From NCBI GenBank assembly GCA_003347645.1, contig QDFX01000002.1, positions 248,001 to 312,000 of the forward strand: a stretch of 64,000 nucleotides of DNA, read 5' to 3'. This document shows, in pieces, positions 1 to 64,000 of this stretch. The position numbers and the translations under genes were made by a program. This DNA comes from Rhizobiaceae bacterium CPCC 101076. Its GTDB lineage: Bacteria > Pseudomonadota > Alphaproteobacteria > Rhizobiales > Methylopilaceae. A model generated the notes under the pieces. The model was not told where the DNA came from. It searched no databases and was given only the letters and a program-made list of their open reading frames with translations. Position 1 is the first letter of the stretch. The number at the start of each line of letters is the position of its first letter.

Positions 1-506
1 TCGCCGCCTCCGGCGTCCTGATCGCGCAATGGCTGAAGATACCGGCCGGCGGCTTCACCGTGCCGCTCGTCATCGGCTCGATCCTGCACCCGCTCGGGCT
101 GATCGACATCTTCCTGCCGCCGTGGCTCCTCGTCGTCGCATACGCGCTCGCCGGGTGGAACAACGGCCTCGGCTTCACCAAACAGATCCTGGGGCATGTC
201 CGCCGGACTCTGCCCCAGGTGTTCGCCGCGATCCTGCTGCTGATGACGATCTGCGGTTTCTTTGCCTTCCTGCTCGTGCGCTATGCCGGCATCGATCCGC
301 TGACCGCATATCTGGCCACCAGTCCGGGTGGCGCGGACTCCGTCGCGATCATCGCCGCCTCGACACCGGTCGACGTTCCCTTCGTCGTTGCGATGCAGAC
401 CCTGCGCTTCTTCGCGGTGCTCTTCATTGGCCCGCATCTCGCCCGCTACATGGCGAAACGCGGCCAGAGGCGCAGCGAGGAGCCGCCGGACGGCCCGCTC
501 GACTGA
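1..506 (+). CDS. AbrB-family membrane protein, C-terminal part
   Basis: The gene enters from the left edge, open from the first full codon at base 3, so only about 167 C-terminal residues are visible. They form several hydrophobic segments and carry a Ser-Pro-Gly-Gly-Ala-Asp motif in the TSPGGADSVAIIAAS stretch, typical of the duplicated AbrB membrane domain (PF05145; formerly annotated as ammonia monooxygenase or AbrB regulator). The family is an inner-membrane, transporter-like group whose substrate is not established. The stop at 504-506 directly abuts the stop of the convergent downstream gene. Family call is good; function is unknown. Confidence 0.75.
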   Translation, partial: AASGVLIAQWLKIPAGGFTVPLVIGSILHPLGLIDIFLPPWLLVVAYALAGWNNGLGFTKQILGHVRRTLPQVFAAILLLMTICGFFAFLLVRYAGIDPLTAYLATSPGGADSVAIIAASTPVDVPFVVAMQTLRFFAVLFIGPHLARYMAKRGQRRSEEPPDGPLD

Positions 507-968
507 TCAGTTCTGAAAGATCGCGCTGAGCTTGCCGGTCTGCCCGGTGATCTCCTCGATCCGCCAGCCATCGGCGCCCTTCACGAGGTCGAGCTTCATC
601 ACCTGGGGCTGGTCGAAATTCCTGTAGCTGACGGTGCCGAGCGCGTGGCTCGCATCCCTGTCCTCGACCTTGATTGCGAGGTCGCTGATCTTCCAGTCCT
701 GTGCATCGATGAAGGGATCGCCATCGAGCTTCGGCACTTCGCCCTTCGCTTCCGCAATCTTGATGTCGTCCTGGATCAGCCCGACGAGATGCGGCGTGAA
801 ATAGCCGGGCAGCGCCGCGTCATCGAGCATGACCCCGCCGCCGTTCTCGCCGCTGTAGGCATCGTAGATCGAATGCAGGAAAGCCTCGGCTGCCGGATCG
901 GCATGCGCGGATGCCAGGCTGGCGACGAGAGCGGCGGCGGCAATGGTCGGAATTCGGAGAGAACGCAT
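507..968 (-). CDS. Secreted DUF3828-like protein
   Basis: 153 residues from an ATG at 968; an upstream in-frame ATG at 983 would put five extra polar residues before the signal peptide. Residues 1-23 form a signal peptide (MRSLRIPTIAAAALVASLASA, cut near Ala-His-Ala), so the product is probably periplasmic. The mature part, with the Asp-Pro-Phe-Ile-Asp and Val-Ser-Tyr-Arg segments, resembles DUF3828 proteins, a small alpha/beta fold of unknown function. It is convergent with the AbrB-type gene with no gap between stop codons. The DUF assignment is from memory of the family and is moderate. Confidence 0.7.
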   Translation of the reverse strand: MRSLRIPTIAAAALVASLASAHADPAAEAFLHSIYDAYSGENGGGVMLDDAALPGYFTPHLVGLIQDDIKIAEAKGEVPKLDGDPFIDAQDWKISDLAIKVEDRDASHALGTVSYRNFDQPQVMKLDLVKGADGWRIEEITGQTGKLSAIFQN

Positions 969-1056
969 CTGTCGAAGCTCCATCGGGGCAGATGCGTCTT
1001 AGCGGAATGCCGATCGCCCGGACACCTCGCCAATCAGGGTATCCGGGCGGGATCGG

Positions 1057-1905
1057 TCAGGCGTCGGGGAAGTCGGCGCCCTTGGTCGTCTCTTCCCAGG
1101 CGGTGAAGTCGCGCTTCAGGAGTTCGATCTTCTGCTGGGCTACCGTGAACGCGGTCTTGCCGAGCAGGAGCCGAAGCGGCGGATTTTCCGCCTCGACGGC
1201 CTTCACGATCGCCTTCGCCGCGCGCTCCGGATCCCCGGGCTGCTTTCCTGAATAGCCGCGCACCTGAGCCATGCGAGCGCCGGACGTCTGGTGATAGTCT
1301 TCGATAGTCTGTGGCGCCTCATTCGCCGAGCGGCCGGCCCAGTCCGTGCGGAAGCCCGACGGTTCGACAATCAGAACCTTGATGCCGAGCGGAGCGACTT
1401 CCTGGGCGAGCGATTCCGACATGCCTTCCACGGCATATTTGGTGCCGTGGTAGAAGCTGAATGTCGGGAACGAGGTGATGCCACCCATCGACGAGATGTT
1501 GACGATGTGACCGGAGCGCTGCTTGCGCATCAGCGGCAACACGGCGCGGGTCATGTTCACGAGACCCCAGACATTGATGTCGAACATCTTCTGGACTTCC
1601 GGCATCTCGCTCTCCTCGAACGAGCCGAAATATCCGATGCCGGCATTGTTCACGAGGACGTCGATCCTGCCGAAGCGCTCGGTCGCGGCCTTGACCGAGG
1701 CGGCGATGTCCTCGGCCTTGGTGACGTCCAGCTTGAGAGCAAGAGCGATGTCCTCGTGTCCCTTTACGAGGTCCTCGACCTGTGCCGGGTTGCGGGCGGT
1801 GACGACGGTTGGATAGCCGAGTTCGAGCGTGTGCCTGGCGAGTTCGCGGCCGAATCCGGTCGAACATCCGGTGATGAACCAGACGGGTTTGCCGTTGGTG
1901 GGCAT
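1057..1905 (-). CDS. SDR-family NAD(P)-dependent oxidoreductase
   Basis: 282 residues of a classical short-chain dehydrogenase/reductase. Visible motifs are the dinucleotide-binding TGCSTGFG at residues 12-19, NNAG at 86-89, the catalytic Ser at 138/139 in NISS, and the Tyr152-x3-Lys156 pair (YHGTK). The TGCSTGFG variant and the C-terminal extension occur in SDRs of the retinol-dehydrogenase/YusZ-like group that act on varied alcohols and ketones. The substrate cannot be deduced. It appears monocistronic; neighbours give no pathway clue. Confidence 0.9.
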   Translation of the reverse strand: MPTNGKPVWFITGCSTGFGRELARHTLELGYPTVVTARNPAQVEDLVKGHEDIALALKLDVTKAEDIAASVKAATERFGRIDVLVNNAGIGYFGSFEESEMPEVQKMFDINVWGLVNMTRAVLPLMRKQRSGHIVNISSMGGITSFPTFSFYHGTKYAVEGMSESLAQEVAPLGIKVLIVEPSGFRTDWAGRSANEAPQTIEDYHQTSGARMAQVRGYSGKQPGDPERAAKAIVKAVEAENPPLRLLLGKTAFTVAQQKIELLKRDFTAWEETTKGADFPDA

Positions 1906-1980
1906 GGCAGTGTCCTTGGAAAGATTGGAAGGCCGGAGACGAGCCGGCCAGCCCCTATATGGCTCCGGAACCGGACCCTG

Positions 1981-2985
1981 CTAGGTTGGACTTTTGTCGA
2001 ACAGGCCGCCAGCGACCTCGCGCAAAGTCGGCGCGCTCCGGGCCGCGAACGGCAGCGGACGGCAGACGGCGATCGCCGCAAGGCCAATGCGCGCGGTCAG
2101 AATGCCGTTGATGACGCCCTCGCCGAGCCGCGCCGACAGCTTCGCGGCCAGGCCATGGCCGACGATCTGGTCCAGAAACCCCTCGCCCGCCGCCATGCCG
2201 CCCGTTACCGCGAGATGGGTCAGCACTTGCCGCAGGAGACGCAGGAATCCGAGCGTGCCGGGCCGCCCCCCATAGACGTCGGCGATGCGCCGGATCAGCG
2301 AGACGGCGGTGAAGCCGACCACCGCGATGTCGATCACGGCACGGGGCGCGACAGCGGTGATCACCGAGACCCGCTTCGCCGCGCCCGCGACGAGATAGCG
2401 AGCCTCGGCGTCGAGACCCGTCATCAGTTCGCGCTCCGCCAGCCGGACGAGGTCCGCTCCGTCGATGATCTCGGTCTTCTCGCGGGCGAGGCTGGCGCGT
2501 CCGCGCGCGGTGCGGGCATGGCTGGAATAGACGCCTTCGAGGCTCGACACGACGCCGAGCGCCATCGTCCGGTCGTCCGTGCGGATCGCGGTCTCCGCCC
2601 TCGCCCGCAGGTCGTCGATCTTCGCAAGGCGCCGGAGCGCCAAAGCCTCCCGGCCTAGGATCAGCACGAGCGCGATGACCAACAGGACGGTGAAATAGAC
2701 ACCGACCCAGCCGAGCCATGGCGCGCGGGCGAACAGATCCTCGATCAGATTGGTGACACCAAGACCGAATGCCAGCGAGACGAGGCCGCCCAGCGCGGTC
2801 CAGAGCACGGCGCCGAGCCGCGACCGGCGCGGCGTAGTGGCGGTCGCGACCGCCGACACCTCAGCGATCTCGCCGTTTTGCGGCGGCTCGGCCATCAGGT
2901 CGATCACGTCCGGCTGCTGCTCGGCGAAGACGAGTTCCGGATCGTCGAGCGTGAACGTCTCGGGACGGCGGGGTTTCTGCGACAT
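1981..2985 (-). CDS. ycjF: YcjF/TIGR01620-family inner-membrane protein (UPF0283)
   Basis: 334 residues: an acidic, disordered cytoplasmic N-terminus (1-57), two transmembrane helices (about 58-79 and 90-110), then a long helical region with a DUF697-like part near the end. It belongs to the YcjF family, which is almost always encoded beside the P-loop protein YcjX. In enterobacteria the pair is stress-induced next to the phage-shock genes; molecular function is not settled. The start ATG overlaps the ycjX stop (TGATG at 2984-2988 read on the minus strand), so translation is coupled and the start is well supported. Confidence 0.88.
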   Translation of the reverse strand: MSQKPRRPETFTLDDPELVFAEQQPDVIDLMAEPPQNGEIAEVSAVATATTPRRSRLGAVLWTALGGLVSLAFGLGVTNLIEDLFARAPWLGWVGVYFTVLLVIALVLILGREALALRRLAKIDDLRARAETAIRTDDRTMALGVVSSLEGVYSSHARTARGRASLAREKTEIIDGADLVRLAERELMTGLDAEARYLVAGAAKRVSVITAVAPRAVIDIAVVGFTAVSLIRRIADVYGGRPGTLGFLRLLRQVLTHLAVTGGMAAGEGFLDQIVGHGLAAKLSARLGEGVINGILTARIGLAAIAVCRPLPFAARSAPTLREVAGGLFDKSPT

Positions 2986-4451
2986 CAGGCCAATTTATCC
3001 CCGAGCAGGAATTGGAGCACGCGGTCCATGCGGATATGCGGCAGCCGTGTCTTGCCCCACGGGCCTTCGAGTTTCGGCGGGCGGAAGCGGATGATGCCGA
3101 CATCGCCCTCGCCGGTCTCGGCGCGGCCGCGATAGCCGCCGGGAGCGAGCGCCACATTAGGATCGGCCGGCAGATCGCCCGGAAACACGCCGATCTCTTC
3201 CTCGCCGGTGAAGGTCTTGTCGCCCGAGCGTTCGCCCGGCTCCGGCGTTCCGGCGATGACCGGGAGCTCCTGCTTGCCGCGCTTGGCGGTCGCCTCCCGC
3301 GTCGCTCGGACGGCAGAAATCGCCAGCACGTCGACCTCCGCGCCGCCAAACTGCGCGGTTTCGCGGGCGCGCTGGACGAGACGGCCGAGGATCGCTTCCA
3401 GCCGGTCATGGCTCGTGTGGTGGAGATGGTCGGCCTTGGTCGCCGCGAACAGGATCTTGTCGACGCGCGGTCGAAACAGCGCCGTCAGCCAGGAATTCCG
3501 CCCATGACGAAACGCCGCCAGCACATCGACGAGCGCGGTTTCGAGGTCGGACACGGCGTCGGGCCCGGCATCGAGCGCAGCCAGCACGTCGACCAGCACG
3601 ATCTGGCGGTCGAGCCGCGCGAAATGATCGCGGAAGAACGGCCGGACCACGCCGTCGACATACGCATCGTAGCGACGCGCCATCATCGCATGGAGCGTTC
3701 CCGGCTTCGGCTCCGCATCCGCTGCGACATCGAGCGGCGCGAAGGTCAGCATGGGCGAGCCTTCGAGATCGCCCGGCATCAGGAAGCGGCCCGGAGGCAA
3801 TGCCGAAAGCGCGTGCCGGGCCTCGCGGGACGACCGCAGATAGGCGGTGAAGAGATCGGCGGAGGCTCTTGCTTCCGCTTCGCTTTCCGGCGCGGCGGCA
3901 TCGAGCGTCTTCAGGTGCTTGTGCCAGTCCCTGGCGAACTCCTGCCGCGCGCCGCGACGGCTCATCGCCACGGTCTCCGCAGACCACTGCGAATAGGTCT
4001 TTCCCATCAGGCCGAGGTCGAGCAGCCATTCGCCTGGGTAATCGACGATGTCGAGAGTCAGATGCGACGTCCCACGCCTGCGCCCCAGAAATGTTTCGGA
4101 TCCGAAATCGACGATGAGCCGAAGCTCAGAGATCCGCCGGGTCGATTGCGGCCACTTCCGGTCTTCCAGAAGCGCCTTCAGATGCGTCTCGATGTCGAAG
4201 CGCGGGACGGAATCGTCGGGCTGCGGCGAGAGCCGCGCTCCGATCAGCCGCCCGTCGGCATAGGCGCGGAACAGCGGCATCCGCGCACCGTTCGTCAGCG
4301 CGTGGACGAGTGCGGTGATGAACACTGTCTTGCCCGCCCGCGAGAGGCCGGTCACGCCGAGCCTCACCGTCGGGTTGAGCGCCTCCGCCGCCGCGTCGAG
4401 CATGCTCGAGGCGACGATGCGCGCTTCATGGCTGAGATCGGAAACCTTCAT
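2985..4451 (-). CDS. ycjX: YcjX-like P-loop NTPase (DUF463)
   Basis: 488 residues, the usual length of YcjX. The Walker A motif GLSRAGKT is at residues 35-42, and the family stretch DIVDYPGEWLLDLGLM, which resembles a G3 switch, follows. YcjX proteins are GTPase/ATPase-like and linked to envelope or heat stress in some bacteria; the exact role is unknown. The gene lies in the middle of a three-gene overlapping operon: it shares ATGA with the upstream SixA-like gene and TGATG with ycjF. Confidence 0.9.
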   Translation of the reverse strand: MKVSDLSHEARIVASSMLDAAAEALNPTVRLGVTGLSRAGKTVFITALVHALTNGARMPLFRAYADGRLIGARLSPQPDDSVPRFDIETHLKALLEDRKWPQSTRRISELRLIVDFGSETFLGRRRGTSHLTLDIVDYPGEWLLDLGLMGKTYSQWSAETVAMSRRGARQEFARDWHKHLKTLDAAAPESEAEARASADLFTAYLRSSREARHALSALPPGRFLMPGDLEGSPMLTFAPLDVAADAEPKPGTLHAMMARRYDAYVDGVVRPFFRDHFARLDRQIVLVDVLAALDAGPDAVSDLETALVDVLAAFRHGRNSWLTALFRPRVDKILFAATKADHLHHTSHDRLEAILGRLVQRARETAQFGGAEVDVLAISAVRATREATAKRGKQELPVIAGTPEPGERSGDKTFTGEEEIGVFPGDLPADPNVALAPGGYRGRAETGEGDVGIIRFRPPKLEGPWGKTRLPHIRMDRVLQFLLGDKLA

Positions 4452-4972
4452 TCCTCGTGGATGCCGAGGAACTTGGGCGTCACGAAGGTCGTCAGCCAGG
4501 CGGTCTTCTCCTCGATTGCCGCCCAGGGCTCGTCCTCGAAGTCGAGTACAGCGACCGCCGCCGTCGGAAACTTCTTCTCGAACCGATCGACCACGTCCGG
4601 CTCCCCGCTCTCAGCCAAAACCCCGGTCAGGATCTCCATCCCCGGATTGTGCCCGACCAGCATGAGCGTCTGAACGTCGGAACTCGTCTCTCGGATAACG
4701 TCGAGCAGATCGTCCGGCCGCGCCTCGTAGATGCGCTCCTCGTAGATGGTCTCCGGCTCGGGCTCGAACGCGGGCTTGGCCAGCGCCCAGGTCTGCCGGG
4801 TCCGTACCGAGGTCGAACAGATCACGAGATCGGGAATGATGCCCTTCTCAGCCATCCATTCGCCCATGGCGCCGGCGGCAAGCTTCCCCCGTGACGCAAG
4901 CGGCCGGTCGTGATCCTCAACTCCCTCGGGGCGGTCAGACTTGGCGTGGCGGAACAAAACGAGACGGCGCAT
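4448..4972 (-). CDS. SixA-like histidine phosphatase
   Basis: 174 residues of the histidine phosphatase superfamily. The phospho-accepting His9 sits in LFRHAKSD and the second catalytic His lies in LMLVGHNPGME. The short single-domain layout matches SixA, which removes phosphate from histidine-phosphotransfer (Hpt) domains or from NPr-type phosphocarriers. It is first in the operon with ycjX and ycjF (4-base ATGA overlap). A stand-alone Hpt gene starts divergently 189 bases away, which makes a phosphatase-Hpt relationship plausible but unproven. Confidence 0.85.
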   Translation of the reverse strand: MRRLVLFRHAKSDRPEGVEDHDRPLASRGKLAAGAMGEWMAEKGIIPDLVICSTSVRTRQTWALAKPAFEPEPETIYEERIYEARPDDLLDVIRETSSDVQTLMLVGHNPGMEILTGVLAESGEPDVVDRFEKKFPTAAVAVLDFEDEPWAAIEEKTAWLTTFVTPKFLGIHEE

Positions 4973-5161
4973 GTGTGTCTTTCGGGCAATGGAGCTCGGG
5001 AATGTTACGAAAATGACAACTATCCATGGGGAGATGAGGTCGGGTTAACCTTCCGTCCATCCAAACCGCCATAAATTCGACATTGCGGACGGGGCATTCA
5101 AGCTGAACCCAGCTTGATCTGGGGGAGACTACCAAAACGGGTTCTTTAGGAAACTATCGAG

Positions 5162-5524
5162 ATGTCTGTCGCACAACGCGTTGAGTCTTCTGCTTACGAA
5201 CGTCCGTTGGATCTGGTCCATTTGTCTCGCCAGACCCTCGGCGATCGCTCGGTGGAGCGTGAGGTACTCGCCCTCTTCCGCCGTCAGGCCCGTCAGGTCC
5301 TCTTTCAGCTCGACGCGCTCAACAACCCGTCCAACCGGCTTGAAATCGCTCACGCGCTCAACGGCTCCGCAAAGGGCGTAGGCGCCTGGCGTGTAGCCTC
5401 CGCGGCGGCCGCCCTCGAAACGGCGGCTCGTCATGGCCTTCCGGCCGGTGACGCGGTCGCCGCGCTCGCCGAGGCCATCTCGGAAGTCTGCGGCGAGATC
5501 GACGATCTCCTGACCGACGCCTGA
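5162..5524 (+). CDS. Stand-alone Hpt (histidine phosphotransfer) domain protein
   Basis: 120 residues, all helical, with no other domain. The stretch AHALNGSAKGVGAW (residues 63-76) matches the Hpt signature H-x-L-K-G-S, with His64 as the expected phosphorylated residue; Asn replaces the usual Lys before Gly. A second helix, AAALETAARHG, follows as expected. Such proteins relay phosphate between hybrid kinases and response regulators. No kinase or regulator is adjacent, but a SixA-like phosphatase is divergently transcribed from the same intergenic region. The start ATG follows a GGAAACTATCGAG leader with weak Shine-Dalgarno complementarity. Confidence 0.8.
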   Translation: MSVAQRVESSAYERPLDLVHLSRQTLGDRSVEREVLALFRRQARQVLFQLDALNNPSNRLEIAHALNGSAKGVGAWRVASAAAALETAARHGLPAGDAVAALAEAISEVCGEIDDLLTDA

Positions 5525-5649
5525 TCAGTACTTTTCGTCGCTCCTTAGAGCGATTACAGGGCCTAGCGCGGCGTGCGTTTTGGTCCTAAACGGTGCGCAG
5601 CTTTTCGAAAGGCGGCTTGGCTGCCTTTCAGGTTTGTGTGCGAGAAACA

Positions 5650-5970
5650 ATGCCCAGCATCACCTTCACTGATTCATCTGGCGAGTCCCGCACGGTCGAT
5701 GCCGAAAACGGCTCGACGGTGATGGAGACGGCGCTGCGCAACGCGATCCCGGAGATCGAGGCCGAGTGCGGCGGCGCCTGCTCCTGCGCCACCTGCCACG
5801 TCTATGTCGATGATGCATGGTCGGCGACCGTAGGCGGACCGTCGCCGATGGAAGAGGACATGCTGGACTTCGCCTTCGAGGTCCGGCCGACCAGCCGCCT
5901 CTCCTGCCAGATCAAGGTTTCCGACACACTCGACGGCCTCGTCGTCCACACGCCGTCGCGCCAAGGTTAG
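5650..5970 (+). CDS. 2Fe-2S ferredoxin, adrenodoxin type
   Basis: 106 residues from ATG 5650; a frame open further upstream has no recognisable protein sequence. Cluster ligands are Cys40, Cys46, Cys49 (C-x5-C-x2-C in ECGGACSCATCHV) and Cys86 in RLSCQI; an extra Cys44 lies inside the first loop. This pattern defines adrenodoxin/putidaredoxin-like vertebrate-type ferredoxins, which pass electrons to P450s or to Fe-S assembly. A ferredoxin-NADP reductase of the TrxR-like type begins 116 bases downstream on the same strand and is the obvious partner. Confidence 0.92.
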   Translation: MPSITFTDSSGESRTVDAENGSTVMETALRNAIPEIEAECGGACSCATCHVYVDDAWSATVGGPSPMEEDMLDFAFEVRPTSRLSCQIKVSDTLDGLVVHTPSRQG

Positions 5971-5984
5971 TACTGTTCCAACCT

Positions 5985-6000
5985 AGCCCCTCGGGGCTTT
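5985..6000 (+). terminator. Weak hairpin between ferredoxin and reductase genes
   Basis: A five-base stem AGCCC/GGGCT with a CTCG loop is followed by only three T residues, 14 bases after the ferredoxin stop. It may be a partial terminator or attenuator that lowers reductase expression relative to ferredoxin. The short stem makes this uncertain. Confidence 0.35.
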
Positions 6001-6023
6001 CACAACTGCCCTGCACGGTCTAA

Positions 6024-7115
<1,092 letters not shown>

Positions 7116-7136
7116 TCAACTGCCATCTCTGAAAGT

Positions 7137-7164
7137 AAAAAGGGCGCCTTCGGGCGCCCTTTTT
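7137..7164. terminator. Bidirectional rho-independent terminator
   Basis: Perfect stem GGGCGCC/GGCGCCC (7142-7148 and 7153-7159) with a TTCG tetraloop, flanked by five A and five T residues, so it has a U-tract when read on either strand. It ends the reductase transcript and can also stop transcription of the convergent small membrane-protein gene. Confidence 0.9.
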
Positions 7165-7189
7165 GTTGATTGTGACATAAAACTGTCAT

Positions 7190-7408
7190 CTAACCGCAGG
7201 CCAAGGGCCCGTTTCGCTCGGAATAACAGCTCACGCCGTGATCCGCGACGAACGTGTCCCAGCGGTGAGCGAGAATGAGCAGCACGATTACCGTCGTCAC
7301 CGCTGCCCAACGCCTCACCACACTGTCCGACCACCAGACGGCAAAAGCTATGAAGACTGCGAATGGTACTAGCCATTCGGCGAATGTTGAAATGCCCACG
7401 GCGAGCAA
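7190..7408 (-). CDS. Small membrane protein of unknown function
   Basis: 72 residues from a TTG at 7408, preceded by an AGGGGG stretch that could act as ribosome-binding site; a GTG three codons later is an alternative. Two hydrophobic helices (about residues 7-26 and 35-47) and a C-terminal tail with two Cys (HGVSCYSERNGPLACG) are visible. No family recognised. The convergent bidirectional terminator 26 bases downstream of its stop supports expression of this strand. It could still be a chance reading frame. Confidence 0.45.
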   Translation of the reverse strand: MLAVGISTFAEWLVPFAVFIAFAVWWSDSVVRRWAAVTTVIVLLILAHRWDTFVADHGVSCYSERNGPLACG

Positions 7409-7560
7409 AGGCCCCCTGCGATCGACTGGTTAATCAATCGTAAACAGATGGACCCACGGCAGCCAAGTGCCTTCCTCGCGTTAGGTTTAATGCCGAGGCA
7501 GGTGCTGCAACGAGGAGCACTCCGCTCTGCCCCAACAGGAAAGAAAGGAAGGAGTTCATT

Positions 7561-8010
7561 TTGGCCAGTCATGTCATCAACCCGTACGCACCGACCAAAA
7601 GGCAGATCGTGGTCTGGGCCTATTTCAGCCTGCTCGTCCTGTTCTTCTTCGTCGGGCTGGTGACGTTCATCCATCACGGCTTCCAAAGCACGCCGCGGAC
7701 GCTCGCCTTCAACGGCGCCATCCTCATCATGGACCTCGCCAACATCGTCGGCTTCTTCTGTTTCCTGAAGTCTTGGCCCCTGTTCCGGCCCTTCGTCTGG
7801 AAGTTTCTCGCGAGCGTGCTGTTCGTCCGCCTGTCGATGGCGATCTTCGCATTCGGCTCGAACCTGATCCCGTGGGAGGCAAGCTCGGAGCAATTCGTAT
7901 CGCTCGCAGGCCTCGTCTCGATCCTATTCGGAGCCCCGCTGGCGGCCGCGCTGGCCGTCTACGGTTTCCACGCCCCGCATATCTGGAAGCGTCAGACGCG
8001 CGCGGCCTGA
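7561..8010 (+). CDS. Four-helix membrane protein, unknown
   Basis: 149 residues starting at TTG 7561, with a strong GGAAGGAG ribosome-binding site seven bases upstream that decides this start. Four hydrophobic segments (about 16-38, 47-68, 78-100 and 108-134) suggest a small integral inner-membrane protein with short loops. I do not recognise the family. It is monocistronic and is followed by an inverted repeat (GCCCGCC/GGCGGGC at 8028-8046) without a T tract. Confidence 0.7.
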   Translation: MASHVINPYAPTKRQIVVWAYFSLLVLFFFVGLVTFIHHGFQSTPRTLAFNGAILIMDLANIVGFFCFLKSWPLFRPFVWKFLASVLFVRLSMAIFAFGSNLIPWEASSEQFVSLAGLVSILFGAPLAAALAVYGFHAPHIWKRQTRAA

Positions 8011-8429
8011 TCCCCGCATAGGACCCGGCCCGCCCAAGAGGCGGGCTGCGGATGCCGGGCAAGCACAAGCAAAGCAAAAGCGCCGTGCCTCTGCTGCGAA
8101 AACTGGCGCTTTAGCCAGCCAAATCTCGCCCTTCCACAGCCCTTTTGTTGCCCAGATACGTCTGGTCCTGACTTCCATTTTATGGTGAATGGACCGTTAA
8201 CGACGTTGTCGGGTTTGTGTCACGAACGGTTCCCATCCCCTGTGCGCTTGGCTAGATTGAGGTGCGGCGAACTATAGCCGGGCGTGGGTTTTTGGGACTC
8301 ATGTTTCGGTGGGGGGACGGGGGTCACCCGGAGAGTTGGAATGGCGTGTCAACGTTTGGCACGGCAGTCCTGTCTCTTCCTCCAGGACGCGGCCGACTTG
8401 AGTATTGCGGATGCGGCAGCGAGGCAGAA
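8011..8429 (+). other. 419-base intergenic region and leader of the GPR gene
   Basis: No convincing coding sequence on either strand. It holds the GCCCGCC/GGCGGGC hairpin (8028-8046), an inverted repeat AAAGCGCC/GGCGCTTT (8077-8084 and 8105-8112), a candidate sigma70 promoter at 8248-8276 and, if that promoter is used, a transcribed leader of about 145 bases before the GPR start. Confidence 0.6.
8248..8276 (+). promoter_or_regulatory. Candidate sigma70 promoter for the GPR gene
   Basis: TTGGCT (8248-8253), a 17-base spacer and ACTATA (8271-8276) approximate the -35 and -10 boxes. This is the best housekeeping-like promoter I see in the long intergenic region. It is a pattern match only. Confidence 0.4.
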
Positions 8430-11400
8430 ATGGCGAATAATCCCGTCACGGCGCAAAATCATTCAGACGCGGCTCTGTCCGCGCTCGAGGAAGCTCTCCT
8501 CGAAAGTCCAGCCCCCCACGCCGACGACGACCTGTTCGCCCCGAAGAATCCGGAATCCGGCTCGCTCCAGGCCAAGCAGCGCCCCGCGAACGACGACGCC
8601 CGTTCCTTCTCGCACGTCCTGCATGGCCTGCAGCGCCGCTCGTCCTCTGGGCCGATGGTCACGGCGTTCCTCGTATCCGCCGTCTGGGCCGCTCTGAGCA
8701 TCGTCTATATCTTCGCGCAGATCAGCCAGTCGCCGCTCGATCTGTCCTCGACGGAGGGCTTCGCCCAGGCCGCGATGATGGTCATCCTGGTCGCCGCGCC
8801 GATCCTGTTCTTCTTCGTTCTGGGAGCGCTTGCCCAGCGCGCGCAGGACATGCGCGCCGTCGCCCGCTCGATGACGCAGGTCGCGATCCGCCTCGCCGAG
8901 CCTGACCGCACCGGTATCGCCTCTGTCGCATCGCTTGGCGATGCCGTCCGGCGCGAGATCAACGCCATGGACAGCGGGCTGGAGCGTATGCTCACCCGCG
9001 CGGCCGAGCTCGAAGCCACCGTGCGCGGCGAAGTCGTCACGCTCGAGCGCGCCTATCAGGACAATGAAGCGCGCATGCGCGTGCTGATCGACGATCTGCG
9101 TTCGCAGCGCGAGGCGCTCGTCACGAATGCCGGCGAACTCCGCGACTCGATCGAAGGCGCCCATAGCGGCCTGTCGCGCGAGATCGCGCTTGCCTCCGAC
9201 CAGCTCACCTCGTCGATCACCCAGGCCGGCGACCGCGTCACCCGCGCGCTCGGCGACAAGAGCATGCAGATCACGCAGATGGTCTCGAGCGCCGGCGAGA
9301 GCCTGATCACGGCCGTCACGACGCAGAGCCACGGCCTGATCGACCGCCTCAACGAGACCGGCTCGGAATTCAACCAGAGCCTCGCCGTGACGAGCGAGCG
9401 CCTGACCTCCGAGCTCGGCACCCGCGCTACGAGCATCCAGGAAACATTGCTCACCACGAGCACCGAGATCACGCGCACATTCGACGAGCGCTCGCGCGCC
9501 GTCGCCGACAATTTCATCGCGACCAGCAACAGCATCTCCGACTCGCTGGAACAGCGTTCGCAGACGATCACGTCGGCGCTCAGCAGCACCAGCGCCTCCC
9601 TGACCGACGCACTGACAACCCGCGCCCAGATCCTGACCGACGCCCTGTCCCAGACGACCTCGGATCTCACCGAGGCTCTCGGCAGCCGCGCCCAGATCAT
9701 CGTCGATACGCTGTCCTCGACGACGGTGAACCTCACCTCCACGCTCACCGAGCGCGGCGAGAGCGTGTCGCGTGCGCTGAATGAGTCGAGTGCGACCTTG
9801 ACCTCGACCTTGACCGAGCGCGCCCGCGACATTGCCGAGACCATGGTCACGACCGGCACCGCGCTGACCGTCACGCTGACCGAGCGCGCCCGCGAAATGA
9901 CGGACGCGATCTCCGATACCGGCGCTCGCATCGCCGAGACGATTTCGAGCCGCGGCGAGCTGGTCAACGAGACGCTGGAGCGTTCGGGCAAGGAGCTTGC
10001 CTCGACCTTCATCGACCGCGCCGAACAGCTTACGCAGACGCTGCACGAAACCAGCGCCGAAGTATCGAAGACGATCACCGATCGTGTCACCGACGTGAAC
10101 GAGACGCTGAAGACGACCGGCGACAGCCTGCTGCTAGACCTCTCGCTCCGCGGCTCCGAGGTCACAGCCAAGCTCGACGAGACCGGTGCCCGCCTCACCA
10201 CCATCCTGGACGAGCGCGGCATGGGCCTCGCCGAACGGATGGAATCGGCCAGCGACCGCATCCACGAGGCTATTGTCGGCCGCGGCGACGCGCTTGAGAT
10301 GGGCTTGCAAGCCGTCGGCGACCGCATGGTCGAGACCCTGGATTCCCGCATCCTGACGGCTCGCGACGCGCTCGAAGCCGGTGCCCGTTCCGCGGAAGAG
10401 ATCATCGCCGAGCGCAGCGAAGCGATCGAGCGCGTCATCTCGCTCGCCAGCGACCGCATGGCCACGGTCAGTGATCGCGTCCACGAGACGCTGATCAGCC
10501 GTAGCGAAGCACTCGAAATGACGTTGCAGGACGCGGCTGGTCGGATGATCGACACGCTCGATGCCCGCATCAGCATCGCCCGTGACGCGCTGGAAGCAGG
10601 TGCCCACGCCGCCGAGCAGGTCCTCGCCCACCGCGCCGACGCCGTCGAGCGTACGCTCAGTGTTGCGACGGACCGTATCTCGGAGACCATCGCCGACCGC
10701 GGCGGTATCCTCACCGATACCCTTTCCTCGACGGTCGACCGCATCCACGACCTCATCGTCACGCGTGGCGACGAGCTCGAAAACCGGCTGACCCTCGCCG
10801 CGGCGAATGCCGGCGAGCACATTCTCAGCTCCGCTGAAACCTTCGAGCAGCGCCTCAACGAACGTGTCCATGCGAGCGTCCTGCACGCCCGTGAGGAGCT
10901 GGAGGGTGCCGCGACCGGTCTCGGCGAGACGCTCGTCAGCCGCGTCAACGAACTCGCGCAGCAGGTCACCTTCGTCGGTGGCGAGCTGGCCCAGTCGATC
11001 GCTCGCCGCAGCACGAAGATCAACGAACAGCTGACCGAGACAACGGAGCAACTGTCTGACCTTCTGATGACCCGCGGCACCGCCGTTACCGACGTCCTTG
11101 CGGCATCGATCTCCGAGCTCGACGGCCTTATCTCGGTTCGCGCGCAGGAAATCGCCGAGAAGCTCTCGGGCGATGCGGCCTTCATCGACTCGACGCTCGC
11201 CAGCCGTGTGCAAGATCTCGAACAGGTCCTCAATGTCCGCGCTCCGGCCGTCGTCGACCTCCTCACGACGCGCGCCGAAGCGATCGACCAGGCGCTGCAG
11301 GGCGGCGCGGAATCCCTCGACGCCACACTCAGCCGTTACGTCGAAAGCTTCGAGACTGTCCTCAACAGCCGGAGCGAGGGCGTCGAGCAGGCGATCGCAA

Positions 11401-13991
11401 GCGGTGCCAACACGCTCGACACGACCCTCGGCCGCTATGTCGAAACCTTCGAGAACGTCCTGCATCGCCGCGGCGAGGCGGTCGACCAGATCTTCCTCTC
11501 CGGTGCGGAGAACGTCGACGCGGCTCTGACCAAGCACTCGGAAGTGTTCGAGACTTTATTCGCCCGCCGCACCGAAGAGCTCGACAATGCGGTCCGCACG
11601 CGTCTCGACGGCTTCGGCGACCAGGCCTCCGGCAAGGTCGTCGAGATCAGCGAAGAGCTGGAAGGCCGTCTGCAGCGTATCGGCGACGGCCTCGACGCCC
11701 GCACCGAGAGCTTCAACGAAATGCTCGCGGCCCGCACGCTCGAACTGTCCCGGACGCTCGCCGATGGTGGTCGTGAGCTGACTTCGAGCCTGGACGATCG
11801 CGCCCAGCGCTTCGCCGAGGACGTCTCGACTCGCGCCGAGGCGGTGGTCGAGGTGCTCACCGGACGCGCGGATGCCGTCAACTCCGTCCTCGGCCAGAAG
11901 GCCATGGAGGTCGCGGAGACGCTCGACAGCCGCATCGAACGTTTCGAGATGACCGTCGTCGGCCGTCTCGACGCCGTCTCTTCGACCCTGGAGAGCCGCA
12001 GCGACGCGCTCAGCGAACGCTTGTCGGACAAGGTCCAGAAGGTCTCCGATACGCTGCTGGGTACCGCGACCGAAATCGAGAAGACGCTGGAGAAGCTGTC
12101 CTCCGAAACCGTCACGACGCTCCGCGAGCAGACCGAGGGTCTCGCCGATACGCTCGGTGCGCGCTCGACTGAACTCGCCCGCGTGCTCGACGAAAACGGC
12201 TCGCGCTTCGTTCAGACGCTTTCCGAGCGTCGCAACGAGCTGTCCGACGAGGTCAAGAAGGTCGGCGCCTCGGTGGTCCAGACGGTCCAGCAGCAGACCG
12301 ACATGGCACAGCGTGCCCTCTCCACCTCGATCGACCGTATGCGCGACGAGGTTGCCCAGTCGCTCACCGGTGTCACCAGCGCCATCGCCGGCGAGACCGA
12401 GCGCGCCAGCGCCGAGATCAAATCGCTCAGTGCTCAGGTCAAGCAGGACGCCGAGCAGGCTCTCTCCGGCGTCGCCGACTCCATCTCCACCGAAGCTCTG
12501 CGCGCGGCCAAGGAACTCCGTGGTGCGGGCGACCAGCTTCGTGGTGCGATCTCGACCTCGGTCCAGAACATTCAAGGCGCCAGCAACACAATCGGCGAAC
12601 TCGTCGTCCGCGCCGAGCAGACGATCGACGAACTCGGCCGTGCGACGACCCAGAAGAGCGCGACGCTCTCCGATCAGGTCGACGCGCTCCGCACCGTCGG
12701 CCGCGGCGTGCTGAACGACCTCGCCAATCTCACCGACCGCTTCGACCAGCAGGGCCATGCCCTGGCCCACGCCGTCAATGCGCTCGGTTCGACCCAGCAC
12801 TCGCTGGAGGATACGCTCGACAATCGTCGTCGCGCGCTCGAGACACTCGCGGCAACGATCGACTCCCGCACCAGCGACCTCGACGACGTCCTGCGCGGCT
12901 TCGCCAAGCTGATCGACGAGAGCCTGGCCCAGGCGGAAGGCCGCGCCCGAGATGCGAGCGCCACCCTCGCCGACCAGCTTTCGGCGGCGACCACTGGTTT
13001 CAAGGACCAGTTCGAGCAGCTTCGCTCTGTCTCGACCGACGAGCGCGAACGCACCGCGCGTGCACTGCGCTCGACCTACGAAGCCACCATCGCGGAGATG
13101 ACCAGCCTGCTGAAGGGCGCGTCGGATGGCCTCGGTTCGGTCGCCTCGGACATGCAGCAGATGACCGCCTCGATCCAGTCGGAGCTCGAGACCACTCGCG
13201 AGGAGCTCCGTCGTGGCGTTCTCGCGATGCCGAAGGAGACCGAGGAGAACACCTCCGCCATCCGCCGTGTGGTTTCCGAGCAGATCAAGGCCCTCAACGC
13301 GCTCAGCGAGATCGCAGCCCGCCAGGGTGGCCTGCACGACGCCGTCGAGCCGCGCCAGGCCGATTACGCCTTCGCCGAAACGCCGCGTCCGCGCGGCGAG
13401 CGCCGCCAGCCGGCGGAAGCTCCGCCGCCGGCTCCGGCTCCCGCAGCCCGTCGCTCGAACGATGCCGCTCCGGCCGCGCGTTCCTCGCGCCGCGCCGCCG
13501 AGGAGCCGACGCCTCCGGCGAATGGCGCCGGCAATGAAGGCGGCTGGCTCTCGGGCCTCCTCGCCCGCGCCTCGCGCGATGAAGGCGGCGAACCCGCCCC
13601 GGCGCGTCCGGCCGAGACGCCTCCGCGCGGTCGCCAGTCGCGCTCGACGGAATCGCTCGAAGCGCTGGCCAACGAGATCGACACCCTCATCAACACCCGC
13701 GCGATGCTGGAGATGTGGGAGCGGTATCGCCGCGGCGAGGCGAATTCCTTCAACCCGACGCGCCTCTACACCGCCGACGGCGCCCAGACCTTCGAGGATG
13801 TGCGTCGGCGCTACGGCCAGAGCCGTGATTTCCGCCAGACCGTCGATCGCTACGTCGGCGAGTTCGAGCGGCTGCTCGAGGAGATCTCGCGGAGCGACCG
13901 GGATCCGGCGACCGCGCGTGGCTACATCTCGTCCGAAACAGGCAAGGTCTACACCCTGCTGGCCCATGCGTCGGGACGGTTCGACAGCTGA
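8430..13991 (+). CDS. Growth pole ring (GPR)-like giant coiled-coil protein
   Basis: 1,853 residues from ATG 8430 (GAGGCAG ribosome-binding site); an earlier in-frame ATG at 8262 would add 56 unlikely residues. Layout: acidic N-terminus (1-70), two transmembrane helices (about 77-97 and 112-136), then roughly 1,400 residues of amphipathic helix in 11- and 22-residue repeats, a Pro/Ala-rich linker (about 1650-1735) and a conserved C-terminal domain from about 1740 (SLEALANEIDTLINTRAML onward). This architecture matches the Agrobacterium GPR protein, an apolipoprotein-A1/A4/E-like membrane protein that forms a ring at the growing pole and is needed for polar growth and rod shape. Membrane anchoring and domain order are visible; the pole-ring role is inferred from the family. 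No Cys-based or enzymatic motif seen. Confidence 0.85.
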   Translation: MANNPVTAQNHSDAALSALEEALLESPAPHADDDLFAPKNPESGSLQAKQRPANDDARSFSHVLHGLQRRSSSGPMVTAFLVSAVWAALSIVYIFAQISQSPLDLSSTEGFAQAAMMVILVAAPILFFFVLGALAQRAQDMRAVARSMTQVAIRLAEPDRTGIASVASLGDAVRREINAMDSGLERMLTRAAELEATVRGEVVTLERAYQDNEARMRVLIDDLRSQREALVTNAGELRDSIEGAHSGLSREIALASDQLTSSITQAGDRVTRALGDKSMQITQMVSSAGESLITAVTTQSHGLIDRLNETGSEFNQSLAVTSERLTSELGTRATSIQETLLTTSTEITRTFDERSRAVADNFIATSNSISDSLEQRSQTITSALSSTSASLTDALTTRAQILTDALSQTTSDLTEALGSRAQIIVDTLSSTTVNLTSTLTERGESVSRALNESSATLTSTLTERARDIAETMVTTGTALTVTLTERAREMTDAISDTGARIAETISSRGELVNETLERSGKELASTFIDRAEQLTQTLHETSAEVSKTITDRVTDVNETLKTTGDSLLLDLSLRGSEVTAKLDETGARLTTILDERGMGLAERMESASDRIHEAIVGRGDALEMGLQAVGDRMVETLDSRILTARDALEAGARSAEEIIAERSEAIERVISLASDRMATVSDRVHETLISRSEALEMTLQDAAGRMIDTLDARISIARDALEAGAHAAEQVLAHRADAVERTLSVATDRISETIADRGGILTDTLSSTVDRIHDLIVTRGDELENRLTLAAANAGEHILSSAETFEQRLNERVHASVLHAREELEGAATGLGETLVSRVNELAQQVTFVGGELAQSIARRSTKINEQLTETTEQLSDLLMTRGTAVTDVLAASISELDGLISVRAQEIAEKLSGDAAFIDSTLASRVQDLEQVLNVRAPAVVDLLTTRAEAIDQALQGGAESLDATLSRYVESFETVLNSRSEGVEQAIASGANTLDTTLGRYVETFENVLHRRGEAVDQIFLSGAENVDAALTKHSEVFETLFARRTEELDNAVRTRLDGFGDQASGKVVEISEELEGRLQRIGDGLDARTESFNEMLAARTLELSRTLADGGRELTSSLDDRAQRFAEDVSTRAEAVVEVLTGRADAVNSVLGQKAMEVAETLDSRIERFEMTVVGRLDAVSSTLESRSDALSERLSDKVQKVSDTLLGTATEIEKTLEKLSSETVTTLREQTEGLADTLGARSTELARVLDENGSRFVQTLSERRNELSDEVKKVGASVVQTVQQQTDMAQRALSTSIDRMRDEVAQSLTGVTSAIAGETERASAEIKSLSAQVKQDAEQALSGVADSISTEALRAAKELRGAGDQLRGAISTSVQNIQGASNTIGELVVRAEQTIDELGRATTQKSATLSDQVDALRTVGRGVLNDLANLTDRFDQQGHALAHAVNALGSTQHSLEDTLDNRRRALETLAATIDSRTSDLDDVLRGFAKLIDESLAQAEGRARDASATLADQLSAATTGFKDQFEQLRSVSTDERERTARALRSTYEATIAEMTSLLKGASDGLGSVASDMQQMTASIQSELETTREELRRGVLAMPKETEENTSAIRRVVSEQIKALNALSEIAARQGGLHDAVEPRQADYAFAETPRPRGERRQPAEAPPPAPAPAARRSNDAAPAARSSRRAAEEPTPPANGAGNEGGWLSGLLARASRDEGGEPAPARPAETPPRGRQSRSTESLEALANEIDTLINTRAMLEMWERYRRGEANSFNPTRLYTADGAQTFEDVRRRYGQSRDFRQTVDRYVGEFERLLEEISRSDRDPATARGYISSETGKVYTLLAHASGRFDS
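9252..11595 (+). repeat. Internal 66-base (22-residue) repeats in the GPR-like gene
   Basis: The protein can be cut into successive 22-residue units such as TERAREMTDAISDTGARIAE.., SSRGELVNETLERSGKELAS.. and IDRAEQLTQTLHETSAEVSK.., each starting near x-x-Arg and ending in a hydrophobic pair. Eleven-residue half units and one seven-residue insertion interrupt the register. Two 33-residue units at 11331-11429 and 11430-11528 are near-identical at their start (SRYVESFETVL and GRYVETFENVL). This is the helical periodicity seen in apolipoproteins. Confidence 0.8.
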
Positions 13992-14011
13992 GGAAACGCA
14001 AAGAAAAGAGG

Positions 14012-14041
14012 AAAAGGGGCGCTCTCGGGCGCCCCTTTTTT
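14012..14041. terminator. Bidirectional rho-independent terminator
   Basis: Stem GGGGCGC/GCGCCCC (14016-14022 and 14029-14035), extended by AAAA/TTTT, followed by six T residues on the plus strand and preceded by A residues that give a U-tract on the minus strand. It separates the GPR gene from the convergent Mla-type operon. Confidence 0.88.
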
Positions 14042-14106
14042 GTTGCGGCTCCGGACAAAGAGATAGGCGCCTGAGCGCCCTTTCCCGTTAGCCTATCAAG
14101 GTCGTC

Positions 14107-14766
14107 TCAGACGATGCCGCTAGCCCAACCGACCAGTTCACTCAGCACCTGGGACAGCGCCCGGTCGAGCGAGGACGAGGCGGACGAGCCGTTGATCGCA
14201 CCGCCCGCCGGGGCCTGGGCCGAGAACACCCGACCGGACAGGACACGGCCGTCGCGGGTGCTGACGATCTTCGCCGCGATCTCGACACGCGCCTGCGCAC
14301 CGCCGCCGGCATTGATCTCGAAGGTACGGATGTCGGTCAGCAATTGATAATCGCCGGACAGCCTGTCGTCGGAACGGCCGACCGAGCCGATGCGGCCCGC
14401 ATTCTCGAAGCTCTGGACGATGCGGGTCTGCAGCAGTTTCGGCAGCCGGTCGGACCATTGCGAGCCCGGCACATAGCTGACCTGATCGCCGCTGCGAACG
14501 ACCATGCTCTGGGAATCGATCGTCTGGATCGCGGTCGGCTCGGCGACGACGAGGACGCCCTTGCCGGACGCCGCCCTGCCCTGGAATCCCTGCGCGGCGG
14601 CAAGATCGAATGTCGCGTTGGGACGCTCCGCAAGACAACCACCCAGGGCGAGGGCGATCGATGCGACGGCGAGCACACGTCGCGCGGAACCAAGCTCACT
14701 TTGTGTCGGCAGCACTCTGACGTTCTCCAGCCCTGGCCCGATAGCCTTCCCCGATCCGGCCGGCAT
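14107..14766 (-). CDS. ABC-type transport auxiliary lipoprotein
   Basis: 219 residues. The start ATG overlaps the MCE gene stop (TGATG), which fixes it and gives an unusually long 43-residue pre-sequence ending in the lipobox LALGGC, with Cys44 as the lipid-modified residue. The mature part has the ABC_trans_aux/PqiC-like pattern (for example SDRLPKLLQTRIVQSFENAG), so it is expected to be an outer-membrane or periplasm-facing lipoprotein that works with an MCE lipid transporter. It is last in a four-gene operon with permease, ATPase and MCE protein. Confidence 0.85.
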   Translation of the reverse strand: MPAGSGKAIGPGLENVRVLPTQSELGSARRVLAVASIALALGGCLAERPNATFDLAAAQGFQGRAASGKGVLVVAEPTAIQTIDSQSMVVRSGDQVSYVPGSQWSDRLPKLLQTRIVQSFENAGRIGSVGRSDDRLSGDYQLLTDIRTFEINAGGGAQARVEIAAKIVSTRDGRVLSGRVFSAQAPAGGAINGSSASSSLDRALSQVLSELVGWASGIV

Positions 14767-16079
14767 CAGCGGCGCGGAGAGTAGTCCGAAACACCGCCGC
14801 CACCAAACAGGAACCGTTGGGGATTTCGTTCAAGTTCGCGCACCACACGGTCCACCCCGGCGAGAGTTTCCCGACCATTCGCGATAAGTCCACTCAGATC
14901 GCGCAGTCCGGTGCCAGTAAACTTCGTAATGTCACCGGAAAGCGACGCTGTGCGCTTGTCGAGATTGTCGGAAAGGATCCGGATCGACTTCGCAGCTTCG
15001 CGCACTTCATCGAACACGCCCGCGTTCTGACCTTCGCCAAGGAGCGAATCGGCGCGCTGGAGGATGCCGTCGACGCGGACGGAGGCCTTGTTCAGGCGAT
15101 CGGACAGTTCGCGGGCATCGGAGACGATCTCGTCGACCGACGGCCCGTTGCGGGCCAGGGTCTCGGAAAACAAGGTCGCGTTATCGACGACCTTCCTGAT
15201 CTTTTCCGGATCGACCGCGGCGACCACCGACTGGATGCCGGTGAGAGTCGTATTGAGCTTGTCGCTGGCGGCGATCAGGTTCGTCGTCACGTCGCCGGCC
15301 TGGTCAAGCACCACGCCCAGCTTCGGACCCACCGCGCCGAGTTCGATCGCGAACTTCTCCGCACTGCCGACGATATTGGCGACCTTCTGCGGGTCGACCG
15401 CTTTCACGATCTGACGCGCATCGAGCGTCAGTTCCTGCAACGGCCCGGCGACGGCCGAAACCGCCTTCGCCATCTCGCCGGTCGCGGCCAGGAAGTCGTC
15501 GATGCCGTCCGAGTTCTTGGCCAGCGCGTCGGTGAATTTCTGGACGTTGGCAATCGACTGGTTGATCGGGCCCGTATTGGTCTCGACCACCTTCTGCACC
15601 TGATTGAGGATGCCGTCGGCGCGTTCCATGATCTTGCGGGCGCCTTCCATCACGCTGGCATAGCCGCCCGGCTCCGCAACGATCGTAGGGAGGTCGCCCG
15701 CAATCGACGCCGCCAGCACCGGGGCATCGTTCTTGCCGCCCTCCAGCATCACGGAGGACACGCCGGTAAGGCCCTGCGACTCCAGCCGCGCCTTGGTGTC
15801 CGTCCGCACCGGAACGCCCGGGTCGACCGCGATCCTCGTGTAGATCTTGCCCGGCTCGCTCGACGAGAACTGGATTTCCGTCACCTCGCCCACCGTCAGG
15901 CCGTTGAACAGCACGGCTGAGCCCCGCGTCAGGCCGGATACCGAGCCCTCGAACACCACGCGATAGGATGTCCGGTCGCTCGAAGAATTGCCGCCGAACC
16001 ACCAGACGAACCCGAACGCACCGACGAGCACCGCGAGCGTGAAGAAGCCGATCAGGACGTGATTTGCGCGCGTTTCCAT
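14766..16079 (-). CDS. MCE-domain lipid transport protein (MlaD-like)
   Basis: 437 residues: an N-terminal transmembrane helix (about 8-28), an MCE domain (about 37-115, including FEGSVSGLTRGSAVLFNGLT), and a long C-terminal helical region rich in Asp, Val and Leu. In Mla/Mce systems the MCE protein forms a hexameric periplasmic ring that carries phospholipid between the inner-membrane ABC transporter and the outer membrane. The long helical tail is more like alphaproteobacterial and actinobacterial MCE proteins than short E. coli MlaD. It is three bases downstream of the ATPase gene and overlaps the lipoprotein gene. Confidence 0.9.
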   Translation of the reverse strand: METRANHVLIGFFTLAVLVGAFGFVWWFGGNSSSDRTSYRVVFEGSVSGLTRGSAVLFNGLTVGEVTEIQFSSSEPGKIYTRIAVDPGVPVRTDTKARLESQGLTGVSSVMLEGGKNDAPVLAASIAGDLPTIVAEPGGYASVMEGARKIMERADGILNQVQKVVETNTGPINQSIANVQKFTDALAKNSDGIDDFLAATGEMAKAVSAVAGPLQELTLDARQIVKAVDPQKVANIVGSAEKFAIELGAVGPKLGVVLDQAGDVTTNLIAASDKLNTTLTGIQSVVAAVDPEKIRKVVDNATLFSETLARNGPSVDEIVSDARELSDRLNKASVRVDGILQRADSLLGEGQNAGVFDEVREAAKSIRILSDNLDKRTASLSGDITKFTGTGLRDLSGLIANGRETLAGVDRVVRELERNPQRFLFGGGGVSDYSPRR

Positions 16080-16082
16080 CGA

Positions 16083-16895
16083 TCAGCTCAATCCCTGCGC
16101 GGCCCGCGCACGCGGTCCTTGGAAATAGTCCTTCAGCCACGGATGAGTGGCCTTCCGCATTTCGGAGAACGGTCCTTCCGCGAGCACCTTCTTCTCACCC
16201 AGCGCCGCGATCCGGTCGCAGGCGCGCGAAAGGCTGTCGAGGTCATGGGTTACCATGAAAACGGTGAGCCCCAAAGTTCGCCTCAGCGTCAGGATCAGGT
16301 CGTCGAAGTCCTGCGCGCCGATCGGATCGAGACCGGAGGTCGGCTCGTCCAGGAAGATCAGTTCGGGGTCGAGGGCCAGGGCTCGCGCCAGGGCCGCACG
16401 CTTGATCATGCCGCCGGAAAGCTCCGACGGGTAGAGATCGGCGGCCCGCGGCTTCAGGCCGACAAGTTCGAGCTTCAGCATCGCGATCTCTTCGAGGAGA
16501 CGCGGCGAGAAATTGGTGTGCTCGCGGAGCGGCACCTGGATGTTCTGCTTCACGGTCAGCGACGAGAACAGCGCGCCCTGCTGGAACAGCACGCCCCAGC
16601 GCCGTTCCACCGCCAGACCTTCCTTCAGCGAAGCCCTGTCGAGATCGACGCCGAACACCTCGACCGTGCCGCGCCTCTTCGGGACGAGTCCGATGATCGT
16701 GCGGGTCAGCACCGATTTGCCGGTGCCCGATGCACCTACAACGCCGAGGATTTCGCCCCGCCAGACATCGAGATTGAGCCCGTCGACGATCAGCCGCTCT
16801 CCGAAACCCGCCGCGAGATCGCGGACGCGGATGATCGCTTCCCGGCCGGGCACGGGTTCCGAGTGTGGGAGGTAGTATTCTTCGGTCAGTGCCAT
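16083..16895 (-). CDS. Mla-type ABC transporter ATP-binding protein (MlaF-like)
   Basis: 270 residues from ATG 16895, two bases after the permease stop. Walker A GASGTGKS is at 54-61, the Q-loop FQQG near 104, the signature LSGGM at 159-163, Walker B ELIFLDEP at 178-185 and the H-loop His217. LSGGM with a following Ile-Lys-Arg is characteristic of MlaF/Ttg2A-like ATPases. It would power phospholipid movement by the STAS-MlaE permease. A much longer frame extends upstream through the permease gene but is only the shadow of that gene. Confidence 0.92.
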   Translation of the reverse strand: MALTEEYYLPHSEPVPGREAIIRVRDLAAGFGERLIVDGLNLDVWRGEILGVVGASGTGKSVLTRTIIGLVPKRRGTVEVFGVDLDRASLKEGLAVERRWGVLFQQGALFSSLTVKQNIQVPLREHTNFSPRLLEEIAMLKLELVGLKPRAADLYPSELSGGMIKRAALARALALDPELIFLDEPTSGLDPIGAQDFDDLILTLRRTLGLTVFMVTHDLDSLSRACDRIAALGEKKVLAEGPFSEMRKATHPWLKDYFQGPRARAAQGLS

Positions 16896-16897
16896 CG

Positions 16898-18043
16898 TCA
16901 CAGACCGATTGCAGCGAAGAAGATGGCGAAAATGCCGTCGAGCACGATCACCATGAAGATCGACTTCACGACGGAGGCTGTCGTGCGGATGCCGAGCGAC
17001 TCCGCCGAACCCTCGACTTTCATGCCCTCGATGGTCGCAATCAGGCCGATCACAAGCCCCATGAACGGCGCCTTGATCATGCCGACCAGGAAGGAATCCA
17101 TGGTCAAAGTCTCGTGCAGACGGGCGAGGAAGACATCGAGGCTGATCCCGCCATAGACCAACGCGACCACGCAGCCGCCGGCCAATGCCGCGATCTCCGC
17201 GAGAAAAGCGAGCAATGTCAAGGAGATGATCAGCGCCAGCATACGCGGCAGGATCAGCACCTCGATATCGTCGAGCGCCATGACGCGGATCGCGTCGATC
17301 TCCTCGCGCATCTTCATTGAGCCGATCTCGGCGGTGAAGGCGGAGCCGGAGCGACCAGCCAGCATGATCGCCGTCAGGAGCACGCCAAGTTCGCGCAGAG
17401 CGAGGATGCCGATGAGGTCGACGACGAAGATCGTCGCGCCGAAATATCGAAGCTGGAAAATGCTCTGCTGCGAGACGATCGCGCCGACCAGGAACGAGAT
17501 CAGGCAGATGATCGGCACCGCGCGCAGTCCAACCAGTTCGAGATGATGGACGAAGCTCGTGAACCGGAACTTCGAGGGATGCACGATCACCCGGCCGAGC
17601 GTCACCACGATCGCGCCGAGGAACGACATCCACGCCTTGAGGTCATTGCCGGCATTGATGACGCCGCGGCCGATATCGGCGACAAGCATCAGCGCGGCGC
17701 TGCCCTTCTTCGCCGGTGGCACACTTTCGCGCGGCGTGTCGGTAGCCACCGCATCGATCAGGATGCGTTGCTCCGGCCGTCCGCCCTCGATAACGCTCAC
17801 CCCGCCGCTGGCGACGATCATCCGACGCAGACGGTCGAGCAGCAACGCGCCAACCGTATCGACCCGCGATACCTGTTCGAGATCGAGCGCGACCTGCCGG
17901 CCAGCGAGTTGCTTCGCCGTTTCCTCGACCAGTTCCTCCAGGTCGTCGGCGTGGGTCGCCGTCCATTCGCCGGAAAGACGCAATCTGTGCGCCTGCCCCA
18001 GCGAGGACGACACAAGACCCGGCCCGATTGCCGCTGTGCTCAA
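16898..18043 (-). CDS. MlaE-type ABC permease with fused N-terminal STAS domain
   Basis: 381 residues: a STAS domain at about 15-105 (DLEQVSRVDTVGALLLDRL resembles the anti-sigma-antagonist core) fused to a five- to six-helix MlaE/YrbE permease (about 130-381, with the conserved REIDAIRVMALDD-like cytoplasmic loop). In E. coli the STAS protein MlaB is a separate subunit; here it is joined to the permease, a known arrangement in alphaproteobacteria. First gene of the operon; shares an 84-base divergent region with dgcA. Confidence 0.9.
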   Translation of the reverse strand: MSTAAIGPGLVSSSLGQAHRLRLSGEWTATHADDLEELVEETAKQLAGRQVALDLEQVSRVDTVGALLLDRLRRMIVASGGVSVIEGGRPEQRILIDAVATDTPRESVPPAKKGSAALMLVADIGRGVINAGNDLKAWMSFLGAIVVTLGRVIVHPSKFRFTSFVHHLELVGLRAVPIICLISFLVGAIVSQQSIFQLRYFGATIFVVDLIGILALRELGVLLTAIMLAGRSGSAFTAEIGSMKMREEIDAIRVMALDDIEVLILPRMLALIISLTLLAFLAEIAALAGGCVVALVYGGISLDVFLARLHETLTMDSFLVGMIKAPFMGLVIGLIATIEGMKVEGSAESLGIRTTASVVKSIFMVIVLDGIFAIFFAAIGL

Positions 18044-18127
18044 GGATTTCCGTCCTGCGGTGGATTGACCCGAAGGCTTCTACCTGAGAGAGGGCAGCTC
18101 GGAAAGACAAGAACGGTGGAGGACGCG

Positions 18128-19111
18128 ATGAGCCGGGAGCTGGTTGTCAGGATCGAGCACTGGCCGATCGCCGGACGCTTCACGATCGCTCGCGGAGCCA
18201 AGACCGAAGCAGTCGTCGTCGTCGCCGAGATCGACGATGGCAAGGTTTCGGGCTTCGGCGAATGCGTCCCCTATGCCCGGTACGGGGAGACGGTCGAAGA
18301 CGTTGCGAAGGCGGTCGAAAAGATGGCGGCGCGCGTGAGCGACGGCATCGAAACCAGCGATCTCCAGTCGGTTCTGCCACCCGGCGCCGCCCGTAACGCG
18401 CTCGATTGCGCGCTCTGGGACCTGGCCTCCAAACGCTCCGGCAGGCGCATCTGGGACATCGCCGGCATCAAGGCGCCGACGGCGGCCGTCACCGCATACA
18501 CGCTCAGCGTGAACGAACCGGATGCCATGCGCGCGGCGGCCGAGGCGGCTTCGGCGCGGCCCCTGCTCAAGGTGAAGCTCGGCAAAGCCGGCGACGAGGA
18601 GCGTATCAGGGCGGTCCGCGCCGGGGCGCCGGACTCGGAGCTCATCGTCGATGCCAATGAGGGCTGGTCACCTGAGAACCTGAACGAAAACATCCGTGCC
18701 TGCGCGGATGTCGGCGTCACGCTGATCGAGCAGCCCCTGCCCGCCTCGGCGGACGAGGCGCTCATCGGCATCGACCGTCCGGTCACCATCTGCGCCGACG
18801 AAAGCGTCCATACCCGCGACGGATTGAAGGACCTGCGAAACCGTTACAACGCCGTCAACATCAAGCTCGACAAGACCGGAGGCCTCACCGAGGCGCTGGA
18901 AATGGCCAGAGCGGCACAGGATCTCGGCTTCGAGATCATGGTCGGCTGCATGGTCGGCACCTCGCTCGCGATGGCGCCCGCGCTGATGCTCACGCCGTTC
19001 GCCCGCTACGTCGATCTCGATGGCCCCCTCCTCCTCGCCCGCGACCGGCCGCAGGGGCTGGTCTATGACGGCTCGCTCGTCCATCCGCCCGCACGGCAGT
19101 TATGGGGGTAG
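18128..19111 (+). CDS. dgcA: Enolase-superfamily dipeptide epimerase / N-acyl-Glu racemase DgcA
   Basis: 327 residues from ATG 18128. The enolase-superfamily active site is complete: Lys148-x-Lys150 (LLKVKLGK), metal ligands Asp175 (VDANEGW), Glu201 (IEQPL) and Asp224 (CADES), and the opposite-face Lys246 (NIKLDK). This layout and length match L-Ala-D/L-Glu epimerases; in rhizobia and relatives the DgcA member is reported as an N-acetyl-D-glutamate racemase used in catabolism with DgcN, which is not seen here. Substrate, muropeptide-derived dipeptide or N-acyl-glutamate, is therefore not certain. Confidence 0.85.
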   Translation: MSRELVVRIEHWPIAGRFTIARGAKTEAVVVVAEIDDGKVSGFGECVPYARYGETVEDVAKAVEKMAARVSDGIETSDLQSVLPPGAARNALDCALWDLASKRSGRRIWDIAGIKAPTAAVTAYTLSVNEPDAMRAAAEAASARPLLKVKLGKAGDEERIRAVRAGAPDSELIVDANEGWSPENLNENIRACADVGVTLIEQPLPASADEALIGIDRPVTICADESVHTRDGLKDLRNRYNAVNIKLDKTGGLTEALEMARAAQDLGFEIMVGCMVGTSLAMAPALMLTPFARYVDLDGPLLLARDRPQGLVYDGSLVHPPARQLWG

Positions 19112-19143
19112 GTTCAACTCCTTGTTGATTGGGCGTCTGAGGT

Positions 19144-20223
19144 TTGAGCTTAATTCTCCAGGAAGATTCCCACGATTCGGCGGCGGCGACCGCCTGGAGG
19201 TTGGTAGAGCGGATGGAGCGGCGCCCGCCCATGCCAGACGAGGATTATGAGGCCATCGAGGCCGCCGTGATGGACACGGCGCGCGGCCGCTGGTTCCTCG
19301 CCGAATTCGCGCGTCGCAACCGCAACGCCGACACCGCACTGCTACTTGATGCGATCGAGCGCATCGAGCGGCTGATGGCCCTCCGCCCCGCGCCCCCGGC
19401 GCCTCTCGCGCTGCCCTCGCCCGTAGAGACAAACCCGGTGCTTGCAGCTCTGGCGGCTCAAGAACAGGCGCCAACCCTCGCCGCGCCACAGTTGCGGCCG
19501 GAGCCGATCACGGCTCAACCACCAGCGGAGCCTCCCGCCCACTCCCCGGTCGCCGCCGCATCGGAACCCGCTGCCGCCTCTATTCCGCTGGCCTCCGTGG
19601 AAGCGCCTCCGCCGGCGCCGCAACATGTCGCCGTCCAAAAACCGGCCGAACCGCCTGCGCCTCCCATTCCTGTCGCAGCGTTGCCCGAAGTCGTCGAAGT
19701 GCCTCCGGCCGCGGTCGCCTCTCAAGAGGGACCGGAGCCCGCGCCCGTCATATCGTTCGACGTCGGAGAGCCCGAATGGTTCGACGACATCGTCTGGGGG
19801 CCTGTGCCTGGCGATACGGGGCCCGCGCAAACGGTGGCCGACGCCGAACTGATCGCTGTCGATGCCAACCCCGCTCCCGCGCGCACCGAACTCGCGCACA
19901 TCGCGACGGCAGATATCGCGGAGATCGAAGCGCCTTCGATAGCGGCAGAACTCGCGCCCAACTCCGTTCCCGCCGTCTCGATTGAGGCGGTCCGGGCCGA
20001 GGCCGTGCCGGTTCAGGCCATCGCCTCGGAGCCGGATCCCGTCGCCGAAGAACCGGCGAATGTGTCTTTCATCGCTCCGGAAAGCCGACTGATCGAGGCC
20101 GCCGCGCCGCCCCTTGCCGAGGCCGAGATCACCCCGCTCCCGTCCGGCTCCTCGCCGCCGCCGGTGGACCCGGCCGATATCGACGCGATGAGCTTCGAAC
20201 TGAAATCGGTCTATTTCGCCTAG
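19144..20223 (+). CDS. Pro/Ala-rich protein with conserved N-terminal domain, unknown
   Basis: 359 residues if the TTG at 19144 is used; an ATG at 19213 (residue 24) is the alternative. Residues about 30-80 form a compact charged helical block (YEAIEAAVMDTARGRWFLAE then ARRNRNADTALLLDAIERIE) that I associate with conserved hypothetical proteins of alphaproteobacteria. The remaining about 280 residues are a low-complexity Pro, Ala, Glu and Val tail with a Trp-containing island (EPEWFDDIVWGPV) and a final MSFELKSVYFA. No signal peptide or membrane segment. Its stop shares the tetranucleotide CTAG with the stop of the convergent glycosyltransferase gene. Confidence 0.7.
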   Translation: MSLILQEDSHDSAAATAWRLVERMERRPPMPDEDYEAIEAAVMDTARGRWFLAEFARRNRNADTALLLDAIERIERLMALRPAPPAPLALPSPVETNPVLAALAAQEQAPTLAAPQLRPEPITAQPPAEPPAHSPVAAASEPAAASIPLASVEAPPPAPQHVAVQKPAEPPAPPIPVAALPEVVEVPPAAVASQEGPEPAPVISFDVGEPEWFDDIVWGPVPGDTGPAQTVADAELIAVDANPAPARTELAHIATADIAEIEAPSIAAELAPNSVPAVSIEAVRAEAVPVQAIASEPDPVAEEPANVSFIAPESRLIEAAAPPLAEAEITPLPSGSSPPPVDPADIDAMSFELKSVYFA

Positions 20224-21254
20224 GCCGTCTGGGGCGCTGTTTCGGCCTGCGGTCCCTCTTTCGCCATCTCCATTTCGCGGATGAAGATGCGGGCGCATTC
20301 CTGCCAGCTGTGTTCAAGGGCAAGGGCTCGCGCGTCTTCGCGCTTCAGCTCCAGCGCAGCGAGCGCCGCAACCCTGAGATCATGATCGAGCGCTCCCGCC
20401 TTGGTTCCGTGCAGCACGTCGATCGGTCCCGTCACGGGGTAGGCCGCTACCGGCACCCCGCTCGCGAGCGCCTCCAGGATAACGATGCCGAAGGTGTCGG
20501 TGAGGCTCGGGAACACGAAGACATCTGCCGACGAGAAGATCTCAGCTAGTTCCTCGCCGGTCTTCTTGCCCAGGAAAACGGCGGCGGGATAGCGCGTCTT
20601 CAGCATGTCCAGCGCCGGTCCCTCGCCGACCACCACCTTGGTACCGGGCAGGTCCAGCGACAGGAAAGCTTCGAGGTTCTTCTCCACCGCGACGCGACCA
20701 ACCGACAGGAAGATCGGCCCCGGCAGATCGAGCACCCGCTTCTCGCGCGGCCGGAACATCTCTGAGTCCACGCCGCGCGTCCAAAGACGGACCTTGTTGA
20801 AGCCCCGCCCCTCCAGTTCACGCGCCAGCGAACGCGTCGCGACCAGTGTCCCCCGTCCCGCATTGTGGAAGCGACGCAGGAAAGCGTAGCTCCAGCTTTC
20901 CGGCACCGGCAGGCGCGCGCGCAGATATTCCGGGAAGCGGGTGTGATAGCTCGTCGTGAAGCTCCACCTGCGGTTCAGGCAGGCACGCCGCGCCGCCTGT
21001 CCTAGCGGCCCTTCTGTCGCGATATGCAGATGGTCCGGGGCGAATTTCTTGATGCGTACCGCCACGGCTCCCGGCGGCGTCATCGCCAGGCGGATTTCCG
21101 GATAGGTCGGCATAGGAATGGTCCGGAACATATCCGGCGTCAGGAACAGGACGTCGTGTCCCATCGCCCGCACCTCGTCGGCCACCCGCTCCAGAGTACG
21201 CACCACGCCGTTCACCTGGGGATGCCAGGCGTCCGTGACGATCAGGATTCTCAT
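20220..21254 (-). CDS. agt: GT4 glycosyltransferase, Agt-like (glycolipid synthesis)
   Basis: 344 residues of a GT-B family 4 glycosyltransferase. The N-terminal DAWHPQVNGVVRTLE glycine loop, the mid-protein SVGRVAVEKNLEAFL sugar-nucleotide region and the C-terminal E-x7-E-type element in SLTDTFGIVILEALASG are present. It follows a PlcP-like phosphoesterase gene by 25 bases. In many alphaproteobacteria this pair makes phosphorus-free glycolipids: PlcP releases diacylglycerol from phospholipids and Agt adds glucose or glucuronic acid during phosphate shortage. The family call is firm; the lipid acceptor is inferred from the neighbour. Confidence 0.82.
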   Translation of the reverse strand: MRILIVTDAWHPQVNGVVRTLERVADEVRAMGHDVLFLTPDMFRTIPMPTYPEIRLAMTPPGAVAVRIKKFAPDHLHIATEGPLGQAARRACLNRRWSFTTSYHTRFPEYLRARLPVPESWSYAFLRRFHNAGRGTLVATRSLARELEGRGFNKVRLWTRGVDSEMFRPREKRVLDLPGPIFLSVGRVAVEKNLEAFLSLDLPGTKVVVGEGPALDMLKTRYPAAVFLGKKTGEELAEIFSSADVFVFPSLTDTFGIVILEALASGVPVAAYPVTGPIDVLHGTKAGALDHDLRVAALAALELKREDARALALEHSWQECARIFIREMEMAKEGPQAETAPQTA

Positions 21255-21279
21255 GGTGCGTCCTGCTGGCGGCGCTCGG

Positions 21280-22116
21280 TCACGCCGCCGCTGTCTGGGT
21301 CCCTGCCGCCGTTTCCAGCTCGGCAGCGGCGTCTTCCTGAATCAGACGGAGCGAGCGATTCCACCGGATGATCTCGAACGTGCCGTCATAGTTTTCGGCA
21401 ACGGCGGTGCAGCTTTCAACCCAGTCGCCCGTATTCACGTACCGGATGCCGCTCGGCATATCGCGCATCGCCGCATGATGGATATGCCCACAGATCACGC
21501 CCTGCGCGCCCTGCCGCAGCGCCTCACCGGAGAGCGCGTCTTCGAATTCGCCGATGAAGTTGACGGCGTTCTTCACCTTCAGCTTCGCCCAGGCCGACAG
21601 CGACCAATAGCGCAGGCCGAGGCGACGGCGGATCATGTTGATGTAGGTGTTGATCGTCAGCGCGGTGACATAGGCCCAGTCGCCGAGCAGCGCGAGCCAG
21701 CGGGCGTGGCGAACGACCATGTCGAAAATGTCGCCGTGGATGACGAGATAGCGCGTGCCGTCCACCGCCTCGTGAATCGCGGTCTCGGCGACCTCGATGC
21801 CGCCGAAGTGCGAGCCGTAGTAATCGCGAAGGAACTCGTCGTGGTTGCCGGGGATGTAGATCATCCGGGCACCGGCGCGTCCCTTGCGAAGCAGCTTCTG
21901 CACCACGTCGTTATGCTTTTGCGGCCAGTACCAGCTCTGTTGAAGCCGCCACCCGTCGACGATGTCACCGACGAGGTAGATGGTGTCGGCGTCGTGGACC
22001 CTCAGGAAATCAAGCAGCAGGTCTGCCTGACAACCTTTGGTTCCAAGATGGACGTCTGAAATGAACAGCGTCCGTACCCGGCGGGGCTGGAGTCGTGCAG
22101 TAGTCATGGCAGCCAT
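21280..22116 (-). CDS. plcP: Calcineurin-like phosphoesterase, PlcP-like phospholipase C
   Basis: 278 residues from ATG 22116 (a TTG one codon earlier and an ATG at 22107 are alternatives; none has a clear ribosome-binding site). The metallophosphoesterase ligands are complete: D21-x-H23 (DVHLG), D51 (GDIVD), N91-H92-D93 (GNHDE), H127 (HGD) and H211-x-H213 (GHIHH). Similar proteins are often labelled LpxH-like UDP-diacylglucosamine diphosphatases. The following agt gene argues for the PlcP subgroup, which in Sinorhizobium degrades membrane phospholipids under phosphate limitation. A Pho-box-like half site lies upstream. LpxH-like activity cannot be excluded. Confidence 0.75.
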   Translation of the reverse strand: MAAMTTARLQPRRVRTLFISDVHLGTKGCQADLLLDFLRVHDADTIYLVGDIVDGWRLQQSWYWPQKHNDVVQKLLRKGRAGARMIYIPGNHDEFLRDYYGSHFGGIEVAETAIHEAVDGTRYLVIHGDIFDMVVRHARWLALLGDWAYVTALTINTYINMIRRRLGLRYWSLSAWAKLKVKNAVNFIGEFEDALSGEALRQGAQGVICGHIHHAAMRDMPSGIRYVNTGDWVESCTAVAENYDGTFEIIRWNRSLRLIQEDAAAELETAAGTQTAAA

Positions 22117-22129
22117 CAATCATGCTTAC

Positions 22130-22147
22130 TGCGCAGGATTGTGACAG
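22130..22147 (-). promoter_or_regulatory. Possible degenerate Pho box upstream of plcP
   Basis: Read on the minus strand, a perfect PhoB half site CTGTCAC (22141-22147) is followed by a four-base spacer and CTGCGCA, which matches the second half site only at CTG. The spacing fits PhoB, the second half is poor, and the position 14-31 bases upstream of the start is close. Suggestive because phosphate control is expected for plcP-agt, but weak. Confidence 0.3.
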
Positions 22148-22176
22148 TTATGAGTTTGACGTCGGTTTTCTGTGAT

Positions 22177-22995
22177 TCAGCGCCAAAGAGCGTGGAAATG
22201 GTGAACGGGGCCGTGCCCTTTGCCCACTGAAAGCAGGTCGGAGGCCTCGATTGCGGCGCTGATATAGGCCTTCGCGGCAGAGACCGATTCGGTCAGCGAA
22301 CGGCCTTTCGCCAGTTCCGCGCAGATCGCGGACGACAGGGTACAACCGGTACCGTGCGTGTTCTGTGTCGAGATTCGCCGGGCCGGGAACCGACTCAAGC
22401 CCTCGTCGCTGAGCAGGATGTCGACGCTCTGCGGACCGAGCCCGTGGCCGCCCTTCACCAGAACCGCGCGACAGCCCAGGTCCAACAAGGTCTCCGCCTG
22501 GGCGATCATGTCCGCCTCGTTCTCGGCGAGCGGCGCATCGAGCAGAGCCGCCGCCTCCGGGATGTTCGGAGTGATGATCAGGGCCTTAGGGATCAGGACG
22601 GTTCGTAGCGCTTCGACCGCTTCTGGAACGAGCAGCCGGTCGCCCGACGCCGCCACCATCACAGGGTCGAGAACGACCGTCCCGGAATTGTAGCGCTCGA
22701 GCCCGGCTGCCACCGTCTCGATGACCTCGGGCCGCGACAGCATGCCGATCTTCACCGCCTTCACATCGAGATCGTCGAATACCGACGCCATCTGTTCGGC
22801 GATGAATTGCGGTGGCACGTCGTGGATCGAACGTACGCCCATCGTGTTCTGGGCGACCAGCGCGGTGATCACCGTCGCGCCATAGGCGCCGAGCGCCGAG
22901 AAGGTCTTGAGATCGGCCTGGATTCCCGCGCCGCCCGAAGGATCGGTGCCGGCAATCGTGAGCGCAATCGGTATGGTGGACGCCGTCTGGGCCAT
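22177..22995 (-). CDS. thiD: Hydroxymethylpyrimidine/phosphomethylpyrimidine kinase
   Basis: 272 residues from ATG 22995, with a GGAGGAAA ribosome-binding site five bases upstream; an in-frame ATG at 23016 lies inside the riboswitch and is not used. The ribokinase-fold signatures ALTIAGTDPSGGAGIQADLK near the N-terminus and NTHGTGCTLSSAI (anion hole and catalytic Asp/Gly region) near the C-terminus identify ThiD, which phosphorylates HMP twice for thiamine synthesis in the cytoplasm. A TPP riboswitch directly upstream confirms the pathway. It is a single-gene unit here. Confidence 0.95.
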   Translation of the reverse strand: MAQTASTIPIALTIAGTDPSGGAGIQADLKTFSALGAYGATVITALVAQNTMGVRSIHDVPPQFIAEQMASVFDDLDVKAVKIGMLSRPEVIETVAAGLERYNSGTVVLDPVMVAASGDRLLVPEAVEALRTVLIPKALIITPNIPEAAALLDAPLAENEADMIAQAETLLDLGCRAVLVKGGHGLGPQSVDILLSDEGLSRFPARRISTQNTHGTGCTLSSAICAELAKGRSLTESVSAAKAYISAAIEASDLLSVGKGHGPVHHFHALWR

Positions 22996-23004
22996 CCCGC
23001 TTTC

Positions 23005-23082
23005 CTCCGCCGGCATGACCCGGATCAGGTTCGTGGGTTGGCCTGTTACACAGGCCTCTCAGCGCAGAGCGCACCCCAAGGA
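23005..23082 (-). promoter_or_regulatory. TPP riboswitch (thi box)
   Basis: On the minus strand the leader reads GGGGTGC, then GCTGAGA, a short P3 stem GGCCTG/CAGGCC, then AACCTGATCCGGGTCATGC and CCGGCGGAGGA, which are the conserved blocks of the thiamine pyrophosphate aptamer in order. The 3' end of the aptamer runs into the thiD ribosome-binding site GGAGGAAA, so ligand binding probably hides it and blocks translation initiation rather than acting through a terminator. Confidence 0.95.
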
Positions 23083-23141
23083 GATTGCGGCGTCACATAT
23101 AGCGCGACCTCTCGGGACGCAAGCGGCCCGCCCCACCACTG

Positions 23142-24080
23142 CTAGCCCGGCGGCGCCTCGGCCTCGCGCGCTTTTGCCCGTTCGATGCCGCGGCGGCGTT
23201 CGTGAGCGATGACGATCATGCCCGAGCCGATGACGATCAGCCCGCCGAACAGCGCGAACAGGTCCGGCAGGTCGCCGAACGCGAACCAGCCGATGCCGAG
23301 CGACCAGATCAGGGTCGTGTATTCGAACGGAGCGATCACCGAGGCTTCGGCATAGCGATATCCCTGCGTCAGCAGGATCTGCCCGACGCCGCCGAGAAAG
23401 CCGATCGTAACGAGGATCGCCATCGTTTTCATGTCGGGAACGACCCAGCCCCATGGCAGCGTGAACAGGGCAAACAGCGCCGAAAAGCTCGAGAAATAGA
23501 AGACGATCGCCGCCGTGGCCTCGCTCTGGACGAGGCGGCGCACCTGAACCATCGCGCAGGCGGTGAAGAAGGCGCCGGCCAACGCGAACAGGAAACCCTC
23601 GGAGGTCCGGTTGGCACCGGTTGAGCCGACGCTCAGCGAGGCGACCAGATCGCCATTGGCCAGATGCGGCCAGAGCATCACGCCGACGCCGACGAGGCCA
23701 ATCAGCACCGCGAACAGCCGGGCCAGATGCAGAGGTTCGCGGAGGATGACAGCGGCCAGGCCGACCACCATCAGCGGCGAGGCATAGGTCAGCATGGTCG
23801 AGTCCGGCAGCGACAGGCGGGCCAGGCCGGCGAACATGCAGAACATGGCCGCAGCACCGACAGTGGTACGGATCAGATGCCCGCCGATCGACGCCGTTCG
23901 CACCGCCGAACGGATCTCTCCGTGCAACCCGAACCAGACCAGAATCGGCACGAGCGCGAGCGCGCTTCGAAAGAAGACGATCTCTCCTGTGGGCACGTCG
24001 TCGCCGATCATGCGGATCAGCGCCGCCATCACAGTGAAGGCGAAGGCCGAGCAAATCTTGAGCAAGATTCCGGTCAGCAT
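23142..24080 (-). CDS. EamA/DMT-family transporter
   Basis: 312 residues with about ten hydrophobic helices in two EamA repeats (roughly 1-135 and 160-295), typical of the drug/metabolite transporter superfamily of inner-membrane permeases. The ILREPLHLARLFAVLIGLVGV stretch is the usual end of the first repeat. Substrate cannot be predicted; relatives export amino acids, nucleotides or S-adenosylmethionine. Single gene, divergent from the small 72-residue gene. Confidence 0.88.
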   Translation of the reverse strand: MLTGILLKICSAFAFTVMAALIRMIGDDVPTGEIVFFRSALALVPILVWFGLHGEIRSAVRTASIGGHLIRTTVGAAAMFCMFAGLARLSLPDSTMLTYASPLMVVGLAAVILREPLHLARLFAVLIGLVGVGVMLWPHLANGDLVASLSVGSTGANRTSEGFLFALAGAFFTACAMVQVRRLVQSEATAAIVFYFSSFSALFALFTLPWGWVVPDMKTMAILVTIGFLGGVGQILLTQGYRYAEASVIAPFEYTTLIWSLGIGWFAFGDLPDLFALFGGLIVIGSGMIVIAHERRRGIERAKAREAEAPPG

Positions 24081-24274
24081 CGGAGGCGAGATAAACCTCT
24101 GGAATCAATTGATTGAGAGCGACGTTCCGGCTTTCGGAAGCATCCGTCGAAAGGATGAATTTTCAGTGGAACTTTGCGGCCCCGGACCCGTTGTATGCGC
24201 GGCCAAACCCTTGTCATCGAAACCGTCTAGGCATGGTCTCTAGGCAGGGGAATCGGCCAAGTACGGAGTACCAC

Positions 24275-24493
24275 ATGTCGGACGTTTACCTGATCGAGGT
24301 CGAGGGGCGTGCGGTTGGTCTCGTTGCTCGCGAGAGCGATGGCACGAATTACCGGTTCCACGCAGCGGAACCGGGTGTGTTCTGCATTGACGGTCAGATC
24401 TTCAAGACCGCCGACGAGGCGCAGCGGGCAGCGAGAGCGGCGATGAAGGATCGCTCGCGCCACCTGGACCACACCGCCCCGCGAGCCGCCTAA
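24275..24493 (+). CDS. Small conserved hypothetical protein
   Basis: 72 residues from ATG 24275 with a GGAG ribosome-binding site seven bases upstream; the frame is open from 24233 but without a ribosome-binding site. The sequence is soluble, begins MSDVYLIEVEGRAVGLVARE and contains YRFHAAEPGVFCIDGQIF, suggesting a small beta-rich fold, then a basic helical tail. I recall similar proteins in Hyphomicrobiales but know no function. A 12-base inverted repeat follows. Confidence 0.7.
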   Translation: MSDVYLIEVEGRAVGLVARESDGTNYRFHAAEPGVFCIDGQIFKTADEAQRAARAAMKDRSRHLDHTAPRAA

Positions 24494-24522
24494 AGCATTG
24501 GCCATGCGGCGCTAACATCCAC

Positions 24523-24565
24523 AACTCCCGGTGCCGACGAAGCCCTTGATTTCGCACCGGGAGTT
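24523..24565 (+). terminator. Inverted repeat, probable terminator
   Basis: AACTCCCGGTGC (24523-24534) pairs perfectly with GCACCGGGAGTT (24554-24565) around a 19-base loop, followed by TTGTG. The stem is strong but the T tract is short. It lies between the 72-residue gene and the first Cache-like gene. Confidence 0.55.
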
Positions 24566-24630
24566 TGTGCTAGGTTCCCCGATAGAAGGATCAGCAAGAT
24601 CCTTCAAATAAAACAGGGGAAACGCCTACA

Positions 24631-25287
24631 ATGAAGAAAATGCATTTTGCTTCGCTGGTAGCTTTGTCGCTGGCGATGGGCACCGGTGCGGCTTTCGCTC
24701 AGGACAAGAAAGAAGAAATGCCTGGGCCGGCCGTAGAGAAGTACGCCAAGGACTTTCTCGCGAAGTGGTCGAAGGACCCGAAGCTTCTTGCCGCGATCAA
24801 GGCCTCGACGGCTGAGCACAAGAAGATGTCGCTGGACGACGTCACAGTGATGGACAGCCAGTGGCGCGTCGCCAAGAGCGGTCCGGAGAAGGAAAAGAAG
24901 GCGGTCGATTCGCTCACCGAGCTGACCAAGGACTCCCTTGAGGTGAACACAAAGAAGGGCGAAGAGCTGATCAAGGCAGCGCGCGGCAACGCCACGTCCA
25001 AATTCCTCACCGAGCAGATGGAGAAGGCCGAGCCCAAGGGCGCAGTCACCGAGATCTTCGTGATGGACGGCTGGGGCTGGAACGTTGGCCAAACCGGCGG
25101 CACCTCTGATTATTACCAGGGTGACGAAGGCAAGTGGCAGAAGACGTTCGCCTCGGACGGCGTCGAAGTTCTGCCGATCGTTGAGGAAGACGGCGTCCGC
25201 TACTCGCACGTCTCGCTGCCCATTAAGGACGGCGACAAGAATATCGGCGCGGTGACTATCGGCGTTGACGTCAGCAAGGTGAAATAA
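24631..25287 (+). CDS. Exported Cache-like (DUF3365-type) single-domain protein, copy 1
   Basis: 218 residues. Residues 1-23 are a signal peptide (MKKMHFASLVALSLAMGTGA, cut after AFA). The mature protein is Lys/Glu-rich and helical, then has the stretch DGWGWNVGQTGGTSDYYQGD at 146-165, resembling ligand-binding PDC/Cache sensor modules. No membrane anchor or output domain exists, so it would be a free periplasmic protein. A shorter paralogue with the same motif follows after a terminator. Ribosome-binding site AGGGGAAACG is good. Ligand unknown; family name from motif resemblance. Confidence 0.75.
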   Translation: MKKMHFASLVALSLAMGTGAAFAQDKKEEMPGPAVEKYAKDFLAKWSKDPKLLAAIKASTAEHKKMSLDDVTVMDSQWRVAKSGPEKEKKAVDSLTELTKDSLEVNTKKGEELIKAARGNATSKFLTEQMEKAEPKGAVTEIFVMDGWGWNVGQTGGTSDYYQGDEGKWQKTFASDGVEVLPIVEEDGVRYSHVSLPIKDGDKNIGAVTIGVDVSKVK

Positions 25288-25307
25288 TCAATCTCAATGG
25301 ATTGAAG

Positions 25308-25333
25308 AAAGGGCGGCTTCGGCCGCCCTTTTT
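25308..25333 (+). terminator. Rho-independent terminator
   Basis: Stem GGGCGGC/GCCGCCC (25311-25317 and 25322-25328) with a TTCG tetraloop, flanked by AAA and five T residues. It ends the first Cache-like transcript just before the second copy, so the paralogues are probably separate transcripts or linked by read-through. Confidence 0.88.
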
Positions 25334-25350
25334 GTTGCCGGAGATCTCTT

Positions 25351-25941
25351 ATGCAGGTCCGTCATCACCTACCGATCGCGTTCATCGTGGTCGCACTCGC
25401 TTCTCCGGCCATGGCGCAGACAGACTCCGCCGCACGCCAGAAGGTCGAGCGCTATGCGCGCGATCTGGGAGCGACCTTCACCTCCGACCCCGCACTCCGC
25501 GACGCCATCCGCGTCTCGACCCGGCAACACCGGAAATTTGGTTATCCCGAGACGCTTGCCGAAGACGCGCGCTGGCGCAACGAAATGGCAGCCGATCGCA
25601 AGGGCCCGCGGCCGCTTGTCGATTCGGTGTTCAACAATCCGGTCTCTGCAAAGCTGAAGGATATCGTCTCCTCCGCACCCGGCGGAGCCGTCGTCGATAT
25701 CCAGGTCACGGACGGCTATGGCTGGAACGTCGCGCAGACCGCTCCGACTTCGGATTTCTACCAGGGCGACGAGCGTGCCTGGCAGTCGGTGATCTCCGCC
25801 GAGCCGGACAAGATCGTTCTGTCCGCGCCGGAAACTGGCGACGGCCGCATACTGATTCAGGCCGCGCTGCCGGTCGTCGACGGCGAATCCGTTATCGGCG
25901 CAATCGCAATCGTGGTCGATGCGGAACGTGTTCCCCAATAG
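25351..25941 (+). CDS. Exported Cache-like single-domain protein, copy 2
   Basis: 196 residues with a signal peptide (MQVRHHLPIAFIVVALASPA, cut after MAQ or AMA). Residues 121-140, DGYGWNVAQTAPTSDFYQGD, align with copy 1, and the flanking sequence (WQSV, IQAALPVVDGESVIGAIAIV) follows the same fold with a terminal beta-strand typical of Cache domains. There is no transmembrane or signalling domain. The gene begins 17 bases after the upstream terminator T tract; ATG 25351 lies close behind TTGCCGGAGATCTCTT, which offers GGAG as ribosome-binding site. Confidence 0.72.
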   Translation: MQVRHHLPIAFIVVALASPAMAQTDSAARQKVERYARDLGATFTSDPALRDAIRVSTRQHRKFGYPETLAEDARWRNEMAADRKGPRPLVDSVFNNPVSAKLKDIVSSAPGGAVVDIQVTDGYGWNVAQTAPTSDFYQGDERAWQSVISAEPDKIVLSAPETGDGRILIQAALPVVDGESVIGAIAIVVDAERVPQ

Positions 25942-26050
25942 GGGAAACCCGACTGCCCGTATCGTCCCGTTTGACAGGCCGTCACCGCTTCCCCATCTTC
26001 ACGGCCGCTTCGGGGATTGCGGCCCCCTCCTCCCAAATTAGATTGCGACC

Positions 26051-28693
26051 ATGGATCTCGTCATCGTCGAGTCGCCGGCCAAGGCCAAGACGATCAATAA
26101 ATATCTGGGCTCGGGCTATGAGGTCCTGGCATCGTACGGCCACGTCCGCGACCTGCCGCCCAAGGATGGCTCGGTCGACCCGGATGCCGATTTCCGCATG
26201 TTGTGGGAGGTCGATGCCAAGGCGCAGAAGCGGATGGCGGACATCGCCCGCGCCGTCAAAGGCGCCGACCGGCTGATCCTCGCCACCGACCCGGATCGCG
26301 AAGGCGAGGCCATTTCCTGGCACGTCCTCGAAATCCTGCGTGAGAAGAAGGCGCTGAAGAGCCAGAAGATCGAGCGCGTCGTCTTCAACGCCATCACCAA
26401 GCAGTCCGTGCTCGACGCGATGAAACAGCCGCGCGAGATCGACGCGGCCCTGGTCGACGCCTATCTCGCCCGCCGCGCGCTGGACTATCTAGTCGGCTTC
26501 ACGCTGTCGCCGGTCCTCTGGCGCAAGCTGCCGGGCGCTCGCTCGGCTGGTCGCGTCCAGTCGGTGGCGCTCCGTCTCGTCTGCGACCGCGAACGCGAGA
26601 TCGAGGCCTTCGTTACCCAGGAATACTGGTCGCTCGTCGCTACGCTGGCCACGAAAAAGGGCGAGCAGTTCGAGGCTCGCCTCGTGGGTGCCGACGGCAA
26701 GAAGATCGGCCGCCTCGATGTCGGCACCCGCGAACAGGCGGAAGCCTTCAAACGCGCACTCGATTTCGCCCAGTTCACCGTCGCCTCGGTCGAATCCAAG
26801 CCCGGCAAGCGCCATCCCTACCCGCCCTTCACCACCTCGACGCTGCAGCAGGAAGCCTCGCGCAAGCTCGGCTATTCGGCAACGAATACGATGCGCACCG
26901 CGCAGCGGCTTTACGAGGGTGTCGATATCGGCGGCGAGACGGTCGGCCTGATCACCTATATGCGAACCGACGGCGTGCAGATCGCTCCGGAAGCGATCTC
27001 CTCTGTCCGTTCGTTCATCGGCCGGAGCTTCGACAAGCGCTATTTGCCGGGCGCGCCGCGCATCTACAAGACAAAGGCGAAGAACGCCCAGGAAGCGCAC
27101 GAGGCGATCCGTCCGACCGACGTCACGCGCCGTCCGGCCGACGTCCGCAAATATCTCGATAAGGACCAGTTCGACCTCTATGAACTGGTCTGGAAGCGCA
27201 CGGTCGCGAGCCAGATGGAATCGGCCGAGGTCGAGCGTACCACCGCCGAGATCGTCGCCCAGGCCGGCGGTCGCGGGCTCGAACTGCGCGCCACCGGCAC
27301 CGTCATCACCTTCGACGGCTTCCTCGCCCTCTATAACGAAGGCAAGGACGACGATACGGACGAGGAAGACGCCCGCCGCCTGCCGCCGCTCGCGACTCAC
27401 GATCCGCTCGATGCGAAGAACATCGCCGCCGACCAGCACTTCACCGAGCCGCCGCCGCGCTATACGGAGGCGACGCTCGTCAAGAAGCTGGAAGAGCTCG
27501 GCATCGGCCGCCCGTCGACCTACGCGGCGACAATCGGCGTGCTGCGCGACCGCGGCTATGTCGAGATCGACAAGAAGCGCCTGGTTCCGCAGGACAACGG
27601 ACGCCTGCTGACGGCCTTCCTCGAAAGCTTCTTCCGCCGCTACGTCGAATACGATTTCACTGCCGGGCTCGAAGAGAAGCTCGACCTGATCTCGGATCAC
27701 GAGCTCGACTGGAAGGAGGTCCTGCGTGACTTCTGGAAAGACTTCGCGGCGGCGATCGCCGGCACCAAGGACCTGCGCACCGGCGAAGTGCTGGATGCTC
27801 TCAACGAGATCCTAGGCCCACACATCTTCCCGAATCGCGCGGACGGCGGCGACCCGCGCGCGTGCCCGGTCTGCGGCACCGGCCGGCTGTCGCTGAAGAC
27901 CTCGAAATACGGCGCCTTCATCGGCTGCTCGAACTATCCGGAATGCCGCTACACCCGCCAGCTCGCGACGCCCACCGAAGGCACGGACGACAAGGCAGGC
28001 CTCGGCGGCGACGGCAGCCGCGTGCTCGGCCAGGATCCGGACACCGGTCTCGACGTCACCGTCAAGGACGGCCGCTTCGGCCCGTATGTACAACTCGGAG
28101 AAGGCGAGAAGCCGAAACGCGCGTCCCTGCCAAAGGGCTGGTCCGCCGCCGAGCTGGAGCTGGACAGGGCGCTCGCCCTCCTCTCGCTGCCGCGCGATGT
28201 CGGCCCACACCCTGAGACGGGCAAGATGATCCAGGCCGGTATCGGCCGCTACGGACCGTACGTCTCGCACGACGGCACCTATGCCAATTTGCCGACGCCC
28301 GAAGAGGTGTTCGAGGTCGGCCTCAACCGCGCTGTCACGGTCATCGCCGAGAAGAAGGCCGGTCGCGGCGGACGCGAAAGCGCGCCGGCGAAGGTGCTCG
28401 GCGATCATCCGGACGGCGGGCCGGTCACGCTCCGGGCGGGCAAGTACGGTCCTTATGTCAGCCACGGCAAGATCAACGCGACGATTCCGAAGAGCCGCGA
28501 TCCGGACAGCTTCACGCTCGAGGAAGCGATCTCCCTGATCGCCGCGAAAGCAGCGGCTGGCGGCGGCGGCAAGCCTGCACGCGGCCGGGCGAAGGCCAGC
28601 ACTTCGGCAAAAACCGCGTCGAAGGCGAAACCTGCCGCGAAGAAGGCCGTTACGAAGAAGCCGGCGGCGAAAAGCCGACGCGCTTCGAGCTGA
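26051..28693 (+). CDS. topA: DNA topoisomerase I
   Basis: 880 residues, type IA. The Toprim domain opens MDLVIVESPAKAKTINKYLG and contains the acidic DPDREGEA motif; the catalytic Tyr303 is in LITYMRTDG. A Cys4 zinc finger starts at Cys605 (CPVCGTG, then GCSNYPECRY), followed by three zinc-less repeats with GRYGPYVSH-like motifs and a Lys/Ala-rich DNA-binding tail. It relaxes negative supercoils. It heads the block with rnr, DUF983, Nudix, MFS and rpmG that is widely conserved in this order; dprA, often upstream, is absent here. Confidence 0.97.
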   Translation: MDLVIVESPAKAKTINKYLGSGYEVLASYGHVRDLPPKDGSVDPDADFRMLWEVDAKAQKRMADIARAVKGADRLILATDPDREGEAISWHVLEILREKKALKSQKIERVVFNAITKQSVLDAMKQPREIDAALVDAYLARRALDYLVGFTLSPVLWRKLPGARSAGRVQSVALRLVCDREREIEAFVTQEYWSLVATLATKKGEQFEARLVGADGKKIGRLDVGTREQAEAFKRALDFAQFTVASVESKPGKRHPYPPFTTSTLQQEASRKLGYSATNTMRTAQRLYEGVDIGGETVGLITYMRTDGVQIAPEAISSVRSFIGRSFDKRYLPGAPRIYKTKAKNAQEAHEAIRPTDVTRRPADVRKYLDKDQFDLYELVWKRTVASQMESAEVERTTAEIVAQAGGRGLELRATGTVITFDGFLALYNEGKDDDTDEEDARRLPPLATHDPLDAKNIAADQHFTEPPPRYTEATLVKKLEELGIGRPSTYAATIGVLRDRGYVEIDKKRLVPQDNGRLLTAFLESFFRRYVEYDFTAGLEEKLDLISDHELDWKEVLRDFWKDFAAAIAGTKDLRTGEVLDALNEILGPHIFPNRADGGDPRACPVCGTGRLSLKTSKYGAFIGCSNYPECRYTRQLATPTEGTDDKAGLGGDGSRVLGQDPDTGLDVTVKDGRFGPYVQLGEGEKPKRASLPKGWSAAELELDRALALLSLPRDVGPHPETGKMIQAGIGRYGPYVSHDGTYANLPTPEEVFEVGLNRAVTVIAEKKAGRGGRESAPAKVLGDHPDGGPVTLRAGKYGPYVSHGKINATIPKSRDPDSFTLEEAISLIAAKAAAGGGGKPARGRAKASTSAKTASKAKPAAKKAVTKKPAAKSRRASS

Positions 28694-28704
28694 CGGACCA
28701 CCCT

Positions 28705-31002
28705 TTGGCGTTACCGAAAAAGCCCCGGCCAAGCGGCGTTCCTTCCAAAGAGGAAGTCGCGGCCTTCATCGCTGAGCAGTCTGGCAAGGTCGGCAAGCGT
28801 GATATTGGCCGCGCCTTCGGCATCCGCGGCGGGGCGGCGAAGATCGCCCTCAAGGCGATGCTGAAGGAGCTGGAGAACGAGGGCTCGATCGACCGCCATC
28901 GCGGCCGCGTTCACAAGCCGGGCCAGATGCCGCCCGTCGTCCTCGCAGACATCACGAGCCGCACGACCGACGGCGAACTCGTCGCCGTCCCGGCCGATTG
29001 GGACGAGGAAGAACTCGGCCCGGCTCCGAAAATCCTCATCGAGCTTCCGCGCCGCGGCCGAGGCAAGCCGGAATTCGCGCCGTCCGTCGGCGACCGCGCA
29101 CTGCTCCGCACCGAAAAGAGCCACGACGACGAAGGTCCCGGCCATGTCGGCCGCGTCATCAAGGTGCTATCGCGAGAAAGCCAGCGCCAGCTCGGCATCT
29201 TCCACGCCAAGCAGGGCGGAGGCGGCTGGGTCGAGTCGGTCGACAAGAAGAAGCTCGGCCGCCCGCTCGACGTCGCACCCGGCGAGGAAGGCGGCGCCAA
29301 GAACGGCGACCTCGTTTCCGTCGATATCATCAAGCAGGGCCGCTACGGCGCGCCCTCGGCCCGCGTCCGCGAGAAGCTCGGCTCGCTGAATAGCGAGAAG
29401 GCGATCAGCCTCGTCGCCATCCACACCCACAATATCCCCCACGTCTTTCCCAAGGACGTCCTGGCCGAGGCCGACGCCGCCCAGCCGGCGACGCTCAAGG
29501 GCCGCGAGGACTGGCGCAAGCTGCCACTCGTCACCATCGACCCGGCCGACGCCAAGGACCACGACGACGCCGTCCACGCCGAGCCGGACACCAGCGAATC
29601 CAACGAAGGCGGCTTTATCGTCACAGTCGCCATCGCTGACGTCGCGGCCTACATCAAACCGGGCTCCGCGCTCGACCGCGAGGCGCTGAACCGGGGCAAT
29701 TCGGTCTATTTCCCGGACCGCGTCGTGCCGATGCTGCCCGAACGCATCTCGAACGATCTCTGCTCGCTTCGGCCGCTCGAAGACCGCCCGGCCATGGCTG
29801 TGCGCCTCGTCATCGGCAAGGACGGGCGCAAGAAGAGCCACACCTTCCACCGTGTGATGATGAAGTCGGCCGCAAAGCTCGCCTACCAACAGGCACAGGC
29901 GGCGATCGACGGGCGTACCGACGACATCACCGGCCCGATCCTCGAACCGGTCTTGAAGCCGCTCTGGGCTGCCTATGCGACGGTCAAGAAGGCGCGCGAC
30001 GAGCGCGGCCCGCTCGACCTCGACCTGCCCGAACGCAAGATCCAGCTTGACGCCGAGGGCGCGGTCGACCGCGTCATCGTCCCGCCCCGCCTCGACGCCC
30101 ACCGGTTGATCGAGGAGTTCATGATTCTCGCCAATGTCGCGGCCGCCGAGACACTGACGCAGAAAAAGATCCCGCTCGTCTTCCGCGTCCACGATGCACC
30201 GTCCATGGAGAAGCTGGCGGCGCTTCGCGAATTCCTCGAAAGCCTCGAGATCAAGCTCGCCGAAAGCGAGAACCTGAAGCCCGAGCACTTCAATCGTATC
30301 CTCAAGCGCGTGGAGGGCACCGAACACGCCCAGATCGTCAACGAGGTCGTGCTGCGCTCGCAGGCGCAGGCCGAATACGCCGCTGATAACTACGGCCATT
30401 TCGGCCTCAATCTCCGCCGCTATGCGCATTTCACCTCGCCGATCCGCCGCTATGCGGACCTCATCGTCCACCGCGCGCTGATCCGCTCGCTCGGCCTCGG
30501 CGAAGACGGCCTGCCAGAGCATTTCACCAACGAAATCATGGCCGAGATCGGCGCTGCCATTTCCGCCGCCGAGCGTCGCGCGATGGCCGCCGAGCGCGAA
30601 ACGGTCGATCGCCTGATCGCCCATCACATGGCGGAGAAGATCGGCGCCACGTTCCAGGGCAAGGTCTCTGGCGTCACCCGTTCGGGCCTCTTCGTCAGCC
30701 TGTTCGATACCGGGGCATCCGGCTTCGTCCCCGCCTCCACGCTCGGTTCAGACTATTTCGTCCACGATGAACAGCAGCATGCGCTGATCGGCGAACGCAC
30801 CGGCGAGGCCTATCAGCTCGGCGACGAGGTTGAGGTGAAGCTTGTCGAGGCCATTCCGGTTGCTGGCGCTTTGCGCTTCGAGGTCCTAAGTGAGGGGCGT
30901 CGAATGAAGGCGCCGGGCCGCGGCAAGCGCGGGCTCAGGCGCACCCGCGCCGCCCAGCGGCCGGGTCCGAAGCCGAAGCACAGGACACCCAGACGCCGAT
31001 GA
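28705..31002 (+). CDS. rnr: Ribonuclease R
   Basis: 765 residues from a TTG at 28705, 11 bases after topA. A helix-turn-helix-like N-terminus (20-60), cold-shock-type RNA-binding regions, the RNB catalytic domain with DPADAKDHDDAVH at 279-291 (four Asp metal ligands), and a C-terminal S1 domain (GKVSGVTRSGLFVSLFDTGA) are visible, followed by a basic Arg/Lys tail. RNase R degrades structured RNA 3' to 5'. The TTG start fits the upstream spacing and the sequence MALPKKPRPSGVPSKEEV. Confidence 0.96.
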   Translation: MALPKKPRPSGVPSKEEVAAFIAEQSGKVGKRDIGRAFGIRGGAAKIALKAMLKELENEGSIDRHRGRVHKPGQMPPVVLADITSRTTDGELVAVPADWDEEELGPAPKILIELPRRGRGKPEFAPSVGDRALLRTEKSHDDEGPGHVGRVIKVLSRESQRQLGIFHAKQGGGGWVESVDKKKLGRPLDVAPGEEGGAKNGDLVSVDIIKQGRYGAPSARVREKLGSLNSEKAISLVAIHTHNIPHVFPKDVLAEADAAQPATLKGREDWRKLPLVTIDPADAKDHDDAVHAEPDTSESNEGGFIVTVAIADVAAYIKPGSALDREALNRGNSVYFPDRVVPMLPERISNDLCSLRPLEDRPAMAVRLVIGKDGRKKSHTFHRVMMKSAAKLAYQQAQAAIDGRTDDITGPILEPVLKPLWAAYATVKKARDERGPLDLDLPERKIQLDAEGAVDRVIVPPRLDAHRLIEEFMILANVAAAETLTQKKIPLVFRVHDAPSMEKLAALREFLESLEIKLAESENLKPEHFNRILKRVEGTEHAQIVNEVVLRSQAQAEYAADNYGHFGLNLRRYAHFTSPIRRYADLIVHRALIRSLGLGEDGLPEHFTNEIMAEIGAAISAAERRAMAAERETVDRLIAHHMAEKIGATFQGKVSGVTRSGLFVSLFDTGASGFVPASTLGSDYFVHDEQQHALIGERTGEAYQLGDEVEVKLVEAIPVAGALRFEVLSEGRRMKAPGRGKRGLRRTRAAQRPGPKPKHRTPRRR

Positions 31003-31436
31003 GCACTCCGGTCGCGACGGTCCCCGAGCGCGATATCACCACTGCCGCGCTACGCGGTTTGCGTCTTCGCTGTCCGAAATGCGGCGAGGGCCGGATGTTC
31101 CGCGCCTTCCTGACAGTCAACAATTACTGCCCGGTCTGTCACGAGGCGCTCTACCACCACCGCGCGGACGACGCGCCGCCCTACGTCGTCATCACCATTG
31201 TCGGCCACATCATCGTCGGCGGCATGCTTTTCGTCGAAAAGGCCTATCACCCGGAACTCTGGGTCCATGTCGTGCTCTGGATTCCGCTGACGATCGTGAT
31301 GTCCTTAGCCATGCTTCCCAACATCAAGGGCACGCTGATTGGTATTCAGTGGGCGCTGAGAATGCACGGGTTCGACCCGAACTCGCCCGAGGCACTGGAG
31401 AGCCCGCGCGACGCTGAAGCAGCGAGGGGCGAGTGA
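30999..31436 (+). CDS. DUF983 membrane protein
   Basis: 145 residues; its ATG overlaps the rnr stop (ATGA). The N-terminus carries a zinc-ribbon-like pair, CPKCG at 25-29 and CPVC near 45, followed by two transmembrane helices (about 62-80 and 90-108). DUF983 proteins are conserved small inner-membrane proteins of unknown function, some linked to cytochrome oxidase genes. Position between rnr and the Nudix gene is conserved in Hyphomicrobiales. Confidence 0.88.
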   Translation: MSTPVATVPERDITTAALRGLRLRCPKCGEGRMFRAFLTVNNYCPVCHEALYHHRADDAPPYVVITIVGHIIVGGMLFVEKAYHPELWVHVVLWIPLTIVMSLAMLPNIKGTLIGIQWALRMHGFDPNSPEALESPRDAEAARGE

Positions 31437-32179
31437 AGCCCATCGGTACCGTGCTGGATTGGAATCCTGGCTTGGCCGACGCGCCCCGTCCCGCTCCCCA
31501 CCCTTCCCAGCGCAAGCCGCGCGACGCGGCGACGATCATCCTGCTCGACCGCTCCGGCCCCGAGCCGAAGATTCTGTTGGGCCAACGCCATCCCGGCCTT
31601 GCCTTCATGCCGGGCGTCTACGTTTTCCCTGGCGGCCGCGTCGAAGCCAGTGACGGCCGCGCTCCGGCCGTGGGCGCCCTGCCCGCCCATGTCGAGCGGC
31701 GCTTGATGACCGCGATCGCCCGCCCGTCCGTGACCCGCGCCCGCGCCTATGCGCTGGCGGCGATCCGCGAGCTTGCGGAAGAAACCGGCCTCCTGCTCGG
31801 AGAACACTCGGATGTCGTTCCGACCGCGCCGGACTGGAAGGATTTCGGCGAGAACGGCATCGCGCCGTCACTGTCGGACATCTGGCTCGTGGCGCGCTCG
31901 ATCACGCCGCCCGGTCTGCCGCGCCGCTTCGACACCCGCTTCTTCGCGGCCGATGCGTCACGTGTCATTCACATGATTGACGGATTAGTTCATGACGACG
32001 CTGAACTCGTCGACCTCAAATGGGTGACGATCGCCGAGACCGTGGATATGCCGCTGCACCAGATCACGCGTGTCATACTTTCGGAACTCGATCAGCGTAT
32101 TCACGCCGGAATCGACCGGGACATCCCCGTTCCCTTCCTCAGGCCCCGCAACGGGGTCATCGTCCGCGATGAGATTTAG
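31433..32179 (+). CDS. Nudix hydrolase
   Basis: 248 residues from GTG 31433, overlapping the DUF983 stop as GTGA. The Nudix fold is shown by FMPGVYVFPGGRVE and, after a longer than usual insert, RELAEETGLLL with the catalytic Glu residues. The split Nudix box recalls NUDT7/NUDT19-type coenzyme A or CoA-ester diphosphatases, but the substrate is not determined. Translationally coupled in the topA-rnr operon. Confidence 0.87.
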   Translation: MKPIGTVLDWNPGLADAPRPAPHPSQRKPRDAATIILLDRSGPEPKILLGQRHPGLAFMPGVYVFPGGRVEASDGRAPAVGALPAHVERRLMTAIARPSVTRARAYALAAIRELAEETGLLLGEHSDVVPTAPDWKDFGENGIAPSLSDIWLVARSITPPGLPRRFDTRFFAADASRVIHMIDGLVHDDAELVDLKWVTIAETVDMPLHQITRVILSELDQRIHAGIDRDIPVPFLRPRNGVIVRDEI

Positions 32180-32195
32180 GGTTTAGTTTCTCCAG

Positions 32196-33392
32196 ATGAG
32201 TGTGTTCGAGAACGACAGGCGCCGGCAGGTGCAGGCCATCGCGGCTGCGATCGCGTGCGTGGCCGTCGTCGGCATCGGCCTCAGCCTGTCCGTGCCGCTG
32301 CTCGCCTTCGCGCTGGAAGCGCGCGGCGTGTCGGGCACGATGATCGGCATCAATACCGCAATGGCTGGCATCGCCACGATCGTCGTCGCGCCGTTCATCC
32401 CACAGGCCGCCGCCAGGCTCGGTGTGCGCGGTCTGTTGATCTTCGCGCTGGTTCTCGGCGCTGCGAGCTTCATCGGCTTCTGGTACGCGAAACCGCTCTG
32501 GCTCTGGTTCCCGCTGCGCTTCCTGATGGGCGCCTCGCTGGCGGTCCTGTTCGTCCTGTCGGAATTCTGGATCAACGCCGCCGCACCGGAAAAATCGCGC
32601 GGCCTGGTCATGGGCATCTACGCGACCGTGCTGTCGCTCGGCTTCGCCGCCGGCCCGACCGTGCTGGCGATGGTCGACCGCTCGTCGATCCTGCCCTACG
32701 CCATCGGCGCCGCGCTCTTCATCGGCGGTGCGATCCCGGTCGCCTTCGCGCATGGCCTCGCACCGAAGATCGAAGGCGCCGGCCACAGCAACATCATGGT
32801 CTATCTTCTGGCCGCTCCGTCGGCCATTGCGGCCGCTTTCGTCTTCGGCGCGGTCGAGACCGGCGGCATGAGCTTCCTGCCGCTCTACGGCCTCCGCATG
32901 GGCTATGGCGACGTCGCGGCGGCACTCCTCGTCTCGATCCTCGCGCTCGGCAACGTGCTGGTGCAGATCCCGCTCGGCCTGATCAGCGACAAGGTCGACC
33001 GCCGCAAGCTGCTGCTGATCCTTGGCATTATCGGCCTGATCGGCGCATCCCTCATGCCCTTCGTCGCCCATCGCACGGAGATACTGTTCCCGATCGTCGC
33101 GATCTGGGGTGGCCTGGTCGCCGGCCTCTACACCGTCGGTCTGGCGCATCTCGGCGCACAGTTCCGCGGCGCCCAGCTCGCCGGCGCCAACGCCACTTTC
33201 ATCATGCTCTACAGCCTCGGCATTCTTGCCGGCCCGCCCCTGATGGGCGTCGGTCTCGATCTCTGGAATCCGCACGGTCTGCCGATCACCATCGCGCTCC
33301 TGTTCGCGCTCTATGTTGTGATCGTCGCCATGCGGCTGACGAAACGACGCGCGGATACGATCGACCCGGAGGCCGTCGGCGAGAATCCTTGA
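32196..33392 (+). CDS. Major facilitator superfamily transporter
   Basis: 398 residues with twelve predicted transmembrane helices in two halves, resembling the YcaD/sugar-efflux branch of MFS. The loop between helices 8 and 9 has the conserved GLISDKVDRRKLL motif. Only 16 bases separate it from the Nudix gene, so it is probably in the same operon. Substrate unknown. Confidence 0.9.
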   Translation: MSVFENDRRRQVQAIAAAIACVAVVGIGLSLSVPLLAFALEARGVSGTMIGINTAMAGIATIVVAPFIPQAAARLGVRGLLIFALVLGAASFIGFWYAKPLWLWFPLRFLMGASLAVLFVLSEFWINAAAPEKSRGLVMGIYATVLSLGFAAGPTVLAMVDRSSILPYAIGAALFIGGAIPVAFAHGLAPKIEGAGHSNIMVYLLAAPSAIAAAFVFGAVETGGMSFLPLYGLRMGYGDVAAALLVSILALGNVLVQIPLGLISDKVDRRKLLLILGIIGLIGASLMPFVAHRTEILFPIVAIWGGLVAGLYTVGLAHLGAQFRGAQLAGANATFIMLYSLGILAGPPLMGVGLDLWNPHGLPITIALLFALYVVIVAMRLTKRRADTIDPEAVGENP

Positions 33393-33470
33393 CTTGTCCG
33401 GCGCGATGAGTAGGTTGCGCCCTTCCAATTTCCCTGCGCGCATCGCGCGCGATTGAAAAAGGTTACCCCG

Positions 33471-33638
33471 ATGGCCAAGGCCGCGATGGTGAAGATCAAG
33501 CTCGTGAGCTCGGCTGACACGGGTTTCTTCTACGTCACCAAGAAGAACGCTCGCACGATGACCGAGAAGCTCGTGCAGAAGAAGTACGATCCCGTGGCTC
33601 GCAAGCACGTCGAGTTCCGCGAAGCCAAGATCAAGTGA
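33471..33638 (+). CDS. rpmG: 50S ribosomal protein L33
   Basis: 55 residues from ATG 33471 (an earlier ATG at 33453 adds six residues not typical of L33). The sequence [20 protein letters not shown] with a basic C-terminus matches alphaproteobacterial L33, a large-subunit ribosomal protein. It lacks the Cys pairs of zinc-binding L33 forms, so it is the C-minus paralogue type. A strong terminator follows. Confidence 0.97.
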
Positions 33639-33662
33639 TCTCGGCGCGATAGCGCAAAAATC

Positions 33663-33695
33663 AAAAAGGGCCGGTGCTGAGCACCGGCCCTTTTG
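33663..33695. terminator. Bidirectional rho-independent terminator after rpmG
   Basis: Ten-base perfect stem GGGCCGGTGC/GCACCGGCCC with a TGA loop (33668-33690), flanked by five A and four T residues, so U-tracts exist on both strands. Confidence 0.92.
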
Positions 33696-33976
33696 TTTTG
33701 ACCCAATGGAATCGTCGCTGTGGCCGGACGGGGACGGCCTCTTGTTTGAGGCCACAAGACCGTCCCCGCCGACCGGCTTCACGACACAGGAGATGCGGCG
33801 GACCTGGATCGTGAAACCAACGTTGGCCGCCCGACTGTAGGTCGTTTGGCGCGTCTGGTTCACAACCTATAGTCCGTCTCACTACGCGCAATGTGAATCA
33901 GCGCGAGGACCTCAGGTCCGTGAAATAAACCTAAAAATTTAATCTTACTTTTCGTGGTTACCAACGCTCGCCTTTC
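33696..33976. other. Intergenic region between convergent rpmG and pleD
   Basis: With the rpmG terminator this forms a 338-base gap with no credible gene. It contains a nested inverted repeat: outer arms GGGGACGG (33730-33737) and CCGTCCCC (33760-33767) around inner arms GGCCTC (33736-33741) and GAGGCC (33748-33753). Further on are a GGACCT/AGGTCC palindrome (33907-33919) and the most AT-rich patch of the locus (about 33925-33955). Confidence 0.5.
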
Positions 33977-35347
33977 TCAGGCCGCGTCGCATTCCACCCG
34001 GTTTCTACCGCTGCGCTTCGCGCGATAAAGCGCCTGATCTGCGCGCTTCAGCACGGTATCTCCCGTGTCCCCATTCTCGCGCATCGCGATGCCGACGGAA
34101 ATCGTCACGTCGAGCTGGTTCTGGCCGTGATTGATGGAGAACGGCGTCGAGGCGATCTTCTTGCGAAGCCGCTCGCCGACCATCTGCGCGGTCGCCAGAT
34201 CGGTATCCGGCATCACGATCACGAATTCCTCGCCGCCGAACCGGCAGGCGAGATCGATGCCACGCACGCTCGCCCTGACGCGCACCGCGAATTCACGCAG
34301 CACTTCGTCGCCGGCGTCGTGGCCGTAATTGTCGTTGATCGGCTTGAAGAAATCGATGTCGACCATGACCACGCCGAGCGGCTTCTCGCGGCTCGCCGCC
34401 TGCTCCAGCAGCGTCTCGATATGGGTTTCCATATAGCGGCGATTGTGGAGCCCGGTCAGCGGATCGGTCAGCGCCAGTTCCATGCTCTGCAGCACGTTCA
34501 TGCGCAGGCGGTCGGCATAGCGCTTGCGGCGGACCTGCGTCGCCACTCGCGCCACGATCTCGTTCTTGTCGAGGGGCCGAACCAGATAATCGTTCACACC
34601 GAGATCCAGTCCGCGCAGCACTCGCGCGGTCTCCTCAGGCTCGGAGACGATCAGCAGCGGCAGGTTGCGTGTACGCTCCAGCGAACGGACCTGGCTGCAG
34701 AGACGTAGCGCATCGAACTCGTCGAAGCCGAGGCTCACGATCATCAGGTCGTAATCGGCCTCCGACGCCCGGAACAGAGCCTCCTGCGGTGAAGTCTCGA
34801 TTTCGACCTTATGGGTGTCCCGCAGGGCCGTCTGGATGCGCTCGTAGGAGGCCGCGCGGTCGTCGACGACCAGGATTTTGCCGTTCAGCCCGTTGTCGAG
34901 GATCGTCTCTATCGACACTGCGCCCATGCCGACCTGATGACCGGACACCGCGCGCATGCGCAGCTCGTCCGTCATCATCTTCAGCCGGGTCAGGCTGCGA
35001 ACACGGGCAAACAGGGCGACGTCCGAGACAGGCTTGGTGAGGAAATCGTCGGCGCCGGCTTCCAGGCCGCGCACGCGGTCGGCCGGCTGGTCGAGCGCGG
35101 TCAGGATGACGATCGGGATGTGATGCGTCGCCGGGTCTTCCTTGAGCCGGCGACAGACCTCGAAGCCGTCCATGCCGGGCATCATCACGTCGAGCAGGAC
35201 GATGTCGCACTGAGACCGGACGCAGGCGTCAAGCGCCTCATGCCCGTTCATCGCGGTGATGACCTCGAAATATTCCGCGGTCAGTCGCGCCTCCAGCAGC
35301 CTGACATTCGCCAGGACATCGTCAACCACCAGGACGCGGGCAGGCAT
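33977..35347 (-). CDS. pleD: PleD response regulator / diguanylate cyclase
   Basis: 456 residues: receiver domain 1 with phospho-acceptor Asp53 and Lys105, a degenerate receiver domain 2 (about 156-270), and a C-terminal GGDEF domain with the active motif GGEEF at 371-375. The allosteric c-di-GMP I-site RxxD is intact at 362-365 (RGID), so product inhibition is expected. PleD is activated by DivJ/PleC-type kinases and makes c-di-GMP at the developing pole. It lies 21 bases downstream of divK, the standard alphaproteobacterial pair. Confidence 0.96.
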   Translation of the reverse strand: MPARVLVVDDVLANVRLLEARLTAEYFEVITAMNGHEALDACVRSQCDIVLLDVMMPGMDGFEVCRRLKEDPATHHIPIVILTALDQPADRVRGLEAGADDFLTKPVSDVALFARVRSLTRLKMMTDELRMRAVSGHQVGMGAVSIETILDNGLNGKILVVDDRAASYERIQTALRDTHKVEIETSPQEALFRASEADYDLMIVSLGFDEFDALRLCSQVRSLERTRNLPLLIVSEPEETARVLRGLDLGVNDYLVRPLDKNEIVARVATQVRRKRYADRLRMNVLQSMELALTDPLTGLHNRRYMETHIETLLEQAASREKPLGVVMVDIDFFKPINDNYGHDAGDEVLREFAVRVRASVRGIDLACRFGGEEFVIVMPDTDLATAQMVGERLRKKIASTPFSINHGQNQLDVTISVGIAMRENGDTGDTVLKRADQALYRAKRSGRNRVECDAA

Positions 35348-35368
35348 TAGGCTCTTCTCTCTTCTGGA

Positions 35369-35734
35369 TCAGGCCAGGAAATGGCGCACGGTCTCAATGA
35401 ATTTCGTCACCGAGATCGGCTTGGAGAGATAGGCCTCGCAGCCACCCTCACGGATACGCTCTTCATCGCCCTTCATCGCGAAAGCGGTGATGGCGATCAC
35501 CGGAATGGCGCGCAGGTCTTCGTCCTGCTTCAGCCATTTCGTTACTTCCAGCCCGGAGACTTCCGGAAGCTGGATATCCATCAGGATCAGGTCCGGCCGG
35601 TGCTGGCGCGCGAGCGCGACCGCCTCTATGCCGTTGCGACTCTGGACGGTCTTGTAGCCATTTGCTTCGAGGAGGTCGTTGAAGAGCTTCATATTGAGCT
35701 CGTTGTCCTCCACGATGAGGATGGTTTTCGCCAT
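35369..35734 (-). CDS. divK: DivK single-domain response regulator
   Basis: 121 residues from ATG 35734 (a start four codons earlier is less likely). A lone receiver domain with acidic pocket Glu9-Asp10, phospho-acceptor Asp53 in [13 protein letters not shown], and the conserved KPISVTKF Lys. DivK controls cell-cycle kinases such as CckA through DivL. Co-transcribed with pleD and divergent from DUF3572-dinB. Confidence 0.95.
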
Positions 35735-35846
35735 CGACTCACACACTCCCTGCCCGAAGAGCCATCATGACTCATCCAGTTCGGAGAAGTCGGAAATTCC
35801 TTCGTGTTGATGAAAATACTAGCATCTAATCCTTGACGAAGGACAA

Positions 35847-36140
35847 ATGGGATCAATGAAACAAAGGGCTATCGATCACGGCACCGCGAGCGATCTCGCT
35901 GTTTCGGCTCTGGTTTTCCTGGCCCAGGATATGGAACGGCTGGGCCGTTTCCTCGCCCTGTCGGGCCTCGATCCATCGAAAATTCGAGACGCCGCGCGCG
36001 ACCCGAATTTCTTGATCGGCGTGCTCGATTACGTGCTCGCCGACGAGGGCCTGCTGATCGCCTTCACAGCCGAAGCCGGCATCCGGCCGGACATGGTCGC
36101 CGAAGCCAAAACGACCCTCGCGGGTCCGACCCAGCACTGA
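35847..36140 (+). CDS. DUF3572 protein
   Basis: 97 residues, helical and soluble, with no signal sequence. The sequence (SALVFLAQDMERLGRFLALS) matches DUF3572, a small alphaproteobacterial family of unknown function usually found between divK and dinB as here. ATG 35847 follows AAGGACAA; a second ATG nine bases later is possible. The stop shares TGATG with dinB, so the two are coupled. Confidence 0.85.
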   Translation: MGSMKQRAIDHGTASDLAVSALVFLAQDMERLGRFLALSGLDPSKIRDAARDPNFLIGVLDYVLADEGLLIAFTAEAGIRPDMVAEAKTTLAGPTQH

Positions 36141-37402
36141 TGGCCGCCGCGCCGGGCTTCTGCCGCGATTGCCTTACCGAAGCCGGTGATGGACCCCGCT
36201 GCACGGCCTGCGGCAGCCCTCGCCTCGCCCGTCACGCCGAGATCAACCAGCTCACGGTCTCGCACATCGATTGCGACGCCTTCTTCGCGACTATCGAGAA
36301 GCGCGACAATCCGGACATCCGCGATAAGCCCGTCATCGTCGGCGGAGCCAAGCGCGGTGTCGTCTCGACCGCCTGCTACATCGCGCGCATCAACGGCGTC
36401 CACTCGGCAATGCCGATGTTCAAAGCGCTGAAGCTCTGTCCCGAAGCCGTGGTGGTGAAGCCGAACCACGCCAAATATTCCGCCGTCGGCCGCGAGGTCC
36501 GCGCGCTGATGCGCGAGCTGACGCCCCTTGTGGAACCAGTCTCGATCGACGAGGCCTTCCTCGATTTGGCCGGCACCGAACGGGTGCACGGAATGCCGCC
36601 TGCCCGTGTCCTCGCCCGCTTCGCACGCCGCGTCGAGGAAGAACTCGGCATCACGGTTTCAGTTGGTCTCGCGCCGAACAAGTTCCTCGCCAAGATCGCG
36701 TCCGACCTCGAAAAGCCGCGCGGCTTCGCCATCATCGGACGGGCCGATGCCCGGGACTTCCTTCACGACAAGCCGATTACCATCATCCCCGGCATCGGCC
36801 CGGCCGCGCGCATCCGCATGGAGAAGAAGGGCATCCGCACAGTCGGCGACGTCAGGCGTTTCACTCCGCGGGAGATCGGGGAGCTGTACGGTGCCTACGG
36901 CCTGTCGCTCTGGAACTTGGCCCATGGCGAAGACAATCGCCGGGTGAAGCCCGAGCGGGAAACGAAGAGCGTCAGCGCCGAGACCACGTTCAACGAAGAC
37001 ATCTCGGACCGCGAACAGCTCGAGGCGATCCTCTGGACGTTGTCGGAACGCGTCGCAACCCGCCTCAAGGCGTCCGAGTTCGCCGGCTCGCGCATCACTC
37101 TGAAGCTGAAAAGCCCGGACTTCAAAAGCCGCACGCGCACCCGCACACTCGACAGTCCGACTCGCCTTGCCGGCCGCATTTTCGAGACCGGCCGGGAACT
37201 CCTGAAGAACGAAGCCAGAGGTGAGCGCTTCCGCCTCATCGGCATCGGCGTCGAGGAGCTCTGCCCCATCGCCGAAGCCGACCCGCCGAGCCTCCTCGAC
37301 CCGAACCTGAAACGCCGCATCGCGGCGGAAGCCGCGGTCGACAAGCTGAAGGGGAAGTTCGGGGCCGACGCCGTCAAACGCGGGATTGTGTTCAAGCGTT
37401 GA
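36140..37402 (+). CDS. dinB: DNA polymerase IV (Y-family) with N-terminal Cys4 motif
   Basis: 420 residues. Catalytic residues are Asp44 (with Asp46) in VSHIDCDAFFA and Asp137-Glu138 in SIDEAFLD; the thumb helix-hairpin-helix (ITIIPGIGPAARIRM) and little finger follow. The extra N-terminus contains Cys8-x2-Cys11 and Cys21-x2-Cys24, a likely zinc-binding knuckle not present in E. coli DinB. Pol IV performs error-prone translesion synthesis. It is translationally coupled to DUF3572. An extragenic palindromic element lies directly downstream. Confidence 0.95.
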   Translation: MAAAPGFCRDCLTEAGDGPRCTACGSPRLARHAEINQLTVSHIDCDAFFATIEKRDNPDIRDKPVIVGGAKRGVVSTACYIARINGVHSAMPMFKALKLCPEAVVVKPNHAKYSAVGREVRALMRELTPLVEPVSIDEAFLDLAGTERVHGMPPARVLARFARRVEEELGITVSVGLAPNKFLAKIASDLEKPRGFAIIGRADARDFLHDKPITIIPGIGPAARIRMEKKGIRTVGDVRRFTPREIGELYGAYGLSLWNLAHGEDNRRVKPERETKSVSAETTFNEDISDREQLEAILWTLSERVATRLKASEFAGSRITLKLKSPDFKSRTRTRTLDSPTRLAGRIFETGRELLKNEARGERFRLIGIGVEELCPIAEADPPSLLDPNLKRRIAAEAAVDKLKGKFGADAVKRGIVFKR

Positions 37403-37546
37403 TTTCCCTCTCCTGCGAAGCGGGAGAGGGTCCAGAGCGCGTCAGCGCTCCGGGGTGAAGGCAAGCACGATGCTCATTGCTGCCATCATGCCCTCACCCG
37501 CTCGCTTCGCGAGTCGACCTCTCTCGTAAACGGGAGAGGGAAACAA
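37403..37546. repeat. Composite extragenic palindromic element (four hairpins)
   Basis: Between convergent dinB and eipB the sequence folds into successive hairpins: CCCTCTCC/GGAGAGGG (37406-37430), GAGCGC/GCGCTC (37435-37450), CTCGC/GCGAG (37501-37513) and CCTCTCTCG/CGGGAGAGG (37518-37539). The outer hairpins share the GGGAGAGG core. Such elements are common between genes in Hyphomicrobiales and may serve as bidirectional terminators. Confidence 0.6.
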
Positions 37547-38431
37547 TCAGTGCTTCACCGGGCAGTCGTCTGCCGCCAGCTTCTCCAGTCCAACAAGCTT
37601 CCCGGCGACGACGAACGTCCCGTAGTCGAGCCGCAGCGCCCGCGAAATCCCGTTCTCGTAGACTTCGGCCGCGAAGATGAACTTCGGCGTCTGCTCACCT
37701 TCGGTCGACGGCTTCTGGTCGAAATAACTCACCGAGATCGGCCAACGCGGCAGCTTGTCGAGGCCGGCAGGCGCGGTGAGTGCGTCCGGGTTGGTCTCTC
37801 CAGGCTGCTGGACGGCGCCGATCATTGTCAGCGAGGGGCTCGCCGCGTCGCCGGGCTCACCGCCGTCATAGACATCGGCCTGGAGCGAGAAATCGTCGTT
37901 GCGGGCGGCCGCGAGAATCCGCCGCAGATGCTGGGTCGGAAACAGGACCGAGGCCGGCAGCGACACTTCTCTGGGCGCGGGGTCCTGGATGGTCACGCGA
38001 ATCGAGCCGTCGGTCAGTCGCTCGGCCAGACCGCCCATCTTGGTCGCCGGCCCTCCGGCGACCTGGCTGGTCGAAGTGAACGAGAACGTCTTCGCCTCGT
38101 CGTCCTCGACAGTCGAGGAGCGGAAATCGATCACGCCCCCTTTTCCTTCATCGCCGCCGGCGACCGACAATACCTGCCGGTAGTTCAGCGTGAACGAGTG
38201 GCAGCCTGTCCGCGTGAACTCATAGACCAGCCGCCCGCTCGCCTGCTTCACGCCCGAGCGGTCGCGGCTTTCGAGCAGCGACAGGTCATAGATCGCGCGA
38301 TGCGGCGCCAGCACGTCGGGCGGAATGATCGGCGCGGCATCCAGCGCATTCGCCGAGCAAGCGAGGGCGACTGCCGCCGCGAGCACGCGGCCAGCAGAGC
38401 CTGCAAGCCGGACTCCGTACAAACGGGGCAT
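37547..38431 (-). CDS. eipB: Cell envelope integrity protein EipB (DUF1849)
   Basis: 294 residues from ATG 38431, set by a GGGAGG ribosome-binding site four to five bases upstream. A signal peptide (about 1-33) leads to a mature protein beginning near APIIPPDVLAPHRAIYDLSL, the DUF1849 signature. The two Cys of EipB are conserved, Cys77 (TGCHSF) and Cys290 (DDCPVKH), expected to form a disulphide that closes the beta-spiral fold. In Brucella, EipB is a periplasmic protein needed for envelope integrity. Single gene. Confidence 0.92.
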   Translation of the reverse strand: MPRLYGVRLAGSAGRVLAAAVALACSANALDAAPIIPPDVLAPHRAIYDLSLLESRDRSGVKQASGRLVYEFTRTGCHSFTLNYRQVLSVAGGDEGKGGVIDFRSSTVEDDEAKTFSFTSTSQVAGGPATKMGGLAERLTDGSIRVTIQDPAPREVSLPASVLFPTQHLRRILAAARNDDFSLQADVYDGGEPGDAASPSLTMIGAVQQPGETNPDALTAPAGLDKLPRWPISVSYFDQKPSTEGEQTPKFIFAAEVYENGISRALRLDYGTFVVAGKLVGLEKLAADDCPVKH

Positions 38432-38596
38432 ACAGCCCTCCCCAAAGATCGGTCGGGACGATAAACGGCCCATCGCGCCCGGGCAATGCGTAGGCGCCAA
38501 CCGGTCTTAAGGTGGAACACTGCTCGTGACCGGCGGTTCCGTCTTGCGGTCGGCTCTGTTCTCGGCGATGACCGGCGTGATTTCCGGAGACCCATC

Positions 38597-39064
38597 ATGG
38601 CTGGACAGACAGACGCACGCCTCGCCGAACTCGGCATCACGCTTCCCACTCCGACGCCGCCCGTCGCCAACTATGTTCCGGCCGTCATCACCGGCAACCA
38701 GCTCTTCATCTCAGGCCAGTTGCCGATGGTCGACGGCAAGCCCAGCGTGACGGGCCAACTCGGCGCGGGCACCGACGCGGACGCCGCGAAGGAAGCCGCC
38801 AAGCTCTGCGCCATCAATGTCCTGGCCCAGGCCAAGACCGCGCTCGGCGGCGATCTCGACCGCGTCGTGCGTCTCGTGAAGGTGGTCGGCTTCGTCGCCT
38901 CGGCGCCGTCGTTCACCGAGCAGCCGAAGATCGTCAACGGCGCGTCCGACTTTTTCGTCGAAGCGCTCGGAGACCGCGGCCGCCATGCCCGGTCGGCGGT
39001 CGGCGTCGCAGCCCTTCCCTTCGGCGCATCGGTGGAAGTCGAGGCGATCTTCGAGATCGCATGA
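38597..39064 (+). CDS. RidA/YjgF-family protein
   Basis: 155 residues from ATG 38597 after a CCGGAGA ribosome-binding site. The fold is shown by LFISGQLPMVDGK and the C-terminal HARSAVGVAALPFGASVEVE, in which Arg of HARSAVG is the residue that binds the substrate carboxylate in enamine deaminases. This belongs to the longer RidA branch (about 150 residues) seen with GDPD genes. It may hydrolyse reactive enamines/imines; ATGA overlap couples it to the following GDPD gene. Confidence 0.88.
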   Translation: MAGQTDARLAELGITLPTPTPPVANYVPAVITGNQLFISGQLPMVDGKPSVTGQLGAGTDADAAKEAAKLCAINVLAQAKTALGGDLDRVVRLVKVVGFVASAPSFTEQPKIVNGASDFFVEALGDRGRHARSAVGVAALPFGASVEVEAIFEIA

Positions 39065-39822
39065 CGAGCGCGCTCGACCGGCTCTTCGCGCATCCGATAG
39101 CTCATCGCGGCCTGCATGACCGCGCCTCGGGCGTCATCGAGAACTCGGCCGACGCGGTCCGCCGCGCGGTCGAGGCCGGTTATGGCTTCGAGGTCGACGT
39201 CCAGGTGACTGCGGACGGCGAGGCCGTCGTCTTTCACGACCACACCCTCGACCGGCTGACATCCGGGAAGGGTCCGGTCGCTGGCCGGACCGCCGCCGAT
39301 CTCTGCCAGATTCCGCTGCTGGACAGCGCTTGCATGGACCGCATCTGGCGGCTCGCCGATCTCCTCGCCCTCGTCGGCGGCCGCGCGCCTTTCGTCATAG
39401 AGATGAAGTCGGCGCCGAACAGCGACAGCAAGGCGCTCGCCCGCCGCACCGCCGAACTGCTCTCGGCATATAAAGGCCCTTGCGCCGCGAAGAGCTTCGA
39501 CCCGCGCATGGTCGCCGAATTCCGCCGCGCCGCACCCAAGGTTCCGCGCGGCGTCGTCGCCTGCGCCTTCAGCGGCAACGATCCGGACTGGCAGACCATG
39601 TCGGCCGCTCGCCGATTCGCCGCCCGCAACCTGCTGCATTGGCCGATGACGCGACCGCATTTCATCTCCTTCGGCGTCCGTGACCTGCCGAGCCCGGCTA
39701 TCAGCTTCTTCCGCAAGGTGGCCGACGTGCCGGTCATGACCTGGACGGTCCGCACCCCGCAGGACCAGGCACGCGCGGTCCTCTACGCCGACCAGATGAT
39801 CTTCGAAGGCTTCATTCCTTAG
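39061..39822 (+). CDS. Glycerophosphodiester phosphodiesterase-like protein
   Basis: 253 residues of the GDPD TIM-barrel. His15-Arg16 (AHRGLHD), Glu44-x-Asp46 (FEVDVQ), and His59 (VFHDHTLDR) are the catalytic and metal-binding residues; FVIEMKS supplies a further Glu. No signal peptide, so it is cytoplasmic and would hydrolyse glycerophosphodiesters from phospholipid turnover. It overlaps the ridA-type gene by four bases. Confidence 0.9.
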   Translation: MTSALDRLFAHPIAHRGLHDRASGVIENSADAVRRAVEAGYGFEVDVQVTADGEAVVFHDHTLDRLTSGKGPVAGRTAADLCQIPLLDSACMDRIWRLADLLALVGGRAPFVIEMKSAPNSDSKALARRTAELLSAYKGPCAAKSFDPRMVAEFRRAAPKVPRGVVACAFSGNDPDWQTMSAARRFAARNLLHWPMTRPHFISFGVRDLPSPAISFFRKVADVPVMTWTVRTPQDQARAVLYADQMIFEGFIP

Positions 39823-39883
39823 TTTAGAAAGGCTGAGACGCCGTGCCGCTTGGCGTCGGCGCTGACGTCACTAGATTGGTGCG

Positions 39884-41122
39884 ATGTCCGACGCCGCCAC
39901 GACGCGCGAGAAATTCCGCGTCAATCTCATGCCCTCGATGACCGCCATCGAGCCGCTGGCCTGGAACGCCTGCGCCAACCCGCTGGAATTCCCGACCGGC
40001 GCGGTTGATTCGGCATGTGAAGTTCCGGTCTATAACCCGTTCACCTCGCACGAATTCCTGCTCGCGCTGGAACAGTCGAAATCGGCCGTCCGCGAGACCG
40101 GCTGGACCGCCGCCCACCTCGCGGTGGAGAACGCGAAGGGCGAGCTAATCGGCGTCGCGCCGATGTATGCGAAAACCCACAGCCAGGGCGAATACGTCTT
40201 CGATCACGGCTTCGCCGACGCCTATGAGCGTGCGGGCGGCGACTACTATCCCAAGCTTCAGGCCGCAGTGCCGTTCACGCCCGCGACCGGCCGCCGCTTC
40301 CTCGTCCGCCCGGGCCCGGACGCGGAACAGGCACGCGTCGCGCTCGCGCAGGGCATGGCCGGGCTGATGCGCCAGATCGAAGCCTCCTCGGTGCACATCA
40401 CCTTCATGACCGAGGAAGAGCAGCGCGCCGTCGTGAAAGCCGGACTCGGCTTCCTGCCGCGCACCGACATCCAGTTCCACTGGGAGAACGAGGGCTTCGC
40501 CAGCTTCGACGACTTCCTCGCCTCGCTCGCTTCCCGCAGGCGCAAGGTGCTGAAACGCGAGCGGCGCGATGCGCTGGCCGGCGGCGAGCTCGACATCCGC
40601 TGGATCACCGGCAAGGACATCACCGAGGCCCATTGGGACGCGTTCTGGCAGTTCTATCAGGACACCGGCTCCCGCAAATGGGGCACGCCCTACCTCACCC
40701 GTTCCTTCTTCAGCATGGTCGGCCAGACCATGGCCGACCGCATCCTCCTCGTCTTCGCCTATCGCTGCGGAAAGCCGGTCGCCGGCGCGCTGAATTTCAT
40801 CGGCGGCGATACGCTTTACGGCCGCTATTGGGGTTCGATCGAGGAGCACCCCTTCCTGCATTTCGAGGTTTGCTATTATCAGGCGATCGACTTCGCCCTG
40901 GCCAACGGCCTCAAGCGCGTCGAGGCCGGCGCACAGGGCGGCCACAAGCTCGCCCGCGGCTACCGCCCAGCCCTCACCTTTTCCGCCCACGCCTTCGCCC
41001 ATCCGGGCCTGTCGCGCGCCGTCGAGGACTATCTGAAGCGCGAAAGGCGCGAAATACTCGCCGCCCAGGAAGATTTGGACGAAGAAACGCCATTTAAGGC
41101 CGCTACGGCCCAACAAGAATGA
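39884..41122 (+). CDS. GNAT-superfamily protein, DUF482 (peptidogalycan-type)
   Basis: 412 residues. The N-terminal and C-terminal halves both resemble GNAT folds (for example RRKVLKRERRDALAGG and EHPFLHFEVCYYQAIDFAL), matching the PF04339/DUF482 family related to FemAB-type aminoacyl transferases. No member has a firmly known substrate. The next gene, HIT, starts just after its stop. Confidence 0.85.
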   Translation: MSDAATTREKFRVNLMPSMTAIEPLAWNACANPLEFPTGAVDSACEVPVYNPFTSHEFLLALEQSKSAVRETGWTAAHLAVENAKGELIGVAPMYAKTHSQGEYVFDHGFADAYERAGGDYYPKLQAAVPFTPATGRRFLVRPGPDAEQARVALAQGMAGLMRQIEASSVHITFMTEEEQRAVVKAGLGFLPRTDIQFHWENEGFASFDDFLASLASRRRKVLKRERRDALAGGELDIRWITGKDITEAHWDAFWQFYQDTGSRKWGTPYLTRSFFSMVGQTMADRILLVFAYRCGKPVAGALNFIGGDTLYGRYWGSIEEHPFLHFEVCYYQAIDFALANGLKRVEAGAQGGHKLARGYRPALTFSAHAFAHPGLSRAVEDYLKRERREILAAQEDLDEETPFKAATAQQE

Positions 41123-41136
41123 CCTTCGGAGGAATG

Positions 41137-41562
41137 ATGCCCGCTTACGATCCCAACAACGTTTTCGCCAAGATCCTCTCGGGCGAAGTGCCATCCTACA
41201 AGGTCTATGAGGACGACCGGGCACTCGCTTTCATGGACGTCATGCCCCGCGCCGACGGCCATGTCCTCGTCGTCCCGAAGAACCCGGCCCGCAACATCTT
41301 CGACGTCGCGCCGGAAGACCTGGGCTACGTCATGGGCGTGGTCCAGATGGTCAGCCGCGCGGTCCGCAGCGCGATGAATGCCGATGGCCTGACCATCCAG
41401 CAGTTCAACGAGGAAGCAGGCGGACAGGTCGTCTTCCACCTCCACTTCCACGTCCTCCCCCGCCACGCCGGCCAGCCGCTGCGTCCGCATACGGGCGAGT
41501 TCGAGAAGCAGGAGATTCTGGAGGCAAACGCCGCCCGGATCAGGGCGGCGCTGGGACGGTGA
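41137..41562 (+). CDS. HIT-family nucleotide hydrolase/transferase
   Basis: 141 residues. A GGAGGA ribosome-binding site at 41128-41133 favours ATG 41137 (MPAYDPNNVFAKI) over an ATG at 41119 that overlaps the previous stop. The histidine triad His101-x-His103-x-His105 (HLHFHVLP) is intact. Hint-like members hydrolyse AMP-lysyl or purine phosphoramidates. It is convergent with the beta-lactamase gene with a 25-base gap. Confidence 0.92.
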   Translation: MPAYDPNNVFAKILSGEVPSYKVYEDDRALAFMDVMPRADGHVLVVPKNPARNIFDVAPEDLGYVMGVVQMVSRAVRSAMNADGLTIQQFNEEAGGQVVFHLHFHVLPRHAGQPLRPHTGEFEKQEILEANAARIRAALGR

Positions 41563-41587
41563 TATCCGTCGTGCCAAGTCCCCGGGA

Positions 41588-42760
41588 TTATGGCGCCTCC
41601 GCGGCCATTTGCTCGAGCACGGCATGCGCCGCGGTGATGCGGGCCGGAATCGGGAAATTCCTGTTCGCCAGCATCACGATGCCGATCTTTTTCTCAGGCA
41701 CGAAAGCGACATAGGCGCCGAATCCGTTCGTGGAGCCGGTCTTGTTGAACAAAGTCGGCGCGGACGGAGTCTGCGGCGGGTTGAGCCGCATCGCCGCGTT
41801 GGGCTCCATGGCCATCGTGAGAGAGTTGCCGGCCAATAAGCGGTCCAATGCGACCGGATAAGGGTACTGCTCCCAGCCGAGCCCCTGCACCATCTCGCCG
41901 ACCCTGAAATAGCCGATATGCGTGCCTTCGACGGCGATCCTTATCGGCGCATCGAGAGTCTCCGGCCGGATATTGGCCTCGACGAAACGGATCATGTCTG
42001 TGACCGTGGACTTGATGCCGTAAGCCTCCGCATCAAAGACGCCGGGGCTCACCCGTATCGGCTTGTTCGCCTTGTTGTAGCCCCAGGCATAATTCGCCAT
42101 CTCCGCTTCGGGTACGCGGATGTAGCTGTGGCCGAGGCCGAGCTTGGGGAACAGGTCGGTTTCGATCAGGTCGGCGAATCCGCCGTTCATCGCCAGGCCG
42201 GTGACATGTCCGAGCAGACCGATGCTGGGGTTGGAATACTGCCGCTGCGCGCCCGGACTGACGGACGGTCTCCATTGCTGGAAATAGGTCGCCATCTCGG
42301 CCCCATTCGTGACGGAGTTGGGGAACTGCAGTGGCAGCCCGCCCGAGGTATAGGTTCCGAGATTGAGCAAGCTGGCCTCATCCAGGGCGCTCTCGCGTAA
42401 TTGCGGCATATACTTCCCAGGACGATCGTCGAGCGAAACCTTGCCGAGCGCCTGAGCGTAGGAAGCCAGAGTGGCGGTGAATGTCTTGCTGACGGAGCCG
42501 ATCTCGAAGAGCGTATCCTTCGTCACGGGCACGTTCTTCTCTTTCGAGGCGACTCCGTAGCTGAAGAAATATCGCCGGCCGTCGACCGTCACGGCCACGG
42601 CGATTCCGGGCACATCATATTCCTTCAGAAGCGGACGGAAGGCGCGCTCGACGGCTGCCGTGATTACGCCGGGACTGTCGGCAGCCCGGATCGGGGTCGA
42701 GGGCAGGCAGGAGGCAATGGCTAGGATAAATGGCGTGACCGCCCGTGCGATAGCAGCCAA
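41588..42760 (-). CDS. Class C (AmpC-type) beta-lactamase
   Basis: 390 residues starting at TTG 42760, which an AGAGGA ribosome-binding site six bases upstream favours; the frame extends to 42823 without a leader-like sequence. Signal peptide [20 protein letters not shown], cut near IRAA. Class C motifs are all present: Ser89-x-x-Lys92 (SVSK), Tyr175-Ser-Asn177 (YSN) and Lys340-Thr-Gly342 (KTG). It is a periplasmic serine hydrolase; a cephalosporinase is expected, though esterase relatives have the same motifs. No ampR regulator is adjacent. Confidence 0.88.
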
Positions 42761-42893
42761 TTCGCTTCCTCTTTCATCAGAATGGCGTTGCGGCGCAACG
42801 CCATATCCGAGAAGCGAGGCCAATGCACGGCCGGTCTAGGATCAGGGCAGCGATGGGGCGGTAACTTCGCCGTCGGCTTTAACTGATCCCAGA

Positions 42894-43718
42894 TCAACCC
42901 GCATTCGCGAACGACGATATACGGTCGTTCCAACCAACCTGCGATAGGAAAGGAAGCCAATTGCCACCCACATGAGCCCCGGCGAGCAAGCAGTCGCCCT
43001 GAAAGTTTATGTGATCCCAGAACTGGCAATAGCTACGCGATATGCCAATGAATGAAATCTTGTCATTCCATGTCGACCACGGCCAGCTCAGGTAGACATC
43101 GGTCAAATCGAAATACGCGCGCCCCGGCTCTAACGTGAGTGTCTCTCCTACCCACAAGCCCGCAGGGTCTTCGGGACCTATTACACCAGTGAGCTCATGC
43201 TCGCCCACCTGAATACTCCGAGGATAATGCGCTGGGATTGAACGCGTTGAGTCATCTGATCCATTCCGGAACGAATGGATTAAGCCACTAACGGTCCTCG
43301 CCTCGATCCAGCTTCTCACCGCCTGGATATCGTCAACGATATCCAGCTGGACACTACCATCCGGCCCAGCCGACGGCACATACGCGATAGCCTTGCCATC
43401 GAAGCGACGTATCTCTGATGGCTCGTGCAGCTTCCCGCTCCAACGAAAGGGAATCTGCGGCACCGCATGCTCAAGAGAAGCCTCTAACCCGTCCAAAGGC
43501 GGACGGCGCAGAGATCTAAGATCAATCGGCGCGGGTTGGCGCAAATCGCCCCCGGACCTCCTCACACGTTCGAGCAGGCGCTCCGAAAGATCATCCAGAG
43601 AACGGATACCAACTTCTTCAAGCGATGCGCGAACATCAGCGGGGGACACATCGTTCGGCCGACCGCTTGCAATCGCATCCAGCATTCGATGCAAGGCAGA
43701 GTTGGACAATTCCTGCAT
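42894..43718 (-). CDS. Protein with C-terminal beta/gamma-crystallin-like domain
   Basis: 274 residues from ATG 43718, chosen for its AGGAGG ribosome-binding site; 31 earlier in-frame residues are rejected. No signal peptide. The N-terminal 190 residues, partly helical with Arg-rich turns (LERVRRSGGDLRQP), match nothing I know. Residues 199-274 look like two Greek-key motifs: WNDKISF (217-223) and GWNDRISSF (262-270) fit the Ca-binding (N/D)-(N/D)-x-x-(S/T)-S rule, and FWDHINFQGD (233-242) fits the crystallin Y/F-x(n)-F-x-G corner. The gene has lower GC than its neighbours and may be acquired. Confidence 0.68.
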   Translation of the reverse strand: MQELSNSALHRMLDAIASGRPNDVSPADVRASLEEVGIRSLDDLSERLLERVRRSGGDLRQPAPIDLRSLRRPPLDGLEASLEHAVPQIPFRWSGKLHEPSEIRRFDGKAIAYVPSAGPDGSVQLDIVDDIQAVRSWIEARTVSGLIHSFRNGSDDSTRSIPAHYPRSIQVGEHELTGVIGPEDPAGLWVGETLTLEPGRAYFDLTDVYLSWPWSTWNDKISFIGISRSYCQFWDHINFQGDCLLAGAHVGGNWLPFLSQVGWNDRISSFANAG

Positions 43719-43864
43719 AGCCGCCTCCTCTGAAGACGTCAGATCAAAGCAACAGCTCAACCGAGAGTCGAGCAATACTGTTTGTCCGGGGCCTGGGAGA
43801 TCGACAAACAACGACTAGACCCGCTTCACCTCGTCGAGCTGCGCGTGTGCTCTCTATACGAACG

Positions 43865-43891
43865 AAAAGGCCGCTCCGAAGAGCGGCCTTT
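43865..43891 (-). terminator. Rho-independent terminator of clpSA
   Basis: Perfect GGCCGCTC/GAGCGGCC stem (43869-43876 and 43881-43888). On the minus strand the loop reads TTCG and the stem ends in TTTT, starting four bases after the clpA stop. Confidence 0.85.
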
Positions 43892-43894
43892 CGC

Positions 43895-46321
43895 TTATTC
43901 CTCGGTCACCACCTTCGGCAGCGACCGCTTCACGCTCGGGACCGAGCCCTTCTTCGCCCGCGCGGCGGGCTTAGGCCTGGGCTTTGGCTTCGGCTTGGCG
44001 ACGCGCGGCTCCGTGACGATCTTCTCCGGCTTCGGCTCGATGCGGCCTTCGGGAAATTCGAAGCCGAGCTTCGAGTCCTTGCCGTCCGCTTCCAGCACCA
44101 CCTTCACGGCGCCGCCGTGCTGCAGCTTGCCGAACAGAACCTCCTCCGCGAGCGGCTTCTTGATCGTCTCCTGGATGAGGCGGGCAAGCGGCCGCGCGCC
44201 CATCGCCGGGTCATAGCCCTTCTCGGCCAGCCAGGTGCGCGCCTCGTCGGAGAGCTCGATCGTGACGTTGCGGTCGGCGAGCTGGGCCTCGAGCTGGAGG
44301 ACGAACTTGTCGACAACCCGCTGCACCACCTCCGGCGGCAGGCCGGAGAAGGCGACGATGGCGTCGATCCGGTTGCGGAATTCCGGCGCGAACAGCCGGT
44401 TCACCGCTTCCGTATCCTCGCCCTCGCGCTTCGTGCGGCCAAACCCGATCGGCGGCCGGGCCATATCGGACGCGCCCGCATTCGTCGTCATGATCAGGAT
44501 GACGTTGCGGAAATCGACCGTCTTGCCGTTGTGATCGGTCAGCTTGCCGTGATCCATGACCTGCAGAAGGATGTTGAACAGGTCCGGATGCGCCTTCTCG
44601 ATCTCGTCGAGCAGGAGCACGCAATGGGGATGCTGGTCGACACCGTCGGTCAGCAGGCCACCCTGGTCGAAGCCGACATAGCCGGGAGGCGCGCCGATCA
44701 GCCGCGAGACGGTGTGGCGCTCCATGTATTCCGACATGTCGAACCTGAGCATCTGCACGCCGAGGATATCGGCGAGCTGCTTTGCGACCTCGGTCTTGCC
44801 GACGCCGGTCGGACCCGAGAACAGGTACGAGCCGATCGGCTTCTCGACATCGCGCAAGCCGGCGCGGGCGAGCTTGATCGCCGAGGACAGGGCGTCGATT
44901 GCCTTGTCCTGGCCGTAGACGACCCGCTTCAGGTTCGCCGTCAGGCTGCGGAGCACCTCGGCGTCGTCCTTCGACACCGACTTCGGCGGGATGCGGGCGA
45001 TCGATGCGACGGCCGCCTCGATCTCCTTCAGGCCGATGGTCTTCTTCCGCTTGCTCTCCGGCAGCAGCATCTGCGAGGCACCGGTCTCGTCGATCACGTC
45101 GATCGCCTTGTCCGGCAGCTTGCGGTCATGGATGTAGCGTGCCGACAGCTCCACGGCGGCCTTGATCGCCTCGTTGGTGTAGCGGATGCGGTGGAAGCTC
45201 TCGTAATAGGGCTTCAGGCCCTTCAGGATCTCGATCGCATCCGGGATGGTCGGTTCGGCCACGTCGATCTTCTGGAAGCGCCGCACCAGAGCGCGGTCCT
45301 TCTCGAAATGCTGGCGATATTCCTTGTACGTCGTCGAGCCCATGCAGCGGAGCGAGCCATTGGCCAGCGCCGGCTTCAGCAGGTTCGAGGCGTCCATGGC
45401 GCCGCCCGAGGTCGCGCCCGCACCGATCACGGTGTGGATCTCGTCGATGAACAGGATCGCGCCGGGGGTGTTCTCCAGCTCCTTCACGACCTGCTTCAGA
45501 CGCTCCTCGAAGTCGCCGCGATAGCGGGTGCCAGCAAGTAGCGCGCCCATGTCGAGCGAGAAGACGACGGCGTCGTCCAGCACGTCCGGCACCTCGCCGC
45601 GCACGATCCGCCGCGCCAGGCCTTCGGCGATGGCGGTCTTGCCGACGCCGGGATCGCCGACGAACAGCGGATTGTTCTTCTGCCGGCGGCAGAGAATCTG
45701 GATCGTCCGCTGGATCTCGGTGTCGCGGCCGATCAGCGGATCGATCTTGCCGTCGCGCGCCTTCTTGTTGAGGTTGACCGTGTAGGCGTCGAGTGCGTCG
45801 GCCTTCTTCTTGCCGCCGTCGTCGCTGCCGGTCGACTGCTCCTCGTCATTGCCGGTCTTCGGCCGCGCGTCGCCCGAACCGGGCCGCTTGGCGATGCCGT
45901 GGCTGATATAGTTGACCGCGTCGTAGCGCGTCATGTCCTGCTCCTGCAGGAAATACGCGGCGTGGCTCTCGCGCTCGGCGAAGATCGCGACGAGCACGTT
46001 GGCCCCGGTCACTTCTTCGCGGCCGGACGACTGGACATGGATCACGGCGCGCTGGATGACGCGCTGGAAGCCGGCCGTCGGCTTCGAATCCTCGTGGCCG
46101 TCGGTCACCAGGTTGTCGAGTTCCGCGTCGACATATTCGGCGAGATTCCGCTTCAGCTGGTCGATATCGACATTGCAGGCGCGCATCACCGCGACCGCAT
46201 CGCTGTCGTCGATCAGCGACAGGAGCAGGTGTTCGAGGGTGGCATACTCGTGGCTGCGCTCGTTGGCGAGCGCCAGCGCGCGATGGAGAGTCTGCTCTAG
46301 GCTATGTGAGAAAGTCGGCAA
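43895..46321 (-). CDS. clpA: ATP-dependent Clp protease ATP-binding subunit ClpA
   Basis: 808 residues from TTG 46321, seven bases after the clpS stop; the GTGAGG ribosome-binding site supports this over longer frames, and the residues then read [19 protein letters not shown] as in ClpA. An N-domain (1-140), AAA1 with Walker A GDPGVGKT at 222-229, AAA2 with GPTGVGKT, an IGF-type loop (PIGFGRT) for docking on ClpP, and a Lys/Pro-rich C-terminal tail are seen. ClpA unfolds proteins for ClpP, choosing N-degron substrates through ClpS. Confidence 0.96.
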
Positions 46322-46328
46322 CTCGGCC

Positions 46329-46691
46329 TCACTTCTTTTCCATGACGCATTGCAAAGGGTGCTGGTGCCGGCGCGCAAAGTCCATGACCTGCGTCACTTT
46401 TGTTTCAGCAACTTCATAGGTGAAAATGCCGCACTCACCGACACCGTTGTGGTGCACGTGCAACATCACCCTTGTGGCCGCTTCGCGGTCCTTATTGAAA
46501 AAACGCTCTAGGACGTGGATCACGAATTCCATCGGCGTGTAGTCGTCGTTCAGCAGTAGAACGCGGTACATGCTCGGTTTTTTGGTCTTCGAGCGCGTCT
46601 TGGGGATAACGGCGGTTCCTGCCCCTGACCCGTTACCGTCGTCGTCCCGCTTTGCGGGCCCGGCCATCCAGTTGGCCCTGTAGTCGGTCAT
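46329..46691 (-). CDS. clpS: ClpS N-degron adaptor
   Basis: 120 residues from ATG 46691 (a TTG two codons earlier is possible). A disordered N-terminus precedes the ClpS core [20 protein letters not shown], whose Asn-Asp-Asp and Met form the N-end pocket, and [17 protein letters not shown], which contacts the ClpA N-domain. It delivers substrates with bulky N-terminal residues to ClpAP. Operon with clpA. Confidence 0.96.
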
Positions 46692-47002
46692 GTCCAATCC
46701 GCAGCCTACGTGGATTCCCCTGTCCCTCTGAACCTAAGTCCTGTGGAACGCTCTCGCCGCATAATCTAAGACTGCCCCCGCCGCTTCGCCAGAGCGTATG
46801 AGCACTACCCGTCGGATAACGACGGGTAGGAACTCTTGAGCGGCCTGTCCCGGAGAGAGATTCTTCGTCGGAATTAATCATTCCGCTTAACCCCTCCGTA
46901 ACCGCAACCCAGCCATCCTCCTTTGTGTGCGGTGGCTACGGGAGCCGTCGCGCTGGGGGTGCTTCAACCGGTCCATGGGCAGGGCCGGATAAGAGGGTTT
47001 TG
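46692..47002 (+). other. 311-base divergent region between clpS and the DD-carboxypeptidase gene
   Basis: No gene seen. It must carry both promoters. Its main feature is a ten-base perfect palindrome arm pair at 46805-46829 (separate entry). A run CCGGAGAGAGATTC at about 46854 is not followed by a start codon in frame with either gene. Confidence 0.5.
46805..46829. promoter_or_regulatory. Perfect inverted repeat upstream of DD-carboxypeptidase gene
   Basis: CTACCCGTCG (46805-46814) and CGACGGGTAG (46820-46829) are exact reverse complements around GATAA. It lies 174 bases before the carboxypeptidase start and 114 bases before clpS. No T tract follows, so an operator or leader hairpin is more likely than a terminator. 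Confidence 0.45.
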
Positions 47003-48772
47003 ATGGTGCGTGGCGTGTCCTTCTTCCGCTCGAAGATCGTTCTCTCGGTGCTGGCTTCGGCTCTCCTGTTCGCTTTCGCGAGCGAGCCTGCCGACGCCGC
47101 GAAGAAGCCTGCCCAGAAGAAAGAGGCTTCCCGCAAGGCCAAGCGCTCCAAGGGCGGCGGTGGCGGCTACAATCCTCCCTATGCGGCCCTCGTGGTAGAC
47201 GCCAACAGTGGCAAGGTCCTGTTCGCCGACAGCCCCGACGAGCTCCGTCACCCGGCTTCGCTGACCAAGGTCATGACGCTCTACATCCTCTTCGAGGAAC
47301 TCGAGCGCGGCTCGATGACCCTCGATACCCCGCTCAAGGTTTCTGCCGAGGCATCGCGCCAGGCGCCGTCGAAGCTCGGCCTGCTGCCCGGCGAGACGAT
47401 CCGCGTCGAGGACGCCATCAAGGCACTGGTGACGAAGTCGGCGAACGACGTCGCCGTCGCCATTGCTGAAAATATTTCCGGTTCCGAGTCCGCCTTCGCC
47501 GCGCGCATGACGCAGAAGGCCCGTGCACTGGGAATGTCGCGCACCGTCTATCGCAACGCCTCGGGTCTGCCGAATGACGGCCAGATCACGACGGCGCGCG
47601 ACCTCGTCGTCCTCGGCCGCGCCATCCAGGACCGTTATCCGCGCCAGTTCCGCTATTTCTCGACGAAGAGCTTCGTCTGGAAGGGCCGCACGATCGGCAG
47701 CCATAATCGCCTCGTCGGCTCGGTGAAGGGCGTCGACGGCATCAAGACCGGCTATGTCCGCGCCTCGGGCTTCAATCTCCTGACCTCGGCCAATGACGGC
47801 GGCCGCCGCATCGTCGCCACCGTCCTCGGCGGCCGTTCCGGCGCCTCGCGTGACGCGGCCATGCGCCAGCTCGTTGCCCAGAACCTGCCGAAGGCCGCGA
47901 CAGGCCGCACCGCACCGGCCATCGCGGAGGCTCAAGTCCCGGAAGCTGTCGCCAAGGCCATTCCGACTCCCGTCGCTGCTCCCGCCCGCATCGCCCCGCC
48001 GATGCCGAGCACCGCCGTCCTGACGCCGATGCCGCGCCCGCTCGTCCCACAGGTCCGTCCGGCCGTCGTCGCCGCGGCTGCAAACACCACCTCGCCTGCG
48101 GCTCCCGCACCCGTTGCCGCCGAGCCTGTGGACCTCGCTGCGTCGGCCGAAGTGCCCGATCCCGCGACCATATCTTCGGACGCCGTATCGCGCCGCATCG
48201 CGATGGCCACCGCCGTCGCAACCACGACGCCCGGCTCGTCGGATGACGGCATGCGCTGGGTCGTAGGCGCTCAGCCGAAGCAGACCGGCTCGGTCGCAAC
48301 GGCATATGCCGGCGGCACCACGCCGGGTTCCGCTCCTGTCCGCCGCGAAACCATTCGCGCCTCGGCCTCTTCTCCGCCGCCTGTCCGCGTCGCCACCGCT
48401 GCTCCGATCGAAGCCAGCATGTTCCCGGCGCCGGCCCATCCGAACCAGATGGCGCTCGCCAGCCAGGCGATCGAGGCCGCCACGCCTTCGCAAGCTACCG
48501 CCGCCGCCTCGTCCAACTCCGTCGCCCGCTCCGGCTGGATCATCCAGATCGGCGCCACTCCGGACGCCGCCCAGGCCAAGGCCCTGATCGATCGCGCCGC
48601 GCCGACGGTGCACAAGGTCGACGGCCGCGCCGAGGCGTTCACCGAAACCGTCGCGAAGGGCGAACAGACGCTCTATCGCGCCCGCTATGCCGGCTTCAGC
48701 GAGAAAACCGCCGACGCCGCCTGTAAGGCGCTGAAGAAATCAGCGCTCTCCTGCTTCACGATCAAGAACTGA
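47003..48772 (+). CDS. D-alanyl-D-alanine carboxypeptidase with C-terminal SPOR domain
   Basis: 589 residues from ATG 47003 (GAGGG ribosome-binding site). Signal peptide to about residue 32 (cut near ADAA). Peptidase S11 motifs: SLTK at 86-89 (catalytic Ser86, Lys89), SAN at 146-148, KTG at 248-250. A low-complexity Ala/Pro linker (about 290-510) leads to a SPOR domain (about 512-589, SGWIIQIGATPDAAQAKALI) that binds denuded septal peptidoglycan. It trims pentapeptides in the periplasm, probably at division or growth zones. The PBP5-type C-terminal amphipathic anchor is replaced by SPOR. Confidence 0.93.
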   Translation: MVRGVSFFRSKIVLSVLASALLFAFASEPADAAKKPAQKKEASRKAKRSKGGGGGYNPPYAALVVDANSGKVLFADSPDELRHPASLTKVMTLYILFEELERGSMTLDTPLKVSAEASRQAPSKLGLLPGETIRVEDAIKALVTKSANDVAVAIAENISGSESAFAARMTQKARALGMSRTVYRNASGLPNDGQITTARDLVVLGRAIQDRYPRQFRYFSTKSFVWKGRTIGSHNRLVGSVKGVDGIKTGYVRASGFNLLTSANDGGRRIVATVLGGRSGASRDAAMRQLVAQNLPKAATGRTAPAIAEAQVPEAVAKAIPTPVAAPARIAPPMPSTAVLTPMPRPLVPQVRPAVVAAAANTTSPAAPAPVAAEPVDLAASAEVPDPATISSDAVSRRIAMATAVATTTPGSSDDGMRWVVGAQPKQTGSVATAYAGGTTPGSAPVRRETIRASASSPPPVRVATAAPIEASMFPAPAHPNQMALASQAIEAATPSQATAAASSNSVARSGWIIQIGATPDAAQAKALIDRAAPTVHKVDGRAEAFTETVAKGEQTLYRARYAGFSEKTADAACKALKKSALSCFTIKN

Positions 48773-48804
48773 CGAGAAGAACCATGCAGCCGACCGCCGA
48801 AAGT

Positions 48805-49506
48805 TCAGCGTTGAGTGCGGAAGAGGACGTCCTTGGCCTGGTTGACCCTGCTCGCCAGATAGGTCGACCCTCCCTGGTCGGGATGCAGTTTCTTCATCAG
48901 CGCCCGGTGCGCGGCGCTGATTTCGGCCGCTCCAGCCCCCGGATCAAGCCCCAGGATCTGGTACGCCTCATCCTCGGTCATCGCGCCCTGGCCCGCCGCG
49001 TGTCCGCCCCCCGGATGCGCGTCGCCCTGCAGGTGTACTCTCCAACCGGGCACCCGGCCGTCCAGATAAGCTTCGAGTAAAGCGAAACCGGCCTGGTCCC
49101 GGGCCGAGACCTCGCGCGCAAGGTCGACGAGTTCGTATTCCGACAGGGCATCCAGATTCTTGTGGGCGTAACGGCCGGTCAGGACCGAGCCGCGCATCGC
49201 CCCGCTCGTTTTGTCGATCGCCATTGCCAGCATCGCCGTGCGACGGCGGACGATCGAGCCGTTCTTCAACGACAGCCTGAAGCCCGGATTCTTCGTCTTC
49301 GCCAGCACCGTCGCGCCGATGAACAGCAGCGGCAGGCCGTAGATCGTCTTTCCCGTCAGCGCGAGAAGGCCGCCGAGCAGGAGCGCGAACACCGCCCCGC
49401 CGAGCAGGAACAGATGTTTCCGGGAACCGGGGCTGTGATCGATCGAGTTCTTCGCCGACCAGAGAACGAGGGCTATCACAGCAAGCCCGACAAGGACGGT
49501 CAGCAT
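48805..49506 (-). CDS. Membrane-anchored J-domain protein
   Basis: 233 residues from ATG 49506. Two to three hydrophobic helices at the N-terminus (about 2-17, 30-47 and 52-68) are followed by a cytoplasmic part ending in a J domain whose HPD signature (LMKKLHPDQGG) lies near residue 210. The order membrane anchor then C-terminal J domain is unlike DnaJ and resembles DjlA/TIM14-type co-chaperones that recruit DnaK to membranes. Client unknown. Divergent from panC. Confidence 0.85.
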   Translation of the reverse strand: MLTVLVGLAVIALVLWSAKNSIDHSPGSRKHLFLLGGAVFALLLGGLLALTGKTIYGLPLLFIGATVLAKTKNPGFRLSLKNGSIVRRRTAMLAMAIDKTSGAMRGSVLTGRYAHKNLDALSEYELVDLAREVSARDQAGFALLEAYLDGRVPGWRVHLQGDAHPGGGHAAGQGAMTEDEAYQILGLDPGAGAAEISAAHRALMKKLHPDQGGSTYLASRVNQAKDVLFRTQR

Positions 49507-49598
49507 CACGGCGATCTCAAACCTTTCCTCGAAAGCACACGCCTTGGCGCGCGAGTGCCGCCTTGCTATGGCGTGCAGCCCATTCGGAGACAAGCACG

Positions 49599-50456
49599 AT
49601 GCCTGAGATCGTCCACACCAAGGCCGAACTCCGCGCCAGGGTCGCAAGCTGGAAATCGGCCGGCCAGACAGTCGCGCTCGTACCGACCATGGGCGCCCTT
49701 CATGCCGGCCATCTCGCGTTGGTGAAGCAAGCCGGAGACCATGCTGACCGCGTCGTGGTCTCCATCTTCGTCAATCCGGCCCAGTTCGCGCCGCACGAGG
49801 ACTTCGACCGCTATCCGCGCACGCTCGATACCGACAGCGCCGCCCTCTCGGCCGAGCGCGTGGACCTCATCTACGCACCCGCCGTGGAGGAGATGTATCC
49901 GGAAGGCTTCATCACCCGCGTCGCGCCGCAGGGCGGCCCGGCCTCCGGTCTCGAAAGCGATGCCCGCCCGCATTTCTTCGGCGGCGTCACGACCGTGGTC
50001 TCGAAGCTGTTCGGCCAGGTCCGGCCGGATGTCGCGATCTTCGGCGAGAAGGACTGGCAACAGCTTCAGGTCGTCCGCCGCATGAGCCGCGACCTCGACA
50101 TCGACGTCGAGGTCGTCCCCGGCCCGACCGTCCGGGAGCATGACGGCCTCGCTTTGTCATCACGCAACCGCTACCTCTCGCCGGAAGACCGTGCCGCCGC
50201 GCCCGCACTGCATCGCATCCTCACCGAGAGCGCCGCGCTTATCGGTCACGGCGCGCCGATCGGCGTGGTCATGGCCGATGCGCGTGAGGCGATCACCAAG
50301 GCAGGCTTCACGGTCGACTATGTCGAGGCCCGCCACGCGCTCACTTTGGACCCGATCGCCAGCACCCACGACGGCCCGATCCGCCTTCTGGTAGCCGCCC
50401 GCATCGGCGGGACGCGGCTGATCGACAACGTGCCGGTACCGCGCGGGCAGGACTGA
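49599..50456 (+). CDS. panC: Pantothenate synthetase
   Basis: 285 residues from ATG 49599, with GGAGA upstream; a start 12 codons earlier is less likely. The nucleotidyltransferase motif PTMGALHAGHL (HxGH) and the later KLFGQVRPDVAIFGEKDWQQ and SSRNRYLS (KMSKS-equivalent) elements are present. It joins pantoate and beta-alanine with ATP in coenzyme A synthesis. panB is not adjacent. Convergent with the next small gene, five bases apart. Confidence 0.95.
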   Translation: MPEIVHTKAELRARVASWKSAGQTVALVPTMGALHAGHLALVKQAGDHADRVVVSIFVNPAQFAPHEDFDRYPRTLDTDSAALSAERVDLIYAPAVEEMYPEGFITRVAPQGGPASGLESDARPHFFGGVTTVVSKLFGQVRPDVAIFGEKDWQQLQVVRRMSRDLDIDVEVVPGPTVREHDGLALSSRNRYLSPEDRAAAPALHRILTESAALIGHGAPIGVVMADAREAITKAGFTVDYVEARHALTLDPIASTHDGPIRLLVAARIGGTRLIDNVPVPRGQD

Positions 50457-50461
50457 TCAGC

Positions 50462-50734
50462 TCAGCGGTGAACCAGCCGCACGCACATCGCGGCCTGGAA
50501 TCCGGCCTTCTTGCCCACGGATTCCTGGACCTTGCCCGAGTCGACGAGTGGTCCGAGATGCGATCCGATCGCCTGCCTGAGCGTAGCGCCGTTCTCGGCC
50601 TTTACGATTGACGCGTTGTAGGTCTGCAGAGAAAGACCCGAGAGCTTCCGCGCGCATGCGTCCGCATCGGACCGGTCGGCAAGCGCGGGAGTTGCGAGAA
50701 GAACGAGAGCAGCGACAGACGATACACGCAGCAT
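50462..50734 (-). CDS. Small secreted protein, paralogue of the gene at 61.6 kb
   Basis: 90 residues with a signal peptide MLRVSSVAALVLLATPALA. The mature about 71 residues contain two Cys (in DADACARKLSG and AAMCVRLVHR) likely to form a disulphide in the periplasm. The protein at 61561-61836 shares the same start, Cys spacing and the ending CMRLVHR, so they are clearly related. Family and function unknown to me. Confidence 0.75.
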   Translation of the reverse strand: MLRVSSVAALVLLATPALADRSDADACARKLSGLSLQTYNASIVKAENGATLRQAIGSHLGPLVDSGKVQESVGKKAGFQAAMCVRLVHR

Positions 50735-50930
50735 GAAGGCCTCCTGGAATCAGAGGCACTCAGCGTGGGTGCGGCAAGGATTCACTGTCACTGGAAGCTC
50801 TAGGCTTATCCCCGTGATGAACCGGACTTGATCGTCACAATGCGGCCCAGCGTTGCGCGGATGACACCTGCCGGACATCGAACCGAAACTTACCTCCCTA
50901 CAAAGACACGGTCTGTATGGAGACAATCCG

Positions 50931-51029
50931 ATGCAAAACCACATCGCGATTGACGGTTTCGTCTCGCACCTCGTCCGCCTCGCCGGCGCTTTCGTCACCG
51001 TGGCGGGCCTCATCGTCTCGATCAATTGA
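50931..51029 (+). CDS. Possible 32-residue membrane microprotein
   Basis: ATG 50931, preceded by GGAGACAATCC as a ribosome-binding site, encodes a 32-residue peptide with a hydrophobic C-terminal helix (VRLAGAFVTVAGLIVSIN). It sits in an otherwise empty gap between two real genes. The hydrophobic helix and ribosome-binding site support translation; without homology it remains tentative. Confidence 0.4.
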   Translation: MQNHIAIDGFVSHLVRLAGAFVTVAGLIVSIN

Positions 51030-51155
51030 GGGCACCCCCTCTCCCGAGGGAGGCAATCACCGACGCTGATCGCTGACGTCAGCAAAATTCGCTTTTATCC
51101 AGCCGCGTGATCCCGCACTTTCGCGCCGGTTTTTCTCCGGCACAGGATCGCGCGG

Positions 51156-51806
51156 ATGTCCCTCACCCTCGTCATCGGCAACAAGGCCTATTCCTCGTGG
51201 TCGCTCCGACCCTGGATCGCGCTGAAGCAGGCCCGCATCCCGTTCGAGGAAAGGGTCATCCCGATCTACATCGAGGGTTCACGCGAGCAGATCCTCTCCC
51301 AGTCCCCGGCCGGCAAGGTACCGATCCTGAAGGACGGCGACGTCACGGTCTGGGATTCTCTGGCGATCATCGAATACCTCGCCGAGACCTATCCCGACGC
51401 CGGCATCTGGCCGAAGGACCCGGTGGCCCGCGCCATGGCGCGCTCGATCTCCGCCGAGATGCATTCCGGCTTCCTGGCGCTCCGCCGCCACTACACGATG
51501 AACGTCCGCCGGTCCTACACCGACTTTCCGATCGATCCGGAAGCCAATGAGAACATCGCCCGCATTGAGGAGATCTGGGCCGAGGCGCGCGGCCGGTTCG
51601 GCCAGGGCGGGCCATTCCTGTTCGGTGAATTCTCCGGAGCGGACGCGATGTACGCCCCCGTCGCCACTCGCTTCGAGACCTACAACGTCAAGCTCATGCC
51701 GGAAGCTCGCGCCTATGTCGACGCGATCCTCACGCTGCCGGCAATGCAGCAATGGTACGACGGCGCCAAGGCCGAGACCTGGGTCCTGCCGCAATACGAG
51801 TTCTGA
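51156..51806 (+). CDS. Glutathione S-transferase family protein
   Basis: 216 residues: an N-terminal thioredoxin fold (MSLTLVIGNKAYSSWSLRPW, with Ser in YSSWSLRP as probable glutathione-activating residue, then cis-Pro KVPIL and ESxAI-like DSLAIIEYL) and a C-terminal all-helical domain. It resembles the zeta/YfcF-like branch. Substrate unknown. Downstream DUF1489 is on the same strand 50 bases away. Confidence 0.88.
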   Translation: MSLTLVIGNKAYSSWSLRPWIALKQARIPFEERVIPIYIEGSREQILSQSPAGKVPILKDGDVTVWDSLAIIEYLAETYPDAGIWPKDPVARAMARSISAEMHSGFLALRRHYTMNVRRSYTDFPIDPEANENIARIEEIWAEARGRFGQGGPFLFGEFSGADAMYAPVATRFETYNVKLMPEARAYVDAILTLPAMQQWYDGAKAETWVLPQYEF

Positions 51807-51856
51807 CTGTCCACAGACCCTCTTGCGGCCAACGTTATCCGGGCGCAGGTAGAGGT

Positions 51857-52291
51857 ATGCCCCTTCACCTGCAAAAGCTCTGCGTCGGCGCGGAATCCTT
51901 CGAGGATCTGGAGGAGTGGATCGAGCAGACGCTCGAGGAGAAGCGTTCGCGCGGCCTCGCGGTCGAACAGGTGCATACCACCCGAATGGCGCCGAGCCGC
52001 GCTGAGGACCTGCTCGATGGCGGCTCGCTCTACTGGGTCATCAAGGGCGTCATGCAGGCGCGCCAGAGACTACTCGCTTTACGTTCCGTGACCGGAGCCG
52101 ACGGCATCTCCCGTTGCCAGCTAGTCCTCGATCCCGAACTCGTCCGCGTCGTGCCGCGCCCCTCACGCCCCTTTCAGGGCTGGCGCTATCTCGCCCACGC
52201 CGATGCCCCGAGCGATATGCGAGACGCGACGAAGGATGCCGGCCTGCCCGCGCATATCGTTGTAGAGCTGAAGGAACTGGGCCTGCTCTGA
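51857..52291 (+). CDS. DUF1489 protein
   Basis: 144 residues from ATG 51857. The sequence MPLHLQKLCVGAESFEDLEE and the central GSLYWVIKGVMQARQRLL match DUF1489 (PF07370), a soluble alphaproteobacterial family of unknown function. AGGTAGAGGT immediately before the ATG can serve as ribosome-binding site. Confidence 0.85.
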   Translation: MPLHLQKLCVGAESFEDLEEWIEQTLEEKRSRGLAVEQVHTTRMAPSRAEDLLDGGSLYWVIKGVMQARQRLLALRSVTGADGISRCQLVLDPELVRVVPRPSRPFQGWRYLAHADAPSDMRDATKDAGLPAHIVVELKELGLL

Positions 52292-52469
52292 CCCGATTTC
52301 CGGGGCGGCGAAGCCGAGCCCGGAACCCATACTCCGCAGCGTCTCGACTCCATTATCAGCACAGGGACTATGGATTCCGGGCTCGTCGCTTCGCGGCCCC
52401 GGAAAACACGCCGTCATCGCCTCGAATCGCGACCACAGCTAACATTCCGCGTCTTGCGAGGACCGATCA
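52292..52469. repeat. Extragenic long nested inverted repeat
   Basis: A 109-base palindromic element at 52297-52405 pairs TTTCCGGGGC with GCCCCGGAAA, GCGAAGC with GCTTCGC, GAGCCCGGAA with TTCCGGGCTC and CCATA with TATGG, in nested order. It forms one long bulged stem. This type of GGAACCC..GGGTTCC-like extragenic repeat is abundant in Bradyrhizobium-like genomes. The remaining bases up to the next gene show nothing. Confidence 0.65.
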
Positions 52470-53156
52470 TTGTTCGACTTCACGCCGCTCGACTACGTAG
52501 CGCTCGGCCTCTTCGCCCTGGCTTGGGTCGTCTATTACATCTACCTCGAATTCACCCAGCGAGGCGGCCTCAATGCGATCATGCACGAGGCGCGCGTCAC
52601 CTGGATGCGGCAGATGTACCACCGCGAGAACCGCATTCTCGACGGGCAGATCATGGGTGGTCTGCAGAACGGCACCGCCTTCTTCGCCTCGAGCTCGCTG
52701 CTGGCCATCGGCGGCACCCTGTCAGCACTCGGTACGACGGATACCGCTCTCGAAGTCCTCACCCACCTCCCGCTTGCCTCGCAGACGACCCGCGCAACGT
52801 TTGAGATCAAGGTCCTCGGGCTCGCGCTGATCTTCGCCTATTCTTTCTTCAAACTCGTCTGGTCATATCGACTGTTCAACTATGTCGCGATCCTGATCGG
52901 AGCGACGCCGATCGCCGGCAGCGTCACCGACGCCGAGGCGGAGATTGCCATCCAGCGTGCGGCCCGGATGAACATGGCCGCCGCTCGGCAGTTCAACCGG
53001 GGTCTTCGCGCCTTCTTCTTCGCCATCGCCTATCTCGGCTGGTTCGCTGGGCCGCTCGTCCTGATGGTGACGACACTGATCGTCACGATCGTTCTCTGGC
53101 GTCGGCAATTCGCCTCGGATTCGGTCGAGGCCGCCAGTTTCGGCGGTGAAGCATGA
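52470..53156 (+). CDS. DUF599 membrane protein
   Basis: 228 residues from TTG 52470, with GAGGA about eight bases upstream. Four transmembrane helices (about 8-26, 70-90, 108-138 and 183-210), with conserved FDFTPLDYVALGLF and SYRLFNYVAILIGA segments. DUF599 is a bacterial and plant family of unknown function. Coupled by ATGA overlap to the following DUF3253 gene. Confidence 0.85.
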   Translation: MFDFTPLDYVALGLFALAWVVYYIYLEFTQRGGLNAIMHEARVTWMRQMYHRENRILDGQIMGGLQNGTAFFASSSLLAIGGTLSALGTTDTALEVLTHLPLASQTTRATFEIKVLGLALIFAYSFFKLVWSYRLFNYVAILIGATPIAGSVTDAEAEIAIQRAARMNMAAARQFNRGLRAFFFAIAYLGWFAGPLVLMVTTLIVTIVLWRRQFASDSVEAASFGGEA

Positions 53157-53413
53157 GCGTTTCCGAACAGGTAATCGAGGAAACCATCCTCGACATGACG
53201 CGCAAGCACGGCACGGGAAAGAGTGTCGACCCCGGCGAAGTCGCCAAGGCGCTTGCCACGAAAGCCGGAGTGGACTGGCACAGCCTGATGCAACCGGTCC
53301 GCAAAGTCGCGATCCGCCTGGCCCGCGACGGCCATATCGCGATCCTGCGGAAGGGGAAGCCCGTGGATCCCGAGACGTTCAAGGGCGTCTACCGGCTGGC
53401 AGCGCCTGACTAA
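53153..53413 (+). CDS. DUF3253 protein
   Basis: 86 residues, overlapping the DUF599 stop as ATGA. The sequence (VIEETILDMTRKHGTGKSVD, then RLARDGHIAILRKGK) fits DUF3253, a small winged-helix-like domain of unknown function. It could bind nucleic acid, but nothing shows this directly. Confidence 0.82.
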   Translation: MSVSEQVIEETILDMTRKHGTGKSVDPGEVAKALATKAGVDWHSLMQPVRKVAIRLARDGHIAILRKGKPVDPETFKGVYRLAAPD

Positions 53414-53575
53414 GCTCGTTTCCCGGTCCGGGTGCAGCGAAGCTGCATCGAGAACCGGGACCCAGCGCATACTCGCGAAGCTCGTTAGCTATTGAGCGCC
53501 TGCGGCGCGCTTACGCGCCAGGCCCCGGATCGGCGTGCGCTGCGCGCACTTGTCCGGGGAACGAAGCTCAGCAGC
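53414..53575. repeat. Extragenic palindromic element downstream of kup
   Basis: Two separate hairpin systems: TCCCGGT/ACCGGGA (53421-53460) enclosing TGCAGC/GCTGCA (53433-53447), and CCCCGGA/TCCGGGG (53523-53559) enclosing GTGCGC/GCGCAC (53535-53549). It separates convergent DUF3253 and kup and is of the kind repeated through Hyphomicrobiales genomes. Confidence 0.62.
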
Positions 53576-55492
53576 CTACAGCGTGACCTGGCTGCCGAGT
53601 TCGATAACGCGCCCTGCCGGAATACGGAAATATTCGATCAGGTCGTCGGCCTGCCGCGAGAGAGAGATGTAGAGATTGTCCTGCCAGAGCGGCATCCCGC
53701 CCTTCTGCGATGCACGAAGCGAACGGCGCCCGACGAAGAACGAGGTCGACATGATGTCGAACTTCATCCCGGCGCGGGCTTTCGCGAGCGTCAGCGCCTT
53801 CGGGATGTTCGGGCTCTCCATATAGCCGTAGCAGATCTGAAGTTTCGAGAAGTCTTCCGACACCTTCTCGTAGGTGAAGCGGCCTTCCTCATCGACATAG
53901 GGTCGCTGCATCGTCTTGACGGTCAAGAGGATATTCTTCTCATGCAGGACCTTGTTGTGCTTCAGATTGTGAAGCATCGCCGCCGGTGCGATCTCGGGAT
54001 CGGAGGTCATGAAGATCGCCGTACCGGGTACCCGTACCGCGGAGCTCTTGCCGAGCGTCTTGATCAGGGTTTCGAACGGCACGCTGTCGCGCCGGACCTT
54101 CGCGGCCAGAATCCTGGTCCCCCTCACCCAGGTCCACATCGCGATCGACATTATGGCGCCGAGCAGCAGCGGGACATAGCCGCCATCCAGCAATTTCAAG
54201 AGGTTGGCGATGAGGAACGCCGAATCTATCACGAAGAACGGTACGATGATGAGGAGCGCCAGCGGCCAACCCCACCTCCAGGACTTTGCGATGACGACAA
54301 CGCTGAGAAGGCTCGTCATGAACATCGTGCCGACCACCGCGAGGCCGTAGGCCGAGGCCAGATTGCTCGATGTCTGAAAGACGATCACGAGCGCGATCGC
54401 GCCCGCCAGCATCAGCCAGTTGACCTTCGGCATGTAGATCTGGCCGAGCTGGGTCTCCGATGTGTGCTGGACCTCGAGACGCGGGAGAATGCCGAGCTGC
54501 ATCGCCTGCTGGGTCAGCGAATAGGCGCCGGTGATCACCGCCTGCGCGGCGATGACGGTCGCCGCCGTCGCCAGAATCACGAAGGGCAGCCGGAGCGGCT
54601 CCGGCGCGGTGTGGAAGAACAGGTTTCCGATCGAGGCCGGATGCGCCAGCGCGAGCGCCCCCTGCCCAAGATAATTGAGGACGAGAGCCGGCAGAACGCA
54701 GAACAGCCAGGCCTTGCGGATCGGCGAACGGCCGAAATGACCCATATCCGCGTAGAGCGCCTCGGCGCCGGTGACGGCGAGGAACACCGAGCCGAGCACC
54801 GTGAAGCCCAGGATGCCGTGGCCGAACATGAAGCGCAGCGCATGATACGGGTTCAGCGCCAGCAGGATGTCCGGCGAATCCGAGATGTGGAGCACGCCGA
54901 AAATGGTCAGCGTCGCAAACCAGACGAGCATGATCGGCCCGAAGAACGAGGCGACCCGTCCTGTGCCATAGGACTGCACGGTATAGACGGCGATCAGGAT
55001 CGCGAGCGTCACCGCGACCACATAGTCCTCGGAGAGCGGCGAGACGGTCGTCATGCCTTCCACCGCGGAGAGAACCGAGATGGCCGGCGTCAGGATCGAG
55101 TCGCCATAGAATAGCGAGGCACCGACGATGCCGAGTCCGGTGACGAGCGGACTCGCCTTCTTGAGCGAGGATTGCGCCAGCGCCATCAGTGACAGCGTAC
55201 CGCCCTCGCCCTGGTTGTCGGCCCGCATGACGAGCACGACATATTTGACGGTGACGACGAGGATCAGCGCCCAGATCAGGAGCGAGACGACACCGATCAT
55301 CTCCGCGCGCGTCGGCGCCTGGCCCACATGAAGGAGGGATTCACGAAGGGCGTAGAGAGGGCTCGTGCCGATGTCGCCGTAGACCACGCCCAGACTGCCC
55401 AGCATGAGCATCCAGTTGGAGCCATGGGAATGGGTATGGGCGTGAGGCGCGCCGACGTCAGCGGCGACAAAGCTCGGCGAAGAATCGGCCAT
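53576..55492 (-). CDS. kup: Low-affinity potassium transporter Kup
   Basis: 638 residues. The opening GSLGVVYGDIGTSPLYALRE is the Kup/HAK/KT hallmark, followed by twelve transmembrane helices (about 28-470) and a C-terminal cytoplasmic domain. Kup takes up K+ with protons across the inner membrane. The His-rich N-terminus (HAHTHSHGS) is unusual but lies before the first helix. Not in an operon with mgtE. Confidence 0.95.
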   Translation of the reverse strand: MADSSPSFVAADVGAPHAHTHSHGSNWMLMLGSLGVVYGDIGTSPLYALRESLLHVGQAPTRAEMIGVVSLLIWALILVVTVKYVVLVMRADNQGEGGTLSLMALAQSSLKKASPLVTGLGIVGASLFYGDSILTPAISVLSAVEGMTTVSPLSEDYVVAVTLAILIAVYTVQSYGTGRVASFFGPIMLVWFATLTIFGVLHISDSPDILLALNPYHALRFMFGHGILGFTVLGSVFLAVTGAEALYADMGHFGRSPIRKAWLFCVLPALVLNYLGQGALALAHPASIGNLFFHTAPEPLRLPFVILATAATVIAAQAVITGAYSLTQQAMQLGILPRLEVQHTSETQLGQIYMPKVNWLMLAGAIALVIVFQTSSNLASAYGLAVVGTMFMTSLLSVVVIAKSWRWGWPLALLIIVPFFVIDSAFLIANLLKLLDGGYVPLLLGAIMSIAMWTWVRGTRILAAKVRRDSVPFETLIKTLGKSSAVRVPGTAIFMTSDPEIAPAAMLHNLKHNKVLHEKNILLTVKTMQRPYVDEEGRFTYEKVSEDFSKLQICYGYMESPNIPKALTLAKARAGMKFDIMSTSFFVGRRSLRASQKGGMPLWQDNLYISLSRQADDLIEYFRIPAGRVIELGSQVTL

Positions 55493-55662
55493 TAGGGACG
55501 GACGTCCAATCGCGCCGTTGCGGCGCCTGCACCCTCAGAACGCGACCGGAAGAGAAAAGCTCCCGCCGCCAAAGAGCGCGGTGATATAGACTCGCCGACC
55601 TTCCGCCGCAATGCGGAACATTGCCGTCTACCCTGCATCTTCCGCATGCGAACCCCGGTGTT

Positions 55663-57060
55663 TCACAACCCGAACCACCATGTGGCGAGGCCAAGAAAGC
55701 CAAAGAAACCAGAAACATCGGTAAATGTCGTCAGGAAAACGCCGGACGCCACCGCAGGGTCTAGTTTCAGCTTGTGAAAGGTCAGTGGAATGATCGTACC
55801 GAACAATCCGGCGACGACCATGTTCACGATCAAAGCCGACGCGATGACGGCGCCGAGGTCCAGATTCTTGAACCAGAGGCCCGCGCCGGCACCGAGCAGA
55901 ACCGCAAGAAGAACGCCGTTAGCCGCGCCGACAAGCACTTCGCGGACGACGATGCGGCCGCTGTTGCGGCGGCCCAGCTCGCGCGTCGCAAGAGCGCGCA
56001 CGGTCACTGTCATCGCTTGCGTGCCGGCATTGCCGCCCATAGAGGCGACGATCGGCATCAGCACCGCAAGCGCCACCATGTGCTCCAGCGACTTGGTGAA
56101 CAAGCCGATCACGCTCGCGGCAAGAAATGCCGTCCCCAGATTGACGACAAGCCACGGAAAACGGCCGCGCGCGGTCTCGACGACGGTGTCCGATAATTCC
56201 TCGTCGCCCATGACGCCGCCGAGAGCGCGCAGGTCTTCTTCGGTCTCCTGCTGGATGACGTCGACGATGTCGTCGACGGTCAGCACGCCCACCAGCCTGT
56301 CATCGGGATCGGTCACCGGCGCGGAGACGAGATTGTAGCGCTGGAACGAGCGGGCGACCTCTTCCCGGTCCTGCGTCGCCTCGAACGAGCGGACATCCTC
56401 GTTCAGTATCTTCTCGATCCGCGTATTGCGGGTGCTGCGCAGGATACGGTCGAGGGGAACCGTTCCGATCAGCTTGAAATACGGGTCGATGACGAAGATC
56501 TCGTAGAAGGTCTCCGGCGCGTCTTCCATCTCGCGCAGATGATCGATCGTCCGGCCGACCGTCCAGAACGGCGGCACCGCGACGAAATCCGTCTGCATCA
56601 GACGGCCGGCCGACTCTTCCGGGAAATCGAGACCGCGGGTCAGCGCCACCCGGTCGGGCAGCGGCAGGCGTTCGAGGATCTCCGCTCGATCCTCGTCCTC
56701 CATGTCTTCGAGAATGTAGACGGCGTCGTCGGAATCGAGATCGCGCAGGCCTTCGACGATCGTCTCGGTCGGGAGGTCCTCGAGGAGTTCGAGGCGGACG
56801 CTCTCGTCGACCTCGGTCAGCGCGGCGAAGTGGAAGTCCTCGCCCAGCAGTTCGACCAGGCCCGGACGCAGATCGGCGGGGAGCGCGGCGACGAGTTCGC
56901 CGAGGTCGGCTTCGTGGAGGTCGCCAGCCAGAGTCCGGAGGCGTTCTGCGTCTCCGGTCCGGATCGTCTCCGCGACCGCCTCGACAAGAGCGGCAGTAAT
57001 CGCCTGCTCCTCGTCGCCCTCGACCTCCGGTTCCTCCGTCTGGAGCTCAGGCTCGGCCAT
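55663..57060 (-). CDS. mgtE: Magnesium transporter MgtE
   Basis: 465 residues: an acidic N-domain (about 20-140), a CBS-domain pair (about 150-275) and five transmembrane helices (about 300-465) with the pore motif SMGGNAGTQAMTVTVRAL. MgtE is a Mg2+-gated channel in the inner membrane. No M-box-like riboswitch is seen in the 168-base upstream gap. The last residues GFFGFLGLATWWFG are typical. Confidence 0.94.
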   Translation of the reverse strand: MAEPELQTEEPEVEGDEEQAITAALVEAVAETIRTGDAERLRTLAGDLHEADLGELVAALPADLRPGLVELLGEDFHFAALTEVDESVRLELLEDLPTETIVEGLRDLDSDDAVYILEDMEDEDRAEILERLPLPDRVALTRGLDFPEESAGRLMQTDFVAVPPFWTVGRTIDHLREMEDAPETFYEIFVIDPYFKLIGTVPLDRILRSTRNTRIEKILNEDVRSFEATQDREEVARSFQRYNLVSAPVTDPDDRLVGVLTVDDIVDVIQQETEEDLRALGGVMGDEELSDTVVETARGRFPWLVVNLGTAFLAASVIGLFTKSLEHMVALAVLMPIVASMGGNAGTQAMTVTVRALATRELGRRNSGRIVVREVLVGAANGVLLAVLLGAGAGLWFKNLDLGAVIASALIVNMVVAGLFGTIIPLTFHKLKLDPAVASGVFLTTFTDVSGFFGFLGLATWWFGL

Positions 57061-57165
57061 GGTCGGGCTCCGGAAAGAGGGAAAAGATCAGCGGTCTTGT
57101 AGCGAAGTCACGCTTGGGGGCAATGGGAGATGTTCCCGCTCCTCAACTAGTTCCGGACAGTCGTT

Positions 57166-57202
57166 GAAACACCACGGTGCAGCCTGCGCCCCGTGGTGTT
57201 TC
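57166..57202 (-). terminator. Inverted repeat after the glyoxalase-like gene
   Basis: Twelve-base perfect arms GAAACACCACGG (57166-57177) and CCGTGGTGTTTC (57191-57202) with a 13-base loop. On the minus strand it follows the glyoxalase-like stop by 26 bases and ends in GTTTCAA, so the T tract is short. Confidence 0.55.
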
Positions 57203-57228
57203 GATCGCGCTAACGTCAGCCGCCGCCG

Positions 57229-57774
57229 TCAGACGTGCCGCTGCTCGCAGAATCGGATGCGGTTGCCGAACGGGTCGATCACCGTCATTTCCAGCCCCCA
57301 GTCCACCTTCTCGATGCCGGGACGCATGTTCGCGTAGCGCTTGGCATGCAGTTCGCGATGATAGGCCTCGATACCGGCCACCCTGACGAAGCACGTCGAT
57401 CCCGGCGTCGCATCGCCGTGATGCTCGCTGAGATGCAGCAGCGATTCCGAACGGGATATCTGCTGATAGAGCGGCATGCCGGGCGCGAAGCGATGCTCCC
57501 AGTCGACGCGAAAGCCGAGCCAGTCGCAGTAGAACTCCCGCGCCTTCTCCTCCGAGAAGGTCCGAACCACGGGGATCGCCGGCTGGATGGCGATCGAGCC
57601 GTCGTCGGCCCTGACTTCAGACGCGATGCGGGCCGACAGGACGTTCCAGTCCTTGCAGCCGAATTGAGCGGCGACGATTTCCAGAGCGGCGCTATGCGGC
57701 AGGTCGATGTTGCGAGCGGCGAGAGACGATTCGAGTGTCTTCGCCATCGCCTTGGCGTTCATGAAAGTGCGCAT
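57229..57774 (-). CDS. Glyoxalase/bleomycin-resistance superfamily protein
   Basis: 181 residues: an N-terminal helical domain (about 5-50, KAMAKTLESSLAARNIDLPH) found in front of some glyoxalase-like proteins, then a vicinal-oxygen-chelate domain (about 65-181, with DWLGFRVDWEHRF and VIDPFGNRIRFCE). Resembles bleomycin-binding or VOC-family resistance proteins, which bind rather than modify. Real function open. ATG 57774; a second ATG four codons on. Confidence 0.85.
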   Translation of the reverse strand: MRTFMNAKAMAKTLESSLAARNIDLPHSAALEIVAAQFGCKDWNVLSARIASEVRADDGSIAIQPAIPVVRTFSEEKAREFYCDWLGFRVDWEHRFAPGMPLYQQISRSESLLHLSEHHGDATPGSTCFVRVAGIEAYHRELHAKRYANMRPGIEKVDWGLEMTVIDPFGNRIRFCEQRHV

Positions 57775-57961
57775 GTGTTCCCATCCGTGTTCTCACGGCG
57801 GAATATCCGGTCAGTGCCCGCATTGCCGACGCATCCGCCGTCAGAAGGACAGGAAGCGATGTCGAGATACGTTCACCAGACCCCATAGGGCGCGAGCGGC
57901 AGGCCGTATCAACCGGCGCGAAGCCTAGCCCGCGCCGGAAACGGGGACAAGCACGTGCGGG

Positions 57962-58636
57962 CTATTCGCGGACCTGTGCCCCGGCGCGTTGAGCGAGCGT
58001 CGTGACTACCTTGTCCAGCATAAATCCATCAATAAACATCATTTCTAATGGAATATAGATTTGGCTTTTCTTCCGAAATAGCACAGTAAGAGCGCCAAAC
58101 CGAAAAATATTGATACGCGGGTGAATTTCTTTTCTCAATGTCAGCAAAACGCCGTGAGATCGAAAATACCAAGATCTATATGATGGAACTATTTTCCTGA
58201 CTGATTCGACTTCCACCCATTGTATCGCTTTTCTCATTTGACGCCGATCCAATATTCCATCTTCCGAGATCACGATCAGTGGGGAGCGATCGTGGAGATC
58301 GGCAAGATGGACGAAGAACACACCTGAGAGCGGCACGGTTAAAGCGAGCGGCAATCCGCAGATGGCTGCTCCTATAAGAAAGGCGGCGATATCGTTCTCG
58401 ATGAAGGCAATCGAAACAGTCGCGGCGAGACCGAAGAATAGCCACCCTGTTATCAGTATCGCAACGACGGATATCAGCAGGTGCTGAACCAGCGGGAGAA
58501 ATCGTGTGGTCTCCTCCAAATGGATCGGCAAGTAAATCCGCTCCATTGGCAGGTTGTAGGTATTGAATAAGGTCGGGCTCGTCTGAACCTCGATAAAGGT
58601 TCTCGGCCTTGCATCCCGAAGATCGCGAGCCCGCAT
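57962..58636 (-). CDS. Unknown membrane-associated protein
   Basis: 224 residues from ATG 58636, preceded by AAGGCG; a start at residue 31 is possible. Two transmembrane helices (about 48-75 and 80-108) precede a cytoplasmic domain with VISEDGILDRRQMRKAIQWV, resembling STM3941-type PH-like domain proteins, which is only a resemblance. AT content is clearly higher than in flanking genes, suggesting recent acquisition or weak selection. Confidence 0.6.
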   Translation of the reverse strand: MRARDLRDARPRTFIEVQTSPTLFNTYNLPMERIYLPIHLEETTRFLPLVQHLLISVVAILITGWLFFGLAATVSIAFIENDIAAFLIGAAICGLPLALTVPLSGVFFVHLADLHDRSPLIVISEDGILDRRQMRKAIQWVEVESVRKIVPSYRSWYFRSHGVLLTLRKEIHPRINIFRFGALTVLFRKKSQIYIPLEMMFIDGFMLDKVVTTLAQRAGAQVRE

Positions 58637-58674
58637 TATCGCCTTATCAGTGATGGACCGATCGCCCGAACGCT

Positions 58675-59802
58675 TTAGAACACCACGACGCCGCGAACGC
58701 TCTCGCCGTGATGCATCAGCTCGAAGCCCTTGTTGATGTCTTCAAGCGGCATCACGTGGGTGATCATCGGGTCGATCTCGATCTTCCCATCCATGTACCA
58801 GTCGACGATCTTCGGCACGTCGGTGCGCCCGCGAGCGCCACCAAAGGCCGTCCCTCTCCACGAACGACCGGTGACGAGCTGGAACGGCCGAGTGGAAATC
58901 TCCTGCCCGGCGCCAGCGACACCGATAACGATGCTCTCGCCCCAGCCGCGATGACATGCCTCCAAGGCCTGGCGCATGACCTTGGTGTTGCCCGTGCAGT
59001 CGAAGGTGTAGTCGGCGCCGCCGATCTGGTCCGCGCCGCGTTTGGTCATGTTGACGAGATACGGGACGAGGTCAGTGCCGATCTCGGCGGGATTGACGAA
59101 ATGCGTCATCCCGAACCGCTCGCCCCAGGCCTTCTTGTCGTTGTTGATGTCGACGCCGATGATCATGTCGGCGCCCACGAGGCGCAGACCCTGAATGACG
59201 TTGAGACCGATGCCGCCGAGGCCGAAGACGATGGCCGTCGCGCCAGCCTCGACCTTGGCGGTGTTGATCACGGCGCCGATTCCGGTCGTCACGCCGCAGC
59301 CGATGTAGCAGATCTTGTCGAACGGAGCGTCCTCACGAACCTTCGCCACCGCGATCTCCGGCAGGACCGTGTAGTTCGCGAAGGTCGAGGTGCCCATGTA
59401 GTGGTGCAGCTTCTGGCCGCCGATCGAGAAGCGCGACGTCCCGTCCGGCATGACGCCCTGCCCCTGCGTGGCGCGGATCGCGGTGCAGAGATTGGTCTTG
59501 CGCGACAAGCAGGACGGGCACTGGCGGCATTCCGGCGTGTAGAGCGGAATGACGTGATCGCCGGGCTTCACCGACGTGACGCCCGTTCCGACCTCGACGA
59601 CGACACCCGCACCTTCATGGCCGAGAATCGCCGGAAACAGGCCTTCCGGATCCTCTCCCGACAGAGTGAACCAGTCGGTGTGGCAAATGCCGGTCGCCTT
59701 GATCTCGATCAGGACTTCGCCGGCCTTGGGGCCTTCGAGTTGGACGGTCGTGATTTCGAGGGGTTTCCCGGCGCCGACGGCGACTGCAGCACGAACGTCC
59801 AT
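58675..59802 (-). CDS. frmA: S-(hydroxymethyl)glutathione dehydrogenase (class III ADH)
   Basis: 375 residues, class III zinc alcohol dehydrogenase. Catalytic zinc ligands Cys40 and His62 (with Glu63), structural zinc Cys92, Cys95, Cys98 and Cys106 (CRQCPSCLSRKTNLC) and the NAD-binding FGLGGIGLNVIQG motif are clear. It oxidises S-hydroxymethylglutathione formed from formaldehyde, and reduces S-nitrosoglutathione. frmR and frmB are not adjacent. Confidence 0.95.
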   Translation of the reverse strand: MDVRAAVAVGAGKPLEITTVQLEGPKAGEVLIEIKATGICHTDWFTLSGEDPEGLFPAILGHEGAGVVVEVGTGVTSVKPGDHVIPLYTPECRQCPSCLSRKTNLCTAIRATQGQGVMPDGTSRFSIGGQKLHHYMGTSTFANYTVLPEIAVAKVREDAPFDKICYIGCGVTTGIGAVINTAKVEAGATAIVFGLGGIGLNVIQGLRLVGADMIIGVDINNDKKAWGERFGMTHFVNPAEIGTDLVPYLVNMTKRGADQIGGADYTFDCTGNTKVMRQALEACHRGWGESIVIGVAGAGQEISTRPFQLVTGRSWRGTAFGGARGRTDVPKIVDWYMDGKIEIDPMITHVMPLEDINKGFELMHHGESVRGVVVF

Positions 59803-59922
59803 TTCTTGTCCTCCCTGAATTATTGGATGGACTATGGCGCAGGCCAGCGGCGGCGGGTAGCCGCCGCTGGCCCCGAAACCGCGAAAATCCTATAAGTCCC
59901 GCGTCGTGGGACGGAGTCGAAC

Positions 59923-60216
59923 GTGGCGGACACAGCCGTTCAGGTGGAAATTTACGGACGCGTGCAGGGCGTCGGATATAGGGCCTGGCTGCAGCAGGTC
60001 GCGACCATGTTCGGCCTCAACGGCTGGGTGCGCAACCGCCATGACGGCTGGGTCGAGGCGGTGATTTCCGGCCCGACGGATCAGATCGACGCCATCGTCG
60101 CGCTCATGGAACGCGGCCCGCCAGGCTCGCGGCCGGAGAACGTGGCCGTGCGTCCGGCAACCGACGATGAAACCGCATCGCACAACGACGGCTTCGCCGT
60201 CCTTCCGGATTTCTAG
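59923..60216 (+). CDS. acyP: Acylphosphatase
   Basis: 97 residues from GTG 59923 (GGAG seven bases upstream). The active site is intact: Arg20 in [10 protein letters not shown] binds phosphate and Asn38 in GWVRN orients water. Hydrolyses acyl phosphates in the cytoplasm. The stop shares CTAG with the convergent lipB stop. Confidence 0.93.
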
Positions 60217-60947
60217 GCCGGCTCGACCTCCACCCGGACAAGCTCCGGCGGGTCGCCATCGACCGGCTTGATCTCACCGAAGACCTCGCGGAACGCGGTC
60301 AGCAGCGCCGCGTCCGCGTCATCCATGCCGACCGGCCGACCGAGATCGACGAGGCTGGTCACACCCGCAGTGCTGACACCGCACGGCACGATGCCTGCGT
60401 AATGCCCGAGATCGGGCTCGACGTTCAGGCTGATGCCGTGGAACGTGACCCATTTCCGGACCCGCACGCCGATCGCAGCGATCTTGTCCTCGGCGACGGA
60501 CCCACGCTCGGGACGACGGACCCAGACGCCGACTCGCCCTTCACGCCGCTCGCCGCGAATCGTGAAATCGGCCAGCGCCTTGATGATCCATTCTTCCAGA
60601 GCCGCGACGTAAGCCCGCACATCGGGCTCGCGGCGCTTCAGGTCCAGCATCACATAGGCCACGCGCTGACCCGGCCCGTGATAGGTGAACTGCCCGCCCC
60701 GCCCCGTGCGGAACACCGGAAACCGGCCAGCATCGAGCAGGTCCGCGTCCTGGGCGCTCGTTCCTGCCGTGTAAAGCGGAGGGTGCTCGATGAGCCATAC
60801 GAGCTCCGGCGCATTTCCGGCCGCGATCGCTTCCGCGCGCATTTCCATCGCGGCGACTGATTCCGCATAGCCGACAAGGCGCTCGCTGACCCGCCATTCC
60901 GGAAGTGCATCATTTGCGGCAGATGTCAGATGAAGAGAATTAACCAC
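60213..60947 (-). CDS. lipB: Lipoyl(octanoyl) transferase
   Basis: 244 residues. [16 protein letters not shown] is the LipB signature; the catalytic pair is Lys155 (DKIAAIG) and Cys189 ([12 protein letters not shown]). LipB moves octanoyl from acyl carrier protein to lipoyl domains of 2-oxoacid dehydrogenases; lipA is not here. Overlaps acyP by four bases, stop to stop. Confidence 0.95.
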
Positions 60948-61008
60948 CCGGTAACCATGATCTGATGACCTCTAGAGGGTCAGCGCCGCCGTGCGGCAGA
61001 AGGTAGTT

Positions 61009-61251
61009 ATGGCCGTTCTCGACGATATCCGTCTCGATATTTCCGTCATGCTCGGCGAAACGACCATGCCGATCCATCAGCTCCTGCGCATGGGCCGCGG
61101 CGCGGTCATCGAGCTCGATGCGACCGAGGATGACGAGGTCACCATCCTGGCCAACAACATGCCTGTCGCCGCAGGCGCGATCGTCGTCATCGGCAACCGC
61201 ATCGCGGTCGAGGTCAAGCGCATTCTCAAGCGTGCGCCAGATCAACGCTGA
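61009..61251 (+). CDS. FliN-like SpoA-domain protein
   Basis: 80 residues from ATG 61009. A single SpoA (FliM/FliN C-terminal) domain: MPIHQLLRMGRGAVIELDAT, ILANNMPVAAGAIVVIGNRI. This is the C-ring domain of flagellar motor switch proteins, but the protein lacks the FliN N-terminal extension and no flagellar genes are near, so it may be a stand-alone homologue, as reported in some alphaproteobacteria. Between lipB and the tRNA gene. Confidence 0.78.
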   Translation: MAVLDDIRLDISVMLGETTMPIHQLLRMGRGAVIELDATEDDEVTILANNMPVAAGAIVVIGNRIAVEVKRILKRAPDQR

Positions 61252-61319
61252 CTTCAGGCCTTGTGGCGCTGCAATCCTTTTGTTACAGACGCCGCCGCTG
61301 GACTTGCTCCGGCAGATAA

Positions 61320-61404
61320 GCGGTCGTGGCGGAATTGGTAGACGCGCAGCGTTGAGGTCGCTGTGGGGCAACCCGTGGAAGTTCGAGTCTTCTCGACCGC
61401 ACCA
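61320..61404 (+). tRNA. tRNA-Leu (anticodon GAG)
   Basis: Acceptor arms GCGGTCG (61320-61326) and CGACCGC (61394-61400) pair fully, with the 3' ACCA encoded. Anticodon stem CAGCG/CGCTG encloses the loop TTGAGGT, giving anticodon GAG. A long variable arm and the TTCGAGT T-loop are present, as in class II leucine tRNAs. Confidence 0.96.
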
Positions 61405-61424
61405 TAAATCCACAGAGTTGACGG

Positions 61425-61453
61425 AACGGCGGCCCCCTCAGCCGCCGTTTGTC
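61425..61453 (+). terminator. Terminator after tRNA-Leu
   Basis: AACGGCGGC (61425-61433) pairs with GCCGCCGTT (61441-61449) around a seven-base loop, followed by TGT. Placed 21 bases beyond the tRNA 3' end. Confidence 0.65.
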
Positions 61454-61477
61454 ATTGTAGTCGTTGGACCAATGACT

Positions 61478-61498
61478 AAAAAAGGGCGCAATGCGCCC
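61478..61498 (-). terminator. Minus-strand rho-independent terminator
   Basis: Stem GGGCGC/GCGCCC with an ATT loop on the minus strand, followed by six T residues there. The next minus-strand gene upstream is the ATP12 gene, about 380 bases away, with an opposite-strand gene between them. Confidence 0.6.
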
Positions 61499-61560
61499 GC
61501 AGATGACGGCCCGGCCGCCATTGGCCGCATTCCTTTTTTCACCCAGCCCCGTGGGGAATC

Positions 61561-61836
61561 ATGCTTCGCAACCTGCTCGTCGTTTCGCTCCTCGCCTTCC
61601 CGACCGCCGCACTTGCTGACAGGGCGGAGGCTGACGCCTGCGCAAAGGGTCTTAGTGGCGAAGCGTTGAAGACATATCGCGCCGGTGTCGGACTGGTCGA
61701 ACAGAACCGGACGCTCGAACAGGCCATCCGCCCGTACCTCGAGCCGCTGCACAACGCCGGCAAGATCACCGAGCAGGAAGCCCGCAAGGTTGGCGAGGAA
61801 GCCGCCAAGTGCATGCGTCTCGTCCACCGCAAGTGA
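61561..61836 (+). CDS. Small secreted protein, paralogue of the gene at 50.5 kb
   Basis: 91 residues with signal peptide MLRNLLVVSLLAFPTAALA. Mature part: two Cys in EADACAKGLSG and AAKCMRLVHR. Same length, Cys spacing and ends as the 90-residue protein at 50462-50734. Ribosome-binding site GTGGGGAATC is acceptable. Unknown family; periplasmic by signal peptide. Confidence 0.78.
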   Translation: MLRNLLVVSLLAFPTAALADRAEADACAKGLSGEALKTYRAGVGLVEQNRTLEQAIRPYLEPLHNAGKITEQEARKVGEEAAKCMRLVHRK

Positions 61837-61845
61837 TGCGAATCG

Positions 61846-61873
61846 GATCATGCCCGGCCCGCCGGGCATGATC
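61846..61873. terminator. Perfect 13-base hairpin between convergent genes
   Basis: GATCATGCCCGGC (61846-61858) and GCCGGGCATGATC (61861-61873) are exact reverse complements with a two-base CC centre. It lies 10 bases after the small secreted gene and runs to within two bases of the ATP12 stop. No long T tract, so it may act as a stem barrier or shared 3' end. Confidence 0.6.
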
Positions 61874-61874
61874 T

Positions 61875-62621
61875 TCAGGCCAGCGCCATCAGCCGCGCAG
61901 CCGCCTGCATTTCCTCGAAGCGCGCCGCCCGGCGCTCCATTGCTTCGTCGTCCGCGCCCCAAAGCTCGATGTTCCAATCCTCATCGACGTGAGCGGCAGC
62001 CCAGCTTTCCTGCAGCGATAATCTCCCGCGCAAAAGCGCCAGCGAGATCAGGGTCGAACCAGTCAGCGTCATTGAAGTGCTGAGCGCCGAGAGCCTGAGC
62101 ACGTCCAGGTTCTCCACCTCCCGTGCCACCGCATCGAGCGCCTCCGGAGGCTGCGAAACGAACATGACCCCCTCAGCCACCACGAATCGGACGCCCAGAT
62201 GGTCGTGCGCCCAATCCAGCACTGGATTCCACGCGGCGGTTTGCTGAGCGACCAGACGGTCCGGTCCTTCGGCGCGATAGCAGATGAGGTCCGAGCCGGC
62301 ATATTTGACGATCTCGGCACGAACGGCGTCCGATTCGCGGCTCACACCGTCCAGAGCGGAATTGACCAGCCTGGTCAGTGGCATCCTGTTCGGATCGATC
62401 ACCTCGACCTGTGCCTGCCATTCCTGTGCCAGTTCCTCCGCCAATTCGCGACGTGGCACCGACAATATGGTCTTGGCCGGTGTGCGGACCGGCCGGCCGT
62501 CCAGCATCACCCCCCAGCCGCCTTCGATCTCGGCTGCCTCGGCCTTCTCGTAAAATCGCTTGGACAGCGTGGGCCGCATCAGCCGCTGCGCCGCCTGCAT
62601 CGGGCCGTCGGTATTGCTCAT
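61875..62621 (-). CDS. ATP12-family F1-ATPase assembly chaperone
   Basis: 248 residues from ATG 62621, fixed by ATGA overlap with the upstream HAD gene. The Pfam ATP12 pattern is clear (KRFYEKAEAAEIEGGWGVML, DLICYRAEGP, LVAQQTAAWNPVLDWAHD). In mitochondria ATP12 protects the F1 alpha subunit; in alphaproteobacteria it is assumed to aid F-type ATP synthase assembly. The HAD-ATP12 arrangement is common in this group. Confidence 0.92.
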   Translation of the reverse strand: MSNTDGPMQAAQRLMRPTLSKRFYEKAEAAEIEGGWGVMLDGRPVRTPAKTILSVPRRELAEELAQEWQAQVEVIDPNRMPLTRLVNSALDGVSRESDAVRAEIVKYAGSDLICYRAEGPDRLVAQQTAAWNPVLDWAHDHLGVRFVVAEGVMFVSQPPEALDAVAREVENLDVLRLSALSTSMTLTGSTLISLALLRGRLSLQESWAAAHVDEDWNIELWGADDEAMERRAARFEEMQAAARLMALA

Positions 62622-63295
62622 GCCGTTGCCGTCTCCGCAAAACAATTGGCCAGAGCCGCGTCGAGTTCATCGAAATGCCGAATGAGGGCGGTGGCGCCGG
62701 TGGCTTTCAGCGACTCGGCGGCGTGGTAACCCCAGCTGACGCCAATCGCCGAAGCGCCGGCGGCACGCCCCATTTCCATGTCGTAGCTCGTATCGCCGAT
62801 CATCACCGCATGCTGAGGCAGAACACCGACTTCGGCGCAAGCGGTCAGGACCATGCTCGGATCGGGTTTGGACGGGTGCAGATCCGCCGTCTGGATCGTG
62901 GCAAAGCGGCCGTGCAGGTCGTGGAGATCCAGGATGGCCCTCACCCCGCGCTGCGATTTTCCGGTGGCGATGCCCAGTACGAGGTCCTCTCGCTCCGCGA
63001 GACGGTCCAATGCTTCGATCGCGCCCGGAAACATCGGTTCGTGATGTTCGGGACTATGGCGGAGCTCGAAGAATGCAGCCTTGTAGGCGCTGGCCAGTTC
63101 CACCGCGATCTCGTCGGGCTCTTCCGGGCAAAGCACGCCCATCGCCGTCTCGAGGGAAAGGCCGACGATCGACAGGATGCGGTCGCGACTGGGGACCGGC
63201 CGGCTTTGCGCGCCGAATGCACGCTCCATGGCCGAAACGATCATGTGTTGGCTGTCGATCAGCGTGCCGTCGACGTCGAAAATGACAAGATTCAA
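62618..63295 (-). CDS. HAD-IA family phosphatase (Gph-like)
   Basis: 225 residues of a HAD hydrolase with catalytic Asp7-x-Asp9 (FDVDGTLID), a Thr in IATGKS, Lys in SKPDPSMV and the acidic GDTSYDMEMG. The cap domain between about 15 and 85 places it near phosphoglycolate phosphatases. Four-base overlap with the ATP12 gene downstream. Substrate not certain. Confidence 0.9.
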   Translation of the reverse strand: MNLVIFDVDGTLIDSQHMIVSAMERAFGAQSRPVPSRDRILSIVGLSLETAMGVLCPEEPDEIAVELASAYKAAFFELRHSPEHHEPMFPGAIEALDRLAEREDLVLGIATGKSQRGVRAILDLHDLHGRFATIQTADLHPSKPDPSMVLTACAEVGVLPQHAVMIGDTSYDMEMGRAAGASAIGVSWGYHAAESLKATGATALIRHFDELDAALANCFAETATA

Positions 63296-63420
63296 AATGC
63301 GTAATCTCTTGGTTGCGAGGTGATGTAACGCCTCGGAACCGGCCCGCCAACTGTCCCCTATGAAGATGGACGAAAGAGGAGCAGAATCACGGGGGTGCTT
63401 CCGAGGTGGAGTATGCCGTC

Positions 63421-64000
63421 ATGACATCACCTTCAGCTGTTCTCGACACCACAAGGGACGTGGAAGTCCTGCGTTCGAAATGGAAATGGCTGCTTCTTGC
63501 CGGTATTGCGCTCGTCGCGGTCGGCCTGATCGCCGCGATAAACGTCGTCTCGGCGACCGTCGCCTCGATCCTGTTCATCGGCGCCATGATGATCGCCGGC
63601 GGGATAGCGCAGCTCATTCACGCCTTCCAGGTGAAGACCTGGAAGCAATCGCTGCTCTGGATCCTGGAGGGCGCCCTTTACATCGTTGCAGGTTTCCTGG
63701 CGTTCATGAACCCGCTTCTAGCCTCCGCGGCCTTCACGCTGATGTTCGCGCTGAGCGTCATCGCTGCCGGCATCGTCCGGATCGTGGCCGGCTTTCAGAT
63801 CCGGCCGGAGGCGAACTGGGGCTGGCTCGTGGCGGCCGGCGTGCTGACGCTGCTCGTCGGTGCACTTCTGCTTGCCGGTTGGCCCGTCAACAGCCTCTGG
63901 ATCATCGGCTTTCTGCTGGCTTTTGACCTGATCTTCCACGGTGTCGCGCTTGTGATGTTCTCGCTGGCGCTCCGGAAGATCGGCAGGACCGTCGTGACAT
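63421..64000 (+). CDS. HdeD-like DUF308 membrane protein, partial
   Basis: At least 193 residues, running off the right edge without a stop. From ATG 63421 (GAGGTGGAG upstream) the protein has six hydrophobic helices in three two-helix DUF308 repeats (for example LLLAGIALVAVGLIAAI, ILEGALYIVAGFLAFM, GVLTLLVGALLLAG), the pattern of HdeD acid-resistance membrane proteins. Exact function uncertain. Confidence 0.82.
   Translation, partial: MTSPSAVLDTTRDVEVLRSKWKWLLLAGIALVAVGLIAAINVVSATVASILFIGAMMIAGGIAQLIHAFQVKTWKQSLLWILEGALYIVAGFLAFMNPLLASAAFTLMFALSVIAAGIVRIVAGFQIRPEANWGWLVAAGVLTLLVGALLLAGWPVNSLWIIGFLLAFDLIFHGVALVMFSLALRKIGRTVVT

Follow-up and report, generated by a model that had tools for sequence, protein, structure and literature searches.

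A plcP-agt operon for probable phosphate-sparing lipid remodelling in Rhizobiaceae bacterium CPCC 101076

The stretch of 64,000 nucleotides of Rhizobiaceae bacterium CPCC 101076 analysed here (the window) carries on its minus strand a phosphoesterase gene followed by a glycosyltransferase gene, which very probably constitute a plcP-agt operon encoding the enzymes of a phosphate-sparing lipid pathway; control of this copy by PhoB is likely as well, with somewhat less confidence. The lipid-remodelling reading had been proposed in the initial annotation, and the tests performed favor PlcP and Agt and speak against LpxH. The plcP-agt system is already known, and the locus is an ordinary, typical example of it. 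Its elements are the following.

21280..22119, minus strand: plcP, calcineurin-like phosphoesterase of the phospholipase-C type; a 279-codon open reading frame (ORF) counted from TTG, with the probable start at ATG 22107
20220..21254, minus strand: agt, probable GT4 diacylglycerol glycosyltransferase; a 344-codon ORF with Glyco_transf_4 and Glycos_transf_1 over cut-off
21255..21279, minus strand: gap of 25 nt between the plcP stop codon and the agt ATG
22130..22147, minus strand: Pho-box-like site CTGTCACAATCCTGCGCA, second half degenerate

The two ORFs and their spacing lie where the initial annotation had placed them, and the 25-nt gap is consistent with a single transcript. ATG 22107, from which a protein of 275 amino acids would be made, is the likelier start of plcP because four members of the genus align there. 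Upstream of plcP and on the same strand lies thiD (337.3 bits on the HMP-P kinase model, cut-off 204.95), and the convergent ORF downstream of agt has no family match in NCBIfam or Pfam.

The sole Pfam assignment of the plcP product is the superfamily PF00149 (43.3 bits, cut-off 21.5). The full active site attributed to it is present: D22, H24, D52, N92, H128, H212, and H214 (in TTG-based numbering), which we take to be the metal-binding residues, are invariant in an alignment of 15 rows that leaves out locus L090, where a stop falls within the stretch. The closest named matches of the protein are LpxH models and LpxH crystal structures, and the warning that it would commonly be misannotated as LpxH is therefore sound. 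The same matches and the shared superfamily are what favor the alternative of an LpxH-type lipid A enzyme that stands beside a sugar transferase by chance, an alternative which is nonetheless highly improbable. On the two LpxH models the protein scores 48.1 bits (cut-off 134) and 39.7 bits (cut-off 190.35), far below both curated cut-offs, whereas E. coli LpxH, the positive control, passes both with 364.3 and 388.9 bits. Its motif reads GNHDE, as opposed to the GNRDF of E. coli LpxH; among 141 homologous stretches (the locus itself counted three times) GNHD occurs in 140 and GNRD in none, the sole exception being GHHD in locus L166. On the strength of the model scores, the motif and the control, the LpxH identity was rejected.

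Sequence identity and genome content point in the same direction. PlcP is 52.6–79.6% identical to 17 compared relatives, and its identity to E. coli LpxH is 23.7% across an alignment of 215 positions. Also counting against LpxH, the genome carries an LpxI gene flanked by lpxA and lpxB, which both exceed their cut-offs; the LpxI gene passes the Pfam cut-offs for LpxI_N (90.3 bits) and LpxI_C (131.9 bits) and reaches 198.8 bits on the NCBIfam LpxI model, below its cut-off of 400. Nine PF00149 matches occur in the genome, of which six paralogues were compared for motif and identity and one entered a tree with 18 PlcP rows and E. coli LpxH. The PlcP rows stay together, apart from LpxH, with a support of 92/91, below the starred level of the tool; the phylogeny proposed as a check thus gives the expected grouping, but across very long branches to LpxH and the paralogue, on which the tool issues a warning and which make the tree weak on this point. 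Neither NCBIfam nor Pfam provided a match to a curated PlcP or Agt model, so that the identity of the pair rests on the failed rival models, the motifs, the synteny and the published relatives.

The agt product is a two-domain GT4 enzyme. As GT4 is a broad family and 21 NCBIfam models for many acceptors match the protein weakly, another acceptor might be considered, for instance ceramide or a cell-surface polysaccharide. This is improbable in view of the donor, catalytic and acceptor-site residues described below and of the conserved linkage to plcP, the predicted source of diacylglycerol. The segments GRVAVEKN and FPSLTDTFG fit the published GRVAXEKN and FPSXTDTFG, and the His-Asp catalytic pair is represented by H104 and D253. 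In the diacylglycerol enzyme GTcp of Pelagibacter (SAR11), 14 residues of the donor, catalytic and acceptor sites matter by mutation (PMC8231724). All 14, placed by eye on the motifs published there, are present in the window protein, which thereby resembles GTcp in its functional residues as well as in both UDP-sugar motifs: G16, G82, G85, and H104 have the GTcp numbers, and T159, R160, R187, K192, D253, T254, F255, G256, E261, and W317 lie three lower. Diacylglycerol is the probable acceptor, and no second close copy of agt was found in the genome, where the best other match scores 32.5 bits.

PlcP occurs in 32 of 41 genomes of relatives, that of CPCC 101076 included, and in 71 of the 190 genomes of a class sample. 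A glycosyltransferase match adjoins plcP in 29 of 30 order loci (the own locus included; L033 is without one, L035 has only pieces) and, for the class, in 28 of the best 29 (the exception being L079), the order loci omitting two PlcP-positive genomes (G018 and G019) and the class loci omitting lower-ranked matches; this agrees with the initial argument that the neighbor points to PlcP. In locus L034 (relative G017) a stop codon lies inside plcP while the adjacent agt matches over its length, either through decay or through a sequencing error. For named organisms the best 80 of 588 confirmed loci were considered, nearly all of which presumably belong to Hyphomicrobiales, the order in which the window would accordingly be placed. 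The match lies beside plcP in 49 of these 80, among them the Methylocystis (L164) and Methylocapsa (L178) loci with the plcP-agt pair, and at E 1e-10 none was found in the other 31. By title, most of the 31 are Rhizobium, Agrobacterium, Ensifer, Allorhizobium, Martelella, and Rhizobiales isolates; Nitrobacter winogradskyi, Aureimonas frigidaquae, and Rhodovulum sp. PH10 also belong here.

The statement that the pair operates in Sinorhizobium and in marine alphaproteobacteria can consequently be kept in part. For the former it is imprecise, since the named loci that lack the glycosyltransferase are mostly those of Rhizobium, Agrobacterium, Ensifer, and their kin: the Rhizobiaceae plcP genes are orthologous to that of the window (about 60–70% identical at the protein level), but the loci of Ensifer (L176), Agrobacterium (L144, L162), and Rhizobium show no match to the window glycosyltransferase at E 1e-10 within about 3 kb, whereas in the window agt is adjacent. 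For marine members it agrees with a survey in which plcP and agt adjoin in SAR11 and Erythrobacter and Agt is the commonest plcP neighbor of marine isolates, in >25% of them (PMC4796936).

Upstream of plcP a perfect PhoB half site with a degenerate second half had been reported, and this description is accurate: CTGTCAC at 22141–22147 (minus strand) is paired with CTGCGCA, so that, with either pyrimidine accepted at position 7 of both halves, 10 of the 14 consensus positions are matched (p = 0.23 in the 170-base region). As the consensus count is indecisive for this locus, a matrix was refined on 106 plcP upstream regions of order relatives and named loci, with the window's genus excluded; these regions include mutual close relatives and are thus not independent. 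The matrix scoring that had been suggested gives 9.66 bits (p = 0.018 in 170 bases), in favor of the site, although the consensus alone does not single it out and the copy is the weakest among four genus members, the relatives L010, L011, and L012 reaching 13.62, 18.40, and 15.50 bits (p = 0.0025, 0.0005, and 0.001) at the homologous site. Against the site, nine further places among the 127,966 window positions equal or surpass its score.

The matrix, whose first half is strong and whose second is softer, finds a site in 98 of the 106 loci; a soft second half is thus common to the group and not a feature of the window locus alone. At least 11 of 14 consensus positions occur in 60 of the 106 real upstream regions, whereas each of eight shuffled sets gives 0 to 3 such regions; the reversed pattern reaches this level in 6 regions and the opposite strand in 8. 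Refinement from the reversed and other-strand seeds converges on the same 98 loci, which argues for one dominant conserved element, its nature as a Pho box being supported by the contrast of 60 with 0 to 3. Four of these eight sets of shuffled regions also yield sites upon refinement, in 43 to 61 loci, with 8.8–9.3 bits of information versus 16.8 bits for the real set and a spread of the middle half of positions of 77–92 bases versus 8. In the class sample the consensus gives p < 0.05 in 8 of 29 loci, which confines the demonstration of the element to the order. Genome-wide, the consensus with up to three mismatches has 134 matches versus 71 for the backward pattern, so that only near-perfect matches mean much by themselves. 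Elsewhere in the window, two overlapping Pho-like sites at 7172–7200, with a hairpin-like inverted repeat directly before them and no convincing gene downstream, probably arose by chance and were set aside.

The softness of the second half admits a variant, compatible with the enzymes proposed, in which the operon is genuine and strong PhoB control has been lost through decay of that half. The poor consensus fit and the lowest score of the genus agree with it, but the first half matches the consensus perfectly, keeps the register and stands as far from the ATG as in the three genus relatives, and the held-out matrix recovers the site; such a loss is accordingly rather unlikely, and retained control by PhoB is the preferred reading. 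The distance in question, from the box to the conserved ATG, is 21–22 nt in all four genus members. Among 78 scored loci (these four included), which needed a site of 6 bits and an in-frame ATG after the box and whose start codons were chosen by rule, 14 have gaps of 20–24 nt and none a shorter one, the remainder being broadly spread and fullest at 45–69 nt. Shine-Dalgarno-like sequences accompany 4 of 16 gaps of up to 26 nt versus 33 of 62 longer ones. In classical Pho promoters the transcript starts about 21–22 nt from the box. On these spacings a PhoB-driven leaderless plcP message may be imagined for the window's genus and, independently, for Bradyrhizobium and a few more, but the proposal is doubtful: starts were assigned by rule, and genus member L010 carries GGAGG immediately ahead of its ATG, beyond the region scored.

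What the sequences show directly are the gene families, the spacing within the operon, the conserved pairing, the genomic surroundings and a homologous Pho-like site; reactions, lipids and induction at low phosphate can be put forward by analogy with studied relatives. Upon phosphate limitation, PhoB would activate plcP-agt from the site at 22130–22147; PlcP would hydrolyse membrane phospholipids to diacylglycerol and a phospho-head group from which phosphate could be recovered; and Agt would add glucose or glucuronic acid from a UDP-sugar to the diacylglycerol, yielding MGDG and GADG. In Methylosinus trichosporium OB3b, whose locus by its published description shares gene order, adjacency and protein families with that of the window, deletion of plcP-agt removed GADG (PMC9239053). 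In Pseudomonas aeruginosa, too, plcP adjoins an agt gene and a Pho box precedes them; its plcP mutant had no MGDG and less GADG, and agt mutants each lost one of the two lipids, Agt1 and Agt2 serving one sugar each (PMC8528852), in contrast to the genome of the window, where no second close copy was found.

The genome offers a suitable context for such a pathway. It encodes PhoB (344.9 bits, cut-off 296.2) and a pstSCAB operon, each gene of which passes at least one curated cut-off and in front of which there is a 14/14 Pho box. A DUF3419 gene (PF11899, 372.7 bits), which we take to represent the BtaA family, lies on another contig, C17, where this btaA-type gene shares L182:1961–3873 with a methyltransferase gene that overlaps it and would fit btaB. 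Upstream of the btaA ORF, at a distance of 40 nt, there is a 12/14 Pho-like site, which scores only 7.59 on the plcP matrix. The btaA/btaB-like pair is a possible second phosphate-free lipid route, and UDP-glucuronate could come from two full-length nucleotide-sugar dehydrogenases that exceed the cut-off of their family, the family being broader than that function. Given these genes, the diacylglycerol released by PlcP could feed glycolipids through Agt and could also enter a betaine-lipid route of the BtaAB type encoded elsewhere in the genome.

Other lipid genes were recorded as well. OlsB is present, over its cut-off; on contig C2 (L183:542–3690) olsB is arranged tail to tail with a 738-amino-acid ORF bearing acyltransferase and AMP-binding domains, which possibly does OlsA-like work. 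A few kb downstream of agt, at window positions 14766–18043, a probable lipid-transport operon comprises an MCE-family gene (below the MlaD cut-off), an ATPase-like ORF and, passing the TIGR00056 cut-off, a permease gene of the MlaE family.

The existing picture of the pathway is unchanged by this locus. The phosphate-sparing operon is common among the sampled relatives, the loci of Rhizobium, Agrobacterium, and Ensifer lack the link to agt, and the annotation trap is a real one, as the closest named matches of PlcP are LpxH.
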